IMG/VR virus record: IMGVR_UViG_3300005882_000022
Coordinates: 1 to 24,224 of that record
Reading direction: 5' to 3' (one strand)
Length of the DNA stretch: 24,224 nucleotides
From: a virus
The notes under the pieces were generated by a model. That model was given only the letters and a program-made list of their open reading frames with translations. It ran no database searches and was not told the DNA's origin. This document shows, piece after piece, positions 1-24,224 of this stretch; within the stretch, counting starts at the first letter, position 1, and every line of letters begins with the position of its first letter. A program made the translations under genes and the position numbers.

Positions 1-60
1 GGATAGAGCAACCGCCTCCTAAGCGGTAGGTCACAGGTTCAAATCCTGTCAGGGCCGCCA
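1..60 (+). tRNA. tRNA-Arg (anticodon CCT), 5' end cut off by window edge
   Basis: The 3' part of a tRNA gene is visible from the end of the D-arm onward. The anticodon stem is ACCGC (11-15) with GCGGT (23-27), and the loop CTCCTAA (16-22) has anticodon CCT at 18-20, so it reads AGG arginine codons. The T-arm is ACAGG (33-37) with CCTGT (45-49) around the loop TTCAAAT. The 3' acceptor strand is 50-56, the discriminator base is G57, and CCA is encoded at 58-60. The first part of the gene lies outside the window. An intact tRNA 3' end next to a phage late region is the usual picture at a tRNA-targeted prophage junction, where the phage att core restores the tRNA end. That reading is inferred, because the other junction and the integrase are not in the window. 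Confidence 0.93.
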
Positions 61-63
61 CCT

Positions 64-93
64 AAACCCCCGAAATGACGGGGGTTTTTCTTT
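64..93 (+). terminator. Intrinsic terminator of the tRNA-Arg gene
   Basis: A stem of CCCCCG (67-72) with CGGGGG (79-84), extended by three A-T pairs, encloses a 6-base loop (AAATGA). It is followed by TTTTTCTTT. It starts only a few bases after the tRNA CCA and points in the same direction, so it should end the tRNA transcript. Confidence 0.88.
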
Positions 94-259
94 ACCGGAA
101 GCGACCAAACCAAAAGGATTGGACAAAATGCAATGATTCCAGCAACTTACTTGGTTCCCTTTAAAATCAGGCACTTAACCAAGAAACGCCAGTGATCGCA
201 AATAAGGGCGAGTAGACGCGGGGTGCCAAAGGGGTGCCAAAAAGGTGCCAACAAATCAT
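94..259. other. Non-coding junction region between tRNA and phage late operon
   Basis: This stretch lies between the tRNA terminator and the terminator of the leftward phage operon. No convincing gene is visible on either strand; a plus-strand frame starting near 234 only runs antisense through the spanin genes. Its one clear structure is the set of GGTGCCAA direct repeats at 222-251. It most likely belongs to the phage attachment arm, but the exact crossover point cannot be placed from one junction. Confidence 0.6.
222..251 (+). repeat. Three GGTGCCAA direct repeats at 11-bp spacing (probable integrase arm-type sites)
   Basis: GGTGCCAA occurs at 222-229, 233-240 and 244-251, so all three copies start exactly 11 bp apart, about one helical turn, and would present the same DNA face. 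Short tandem direct repeats near a tRNA-targeted junction are typical of arm-type binding sites for tyrosine integrases. The location between the tRNA and the phage genes fits that. No integrase gene is in the window, so assignment to a specific integrase is inference. Confidence 0.6.
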
Positions 260-283
260 AAAAAAGCCCCGTAAAAACGGGGC
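260..283 (-). terminator. Intrinsic terminator of the leftward phage late operon
   Basis: Read on the minus strand this is GCCCCG, a TTTTTA loop, CGGGGC, then six Ts (plus-strand stem halves 266-271 and 278-283, A-run 260-265). It lies about 40 bp past the stop of the last leftward gene (the o-spanin) and is the only strong terminator at the left end, so it probably ends the whole late transcript. Confidence 0.88.
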
Positions 284-321
284 GCAAAGGAGGATGGTGC
301 CGCCTGTCAAATCAAGTTGGG

Positions 322-501
322 TCACTCAATGTTTCGCTCACAACACTCAAGCAGTTCGGCAAACTGAGAGTCTGGTACGAGCCAGCCCCCGTCAACCTTT
401 TCGATCTTTCCGCCTTCGAGAACGACGGTGCCTGTCGAGCAGCCTGTCAACGCGAGCATTGACAGCGTGAATGTCGCCATCGTCAATATCTTTCCTACCA
501 T
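322..501 (-). CDS. o-spanin (Rz1-like outer-membrane lipoprotein)
   Basis: A small secreted lipoprotein of about 59 residues. It has a basic start (MVGK), a hydrophobic stretch and the lipobox L-T-G-C, with the lipidated cysteine at residue 21 from the chosen start. The mature part is about 39 residues and ends in a cluster with two adjacent cysteines. Known o-spanins are short outer-membrane lipoproteins that pair with an inner-membrane i-spanin to fuse the two membranes at lysis. The gene starts inside the upstream i-spanin-like gene in another frame and runs past its end, as in many Rz/Rz1 pairs. An earlier ATG at 516 is possible; the one at 501 was chosen because it gives a normal signal peptide and has an AGG seven bases upstream. 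It lies just before the operon terminator. The family is inferred from features and position. Confidence 0.72.
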   Translation of the reverse strand: MVGKILTMATFTLSMLALTGCSTGTVVLEGGKIEKVDGGWLVPDSQFAELLECCERNIE

Positions 502-598
502 CCTGCAACCTGTCATAAAGCCTCTTTCCGGCCCCTTTCTCCCATATCCTTAAAAAACCAAGGACAACTGCTGCGACATTTGCTATCGCCCTAAACAT
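392..598 (-). CDS. Small membrane protein, probable i-spanin (Rz-like)
   Basis: 68 residues: an N-terminal hydrophobic segment (about residues 4-19), then a charged, very basic tail with a predicted helical stretch around residues 25-55. It follows the holin gene by four bases and overlaps the o-spanin gene in a different frame. This is the position and layout of the inner-membrane member of a two-component spanin. It is short for an i-spanin, and I see no long coiled coil, so the role rests mostly on context. The chosen ATG at 598 sits just after the holin stop codon. The frame stays open back to 679 inside the holin gene, but that extension lies over holin coding sequence and has no good ribosome binding site. 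Confidence 0.5.
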   Translation of the reverse strand: MFRAIANVAAVVLGFLRIWEKGAGKRLYDRLQDGRKDIDDGDIHAVNARVDRLLDRHRRSRRRKDRKG

Positions 599-602
599 CG
601 CG

Positions 603-794
603 TCACTTCTTTGAGTCAGGAGAGCCTTTCTCCTTCGTGAAAATTGCGACAAGCGAAGCCAGAGAAACGCCAGCGCCAATGATGGCTTCTTTCATTTCGG
701 GGGATATGGCGACGCCAAACGCTGTGACAACGCCTATAATCCCGGCCCATGTAGAACCTTCTTTGAGTCTATTTAAGATAAAGTCGGTTTTCAT
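603..794 (-). CDS. Holin (two transmembrane segments)
   Basis: 63 residues with two hydrophobic segments (about residues 16-30 and 38-54) separated by a short polar turn with a proline, and a charged C-terminus rich in K, E, D and S. This size and topology fit a small phage holin that makes inner-membrane lesions to release the endolysin. The start at 794 has a strong AAGGAG six bases upstream; the frame extends to 845 but has no ribosome binding site there. It overlaps the end of the lytic transglycosylase gene by 26 bp and precedes the spanin pair, giving a compact endolysin-holin-spanin cassette. Confidence 0.75.
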   Translation of the reverse strand: MKTDFILNRLKEGSTWAGIIGVVTAFGVAISPEMKEAIIGAGVSLASLVAIFTKEKGSPDSKK

Positions 795-1260
795 TCTTGT
801 CTCCTTCTGATTTAAATTCCTCCGCGAAATCCAGCACCCTGTCAACGTAATATTGGTTCACGAACCGCCCATCACTGTTGCGCCGGGGAGAGCCTGCGTT
901 GTAGGCAGCGATTCCCGGAACCTTGCCGTACCGCTCGACCAGCCCGGCCAGATGCTTGCACCCGTAGAATAGCTGCAAGTGTTCATTGCTCACGACCTCT
1001 GACAGCCATCCGTCATACCCGTGCTCGCGGTAGACTGCACCCATAACCTGCATCAGCCCGATAGACACCTTCTGAAAGATGATCTCGGTATCGACCGAAC
1101 ACAACCTGGGCCTGACACGCTCTGGATCGACCAACCATCTGTAATGAGGTTCGTACCTGACAGCAGCAGGATTGAATCCGCTCTCCTGCTTGCAGACTCC
1201 CCACACGATAGCCGGGTCAAGGTCGAATGTTTTTGCCGCAGAAACAATCATGTCACGCAT
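769..1260 (-). CDS. Endolysin: SLT-type lytic transglycosylase
   Basis: 163 residues with the hallmarks of the soluble lytic transglycosylase / goose-type lysozyme fold. There is a catalytic glutamate in KQESGFNP (E26), an IGLMQVMG block near residue 67, and AAYNAGSP near residue 118. The enzyme cleaves the MurNAc-GlcNAc bond of peptidoglycan. There is no signal peptide, so export should depend on the adjacent holin. Its place directly before holin and spanin genes marks it as the endolysin, not a virion-bound lysozyme. The start overlaps the previous gene by eight bases. A second ATG three codons in (1251) is equally possible, since neither has a clear Shine-Dalgarno sequence. Confidence 0.87.
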   Translation of the reverse strand: MRDMIVSAAKTFDLDPAIVWGVCKQESGFNPAAVRYEPHYRWLVDPERVRPRLCSVDTEIIFQKVSIGLMQVMGAVYREHGYDGWLSEVVSNEHLQLFYGCKHLAGLVERYGKVPGIAAYNAGSPRRNSDGRFVNQYYVDRVLDFAEEFKSEGDKNENRLYLK

Positions 1261-1582
1261 GATAGTACGCCACCACTGAGGGGTTGCCGGACATTGACAG
1301 GTAGATTCCTTTTAGCGCCCGGACAGGAACAAGAAGGCCACCGAGAAGGTCGCCACCCGCCACCTTGACATGGGCCAGCACCTTGCCGCTTGGCCCACTG
1401 GCGTTGTCGTAGACAATGACCTCGGCGTCGTCAACACCGTTGGTCGTCACGGTGAACCCGGCCAGCACTCCCGGCTTGTCAAGGACGACGCCTGGGCCTG
1501 TCATTGAACCGCTGGAAGTGCAAGCCAAGACCGGCCTGTCAGACGGATCGCCGGGAAAGCGATTCATCAACTTGATCTCCAT
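1253..1582 (-). CDS. Small phage structural protein of unknown function
   Basis: 109 residues, no membrane segment, rich in G and V with alternating hydrophobic residues that suggest a beta-sandwich. The central region contains a VYDNASG segment, a pattern I associate with small phage proteins encoded near tail or appendage genes, but I cannot name the family. The start at 1582 has GAGG eight bases upstream and lies three bases after the previous stop. An internal ATG at residue 6 also has a GGAG in front of it. Its place between appendage proteins and the lysis cassette suggests a minor virion part. This is inference. Confidence 0.68.
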   Translation of the reverse strand: MEIKLMNRFPGDPSDRPVLACTSSGSMTGPGVVLDKPGVLAGFTVTTNGVDDAEVIVYDNASGPSGKVLAHVKVAGGDLLGGLLVPVRALKGIYLSMSGNPSVVAYYHA

Positions 1583-1585
1583 ATC

Positions 1586-2206
1586 TTATGCCTCGGCCTG
1601 GAAGGTCGCCTCATAGGTGAACTCGATGGCGTCACCGTCGCCTACGTTGATCTCGGCAAAGACGGAACGATCCATCAGCACACCGCTGGATGCAGCAGAG
1701 AAAATGCCATGCTCGGTGATTGCATGGGCTGCGGTGTATGACAGGGTTGCTACGGTCTGGTAAATGTTGGCGCTTGCACCCTCGGTCTGAGTACCCGCCT
1801 GACGGCTACCAACCTCTGTCACAAGGGCTGTCTCGGTGTTGGCTTCTGCCGTTGATCCTGTCCCGCTTGCATGATACTTGAACGCATCGAGCGGATATGT
1901 CGTGGAGTCCTGCAAGCTGTCCACGATGTAGTCACGGAACGCCTGGGTGATTTTCTTGACAGAGATAAGCCCAACGTCCTCTACGGTGCCGTCAGCCCGT
2001 AGAACCTTGGCCGACAGGAAACCCCACACTTCGGTCATTTCTCCCCGGAACGTGGTGCCAATAGCCTTGGCAGCGTCAGCCGATGTCAGCTTTCTTCCGC
2101 GAGGAACTTTGCCGGTGCGTAGTTTGCGCCCCAAGCGCCAGCTTTTGAACCTCTGCCACATGGAGGGGATGATGCGCCCTTCCTTGTCTCGCCTTTCTTT
2201 CTTCAT
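1586..2206 (-). CDS. Probable minor virion/tail-associated protein
   Basis: 206 residues. The first 45 are strongly basic (many K and R) and the rest is a beta-rich domain with a C-terminal segment ending GDAIEFTYEATF. Similar C-terminal segments occur in phage structural proteins of unknown role. The start at 2206 is fixed by AAGGAG with eight bases of spacing. The frame is open to 2260, but that stretch runs over the palindromic spacer and has no ribosome binding site. The gene follows the repeat-containing appendage gene and may encode its attachment or another appendage part; this is inferred from order only. Confidence 0.7.
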   Translation of the reverse strand: MKKERRDKEGRIIPSMWQRFKSWRLGRKLRTGKVPRGRKLTSADAAKAIGTTFRGEMTEVWGFLSAKVLRADGTVEDVGLISVKKITQAFRDYIVDSLQDSTTYPLDAFKYHASGTGSTAEANTETALVTEVGSRQAGTQTEGASANIYQTVATLSYTAAHAITEHGIFSAASSGVLMDRSVFAEINVGDGDAIEFTYEATFQAEA

Positions 2207-2249
2207 CTGACTTACTCCTTGTCTGTCATGACAGGCAACTTGTCTGTTT
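2207..2249 (-). promoter_or_regulatory. Intergenic spacer with CTGTCATGACAG palindrome and ACAGACAAG direct repeat
   Basis: This 43-bp spacer is one of the few gaps in the operon. It contains a perfect 12-bp palindrome, CTGTCATGACAG (2223-2234), made of the window's iterated CTGTCA word and its complement. Read on the minus strand, ACAGACAAG occurs twice, flanking this palindrome, and the second copy runs into the ribosome binding site of the next gene. It could be an operator or an RNA processing site. There is no T-run, so it is not a normal terminator. Confidence 0.4.
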
Positions 2250-4043
2250 TTATCCACCAAGAAGGCGCTTGAACGCCGATCCGATTATCCTTGCTGACCT
2301 CTTGACAACCACAGCGCCGCCTTCCTTGAATACCGTTGAGACTACCCCTGTTATCGCCCCAAACCATCCGGCCATTGACTCGCGCAGCCTCGCCCCCGCT
2401 GACAGTCTACCCGAAGGTGGAGGCGATATTCCAGACAACTTGCGCGACGACTTCTTGCTTGTCTTGCCGCTGGCACCGGGCATGATGCCGGAAAAAACCT
2501 TTCCGATCTTCTTTCGCACACCGCCAATGACAGCACCGGCAACGCCTGTCAGCTTCGTGCTGATTCTTTTTGTCAGGCCACCGGAAGGGGAGGGAGACAC
2601 GCCATCTACGGATTGCTTCAGGGTTGATCCTGTCGATGCGGCCCCTGTTACGCCGGGAGCAACGCCTGACATCGACACTGACACACTTTTCGATATTGCG
2701 CCTGATGCCGATGGATGGGAGCCGACAACAGTTTTGCCAATTTTTTTACTGATTGACCCAGTTATCTCAGGAAACATACCGGAGAGAGACACGCCAAACG
2801 TCAACTGGCGAGACAGCCCCCCTGATGGGGCAGGAAGCGCACCTGACACGGACTGTGTGTATGTTGCGCCGCCGCCACCGCCTGCCACTTCGTAAGTGAC
2901 GTACCCTGACGTGCGATATTCACTGTAAACATAATTTATCGTGGTGTTGTCCTTGAGGGCGGCATCCACCCCTGAAGTGTCAGAAAAAAGACGGTAGCTG
3001 TCATAACCGGTAACAGAGTCGTATTTGCCATAAAAGTTCCCGTCGCCAATTGGGAGAACCGCCCCGTAAACAGACATCCCTGATGTGAGAGAGCCGGATA
3101 TGGCGTGTGTTTCCCATGTAATACTATCCGTGTTTGTGGGGCCACTTTCTGCCACAAGAGCGAACGGTTCAACATCCTTTCCATCCGTTTCAAAGCAACC
3201 ACACTCTATTGCGCGATCGTAGGTGAAGGCGTTTAAAAATGAGAGCGACAATGCTGTCCCGTTTTCAGCCATCTCCCCGAGATAAAAGGCGTAAGTTGTC
3301 TCTCCGTACTCCATATTGATATACGATGAGCCTTCAGCCTCATAGCCAATAGTAGGGTCAAGCGTCCACGGGCCAGGGTGTGCATCAAACCAGCTTGAAT
3401 CTGGAAGCGTCACGCGCAATTCGTTGTCAACTATCACCTGCTCAAGCCAGATTCGCGCCCCATCTGCGGCAATCATTTCGGGGCGGTAGATGTGACAATA
3501 TTTGCCGGTCTGATAGTCGGCAATGATGTTGCCGTTCTTGTCAACAAAGGAGCCTGATTTGTCGAAATACCCGGCATAGGAGCCAACGACGTTTTCGGGG
3601 CGCTTGGCACCTTGCTCGATTTCTTCTTGCGTCAGGGGTGGCTGGTAGTGCCATGTCAGGCTCGCAGGAAAATCAAGTTCAAAGCGTTCAACGCCGTCAG
3701 TGGGAAGCGCGGCTCTGTCGTCGTAAACGATGTCCCACTCAAGGGAACCTTCAATAAACTGATGCCGCCGCCCACGCTTTGAAACGGGCACTTCAAGTGC
3801 GGTTTTACCCTTACGCTCAAAGTCTTTCGGCCTGTCCTTGCTGTCGAGAGCTTCAACGTCTTTGTGACGGATGTTTAACCAGCACTCGCCTCCCCACTTC
3901 GTTGAACGCACTTCCGGTAATACCAGTGAGGGGTGATCCCCACCGATCTCTATTTCAGCACCGGCTGTCGCCATGCGATACAGGGCTTTGCCAGGGATTT
4001 TTGCCAGTGCTTGATCTGGAATTTTGGGTGTCCTTGTTGCCAT
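2250..4043 (-). CDS. Tail appendage-like protein with nine C-terminal 19-21-residue repeats
   Basis: 597 residues. The N-terminal 390 or so form a mixed region rich in aromatic residues with no motif I recognise. A GGGGG linker near residue 390 follows, and then residues 398-572 hold nine regular repeats. Each repeat centres on a nine-residue block of the form SG-x-x-P-x-x-(S/T)G, for example SGALPAPSG, SGVAPGVTG and SGISPPPSG, at steps of 19-21 residues. Most linkers are basic (S-K-K-I-G-K type). The C-terminal 35 residues are basic and hydrophobic. A long modular extracellular protein near the lysis end fits a phage adsorption appendage, but the family is unknown to me. The start at 4043 uses an ATG that overlaps the previous stop (TGATG), suggesting coupled translation; an upstream in-frame GTG has no ribosome binding site. 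Confidence 0.75.
   Translation of the reverse strand: MATRTPKIPDQALAKIPGKALYRMATAGAEIEIGGDHPSLVLPEVRSTKWGGECWLNIRHKDVEALDSKDRPKDFERKGKTALEVPVSKRGRRHQFIEGSLEWDIVYDDRAALPTDGVERFELDFPASLTWHYQPPLTQEEIEQGAKRPENVVGSYAGYFDKSGSFVDKNGNIIADYQTGKYCHIYRPEMIAADGARIWLEQVIVDNELRVTLPDSSWFDAHPGPWTLDPTIGYEAEGSSYINMEYGETTYAFYLGEMAENGTALSLSFLNAFTYDRAIECGCFETDGKDVEPFALVAESGPTNTDSITWETHAISGSLTSGMSVYGAVLPIGDGNFYGKYDSVTGYDSYRLFSDTSGVDAALKDNTTINYVYSEYRTSGYVTYEVAGGGGGATYTQSVSGALPAPSGGLSRQLTFGVSLSGMFPEITGSISKKIGKTVVGSHPSASGAISKSVSVSMSGVAPGVTGAASTGSTLKQSVDGVSPSPSGGLTKRISTKLTGVAGAVIGGVRKKIGKVFSGIMPGASGKTSKKSSRKLSGISPPPSGRLSAGARLRESMAGWFGAITGVVSTVFKEGGAVVVKRSARIIGSAFKRLLGG
2327..2850 (-). repeat. Nine protein-level tandem repeats in the appendage gene
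   Basis: Nine copies of an SG-x-x-P-x-x-(S/T)G block repeat at steps of 19-21 residues through codons 398-572. The sixth and ninth copies lack the proline. The DNA copies are well diverged, so the repeats are old and kept for protein structure, not recent slippage products. Confidence 0.7.
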
Positions 4044-4291
4044 CAGACCGTCACCTTCTTCCCGCTTGGCCTCTCCCACACGATCTCTGACACGCCAAGC
4101 TCCATCTTGATCTGCTCCAACCCTTCACGAATGCCAGCCATGTCTCCGCTGCCTGACACGCCGGTAATGTGGGCGACCCCGTTGGTTACAGTGACAACCC
4201 CGGACATGGTGAACGGGTCTTTCTTGTCTGCGCTGAAATGGTTGGGGCCACCGCGCATCAGGTAGGCTATCGGCGTCAGTGTGACAGGCAT
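4043..4291 (-). CDS. Small protein of unknown function
   Basis: 82 residues, no signal peptide or membrane segment. The middle is beta-like (alternating V, T and G), followed by an amphipathic helix around residues 50-65 and a basic C-terminus. The start at 4291 lies four bases after the upstream stop and uses an AAGG inside the end of that gene. The open frame runs back to 4351, but that part overlaps the upstream gene and reads as low-complexity lysines. It shares one base with the next gene (TGATG). I do not recognise it; position suggests a virion or appendage accessory role. Confidence 0.6.
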   Translation of the reverse strand: MPVTLTPIAYLMRGGPNHFSADKKDPFTMSGVVTVTNGVAHITGVSGSGDMAGIREGLEQIKMELGVSEIVWERPSGKKVTV

Positions 4292-4295
4292 GGCG

Positions 4296-4658
4296 TCAGC
4301 CTTTTTTTTCTTCGTGGTGGAAGGGCCACATCCCGCTGTGCTTGCCGCCAAATACCCGATTGTGGTCTGAGCTTATAACGGCAAGCTGGCGCTGCGTTTC
4401 GCTGTGATCCTCCATCAGCTTCGATATTGCCTCCCATTGCCGGGCGTTGATCTCGTCGTTCTGGCGTATCGCACGAATAAGAAACCAGCCTATGACAGAC
4501 ATGGATAGCGTCAGGCCAGCCAGTAAAAAACCCAGGAACCAGACAAGCAAGTCCTCGTTTTGGGCGATCCCTGGCGGTGGCGACAGGGTTCCACCGACAG
4601 CCGGGGCCGAGATAAACAGAAGGCAAACGGCAATGTATTTCCTCGCTGTATAGCTCAA
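4296..4658 (-). CDS. Small membrane protein, unknown function (TTG start)
   Basis: 120 residues. There is an N-terminal hydrophobic, signal-like segment (about residues 7-23) and a long hydrophobic transmembrane segment (about 38-63). A charged, probably cytoplasmic helical tail rich in Q, E and S follows (65-100), then a His-containing C-terminus. The layout resembles small phage membrane proteins such as holin-like or antiholin-like factors, but the usual lysis cassette is elsewhere in the window. It may serve DNA ejection or membrane anchoring. The start is TTG at 4656-4658, supported by GAGG with six bases of spacing; the GAGG overlaps the upstream stop codon. Confidence 0.65.
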   Translation of the reverse strand: MSYTARKYIAVCLLFISAPAVGGTLSPPPGIAQNEDLLVWFLGFLLAGLTLSMSVIGWFLIRAIRQNDEINARQWEAISKLMEDHSETQRQLAVISSDHNRVFGGKHSGMWPFHHEEKKG

Positions 4659-4661
4659 TTT

Positions 4662-7600
4662 CTACCTCGCTTCGTCAAGCTCCATAGGCCGGTCTAGGAA
4701 CCGGGAGCGTTTAAGTTCTGTCGGCCTGTCAGTCTTGGCCGCGCCTATCACGTTTCTCGTTCCTTCGTCGATGGTCTGCCGCCTCATGGCGTTCTTGAAT
4801 GCTTCCGAGGAAATGCTGAAACGATCCTCTCCAAACTCATTTCTCGCCGCCTCAAGCTCTGCCGCAAGAAACTCCTGCGCCCCACGGCTGTCACCAGCGA
4901 GAGTCCTTTCGACAAACCCATCAGCAATCTTCGCCTCCGCTTCTGCCATGCGCTTGTTTTCGTAGTTGCGAATCCTGCGAAGGTCTGACAGCTTTGCTTC
5001 TTCGAGCGGCCTGAGTCCGGCAGCGGTGATGATTGCATCCCGCGTCATGGCTGTATACTTCTTGGCGTTGCGACGATACCTGTCAGGCACATGCCCCTCG
5101 TCGGCCAGCATTTCGATGGCATAAGTGAGGTTGCCGATAGATGGGATAATGTTTTTCACCACCTGTTCCCACTCTCCCCGGCTGACCGACTCCCTGGTGC
5201 TAAGAATGGTACTGATCGTGGGGCCGAGCCAATCCTTTGCCCTCTGCGGCATGACATCGGACATCCCTGTACGCCTTGAAATGTCGAATCCAAGCTGGCT
5301 CATAAGCCCGTAAAGGACTGTCTCTGCCACCCAATCAGGCATTTCACCTTCCGCTGCCTTGTCAACGAAGAACCGGCGTGTCTCGGTGATCGGATTTCTG
5401 CCAGTGAAGTATTCGATGATCGAGGCAAGCCATTCGGCCATCGGGATTCCGGCCAACCCCGACAGCAGCAGGGTAGGAGTCCAGAATTTCATGACCTCTG
5501 ATGGGTTCTTGTAATCAATGTGGTGGTAGATGAATGACATCTGCTTGATGGCGAACGGCTTGAATTGTCCAAGAAGCCTACCGGCAGGGTTCTGGAAGAT
5601 ACGCCCGGCGTCTGCCGCCGAATAGTTGTGCTGTGTCAGATCAACCATCATGCGGGCGAAATCAAGGGCTTGCCGCTCGCCATAACCAAGGTCTTGTTTG
5701 GCCCAACGGTATGCTGATAGGGCGGCGATGTTGCGGTTCATGTTCTCGCCCTTGGAAAACGGGTACATGCTGGCGCTGGCAAGGCGACCGGCCCGGTGGG
5801 TCATTGAGTGACCGCCCATATCGGCCATGCCAAGGTCAAACTCGACACCGATCCGCTGCAACAGCCTCTTATGCTTCGGGTTGAGCTTGGCTCCGGCCTT
5901 CGACACCCTGACAGCCCATGCGTAATGCTTGACAGGCACCTTGGCGAAGGTGTTGATGTTCTGTGTCAGGTTAATCATGCCGCTGGCGAGGTTGAGAAAG
6001 CCGAGTTTTGTCACGCCGGTAAAGTGCAGCAACTTGTTGACCGCCCAAATGCCGGGCCTCTCAGTCTTGACAAAGTTTTTGACAAACGGAAGATTCTGAA
6101 TGCTGCGGTTTATCCACTTTTCAAACTCATGCGGTTTGCCAAGCAGCGTGTCAACGTAGTTCTTGACGTATTTCGCCTTCGGATCGCTTGCATTGTTCGG
6201 GTCGGCGTCAAAGGCGATCTTGAAGTCCTTTTCAAACCTGGGGATCGCCTTCGCCTTGAAGTCATCGAGAATGACATACCGGGCGGCAGAGTTGTAATAG
6301 GCCATGAGAATCTTGCCGAGATCGTCTTTCCTGAACCCTTGCGCTCCGGTTCTCTCCTGAGCGTTGCCGAAGAAGCGGCGACGGTTCGTGCGCCTTGCCC
6401 CGGCCCTGACAACCTCCCTGGCTTCCTCGCGTGACAAGGCACCGATGTTTGCCATCTTGTTTTCAAGCTGCCACAGTGATTCTTCCCTGAGCGCAGTCTT
6501 GGCAAGCAACGCCTCCGGTGCCGCAAACGTCTTGGGCTTTATGACATACCGCTTGTTTGGATCGAGGTTCCTGACATAACGCTCTGCATCACGCAAGCTG
6601 CGAGAATCGCCGCTGACAAGGGTGAACGACTCGTTGCCCTCGGCGTCCGTGTCAACCTCGTAGACGAACCAGTTTTCAAACAGGTGGGGGATGTGGCCCT
6701 CGCGGTAGCCAAGCCCTTGCTTGCCTTCCTCGCGCTGGCTTTCCGGCATATACTTCTTGCGGTGCGCGTTGACCAGCCTCCATACTTGCTTGTGCAGCTT
6801 GCGCTGTGCAACGTAGGCGTCGGCAACAGCCGGGTCGATACCATCCTCAATCAATTCTTCGCGGGTGAATGTCTGCTCAAGGGCGTCACCCTGCCACAGG
6901 ACAGTGAAAAGCTGCTCTCTCTGCTGCGCGTTGAGGGGCTTGAGGATGTCTGTCAGCTTTTGACGGAACAGGCCGCGAAGCCTGTCCTGCTTGTGCAGCG
7001 CATCGACACCGATCTGGACGTAATACCTGATCTTGCCGCCGATCCTTGACGGTGAACTCAGGGTATTCTGGATCAACCCCAACCCTTCTTCACGGTCGTC
7101 ACGAATCTCGACATTTTCAGGCGTCTTGCCGCCTGTCACCTTCTCAACCAGGGCGTTGATGCCCTTCTGAATGTAGCTGGTTCCGAGAAAGTCAAGCTCG
7201 ATGGTGGGAACAGGATCGCTGTCAGGCTCAGTGACAACACCGGCAGCGTCATCCTTTAATGTGGCAACAACCCCTCTGACAGCCATTGCTTCGCGCCCCA
7301 TACCACGCTCTGCCAGACCGTCACGCAGGGTTTTGGCGGCAGAGTCAATGTCTTTGCCGCCTTCCATCAGGCGCTTGAGTCCTGTCAGGATGTTTGCCCT
7401 GATCTTGCCATCGTCGGTGCGGGTGGATGTTCTGCTGATCTGAGCGTCGATATGATCGACGGTGACAGGCGGTTCTTCTTCGACGCGGCGAAGATTGTCT
7501 GCACCTGTCTTGATGTCACGCGGGTCGGTAACGCCCTCGTTCTTCCTGGGGCGTCCACGCTTGCGCTTCGGCGGTACTTTGTCGTTCAGGACAGCGGTGA

Positions 7601-10487
7601 CGGAACGCTCAACCTCTTTGTCGGTCGGCGCTTCATCTTCAAGAAGGGAAGTCTGACGCGCATCTTCGGCGTCGATCTGCGGCTGTGAGACAAGCGGCAA
7701 ATCTTCGGTACGCACGTTCGCGCCTTCTGTTCTTGCGCGGCGTCCGAACGTGGGAGGGGTGGCGAACATTTTTACCTGCTCGCCAGCTTCGGTCTGCTCT
7801 GTCAGCGGCCCTTGTTCTTGTTGCGGAGCCGCAGCGCGACTCTCGCCCACGTTTTCGACACCGCCTCTATCACTTGCTGTCTCTCGTCTGGTGGTAGGCT
7901 GCTGAGTTTGTCCAAGGTAGCCTTTGATAGCTTCGGTGGCGACTTGGTAGAATTGTTCATCGGTTAGCCCCATATCCTCCGCTTCGATGGCAATACGCTC
8001 AAGGAAATCGGCATCGACCTGTGAGGCCAGTTCCTCATAGACCGCACGATTCTGGTCGCTAAGCTCGTTGTAGCCATCTTCTGCGAGTTCAGAGTCATCG
8101 AAAGCAAAAAGTTCATCAACATTTTCGTCGGTAATCGGGATTCCGTCAACATCTTCCTGGGGATCAGGCATAGGAATCTCGTCATCCCACACCGCCTGTT
8201 CTGACATGACAGGTTCGCCACGGATGGCAGAGTCAACCGCTTCAAACAGACTGTTGATGGTGTAGTTTCCGTCAGCGTCCGGTTGCAGATAGCCGTACTG
8301 CCGCAGGGATTGCACCATGTCATCGAGCTTGCGCCCGTTCTTGCGGCGAAGCACCGGCTTGCCGAACACTTGGCGTTTTTTCAACTCCTTGCTTGCGTCG
8401 GTGATTGTCTTGCCCCATTCGTGCTGGACTTGTGCCATGTCCAGACCGCCAAGTTTCGAGATCGCCTTGAGAATGTCGTCCTTCTCAGGGTCAACCTTGT
8501 TGCGCTCTCGCCGCAGACGTTCATCGTTTCTGCGCTGCGCCTCAGACCTGACAGCCCCACGCTGCGCCTCTGCCATGCGACCGACCTGCTGTGCTTCGTC
8601 GGCCTTGACACGCGCAGCCGTTGCCACGTTGCCGGTTTCTGCCGCCCGTCTGACAGCATCCGGCCCGGCAGCAACCTGACCGTCCTTGGTTATGGCAACG
8701 TCAATGTCGCCCTGCTCAGGGGTGGTGGCCTTGGAATTGAAAAGGATGTCACCGATCTCGCCGATCTTTGCCTTCTCTCTGACAGCCCTGTCGGTGTCGG
8801 TCTTTTTGGTGGTGCCAAGAATGCCGGAAACGGTGTCGTGGTGGTAGATGACGTACTGGTCTTGATCCGGCACCTTGACCATGCGGAAGCCGTCGCCCTG
8901 ATTGATCTTTCCGGGCTTGAATCCGGTGTCTGCAACGGCATTTTTCGTCGTGATGACAGCGGGCTTGGCCTGTGGGTCTTGCCGCATCATGTTGGCTTCA
9001 TCACTGACACGGTTGTCAGACGCGGCAACCTCTGAATGGTCTATGATTCCTTCAACAACAGGCTGGCGGAAAGGGCTGGCCGGTATCTCGTCGCCGTAGT
9101 CAATCAGGCCAAGCCTCTGCTCTCTGGCCTTCTGACGTTCTGCTTCGGTGGCATTGTCGGCCCACGCACGTTCATAGTCAGACAACTCGCCAGAAACGAT
9201 CTCGTCAATAGCCCCTTCTTGAGACTGCCGCTGCCGGGCAATATATTCTTCGCGCATCTGATCCGCTTCTGCGCGGATAGCATCACGATCTGACGCCTCT
9301 TTTGGTACTCGGCCTTTTTTCTTTGCGGCCTTGCGTTCCTCTCTCGCAAGGTCACGCGCCACCTTGTCACGGATATACTGGTCGGCCTGTTCCTGGGTGG
9401 GAGACACCGCTGCCGCCATCGGGCCACCTGTGATTGCTCCGACGCCGAACTCTGTCGCCCGTTCCTCCATTGTCCTGTCGTAAGGAATGCCGCTCTGCCG
9501 CTTGGCACCGGCAGCAAGCTCACCTTGCAGCAATTCCTGAGAGCCTTCTGCCAGCGCACCGCCGGCACCGCGCTTGGCAAGAGATTTCAGGTCTTTGCCC
9601 GGCATGTTGCGGAAGAAGGCGAGTTTGTCAGTGACGAAGTTGAGGGGGAGATTGAGCCAGAAGGTTTTTGTAGCAGCTCTCTCTGCGGCATCACGGCTCT
9701 TTGTCTGCGTCAGCGTGTCACGGTAGACATGACCGGCCTCGACAAGCGCCTCCTGTGTCGCCATCGTTCCGGCACCTGACAGTTTGGCAAGGCTGTTCGT
9801 GAGCGACCCGACCTTGCCGATTCCACTCATGACGCGACCGATGGCTATACCCGGAATCAGGAAGGTTCCTAGAGAGCCAAACCCCTCGGCGACAGCATTG
9901 ATGAATCCGGGTTCTTCTGCCCGGTTGCTTTCGATCCTCTGCCTGATCTTGTTGGCAGCGCCGGAACCATAGGCACCATCTGTCAGCCAGTTGACGGACT
10001 GCATGATGCCTTCGGCCATCGTCAGCGCACCGGACTCGACATCGCGGCCAAACTGAGCGATTGTTTCATCGACGTTGTTCGGATTTACTGACAGCTTGTA
10101 ATCGGTGACAGGACGGCTTGATACTGGAAGCCCTTGCTCGCGCAGTTGCTGCTGTCTCTGCCGGGCCTCAAGCTCGATCTGAGCCTTGGCCCTGTCACGC
10201 GCAATACGATCTTCTTCGGAAGGGGTGAAGGGCGAGGTTACGAAATCTGTCAGCTTTTCGAGCGGCCCCTTCTCAGGTTCCTCGAACGCACGAAGCTCAG
10301 GCACCTGACGTTCATTGCGGCCCATAAACTCGTCAAGCTGCGGCACCATGACATCGTTTCGCAGGGCGGTCGAGGTTTTCTGCTCAAGGAATCCGGCGAT
10401 CTTTTCTTCCGGTATGCCTTGCTGCTTGGCAATCTCGATCTGCTTGCGAAAGCGCGGGTATCTTTGATGAAGCGGGATATTCGCCAC
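4662..10487 (-). CDS. Giant internal virion / DNA-ejection protein (1941 residues)
   Basis: The largest gene in the window, nearly a quarter of it. The N-terminal 400 residues include a hydrophobic, glycine-rich stretch near residues 200-225 and an EGSQELLQGEL block of a type common in very large phage internal proteins. Residues 370-1000 are charged, low-complexity and probably coiled coil, with an AT-hook-like KRKRGRPRK near residue 975. The C-terminal half (1090-1941) looks folded and contains hydrophobic helices near 1495-1515 and 1665-1695 plus a PAGRLLGQFKPF motif. Proteins of this kind in podoviruses sit inside the capsid and enter the cell with the DNA, making an envelope conduit. I see no lysozyme, protease or polymerase motif. 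The start is GTG with GGGAG seven bases upstream, two bases after the previous stop. Confidence 0.82.
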   Translation of the reverse strand: MANIPLHQRYPRFRKQIEIAKQQGIPEEKIAGFLEQKTSTALRNDVMVPQLDEFMGRNERQVPELRAFEEPEKGPLEKLTDFVTSPFTPSEEDRIARDRAKAQIELEARQRQQQLREQGLPVSSRPVTDYKLSVNPNNVDETIAQFGRDVESGALTMAEGIMQSVNWLTDGAYGSGAANKIRQRIESNRAEEPGFINAVAEGFGSLGTFLIPGIAIGRVMSGIGKVGSLTNSLAKLSGAGTMATQEALVEAGHVYRDTLTQTKSRDAAERAATKTFWLNLPLNFVTDKLAFFRNMPGKDLKSLAKRGAGGALAEGSQELLQGELAAGAKRQSGIPYDRTMEERATEFGVGAITGGPMAAAVSPTQEQADQYIRDKVARDLAREERKAAKKKGRVPKEASDRDAIRAEADQMREEYIARQRQSQEGAIDEIVSGELSDYERAWADNATEAERQKAREQRLGLIDYGDEIPASPFRQPVVEGIIDHSEVAASDNRVSDEANMMRQDPQAKPAVITTKNAVADTGFKPGKINQGDGFRMVKVPDQDQYVIYHHDTVSGILGTTKKTDTDRAVREKAKIGEIGDILFNSKATTPEQGDIDVAITKDGQVAAGPDAVRRAAETGNVATAARVKADEAQQVGRMAEAQRGAVRSEAQRRNDERLRRERNKVDPEKDDILKAISKLGGLDMAQVQHEWGKTITDASKELKKRQVFGKPVLRRKNGRKLDDMVQSLRQYGYLQPDADGNYTINSLFEAVDSAIRGEPVMSEQAVWDDEIPMPDPQEDVDGIPITDENVDELFAFDDSELAEDGYNELSDQNRAVYEELASQVDADFLERIAIEAEDMGLTDEQFYQVATEAIKGYLGQTQQPTTRRETASDRGGVENVGESRAAAPQQEQGPLTEQTEAGEQVKMFATPPTFGRRARTEGANVRTEDLPLVSQPQIDAEDARQTSLLEDEAPTDKEVERSVTAVLNDKVPPKRKRGRPRKNEGVTDPRDIKTGADNLRRVEEEPPVTVDHIDAQISRTSTRTDDGKIRANILTGLKRLMEGGKDIDSAAKTLRDGLAERGMGREAMAVRGVVATLKDDAAGVVTEPDSDPVPTIELDFLGTSYIQKGINALVEKVTGGKTPENVEIRDDREEGLGLIQNTLSSPSRIGGKIRYYVQIGVDALHKQDRLRGLFRQKLTDILKPLNAQQREQLFTVLWQGDALEQTFTREELIEDGIDPAVADAYVAQRKLHKQVWRLVNAHRKKYMPESQREEGKQGLGYREGHIPHLFENWFVYEVDTDAEGNESFTLVSGDSRSLRDAERYVRNLDPNKRYVIKPKTFAAPEALLAKTALREESLWQLENKMANIGALSREEAREVVRAGARRTNRRRFFGNAQERTGAQGFRKDDLGKILMAYYNSAARYVILDDFKAKAIPRFEKDFKIAFDADPNNASDPKAKYVKNYVDTLLGKPHEFEKWINRSIQNLPFVKNFVKTERPGIWAVNKLLHFTGVTKLGFLNLASGMINLTQNINTFAKVPVKHYAWAVRVSKAGAKLNPKHKRLLQRIGVEFDLGMADMGGHSMTHRAGRLASASMYPFSKGENMNRNIAALSAYRWAKQDLGYGERQALDFARMMVDLTQHNYSAADAGRIFQNPAGRLLGQFKPFAIKQMSFIYHHIDYKNPSEVMKFWTPTLLLSGLAGIPMAEWLASIIEYFTGRNPITETRRFFVDKAAEGEMPDWVAETVLYGLMSQLGFDISRRTGMSDVMPQRAKDWLGPTISTILSTRESVSRGEWEQVVKNIIPSIGNLTYAIEMLADEGHVPDRYRRNAKKYTAMTRDAIITAAGLRPLEEAKLSDLRRIRNYENKRMAEAEAKIADGFVERTLAGDSRGAQEFLAAELEAARNEFGEDRFSISSEAFKNAMRRQTIDEGTRNVIGAAKTDRPTELKRSRFLDRPMELDEAR

Positions 10488-10489
10488 AA

Positions 10490-11731
10490 TCAGGCTCCCA
10501 TGTCACCCATGTTGAAAAGTCTTTCGAGGTATGCGTCCACCGATTCACCCGGCTGTATTCCCTCGGATGAACCGCCGCCTTGCGCCGGTGTCGGTCGAGT
10601 TTGCTGCTGACCGAACTCTTGGCCGAAGGCGACCTGAACCGCTTGGGTGTACGGAACGCCGCTGACAATAAGGTCTGTCATTCGGCTCAACGCCCTGTCA
10701 GTTTTTTCGAGCATCCCGCCAGCCTGACGGTATATCGCCGCCTTCTCTTTATCTCCGGCCTCAAAGAACTTATTGGCATCCCTTGCGTAGCCAGCGATAA
10801 GGTTCCGCAGTTTTCCGGGGTTGTATGTGCCGCCCGTTTCCTCAAGCATCTTATCCAGCTTGTCGAGCGGAAGGCCGATCTGACCGGCGTACCCGTAAAG
10901 CGTGTCGTACAACATTTCGGTGCCAGCATCGAGGCTTGACTTGAACTTGGCGATAAGATCGGCCCGATCCTTGGCTGTTGTGGGCTTCTGCCGCCTGTCA
11001 ACACTGGTGACGTTCTCAGATTTACCGACATTGAAGGCCGGAGATTCACCGTAGAAGTCAACGCCACTGTCAGATGCGATCCGTCCGTAAGGTCGCCGCA
11101 TTTCAGGGGCTACCCGCTGTGCGGTCTGCATACCACCGGCAGCAGCGCGAGGATCGTCAATGCCGCCCATGACATTGCGAAGAAGGTTGACGTAATCTGG
11201 ATTCTCCTGTGCGGCCTCATTCTGAACGGCATCGAGGGCGTGAAGCTGACCGGCAAGGTTGGCTTGAAGCTGGCCCGGCTCACCCATACTGCGGAACTTC
11301 TCAAGGGTCGAGGCGTAATCCTCCGGGTTGACGTTGTACCCTCTGGCCCGTTCTCCAAACAGCCTGACAACATCGTCGATGGTCGGATCGCCTTCAAAGT
11401 TTTGCAGCCCACGGTTCGTCTCTGTCACGGCATCACGAAGGTTCTCCTGCCGGGCAAACTCTGCGAGGGCGTCCTGGTAGGCAGCGCCGCCCTGAAACTC
11501 AGGATTCGTGAACGATTCGCGCCACACTTCGCTGACAGGTCTGCCAGCATTCGGCCCGGCCTTGACGATCTGATCTTCTGGTGAACGCGATGACAGCCGG
11601 GCATACTGGCTCCGGTTGTCCTGGAACCGCTCAAGCCTCTCACGCTCTCGCGGTTCTTCGATCAGCAGCTTGCGCCAATCGCGGATCACGCCGGGAAGCG
11701 CAAGGAGTGGAGAAAGGTCGTAGTATGCCAT
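10490..11731 (-). CDS. Probable internal virion (ejection) protein
   Basis: 413 residues, soluble, mostly helical and rich in charged residues and Q/N, with Gly/Ser/Gln-rich low-complexity sequence near the C-terminus. No enzyme motif is visible. It lies between a small Ala/Gly-rich protein and the giant internal protein, the usual place for a mid-sized ejection protein in podovirus genomes. The start at 11731 is set by GGGAG six bases upstream. The frame is open to 11896, but that extension lies over the upstream gene and reads as Arg-rich out-of-frame sequence. Confidence 0.75.
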   Translation of the reverse strand: MAYYDLSPLLALPGVIRDWRKLLIEEPRERERLERFQDNRSQYARLSSRSPEDQIVKAGPNAGRPVSEVWRESFTNPEFQGGAAYQDALAEFARQENLRDAVTETNRGLQNFEGDPTIDDVVRLFGERARGYNVNPEDYASTLEKFRSMGEPGQLQANLAGQLHALDAVQNEAAQENPDYVNLLRNVMGGIDDPRAAAGGMQTAQRVAPEMRRPYGRIASDSGVDFYGESPAFNVGKSENVTSVDRRQKPTTAKDRADLIAKFKSSLDAGTEMLYDTLYGYAGQIGLPLDKLDKMLEETGGTYNPGKLRNLIAGYARDANKFFEAGDKEKAAIYRQAGGMLEKTDRALSRMTDLIVSGVPYTQAVQVAFGQEFGQQQTRPTPAQGGGSSEGIQPGESVDAYLERLFNMGDMGA

Positions 11732-11733
11732 GA

Positions 11734-12102
11734 TTATCTCCCGTAATACCTTCGCAGGTATTCTTGACTCAGCCCTCTGCTGCCATAGCGGTCGTAACCT
11801 TGCGGCGCCGGCCCTGTGGGTGGAATCTCTGGAATGCCGCCGTCTCCACCGAGCTTGTCGTATGTGAACATGGCCGTTCTTGCGACATCGCCCCACTTAC
11901 CCATCTTGTCGAGGCCGCCGCTGATTCCTGCGTTCGCCAGATTTGCGGGCGCGTCGGCAACTTCTCCGACAGTCGCAAGGCCAGCCCCGACTTTGCTCGC
12001 CATGCCAGCGCCCTCGGGTAGCGCAGCAAGAGCTTTGCCGATCCCGGCTGAACTACCCGCAGCCTTGAGTGCCGACAGTATCGCCGGTAAGAATGCAGCC
12101 AT
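11734..12102 (-). CDS. Small Ala/Gly-rich amphipathic protein, probable ejection protein
   Basis: 122 residues. Residues 1-65 are dominated by A, G, L and V with few charges and look like membrane-active amphipathic helices. The C-terminal 50 residues are Pro/Gly/Tyr/Arg-rich. Small hydrophobic internal proteins of this type help form the membrane channel during podovirus DNA ejection. The start has GGGAG with good spacing, and the gene ends two bases before the next start. The role is inferred from composition and neighbours. Confidence 0.68.
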   Translation of the reverse strand: MAAFLPAILSALKAAGSSAGIGKALAALPEGAGMASKVGAGLATVGEVADAPANLANAGISGGLDKMGKWGDVARTAMFTYDKLGGDGGIPEIPPTGPAPQGYDRYGSRGLSQEYLRRYYGR

Positions 12103-12120
12103 TTCTAACTCTCCCTAAAC

Positions 12121-13341
12121 TCAGATTTTCCAGCCGCTGCTGCCGCTAGAGCTTATGGTTCCGCCCGTTTCGTTCCACAGACCTTGCAGGTAGTCGAGAG
12201 GACGCCATTGTGAATCGTATCTACGCTGCGCCTCGTCGCTAACGATCTCGTTCATCATCCTGTCAGACTCAAGATTGTAGCCGAGGCGACCTTGCCGTTC
12301 CTGCAATGCGGCATCTGCCAGATAGCGCGCCCTGTCAGTGTTGGCAGACTGTGCGCCGAGCCGGTACTGGTCTTGAGCCTGACCGCGAGCAAGGTCTTGC
12401 TCGTTCAGCATTCCAGCGCGTGATAGACCATACTGGTTCGCCATGTCAGCCCGCTGCATTCCGTACTGATCTGCATTCTGGTTGAACTCGTTGAGCATAC
12501 CGGACCGTCCAAGCGCGAACTGGTCACGCGCCTGCCCTCTGGCAAGACTTTGGTTGTTCAGCATTTCAGATCGGCCAAGCTGGTATTGGTCTTTGTGCTT
12601 GTTAAAGTCTGTCAGGATTCCAGATCGGCCAAGCTGGTACCGGTTGGCACTCTGATTGTCGCCCTGCTCGAAGCCGTACCGAGTCGTGACAGCCTCGTTT
12701 GCCGCTTGGCTGATCGTGGGTGCAAGCTCACGCGACAGGTCATTCTGCGCTTCTACCGCAAGACCGCTTGAATAAATACCCCTGTCGGCAAGGCTCTGGT
12801 CAAGCGCCTCTCTCTGCCTCTGTTCAAACTGGCGAAGGGGGGCAAGGCGAGACTCGATGATAGACTGCTCAAGCCTGTCATAGTCGCCTCCTGCAAGCCT
12901 GTTTACGCTGCCTGGGTCAACCGCCTCGCGGCCACTTCCGGGGTCATACACCTGCATGCTGACATTCGATCTGCCAGGGTCGATGGCTCGACTTGCTTCG
13001 CCGGGATCGGTAAATCTGCCTGGGTCGTAAAAGCCCTGCCCGACGCTCGACTCTAGTGACATTTCTCCGGGGTCTGTGAACGACAGCCTTTCCGCACTTC
13101 CAGCGTCACGATAGGCGTAACCTGGGGTTACGCCTCCGTCAACCTGACCACCCTTGGGGGAGCTTGTCCTGCCGCCCGATCCGCCGCCCTCAAATGCAGG
13201 AGAACTGTAAGAAGGTGCGATTACGTTTCTAAACCTTGCACCATCGCCGCTCGTTATCGAGGTCAAGCCTTGGTCGAAAAGCTCTTTTCGTTCTTCTGCC
13301 GTGAGAGGTCTAGAACTGCTACTGCTGCCGCTTTTGCCCAT
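12121..13341 (-). CDS. Repeat-rich internal virion protein candidate
   Basis: 406 residues in clear zones. The N-terminus is Ser/Gly-rich and flexible. Six Asp-Pro-Gly tripeptides sit between residues 90 and 144, several preceded by F-T, F-Y or V-Y. A helical region covers 150-225. Then there is a set of degenerate repeats built on YQLGRSGML (start residues 235, 253, 275, 293, 304 and a partial copy at 326), and a Gln/Arg-rich helical C-terminus. Long Q/R/N-rich helical proteins ahead of the small and giant internal proteins are typical of the podovirus ejection set. The start has GGAG with six bases of spacing and overlaps nothing; the upstream stop is at the same spot. I do not recognise a named family. 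Confidence 0.72.
   Translation of the reverse strand: MGKSGSSSSSRPLTAEERKELFDQGLTSITSGDGARFRNVIAPSYSSPAFEGGGSGGRTSSPKGGQVDGGVTPGYAYRDAGSAERLSFTDPGEMSLESSVGQGFYDPGRFTDPGEASRAIDPGRSNVSMQVYDPGSGREAVDPGSVNRLAGGDYDRLEQSIIESRLAPLRQFEQRQREALDQSLADRGIYSSGLAVEAQNDLSRELAPTISQAANEAVTTRYGFEQGDNQSANRYQLGRSGILTDFNKHKDQYQLGRSEMLNNQSLARGQARDQFALGRSGMLNEFNQNADQYGMQRADMANQYGLSRAGMLNEQDLARGQAQDQYRLGAQSANTDRARYLADAALQERQGRLGYNLESDRMMNEIVSDEAQRRYDSQWRPLDYLQGLWNETGGTISSSGSSGWKI
12340..12640 (-). repeat. Degenerate LGRSGML-type repeats in the 406-residue virion protein
   Basis: Five to six copies of a Y-x-L-G-R-(S/A)-x-M-L block at steps of 18, 22, 18, 11 and 22 residues (codons 235-334). Several are followed by an LARGQA segment. 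On the plus strand, variants of GGCCAAGCTGGTA recur, so part of the similarity is visible in DNA, which points to internal duplication. Confidence 0.65.
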
Positions 13342-13342
13342 G

Positions 13343-13765
13343 TCATGCTCCCTGCTGCTTCGTGAAGGAGATTACTTTCCCTCTTGCTGGCCTGTGCCAG
13401 TGGACGCCTGTTTTCCCGGCACAAAGCCTTCTTATGGCCTTCACCATATCCATCCCCTTGCCACTGACAGCGGCGGCTTCGGCCACATATACAGTTTCGC
13501 CGCTTATGCAATCAGACGGCTTCATCCTGTCCTGCGAGTCGCTAGACACGACACCCTCCAAATCTTCTTCACGAACAAACCATACCGATGCGAAATAGAG
13601 AATTTTCCAGTTGTCGTCCATTTTCAAAACATACTGACCAGCACCAAGCGCCCACATTATTTCAGCTTCAAGGCAGCCTGTGACCTTTTCGTATGGCCCG
13701 CCCATACTGACCATGAACGCCACGATCATGTCGCATAGGATGTCAGCTTCCTCAAACGTCATCAT
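13343..13765 (-). CDS. GNAT/HlyC-like acyltransferase candidate
   Basis: 140 residues. The order of segments matches the GNAT fold as found in the HlyC toxin-acyltransferase group. A strand pair holds QYVLKMDDN and ILYFASVWF (about residues 55-75), then KPSD, then SGETVYVAEAAAVSG followed by a helix (SGKGMDMVKAIRRL), where GNAT enzymes bind the acyl donor. A final strand carries VHWHRPARGKV. From memory, E. coli HlyC shows the same spacing (QYALL..DN, SGDR.WFIDWIAPFG, then a C-terminal GKV). The HlyC N-terminal catalytic His region is not evident, so the activity may differ. The start at 13765 (or 13762) has AGGAG upstream; the frame runs back to 13861 over the preceding gene. It could modify a virion protein. 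Confidence 0.55.
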   Translation of the reverse strand: MMTFEEADILCDMIVAFMVSMGGPYEKVTGCLEAEIMWALGAGQYVLKMDDNWKILYFASVWFVREEDLEGVVSSDSQDRMKPSDCISGETVYVAEAAAVSGKGMDMVKAIRRLCAGKTGVHWHRPARGKVISFTKQQGA

Positions 13766-14034
13766 GCAGTCTCCTGCGACGCAAACCTGACAAGCGTGTC
13801 TCCATGCCTCGCAACGAGGTAGTGTGTTGGCTGACCCGCTGAGGCTGTGGTGTCGTTCCACAAAACAACCTCACCATCAACAAGGTCGTCAACGACAGGC
13901 TCAGACGTAAACGTTCTCGCCTCGGAGCTTGACAGCGCCCTGTTTAGAAGAAAAACGGTGTCCTCGATCTGCCTGTCAAGGTCAGGGCTGTCTGCGAACG
14001 AGGCCATTTTTACTGCGCGGTTCTTTTCAGCCAA
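13762..14034 (-). CDS. Small phage protein of unknown function (TTG start)
   Basis: 90 residues, soluble and acidic in the middle, with no motif I recognise. The start is taken as TTG at 14032-14034 because AAGAGG lies eight bases upstream; the first ATG (residue 9) has no ribosome binding site. It ends with a stop overlapping the start of the acyltransferase-like gene (ATGATGA), so the two are likely translated together. Being between the fibre chaperone and ejection-protein genes, it is probably a minor virion or assembly component. Confidence 0.6.
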   Translation of the reverse strand: MAEKNRAVKMASFADSPDLDRQIEDTVFLLNRALSSSEARTFTSEPVVDDLVDGEVVLWNDTTASAGQPTHYLVARHGDTLVRFASQETA

Positions 14035-14046
14035 AACTTCTACCTC

Positions 14047-14445
14047 TTACAAGGTTGAGGCCAGCAGAAAAAGGTCATCGACTTGCTGTTCTGTCAGGCC
14101 CATCTGATCTGTCAACTGCCTCACCCGCGGCCAGTTTCGGTCAACGCTCTGAGCGTATTCCCATTCAATCGAAACCTCCGTCCTGTCAGGTTCCGGGAGT
14201 GATGAAATTGCGCTTTCGACCTCTGCAAGCAGCCCCGACATGTGAAGTGCGAGACGGGCCTTTCTCATGCTCACACTTTCTGGAACCTGCCTTGGTGGTT
14301 CTGGCGGTTTCGTGAACTCGCCGGTCGCTTCGTCGTAGCTGTCTCCGATTGATGCTGCGCCAGCCTCGACCCAATTCGGCTTCAACGGCTTGTCGGACTT
14401 TGCGATGCTCACAACTTTGCCGTTTTCGATTATTGCGTATCTCAT
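14047..14445 (-). CDS. Tail fibre assembly chaperone-like protein
   Basis: 132 residues. The N-terminus (RYAIIENGKVVSI) is a short beta strand pair typical of tail-fibre-associated small proteins. After a Pro-rich linker the C-terminal half carries a helical region with IEWEYAQSVDRNWP and a final LGLTEQQVDDLF-like segment (here MGLTEQQVDDLF), a pattern seen at the end of many phage tail fibre assembly proteins. The start overlaps the stop of the fibre gene by four bases (ATGA), the usual arrangement for a fibre and its dedicated chaperone. It likely helps trimerise or attach the glycine-rich fibre. Confidence 0.7.
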   Translation of the reverse strand: MRYAIIENGKVVSIAKSDKPLKPNWVEAGAASIGDSYDEATGEFTKPPEPPRQVPESVSMRKARLALHMSGLLAEVESAISSLPEPDRTEVSIEWEYAQSVDRNWPRVRQLTDQMGLTEQQVDDLFLLASTL

Positions 14446-15584
14446 GTTCTTGCAACCTCACAGACTGACCAAACCCTTACGATACCATCAGCGCCAGCAC
14501 CAGAAGTCAGTGTGCCGGTACCCCCCGGAGTAATCGAACAGGCACCGCCACCACCACCTGGGGCTTCACCGCTGCCGGCAGTTCCAGGGGCAGACTGATA
14601 GCGACTGTTGCCACCATTCCCGCCTAACACGGAGGTTCCACCGGAAAGGCCACCTGAACCGCCGCCAGCGCCGCCCTTGACCGCTGATCCGCCAATGGCG
14701 CTTATGCCGCCATAGGTCGAAACACTCAGCGCACCACCAGCGCCACCGGCGTAGTTTGATTCGCCGTTTTTGGCACCCGATCCAGACATTGCGCGGCTAC
14801 CTGACGGGTTCCATCCATACTCTCCGCCCTTGCCGACAACGTAGCTTCCGAACGATGAATCGCCGCCAGAGTTTCCGGCATAACCATCAGAGTCAGAGCT
14901 TACGGTTATTGACTCTGCAAGCCCCCCTGCACCAACGATGACATCAACCGTGCCAGTAATGTCTGAGTCAAGAAGGATCGCGTCAGCATAGCCGCCACCG
15001 CCTCCGCCCATCGGTTTATAGTCAGCACCGCCAACAGCGCCTGAACCGCCACCGCCGACCACTTCAACGAACCCGAACAAAAACCCGTCCGGCTTAGTCC
15101 ATGTCCCGCTTGAGGTAAATTCCTGGTAGGTGATGGTTGTCTCGTAGACCGTTGACCACCTTGCCAACCCGCTTACAGTTTGGAGAAATTTACCGCTATT
15201 GCCTGTCTGGTCAGGAAGTCCGGCAGACTCGAATGCGAGATTGTCGGCATAGGCTTTTGATGCAGGACTGTTTGACGAAGATGGTGCTTCTGGAACCTTG
15301 ACAGACGCGCCAGTAAAGTCGTGAGTTCCGGAATATGCGTCACCATCCCTTATCGACCTTGAAGCAATGTCTGCCGTGATTGACGAGGCGAGGTTGCCGT
15401 CTGGCTCAAGAACAGTCGCCAGCCTTTCGGCGATGCTCGTCGTGTTACCCTCTGCGTTCTTTAAATACTGAATTATCTCGACAACTTTTGCGTAAATAGT
15501 GTCGAGATCGAGGTCAATTTCCTCTGCTGCCGCGATTTGCCCAGACTCGTAATCGTAAGGTCTGACTGGATTGTCTATACTCAT
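14442..15584 (-). CDS. Glycine-rich tail fibre / receptor-binding protein
   Basis: 380 residues. Residues 1-125 form an N-terminal attachment and stalk region, with a KAYADN segment typical of fibre shafts. FTSSGTWTKPDG followed by FVEVVGGGGSG (about 155-180) opens a long domain made of poly-glycine and Gly-Ser-Ala runs with short strands between them, to residue 370. Gly-rich tips of this kind (poly-glycine sandwich type, as in some T-even-like adhesins) bind receptors and vary rapidly. Four-base overlaps link it to the preceding hub-like gene and the following chaperone-like gene. This should be the main host-range determinant, alongside the repeat protein at 2250-4043. Confidence 0.83.
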   Translation of the reverse strand: MSIDNPVRPYDYESGQIAAAEEIDLDLDTIYAKVVEIIQYLKNAEGNTTSIAERLATVLEPDGNLASSITADIASRSIRDGDAYSGTHDFTGASVKVPEAPSSSNSPASKAYADNLAFESAGLPDQTGNSGKFLQTVSGLARWSTVYETTITYQEFTSSGTWTKPDGFLFGFVEVVGGGGSGAVGGADYKPMGGGGGGYADAILLDSDITGTVDVIVGAGGLAESITVSSDSDGYAGNSGGDSSFGSYVVGKGGEYGWNPSGSRAMSGSGAKNGESNYAGGAGGALSVSTYGGISAIGGSAVKGGAGGGSGGLSGGTSVLGGNGGNSRYQSAPGTAGSGEAPGGGGGACSITPGGTGTLTSGAGADGIVRVWSVCEVART

Positions 15585-17047
15585 TGGCTCCCAACCTCTT
15601 TAAATAGCGACTGAAACCCCTTGAACGCTATCCGCTTGTTACACCTGACCTCGAAGCTGATCCGCTCGCCCCTGACATGGTGTAGCCACCACTTGTCGCC
15701 AGCCGACTTGTACGGACCCCAGGCTGCGTTATTCCACTTGCTGTCGCCCCACTTCATAACCTCGACCGCTGTCGCCGTTGACAGCGTGTAGCCGAGCTTA
15801 TGTTTAAAATCGACATCGTAGTAATACTGAAGCCTATACTCACCTGACCCTATAACGTCGATCTCAGGCCAGAAGCGCCGCCACCGCTTATCCCTTCTTG
15901 TGCCGTTGTCGCTGTACGCAAATTTCATGTGGCTCACAATGTCGACACCATCGTCGCTGTCCTCATTGTCCAGCCGGTATATGTAGCCGTCACTGGCGTC
16001 ACCGATAACTATGCTGCTGTCATCACCTGATGCGTTGAGAGGGCAAATGCAGCTTGCATTAAGGTTTCTCCACTGGAATATGGCCCCGGACGTTCCATCT
16101 ATTGTCAGGACCGTATCGCCGACAGCGGTTTGAGGAAACACGAACATCGCTCGCCTTGGATCGCCCTGTAATGCGCCCCTGACCTTTGCGGTATTTTCGT
16201 GACCAAGAGACTCTATCAGCGGCGTATGTGTTTCCGGGAACGGCTCAACCTTCCCGATCTGAGCGAGATACAGATTGTCGTGGCCGAACAGGATACATTG
16301 CTCGCCTCCCTCTATTGCGCCGTCAAATCCAGCACAGCCGCCGCCGTCTATCATCGACTCACCAATGCGTATGTTGTCGTTGTGCGTTCCGTAGAGAGGG
16401 TAGACGCTGCGCGTTTTCGCTATAATCATCCCGCCAGAAACAGGGCATAGCGCCTTGATAGCATCGCCGTCACCGTCGCGCACCTTTATCATGTTCAGTT
16501 GCGGCCATTCATCGAAGGTTTCAAGGTTTGAAAATCTGATTCTATTGGGGTAGGCGGCGTCTACCATCCAAAGCCTGTTTGCATAGAGCTTGATTATCTT
16601 TGACTTTGGCGGGGTATCGAGAAGGTCGGTACATGCGGAACCGTCGAATCTGAACGGAGCGTCAACGCCGTTTGTAAGGATAAGGTTGTCGCGCCACACG
16701 ACGCCTCGCAGGTGAGTTGTCGTGTCAAGACCTGTTTTTACCGCCGTTCCGAAACTGGTTATTTCACTGTAACCATCCCACTCAACAGCATACAGACTAC
16801 CTTCATGCTCAACGACGAGATATTTCGTGCCGTCCTCTTTGGCAAACCTGAAGATACTCCCGATTCCGCCGACACCCAACGATGTTGGGTTCACCTTCGT
16901 TTTGCCTTTTCTGGTTTGGAGGACACCATCGGTGCGAAGTTCCATATTCAGGCCAAACGACAGCTGGTTGGGCTGCATAAACTCTGGCAGAATTTTCAAA
17001 TTTTCACCGCCAGTAAAGTCGTTTTGTCTGAACACTTCCCATGCCAT
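15581..17047 (-). CDS. Tail hub / stabilisation-like structural protein
   Basis: 488 residues with many short beta strands, repeated aromatic-glycine turns and motifs such as LVVEHEGSLYAV and LFGHDNLYLAQIG, suggesting a propeller-like or repeated beta fold. Proteins of this size right after the head-tail adaptor in podovirus genomes stabilise the portal or form the tail hub (P22 gp10-type role). The start at 17047 (MAWEV) is preferred: it has GAGG at proper spacing, while the longer frame would need a TTG at 17056 that sits almost on the Shine-Dalgarno sequence. It overlaps the fibre gene by four bases. Function is inferred from position and fold impression. Confidence 0.68.
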   Translation of the reverse strand: MAWEVFRQNDFTGGENLKILPEFMQPNQLSFGLNMELRTDGVLQTRKGKTKVNPTSLGVGGIGSIFRFAKEDGTKYLVVEHEGSLYAVEWDGYSEITSFGTAVKTGLDTTTHLRGVVWRDNLILTNGVDAPFRFDGSACTDLLDTPPKSKIIKLYANRLWMVDAAYPNRIRFSNLETFDEWPQLNMIKVRDGDGDAIKALCPVSGGMIIAKTRSVYPLYGTHNDNIRIGESMIDGGGCAGFDGAIEGGEQCILFGHDNLYLAQIGKVEPFPETHTPLIESLGHENTAKVRGALQGDPRRAMFVFPQTAVGDTVLTIDGTSGAIFQWRNLNASCICPLNASGDDSSIVIGDASDGYIYRLDNEDSDDGVDIVSHMKFAYSDNGTRRDKRWRRFWPEIDVIGSGEYRLQYYYDVDFKHKLGYTLSTATAVEVMKWGDSKWNNAAWGPYKSAGDKWWLHHVRGERISFEVRCNKRIAFKGFQSLFKEVGSQ

Positions 17048-17052
17048 ATATG

Positions 17053-17652
17053 TCAACCTCTAAGGTACTTGCTGTGCTTGGGCTTTGGTTTCAAGCGGTT
17101 ATCCCAGGACTTGAGCCTGTACATTTCGGCCCTGTCAAGCCCTTGCGACAGGGCTGTTCGCTCGTCCATGTCGTACTCGTAGCAGAAATCAAGGCACGAC
17201 CTCATAAGAATCGGCCTGAAGCGCGCCGGAAAGACAGTTGTCTGACCTTCCGAATAGACCGGAACGTCTATCAGGTACTTGATGTCAACACTTCCCGTCG
17301 CCCCAGGCACGAACACGATGCTGTCAGGCGTGACAACAAACCCGGCAGGGAAGTTGTCGTTGATCCCGCCAATGCTATTCGCTTCCTCGTCTGTCAGATG
17401 GTGCTTCTGGCGTGTCAGAAAGAAGTTGTCGCCAGCAATGGTCAGGACGGCAGCGCAGTCATCAGGCAGCGAAGCCTTGTTGTCCGACACAGAGATACTG
17501 TCTGCCGTCTTTTGCAGGACGATCCAGTCTCGCTCAGCGGCAAGCTGCTGGATCGAAATGTTCAGCCACTTCAGGATTTTGCTGCGAAACTCCTGAGAGT
17601 CGTCCTGAACGACAGAGGTTACGTCATCAAGGATGTCATTCACCTGAAGCAT
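17053..17652 (-). CDS. Head-tail adaptor (connector) protein
   Basis: 199 residues. The N-terminal helices (DILDDV, then EFRSKILKWLNISIQQLAAERDW) and the following beta region (SLPDDCAAVLTI, FVVTPDSIVFVPGA) match the usual layout of podovirus adaptor proteins. In those, a helical bundle binds the portal and a small beta region contacts the tail. The C-terminal part is helical, acidic then basic. It follows the capsid block, overlaps the zinc-finger gene by 17 bp and precedes the hub-like protein, the expected order. The role is known for the family (P22 gp4 / phage adaptor type), while assignment here rests on layout and context. Confidence 0.72.
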   Translation of the reverse strand: MLQVNDILDDVTSVVQDDSQEFRSKILKWLNISIQQLAAERDWIVLQKTADSISVSDNKASLPDDCAAVLTIAGDNFFLTRQKHHLTDEEANSIGGINDNFPAGFVVTPDSIVFVPGATGSVDIKYLIDVPVYSEGQTTVFPARFRPILMRSCLDFCYEYDMDERTALSQGLDRAEMYRLKSWDNRLKPKPKHSKYLRG

Positions 17653-17815
17653 GTTTGAACCTCATGTGCGATGTCAGCCCTGCCTTGCTCTTGGCTTCCG
17701 AGCCGCAGATAGGACAAACAAGATCGTCGCCAGCAGACAAAAGGGGAGGCCGCTTGACCTCCCCCTTGCTGGCGTCAGCGTTCTGTCGCCTGTGCCACGT
17801 TACACAAAGAGCCAT
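17636..17815 (-). CDS. Small C2H2 zinc-finger protein
   Basis: A 59-residue frame between the capsid-associated protein and the adaptor. The C-terminal half is a textbook C2H2 finger: C34-P-I-C37, twelve residues, H50, four residues, H55 (CX2CX12HX4H). The finger helix contains K-S-K-A-G-L-T-S-H. The first 30 residues are basic and unstructured. Such a finger binds zinc and usually nucleic acid or a protein partner. The ATG at 17813-17815 begins one base after the upstream stop; its ribosome binding site is weak (GCGGGA), so it may be translated by coupling. It overlaps the adaptor start by 17 bp. Its role could be DNA-end or portal binding, or late regulation; neither is shown. Confidence 0.75.
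   Translation of the reverse strand: MALCVTWHRRQNADASKGEVKRPPLLSAGDDLVCPICGSEAKSKAGLTSHMRFKHASGE
17728..17774 (-). terminator. Nested hairpin inside the zinc-finger gene (possible attenuator/terminator)
   Basis: Outer arms CGCCAGCA (17728-17735) and TGCTGGCG (17767-17774) enclose an inner stem GGGGAGG (17743-17749) with CCTCCCC (17758-17764) around an 8-base loop. On the minus strand the inner stem is followed by TTTTG. This could end part of the capsid transcripts, but the T-run is short and the outer arms would compete with it. It lies within codons 14-30 of the zinc-finger gene, so expression of that gene may depend on it. Confidence 0.5.
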
Positions 17816-17816
17816 A

Positions 17817-18128
17817 TTACGATCCCGCTACAAACAGAAACTTCCATCCGTTCTCGCTCGCAGCGTCGAGGGGAGAGGCGGTCGGGTTGACGAGAAAAAC
17901 CTTGACGGTTCCGTCTCCTGTGACGCGCCCACCGCCGACAAAAAGACCTGCCTCAAGCGACGGCTTGATTACACCGATACACTCCATGTCGCTCGTCACG
18001 CCTGAGATTGAAAGCTCGGTTTCCGCGACGTCGTTTGCGGCAACGGAGGGCAGGTCAACAGCATCTACGGTGAACTGACTGATCTTGCTGAACTGAGAAA
18101 AATCCTTCTTGTCTGAAACAGTAGCCAT
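17817..18128 (-). CDS. Small head-associated protein, possible capsid decoration protein
   Basis: 103 residues, compact and beta-rich, with GLFVGGGRVTGDGTVKVFLVN followed in sequence by a short hydrophobic C-terminus; no signal peptide or membrane segment. A small beta protein encoded directly behind the major capsid gene is often a decoration (capsid-stabilising) protein, so this is the best guess. The ATG at 18128 has GGAG six bases upstream. A frame start at 18149 would lie inside the post-capsid hairpin and is less likely. Confidence 0.62.
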   Translation of the reverse strand: MATVSDKKDFSQFSKISQFTVDAVDLPSVAANDVAETELSISGVTSDMECIGVIKPSLEAGLFVGGGRVTGDGTVKVFLVNPTASPLDAASENGWKFLFVAGS

Positions 18129-18145
18129 ATCGTTCTCCATTGAGG

Positions 18146-18175
18146 ACAAGCGGGTCGCGCAAGCAACCCGCTTGT
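18146..18175 (-). promoter_or_regulatory. Perfect 10-bp stem-loop between capsid and downstream genes
   Basis: ACAAGCGGGT (18146-18155) and ACCCGCTTGT (18166-18175) form a perfect 10-bp stem with a 10-base loop, between the capsid stop and the next ribosome binding site. No T-run follows on the minus strand, so it is better read as an RNA 3'-end stabiliser, processing site or leaky terminator that lets capsid mRNA exceed downstream mRNA. Confidence 0.6.
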
Positions 18176-18182
18176 TTGGTTA

Positions 18183-19154
18183 TCAGTTGGTGATAAGAGC
18201 CACGGCACCGATAAACTTGTCATCCTCGGCAATCTTCTGCCAGTTTGTCGGGGTGGCGAGGGCGGCGTTGGAGGGGTTGGTGTCGGTGACATTCCACTTC
18301 ACCAGCTTCAGGTGAGGAACGAAGTGCATGGAAGTGGCCAGAACGTCCTGCAACGCCAGAATGTCACGGTCGTTCTCAGTCATGATCTCCTTCTGCATCC
18401 CGTAATACATGCAGCCCTTCTTCATCAGGTAGCTGGTGTAAAGGGGATAATCGGCAACGCCGTTATCAACCGGGAGGTTGTCGGTTACGATGATGTCCAG
18501 CCCCATAAACTGGCCCTTGCCGCGCAGATTGGTGTTCTTCGGGTCGTAGGTGTAGGGGAAGCTCACCATGTTCGCGTTGATGGCGTCGGCGTACTGCTTG
18601 GAGTGCATGACGATACAGTCAAATTCCTCCATCATGTCGCCAAGCAGCGCAGCGGCGTTGACAACGTGATTGTGCGCCATCTGAACCTTGTCGCCAGTGG
18701 TGACGCCAACCTTCAAGCGGTGAGTGTCCTTCAAAGGCCCGGAAGTCGGGTCGAAAGCGGCGTTGAGGACGGAAATAAGGTGGTTCTTGCTCATTTTCCC
18801 CCAATATGAGGAAACCTGCTTGGCGATCTCCTTCATAGGATCGTCGCCGGACAGGATTTTGGCGAGGTCGCGGCTGGCCCATGCCCGGCCACGGTGACAC
18901 ACGACGCCGATGTCCTTCCGGGTCGAGATTTTACCGGGGGTCATGCTGGTGTCGTCAGTCAGAACCTCGTCATCGCCGGTCAACTGGTCGTAGAAGGGGA
19001 TTTCTGCGAAGTGACCACCTTCACGAATATCGACATTCTCGTAATCCTTGGTTGCAATGCCAAGTTTAACGAAGTCGATGTAGGGCGAAATCATGGCCGA
19101 TACCATGTCGGTCAAGACTTCGGGAACGATAATGTCAGCAATTTTCGTTGCCAT
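18183..19154 (-). CDS. Major capsid protein (HK97-fold)
   Basis: 323 residues, the normal length for a podovirus capsid protein without an N-terminal delta domain. The pattern matches a widespread phage capsid group. It starts with an N-terminal arm (IADIIVPEVLTDMV), then a strand with EIPFYDQLTGDDEVL, then DIGVVCHRGRAWASRDL and a spine helix with DPMKEIAKQVSSYW. Later come a GDKVQMAHNHVVNAA helix and a FDCIVMHSKQYADAI segment. About 400 or more copies would form the shell around the scaffold. AAGGAG lies upstream of the ATG. The gene follows the scaffold gene by 46 bp and is followed by a strong stem-loop, both usual for a highly expressed capsid gene. It lacks the CTGTCA word common elsewhere. 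Confidence 0.88.
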   Translation of the reverse strand: MATKIADIIVPEVLTDMVSAMISPYIDFVKLGIATKDYENVDIREGGHFAEIPFYDQLTGDDEVLTDDTSMTPGKISTRKDIGVVCHRGRAWASRDLAKILSGDDPMKEIAKQVSSYWGKMSKNHLISVLNAAFDPTSGPLKDTHRLKVGVTTGDKVQMAHNHVVNAAALLGDMMEEFDCIVMHSKQYADAINANMVSFPYTYDPKNTNLRGKGQFMGLDIIVTDNLPVDNGVADYPLYTSYLMKKGCMYYGMQKEIMTENDRDILALQDVLATSMHFVPHLKLVKWNVTDTNPSNAALATPTNWQKIAEDDKFIGAVALITN

Positions 19155-19200
19155 TGTCTGCTCTCCTTGTCAAATGTCAGCCCCTTCGCCCTGTCAGGTG

Positions 19201-20190
19201 TCAGCCTTTGATGTGCTTGTTCAGCAACTTCTGGTAGGCGTCGGGGTTTTGCTTTTTGAAGTTGGCAACAGCCTTGCTCCCAAGGTTCATAAGCTGCTGG
19301 AAGCTCTTGACAGTTGCGGTGTTTTTGCCGCCGTCGCCTTTTCCTCCTGGGTTCGTGTTCTTGGCAGAATCACGCTTCTTCTTGGCTTCTTCTGCCGATT
19401 TACCCATGTTCTTGTTGACGTAATCGTGTGCGAACCTGATCCCCTCGACGGGGTTTTTCTCAAGCAGGTAGGCAAATTCGCGCCCAAGAACCGGGTCAGA
19501 TTGAAGCTGCTCGTTGAACCACTTTGCGCCCTGATCCCAAACGTCCTGCGGGATGTTGTTGCGCTGCCGGAAAAGCTCGGCGGTTTCGTCAACCTGTTTT
19601 GCGAAGGCCATGCGCTGCTGCTCTGTCATGCGCTGCCGTTCAGCGAACTCCTGAGCTTGCTTTTTGGCCTTCTCGTTTTCCTTGTATGCCCTGAGTAAAC
19701 CCCGCGCTTCTTCTTCTTTCTCAAGGGCTTCGAGGGTCTTGCCCTCAAGCCGCAAATCCTCGGCCTCGCTATAAAGGCTGTTGATGTGCGACTCGAATTT
19801 CTGCTGGTCGATCTCGACGTATTTCGGCGGTTCGGGTGGGCGCTGCTCTTGCTCATGGCCGCGCCCCTGCTCAAGCTCCTTGATGCGTTCCTCAAGCTCC
19901 TTGCGCCGGGCAATTTCCTGCTGAATGCGCTCCTGCGCTGTCAGCTTCTTCTGCCCCTTTTCCTCGCCTTCGTCGTCCGAATCGACGCTGCCTTCATCGC
20001 CAGCGTCGTCGCTGTCGTCCTCGCCGGGGTCGTCATCGAGGGAAACGACAAATTCTTCTTCGCCTTCGCTTTCGCCTTCCGGATCACCGCCTTCGTCCGT
20101 TGTGCCGGTCGGCTGCTGCTCGTTCTCAACAGGTTCCGAAGCCTGTTCTTCCCCGCTTACGTTGCGGCTTTCTTCTGCCAATTCACTCAT
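19201..20190 (-). CDS. Scaffolding protein
   Basis: 329 residues. The N-terminal 80 are extremely acidic (runs of E and D with S and G). Residues 80-200 are a charged Q/E/K/R-rich coiled coil. A more folded helical segment (205-275) follows, and the C-terminus is basic (KKKRDSAKN, FKKQN, KHIKG). An acidic start, helical core and basic C-terminal hook that binds the capsid protein is the standard scaffold layout. It lies directly before the capsid gene. There is AAGGAA seven bases before the ATG. The upstream spacer contains a candidate promoter and leader hairpin. Confidence 0.85.
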   Translation of the reverse strand: MSELAEESRNVSGEEQASEPVENEQQPTGTTDEGGDPEGESEGEEEFVVSLDDDPGEDDSDDAGDEGSVDSDDEGEEKGQKKLTAQERIQQEIARRKELEERIKELEQGRGHEQEQRPPEPPKYVEIDQQKFESHINSLYSEAEDLRLEGKTLEALEKEEEARGLLRAYKENEKAKKQAQEFAERQRMTEQQRMAFAKQVDETAELFRQRNNIPQDVWDQGAKWFNEQLQSDPVLGREFAYLLEKNPVEGIRFAHDYVNKNMGKSAEEAKKKRDSAKNTNPGGKGDGGKNTATVKSFQQLMNLGSKAVANFKKQNPDAYQKLLNKHIKG

Positions 20191-20236
20191 GGCAACATTC
20201 CTTTCTTGCCCCTGACGTTAGGGCGAACCGAAGTCA

Positions 20237-20272
20237 ACCAAACGGCCTGTCAAGACAGGCAAGTGGTTTGGT
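20237..20272 (-). promoter_or_regulatory. Leader hairpin upstream of scaffold/capsid genes
   Basis: GCCTGTC (20245-20251), a 2-base gap and GACAGGC (20254-20260) form a 16-bp near-perfect palindrome containing the CTGTCA word. Outer arms ACCAAAC (20237-20243) and GTTTGGT (20266-20272) enlarge it. It lies just downstream of a candidate promoter, so it would be either a DNA operator or a structured 5' end of the scaffold-capsid mRNA. No T-run follows. Confidence 0.5.
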
Positions 20273-20281
20273 ATTGCTGAC

Positions 20282-20311
20282 AGAATAATGACATGACATG
20301 CGTAAATTCAA
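20282..20311 (-). promoter_or_regulatory. Candidate sigma-70-type promoter for scaffold/capsid
   Basis: On the minus strand TTGAAT (20306-20311) and TATTCT (20282-20287) are separated by 18 bp, a moderate match to -35 and -10 boxes. Transcription would begin near 20275, at the edge of the leader hairpin, in the only sizeable gap of the head module. Confidence 0.35.
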
Positions 20312-20313
20312 GG

Positions 20314-20607
20314 CTATTTGCGCCGAAGCATGTCTGACAGCCATCGCTTGAAGCTCCATGTCCAGCTTCTAGGTGGCCTCTGTTCGTTCATAATGGCTTC
20401 GATCATGCGCGGCAACTCTGACACGATAAACCAGCGCGAAATCTGAATGCGTCGCACTCTGTCAGGATCGTCTGCCTTGTCGTATTCACGCAGCATCCCC
20501 TTGGCTGCAACCCGCAGTTTTCGGGCCACAAGCCGCGTTCCTGGATGCTTTAGCCAATTTTCGATAAGCTCCTTCTGCTCTACGGTATCGAGGTCGTCAA
20601 TATCCAC
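20314..20607 (-). CDS. Small protein of unknown function between portal and scaffold (GTG start)
   Basis: 97 residues, all-helical in appearance and strongly charged, with a basic, Trp-containing C-terminus (RSWTWSFKRWL). The acidic N-terminus is followed by an Arg/Lys-rich middle. The start is GTG at 20605-20607, supported by GGGAGG five bases upstream. It overlaps the portal gene end by 11 bp. No family recognised. Its position suggests a portal- or packaging-associated helper, but nothing in the sequence proves this. Confidence 0.65.
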   Translation of the reverse strand: MDIDDLDTVEQKELIENWLKHPGTRLVARKLRVAAKGMLREYDKADDPDRVRRIQISRWFIVSELPRMIEAIMNEQRPPRSWTWSFKRWLSDMLRRK

Positions 20608-22660
20608 CTTGTCCTCCCGGTTCTACGCCACCGGCTGAATCCATCGGGTCAGGGGGCATGTCGCCCGGATCAGCGCCCATGTCAGCCGATTGCTGGTTCT
20701 GTCTATCGTCGCGCCCCTGTGCGTTGACGGTAATGTTCCCGCCTTCGAGCATACCTTTGACGATCATCTGCTGAACCTCTGGCGGCAGAAGGTGAAGGTC
20801 GATATTGACATTGCCGCTGATGTCAGGCTTGGGCGGGGCAGGGGGTTGTGCAAGGTCGAACGCCTGTGGGTCAAACCCGGCAAGGATATTCAACTGGCGG
20901 GCGACCTTCTGCATATCAGTGGGAATACCCATCTGCTGACGCACCTGGGCGATCTGCAAGATAAGCTGAGCCTTCTTGTCTTTCGCCATCGCACCCCGAC
21001 CGGCGTTGACGTTGACTTCGACTTCAAGGTCGATCTGTGACAGGTCAACGGCCATCTGACCGCCAACCACCGTCTGCGGCACTTCGACGCCCCGGCGCTT
21101 ACCGGCAACGCGGATCAGGGTTTCGTCCGTTTCGTAGGCCAGTTCAAGCTGTGCGATCAGATACAGAAGATGCTCGAAGAAGGTCTGATTGCGGGTGATA
21201 AGCTGCACTGACAGCTTTTCGTCCTGATGGCCCATTGCAAGCTGGATGGCACCAAGGGTGCGCCCTGAGCCACGCGGGACAACGTGCCGGTTCTCCATAC
21301 CGACAGACGCAAGTTCAGCCAGGTCTTGACCAAGGCTGTCAGCAACCCGCATCGTGTCGATCATGTTCAACTGCTGGTCGATCTTCTCGACCTCACCAGT
21401 ATCAGCCAGGAACATGCGGCCATTAAGCAGGTCGTCAAAATCAACGTCGCTGTTCGGGCTGACACGCCAGCGCCCCTGGATGGACAGTTTGGCGGCATCT
21501 GACAGGTTGTTGCGGTGATCGGCCAATTCATCCTCAATCGGCGCGATTGTCTCTGGATCGCCGCGACCGACTGCCTCCCACAGCTTCATCTTGTGGGTTC
21601 CCATGACAATAGGAAGCCTGTCAACCTGTCTGCCACCGAAGAAAACGTCGTTGACAGGCTTTTTGCCTGACAGCTCAACCTCACCTTCGAGGCTAAATGA
21701 CACCATCCACTGACTTTCCACCTTGTCGAAGAATATCCACACTTCGGCGCGGTTGAGGTCGTCTGCGTCAACAGCTTCGGTGTCGCCGGTTGTCGCTCCA
21801 TGATCGATGTTTTCGGTCTTGGCGCGAAGATACCGAGCCGCTTCTTCCTCCTTGAACTTGTCCAGCAAGCCCTGCTTCTTCATCTGGCGAAGCTGATCGA
21901 GGCTTCTTCTGGCTTTGACAAGGCACCGCTCGCCCATGCTGATGTCAAGCAGCGGAGCTTTGAAATCCCACAGCAAGTCCTCACCGGGCTTGAGGCTGTC
22001 GATCCACCATGAATCGGTCGTGACGACTTCTTCCTCGAAGTCCTCTTTGAACACTTCGCCCGGCAGATCGCTTATATCTTTAAGCTGGCGGTAGAGTTCT
22101 TCGTCAATTTCCTCGACGGGAGGAACGGCCGGTGGAACAGGCTGTCCTGTCATGGGATCAATCTGCGGTGGGGGAGGGGCCGGTCGATAGAAATAGCGGC
22201 TGACCTTCTTCTTGTAGCCTTCCTTGCGCCAGTAGACCATCGCAGCTTCAAGGCCATCGGTGAAGCCATTGGTAAGGCTGGAAACGTGCCATGTGAAGAA
22301 GGGGAAGGTGTGCTTGGAGCGGTACTGGAAAAGCTCTGTCAGAAGTTGAGCCATCATTTCCTTGTCAGGCTCAAGCGTTCCGTTCTTCGCGGTAAAGGTA
22401 ATCGCGTCAGGATCACCGTGATACTCCATGACTGCCCGGCCAACCGCCCTGTCAACCACTGAGGTTGACTTCGTGGAAGGAATTGTTGACAGGCCGCGCT
22501 TTTCGCGTTCCTCCTTGTCTTTCAACTCCATTCGGTAGCGGCGTCGATTGTCCTCGATAATCGACTCAAGACCTTGCCGGAACCACGAATTGAAGTGTTC
22601 CTCGAAGTCCTGTTGAGCGGCAAGGTCGCTGCTTCTGTCCTTCGTTCCTCTTTTCGCCAT
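20597..22660 (-). CDS. Portal protein
   Basis: 687 residues, typical for podovirus portals. The N-terminal third has the helical clip entry (FEEHFNSWFRQGLESI) and a TSTVVDRAVGRAV-like segment (here TSVVDRAVGRAV). The middle has a DSWWIDSLKPGEDLLWDF strand region and RLPIVMGTHKMKLWEAVGRGDPETIAPIEDELADHRN, a pattern common in portals before the stem helix. The stem and crown follow (QLNMIDTMRVADSLGQDLAELASVGMENR). The C-terminus is Pro/Gln/Gly-rich and disordered. Twelve copies form the DNA channel at one capsid vertex and dock the terminase. AAAGGAG lies seven bases before the ATG, after a terminator-like hairpin in the gap to the terminase gene. Confidence 0.85.
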   Translation of the reverse strand: MAKRGTKDRSSDLAAQQDFEEHFNSWFRQGLESIIEDNRRRYRMELKDKEEREKRGLSTIPSTKSTSVVDRAVGRAVMEYHGDPDAITFTAKNGTLEPDKEMMAQLLTELFQYRSKHTFPFFTWHVSSLTNGFTDGLEAAMVYWRKEGYKKKVSRYFYRPAPPPPQIDPMTGQPVPPAVPPVEEIDEELYRQLKDISDLPGEVFKEDFEEEVVTTDSWWIDSLKPGEDLLWDFKAPLLDISMGERCLVKARRSLDQLRQMKKQGLLDKFKEEEAARYLRAKTENIDHGATTGDTEAVDADDLNRAEVWIFFDKVESQWMVSFSLEGEVELSGKKPVNDVFFGGRQVDRLPIVMGTHKMKLWEAVGRGDPETIAPIEDELADHRNNLSDAAKLSIQGRWRVSPNSDVDFDDLLNGRMFLADTGEVEKIDQQLNMIDTMRVADSLGQDLAELASVGMENRHVVPRGSGRTLGAIQLAMGHQDEKLSVQLITRNQTFFEHLLYLIAQLELAYETDETLIRVAGKRRGVEVPQTVVGGQMAVDLSQIDLEVEVNVNAGRGAMAKDKKAQLILQIAQVRQQMGIPTDMQKVARQLNILAGFDPQAFDLAQPPAPPKPDISGNVNIDLHLLPPEVQQMIVKGMLEGGNITVNAQGRDDRQNQQSADMGADPGDMPPDPMDSAGGVEPGGQGGY

Positions 22661-22674
22661 TACGATACTCCTTT

Positions 22675-22741
22675 AAAACAAAACCCCTGCCAAAGCCTTA
22701 AAGTGGGGGAAGGGGCCACAGTGAGGGGGCTTTGACAGGGG
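22675..22741 (-). terminator. Long-stem terminator-like hairpin between terminase and portal
   Basis: CCCCTGCCAAAGCC (22684-22697) and GGCTTTGACAGGGG (22728-22741) form a 14-bp stem with one G-U pair when read as minus-strand RNA, around a 30-base loop. It is followed by TTTTGTTTT. Position and tail fit an intrinsic terminator or attenuator in front of the portal gene. Confidence 0.65.
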
Positions 22742-22797
22742 CTTTGCGGCGACGACATGACGCCATAACCAAACCGATAGGAGGAAGATGCACCGAC

Positions 22798-22827
22798 AAA
22801 GTAGCAAGCAAGCGGCATGTCTGTCAA
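22798..22827 (-). promoter_or_regulatory. Candidate promoter upstream of portal
   Basis: Minus-strand TTGACA (22822-22827), an 18-bp spacer and TACTTT (22798-22803). The -35 is perfect and overlaps a CTGTCA word; the -10 is fair. A transcript from near 22790 would reach the terminator-like hairpin within about 50 bases, so promoter and hairpin could form an attenuator or a short RNA. Confidence 0.4.
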
Positions 22828-22846
22828 GACAACTTGGTTGTTCATG

Positions 22847-24224
22847 TCAGCGAAGAAATACTCCCTTCAATCTCACCTTGTTTCTCTTTGTCTTTCGCTT
22901 TCTCAACTGATTTTCGCCCAAATAGAAGGTCAAAGCGACTGCATCTGCGCTGTCAGGCGATTCAAGGCCGCGCTTTCGCATGTCTTTCTTCGACTCGATC
23001 CGCATTTTGCCGTCTGAGGTCGGAAAATACTTGATAACCGCCAGTTGGTCGATCAATTCGCGGTCGTCCGGTATCGAAATCGTCCCATCCTCGAACCTCT
23101 CGCGCAGCTTCCAATACATTTCGTCACGTTTGTTGCTGAAATGAGCCTCGTCGGTTGGCTTCTTTCTGACATCGCCGGAATAAACCTGGTACCCCATTTC
23201 CTTCAGGCGGCAGAAAACGCCATGTCCTATGCCAATCGGGTCAACAATCGCGCATTTGGCCTCTATTTCGTCCATTTCTATCGACACCCAACCCACAAGC
23301 TCCATCGTATCCTTGGTATTCTTGCGGGTAATGTTAACAATCTGCGGCCCCCTTCTCTGCGCCATGACAGACTTGTCACCACCGGCACCAACATCAACGC
23401 CCAAAACGTCCTGGTCGTCCTCTGAAGGCTCAATATCTCTGTTGACAGCCGCGTCGATCCACTCCCACGGAATCAGGGTGTCGGTATCGCTGATCGGCGG
23501 CAGACCTTTGACGCGAATCCGAAACGGCATCGAATCTCTGCCGTATTTCCGCGCCATGCCTTCGATATGGCTCCTGGAAACAATCTCTGACTTCTCGGCA
23601 TCCCAATGCAGCGCAACGAACCGGGAATCCTTCTGGCTCTCAACCGCAAAACCTGTCCGTTTCGTCGGGTTGAAGATAATCAGGACGAGGTTTATCAGAC
23701 CTGTCAGAGTACCCTCAACCGGCTTGAACACCGCATCATTGATTCCACTGGCTTCGTCAAAGATAAACAGCATGTGCCGCTCATGACGACCGGCCATTGC
23801 CGTTCCCTGATCCTCCGGGCTGGATGTCGATGACACGGTGATCGCCTCGCAAAACCACCGCTTACCCTTTTCCTCCTTCCCCAACTGCTTGTTGAACACC
23901 TTTTCGGTCTGAACCTCGAACATTTCCTGCAAAATCGTCGGGCTGGATGGATTCTTGTCGTCCACCTTCTTCGCCATGCCCATCACTTTGCTGATCTCAG
24001 ACCAGTAGACGTTCATCAACTGCTTGTTCGTATTCGCTGTCGCTGAACACTTCGGGTACGAAAAGCATGTCATAAACCATGTCAGGCACAACGCAGCGAA
24101 GAAATCCTTGCCCGTTCCCTGGCCAGACATGATGCTGACACCGATCTTCTCCGCATACTCACGTTCTTCGTCGGTGAGCTTCTTCCCGGCATGGGAATCG
24201 AGTTTGGCACCAACAATCTTCCCA
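22847..24224 (-). CDS. terL: Terminase large subunit (5' end beyond window)
   Basis: The frame is open to the right edge, so about 458 residues are visible and the start is outside; the internal ATG at 24130 is not the start. The ATPase motifs are present: SGQGTGKD (Walker A, visible residues 33-40, with Asp where Ser/Thr is usual), ATANTNKQL after it, and LFIFDEASG (Walker B plus catalytic Glu, near 156). The nuclease part shows GVDVGAGGDKS near 275 and DSADAVAL near the C-terminus, which supply the acidic residues of the RNase H-like fold. TerL pumps DNA into the prohead and cuts the concatemer. It is the first gene seen in the late operon, as expected for a packaging-head order, and the small terminase should lie just off the window. 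Confidence 0.92.
   Translation of the reverse strand, partial: GKIVGAKLDSHAGKKLTDEEREYAEKIGVSIMSGQGTGKDFFAALCLTWFMTCFSYPKCSATANTNKQLMNVYWSEISKVMGMAKKVDDKNPSSPTILQEMFEVQTEKVFNKQLGKEEKGKRWFCEAITVSSTSSPEDQGTAMAGRHERHMLFIFDEASGINDAVFKPVEGTLTGLINLVLIIFNPTKRTGFAVESQKDSRFVALHWDAEKSEIVSRSHIEGMARKYGRDSMPFRIRVKGLPPISDTDTLIPWEWIDAAVNRDIEPSEDDQDVLGVDVGAGGDKSVMAQRRGPQIVNITRKNTKDTMELVGWVSIEMDEIEAKCAIVDPIGIGHGVFCRLKEMGYQVYSGDVRKKPTDEAHFSNKRDEMYWKLRERFEDGTISIPDDRELIDQLAVIKYFPTSDGKMRIESKKDMRKRGLESPDSADAVALTFYLGENQLRKRKTKRNKVRLKGVFLR

Follow-up and report, generated by a model that had tools for sequence, protein, structure and literature searches.

Organization of the locus

The window analysed here is a viral record of 24,224 bases from IMG/VR, and its head module lies on the minus strand (Table 1). 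Between the gene of a small decoration-like protein and that of an SU10-type adaptor, a position that we refer to as the slot, there is a frame whose translation is MALCVTWHRRQNADASKGEVKRPPLLSAGDDLVCPICGSEAKSKAGLTSHMRFKHASGE. The first-pass annotation had described a 59-residue product with a CX2CX12HX4H finger, giving no strand; the frame is found on the minus strand, and the ligands are C34, C37, H50 and H55 (CX2C-X12-H-X4-H). The tight packing that it had noted was also recovered, since a single base separates the ATG from the stop codon of the 110-aa upstream gene (TAA-T-ATG) and the TGA falls 17 bases into the adaptor gene, which starts with the ATG at 17652. The slot protein has a net charge of +3 and only three Cys residues.

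Table 1. Features of the head module in the window (strand and basis as available)
Feature	Position	Strand	Basis
Terminase-like	22847-24130	-	
SU10-type portal	20597-22660	-	PF23899, 32.6 bits (cut-off 30)
329-aa gene	between portal and capsid genes	-	
Major capsid protein, Gp13-like	18183-19154	-	phrog_247, PF20036
Small capsid-associated/decoration-like protein, 110 aa from TTG	17817-18149	-	
59-aa C2H2 slot protein	17636-17815	-	translation; syntenic finger ORFs in L003, L007 and L036; AlphaFold beta-beta-alpha
N-terminal anchor-like stretch MALCVTWHRRQN, residues 1-12 (predicted helix 3-15)	17780-17815	-	
Predicted zinc finger, C34 to H55, CX2C-X12-H-X4-H	17651-17716	-	translation; Pfam scores; AlphaFold; structure search
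GAGG inside the finger ORF, likely ribosome-binding site of the adaptor gene	17660-17663	-	judged from the sequence
SU10-type adaptor, next downstream, 17-base overlap with the slot ORF	17053-17652	-	PF24175, 33.9 bits (cut-off 27)

The decoration-like protein gave no family match, and small genes are found at the syntenic position in the four relatives described below. An ATG near 18128, with GGAG just 5' of it (18128-18149), is a likelier start for this gene than the listed TTG.

The slot frame as a coding gene

The slot ORF is almost certainly a real gene of the head-tail block, as had been proposed, and the presence of a finger at the matching locus in relatives bears this out. The strict finger motif occurs in one among the 219 ORFs of at least 40 aa in the window, for an expectation of 0.07 per window in 150 order-3 Markov simulations of the window, and its composition-based probability in a 59-mer is about 1e-6. 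A scan of 25 phage stretches, namely six of this lineage (one a duplicate) and 19 known phages, rendered the strict C2H2 motif in 3 of 618 ATG ORFs of 40-150 aa, all three being slot ORFs (window, L003 and L036). Counts of changes at codon positions 1/2/3 in aligned blocks were 14/17/26, 9/9/23 and 11/10/20, an excess at third positions of the kind that selection on a coding frame would leave; because the slot proteins share only 34-36% identity and their third positions have reached saturation, these counts do not translate into a dN/dS estimate. The alternative of a non-functional open frame bridging two genes by chance would agree with a codon bias near zero (0.05 bits/codon vs 0.16-0.50 in other window genes) and with Pfam scores under cut-off, but it is hardly credible, because conservation already contradicts it (three divergent relatives carry a finger ORF in synteny, with differences mostly at third positions), as does the low chance rate in both the simulation and the 618-ORF scan. 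Despite its low value, the codon bias of the slot frame is the best of the six frames, which argues weakly in its favour.

Predicted fold of the slot protein

The ligands of the window protein fall within the classical C2H2 pattern CX2-4C-X12-HX3-5H, which is kept in L003 and L036. Structure prediction, proposed in the first-pass annotation as a check, gave with AlphaFold (three sequences) a helix at residues 3-15 and then a beta-beta-alpha unit with a finger pLDDT of about 80, and the corresponding model for L036 (four sequences) consists of a helix at residues 4-18 and a beta-beta-alpha finger with a pLDDT of 93-95. Matches of the slot-protein models in Foldseek and VIA searches were almost all C2H2 fingers, with scores that are weak (E of at least 0.1, Z of at most 3.2) because the models are so short; over all Foldseek searches, BFVD included, no E fell under 0.07. 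In Pfam, the window protein stays under all curated cut-offs (best 21.1 vs 28; zf-C2H2 18.4 vs 25.2), and the finger of L036 exceeds two of them (zf-C2H2_jaz 28.5 vs 22.6; zf-met 22.4 vs 21.2). The core aromatic residue four positions past the second Cys is absent from the window protein (A41), is a Phe in L036, and appears as a shifted Phe in L003 and L007. On the basis of these models, a zinc-finger fold in the window protein is very probable, and the protein can be considered a putative zinc binder.

As to its class, the window protein differs from two groups of zinc-finger regulators. Ros/MucR zinc fingers act in transcription, and their zinc-binding domain is longer and flanked by basic stretches, whereas the window protein has 59 aa in all, one short finger and a low net charge. 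The P2 Ogr/Delta late activators carry a four-cysteine zinc motif, in contrast to the three Cys and the C2H2 ligands found here. BFVD matches in archaeal viruses and in uncultured tailed phages are likewise small viral proteins with a single C2H2 finger, but they are not known to be linked to a head-module slot. Small CxxC proteins of haloviruses have been described outside packaging and assembly modules (PMC7230728).

The slot in related viruses

A search of IMG/VR with the capsid protein rendered four relatives, L003, L007, L035 and L036, whose capsid proteins are 61%, 62%, 62% and 52% identical to that of the window, respectively; the lineage sample comprises five slot sequences, all of them metagenomic. 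The gene order capsid, decoration, finger ORF, adaptor is common to the window, L003, L007 and L036, so that a small ORF with a zinc finger fills the slot in three of the four relatives. The proteins of L003 (MGFPISWQQRRNQGAAPVAPDLSCPHCGFVGKNAKSLNCHIAKKHPG, with ligand spacing equal to that of the window) and L036 (MGLAGFERARRR...PWCAFCDRTFQNARAYDIHMKGKHPK) bear the exact C2H2 pattern, and that of L007 (MGFPLTWQRRDQ...KCACGFVAKNAAGLAAHKRKTRCP) bears the variant CX1C-X12-H-X5-C. On the other hand, the slot protein of L035 (MALCLSWSRDAAKRE...) has 112 aa and a charged tail, without finger. Homologues at the same locus are thus found, but part of what the first-pass annotation had named as refuting evidence is seen as well: L035 has the frame without the finger, and the four Cys/His residues, kept in L003 and L036, are replaced in L007 by a CX1C pair, a His and a final Cys.

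What the slot proteins of the window and L035 have in common is the N-terminal stretch, MALCVTW in the former and MALCLSW in the latter (MALC-x-[ST]-W), in an identical slot; the broader pattern M-[AG]-[LF]-x-x-[ST]-W is found in the window, L003, L007 and L035. Capsid identity places L035 no farther from the window than L003 and L007, so that the finger is replaceable within the lineage.

In L003, an extra ORF of up to 109 aa (ca. 6407-6736) with no family assignment, absent from the window, lies between the finger gene and the adaptor, indicating that the slot accepts inserts. L036 has two tandem SU10-type adaptor genes in overlapping frames (5580-6248 and 6220-6840; PF24175 50.7 and 59.9, cut-off 27).

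A tblastn search of 50,697 phage records with the finger proteins of the window, L003, L007 and L036 gave no significant match. A Xanthomonas CP2 match lies among recombination/replication genes and was judged to be due to chance, and Staphylococcus GIY-YIG matches were weak, with an E of 0.08 at best. When viral and genome contigs were scanned with degenerate patterns for the N-terminal motif and the finger, no members were detected besides L003 and L007, and a survey of sampled Clostridia, Alpha- and Gammaproteobacteria with the capsid profile or PF20036 rendered few capsid matches, with no slot finger among those examined. The same survey rendered one slot protein with a Phe-containing (F-type) N-terminus (L151).

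Slot proteins of other phages

In phages with related capsids, the slot is occupied by small proteins with an aromatic/Arg N-terminus. These include the slot proteins of Terrisporobacter phage TVCOM_ph1 (MSVTGFNRRRR followed by Rho_N, 38.4 bits, cut-off 24.9), Pasteurella phage Pmp13 (MGLAAFNRMRR followed by HeH, 30.7 bits, cut-off 28.9), Acinetobacter phage Ab105-3phi (MGLSSFNRARE followed by HeH, 36.4 bits, cut-off 28.9; this protein corresponds to phrog_1772, annotated as of unknown function) and a Clostridia prophage (MSLSAFQRMRR followed by a charged tail). Unannotated ORFs were also found in the slot of two cyanophages, MED4-184 (L148, 4406-4543; 45 aa, starting with MAMYAFRRMRE) and KBS-S-2A (L149, 4409-4582; 57 aa, starting with MGLFAFRRLRE), between a decoration-like gene and the head-tail adaptor, and their start, M-x-x-x-AF-RR-x-RE, resembles that of the HeH slot proteins. 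In a Vibrio phage whose portal is related, a 150-aa protein directly precedes the adaptor, and its C-terminal part gives a weak match to DUF7440/phrog_916. In Vibrio phage 1.232.O, an HNH gene separates the capsid from the adaptor. In SU10 no gene is annotated in the slot, which suggests that the slot gene is dispensable in some SU10-type phages.

The proteins of Pmp13, Ab105-3phi and TVCOM_ph1 occupy the same slot as that of the window, and their N-terminus (M-[GS]-[LV]-x-x-F-N-R-x-R) is close to that of L036, but they carry HeH or Rho_N where the window lineage has the finger. The start of the L036 protein is identical to that of Pmp13 (MGLAAFNRMRRL) at 8 of 12 positions and to that of Ab105-3phi at as many, a level reached by one of 15,513 background ORF starts. 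The W-type N-terminus of the window protein matches the F-type ones at 3 of 12 positions, within chance, and its tie to the HeH slot proteins is therefore drawn from position, gene size and kinship with L036. A Pfam search gave no HeH/LEM, Rho_N or Packaging_FI match for the window protein, so that it may work like these families without being filed as a member of any of them.

Two of the systems have been studied in more depth. Lambda FI, annotated as a DNA packaging chaperone, lies between E and FII, and its product gpFI (PF14000, phrog_92; PDB 2lsm for the C-terminal domain) has been placed on the gpE lattice of the prohead, with a proposed action through non-specific DNA binding (PMC4856287). 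It matches the window protein in slot and in consisting of more than one part, but it has 132 aa, no zinc ligands and no sequence match to it. The second is ORF37 (MCP3) of phage TP901-1, located between the major head protein and HTC1, nonsense mutants of which produce full phage particles with a reduced plating efficiency, and which Popovic et al. likened to gpFI (PMC4493119). ORF37 is of similar size (65 aa), overlaps tightly with both neighbours and, as in the window protein, has a basic N-terminus and then a C-terminal mini-domain; this mini-domain, however, is HeH (34.5 bits) and not a zinc finger, and the connector is that of a siphophage, not an SU10-type adaptor. HeH/LEM between capsid and connector is also listed in a Streptococcus agalactiae phage table (PMC10221047).

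Small slot proteins and C2H2 fingers in phages are both already known. A C2H2 finger in the post-capsid slot was not found in the literature searched or in the 19 known-phage stretches scanned. The rarity in the virion-assembly block that the first-pass annotation had mentioned applies therefore to the finger, and not to a small nucleic-acid-binding-like protein in the slot, as the HeH/LEM, Rho_N and gpFI examples indicate.

Possible role of the finger protein

The slot ORF lies, between capsid/decoration and adaptor, where lambda encodes gpFI and many siphophages encode HeH/LEM or Rho_N proteins, and because the slot holds proteins of these types elsewhere, the finger protein can be read as a post-capsid accessory with an anchor-like N-terminus and a C2H2 finger in the place of HeH. 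We give about an even chance to its having a gpFI-like role in packaging or head completion. The amphipathic N-terminal stretch, with its aromatic residue and Arg, would dock on the capsid or on the portal vertex, the C-terminal mini-domain would contact DNA or terminase without sequence specificity, and genome packaging or head completion would be aided quantitatively, the protein not being an essential part. Synteny, the tail swap in L035, the HeH and Rho_N slot proteins, the start of L036 and the function of the lambda and TP901-1 slot proteins speak for this reading, in which zinc binding, like the docking, the contacts and the packaging role, is inferred; the distant N-terminus of the window protein, its lack of HeH or Packaging_FI matches and the case of SU10 count against it. 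Moreover, a common slot need not mean a common function, since Gp13-type and lambda-type capsids differ. The gpFI-like reading fits the context better than the options advanced in the first-pass annotation (binding to the DNA end, the portal-adaptor joint or regulation).

A more tentative proposal, which we hold to be somewhat less probable than not, is that the slot encodes one widespread modular type of protein across tailed phages, made up of a short aromatic/arginine capsid anchor and interchangeable DNA-binding mini-domains (HeH, Rho_N, C2H2 finger or basic tail), and that the finger was recruited independently in this SU10-type lineage as a substitute packaging module.

Alternatively, the finger could hold proteins together, as a clamp, where capsid, portal and adaptor meet, which would make it a minor neck piece in which zinc only stabilises a small fold. 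The slot ORF adjoins and overlaps the adaptor gene, the domain is exchangeable for a charged tail in L035, and the helix residues S43, A45, G46 and S49 are small and would suit protein contact better than sequence reading; yet the joint can dispense with such a piece in SU10, and TP901-1 forms particles without its slot protein, so that we regard a clamp as rather unlikely.

A role in regulating late genes or host transcription, as a small protein present in the head module by happenstance and comparable to Ogr/Delta or Ros/MucR, is less probable still. DNA binding is frequent among C2H2 fingers, and DNA-binding fingers are among the top structural matches, but this is a single finger of low net charge, without the long basic flank typical of single-finger DNA binders, in a gene whose position implies expression in the middle of the head operon and which L035 keeps while losing the finger. 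According to standard C2H2 numbering, the same small residues occupy the base-reading helix positions, which are also small in L007, and sequence-specific DNA reading would thus be disfavoured. Regulation of late genes, which had been suggested for this protein, is therefore poorly supported, and sequence-specific regulation is unlikely. Finally, the inserts in L003 and in Vibrio phage 1.232.O would agree with a tolerant gap that houses an effector or a counter-defence protein expressed late, but this reading is quite improbable, as a short protein type with a common N-terminus and slot across distant phages is unlike typical variable cargo.

Most phage annotations pass over the small genes that lie between capsid and connector or call them hypothetical, and the slot ORFs of the two well-known cyanophages have no annotation at all. 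If the slot proteins form a family of packaging helpers that are anchored on the capsid and have interchangeable mini-domains, the natural replacement of HeH by a C2H2 finger would directly probe the role of the mini-domain, addressing whether any small DNA-binding fold suffices or each fold is matched to its own terminase or capsid.

Other features of the window

Two further minus-strand features were observed in the window. An ORF of 1941 aa (4662-10487), with 0 Pfam/PHROG matches, likely encodes a giant virion or ejection protein, and a transglycosylase SLT domain (769-1260; 36.9 bits vs cut-off 21.3) points to a probable virion or lysis enzyme.
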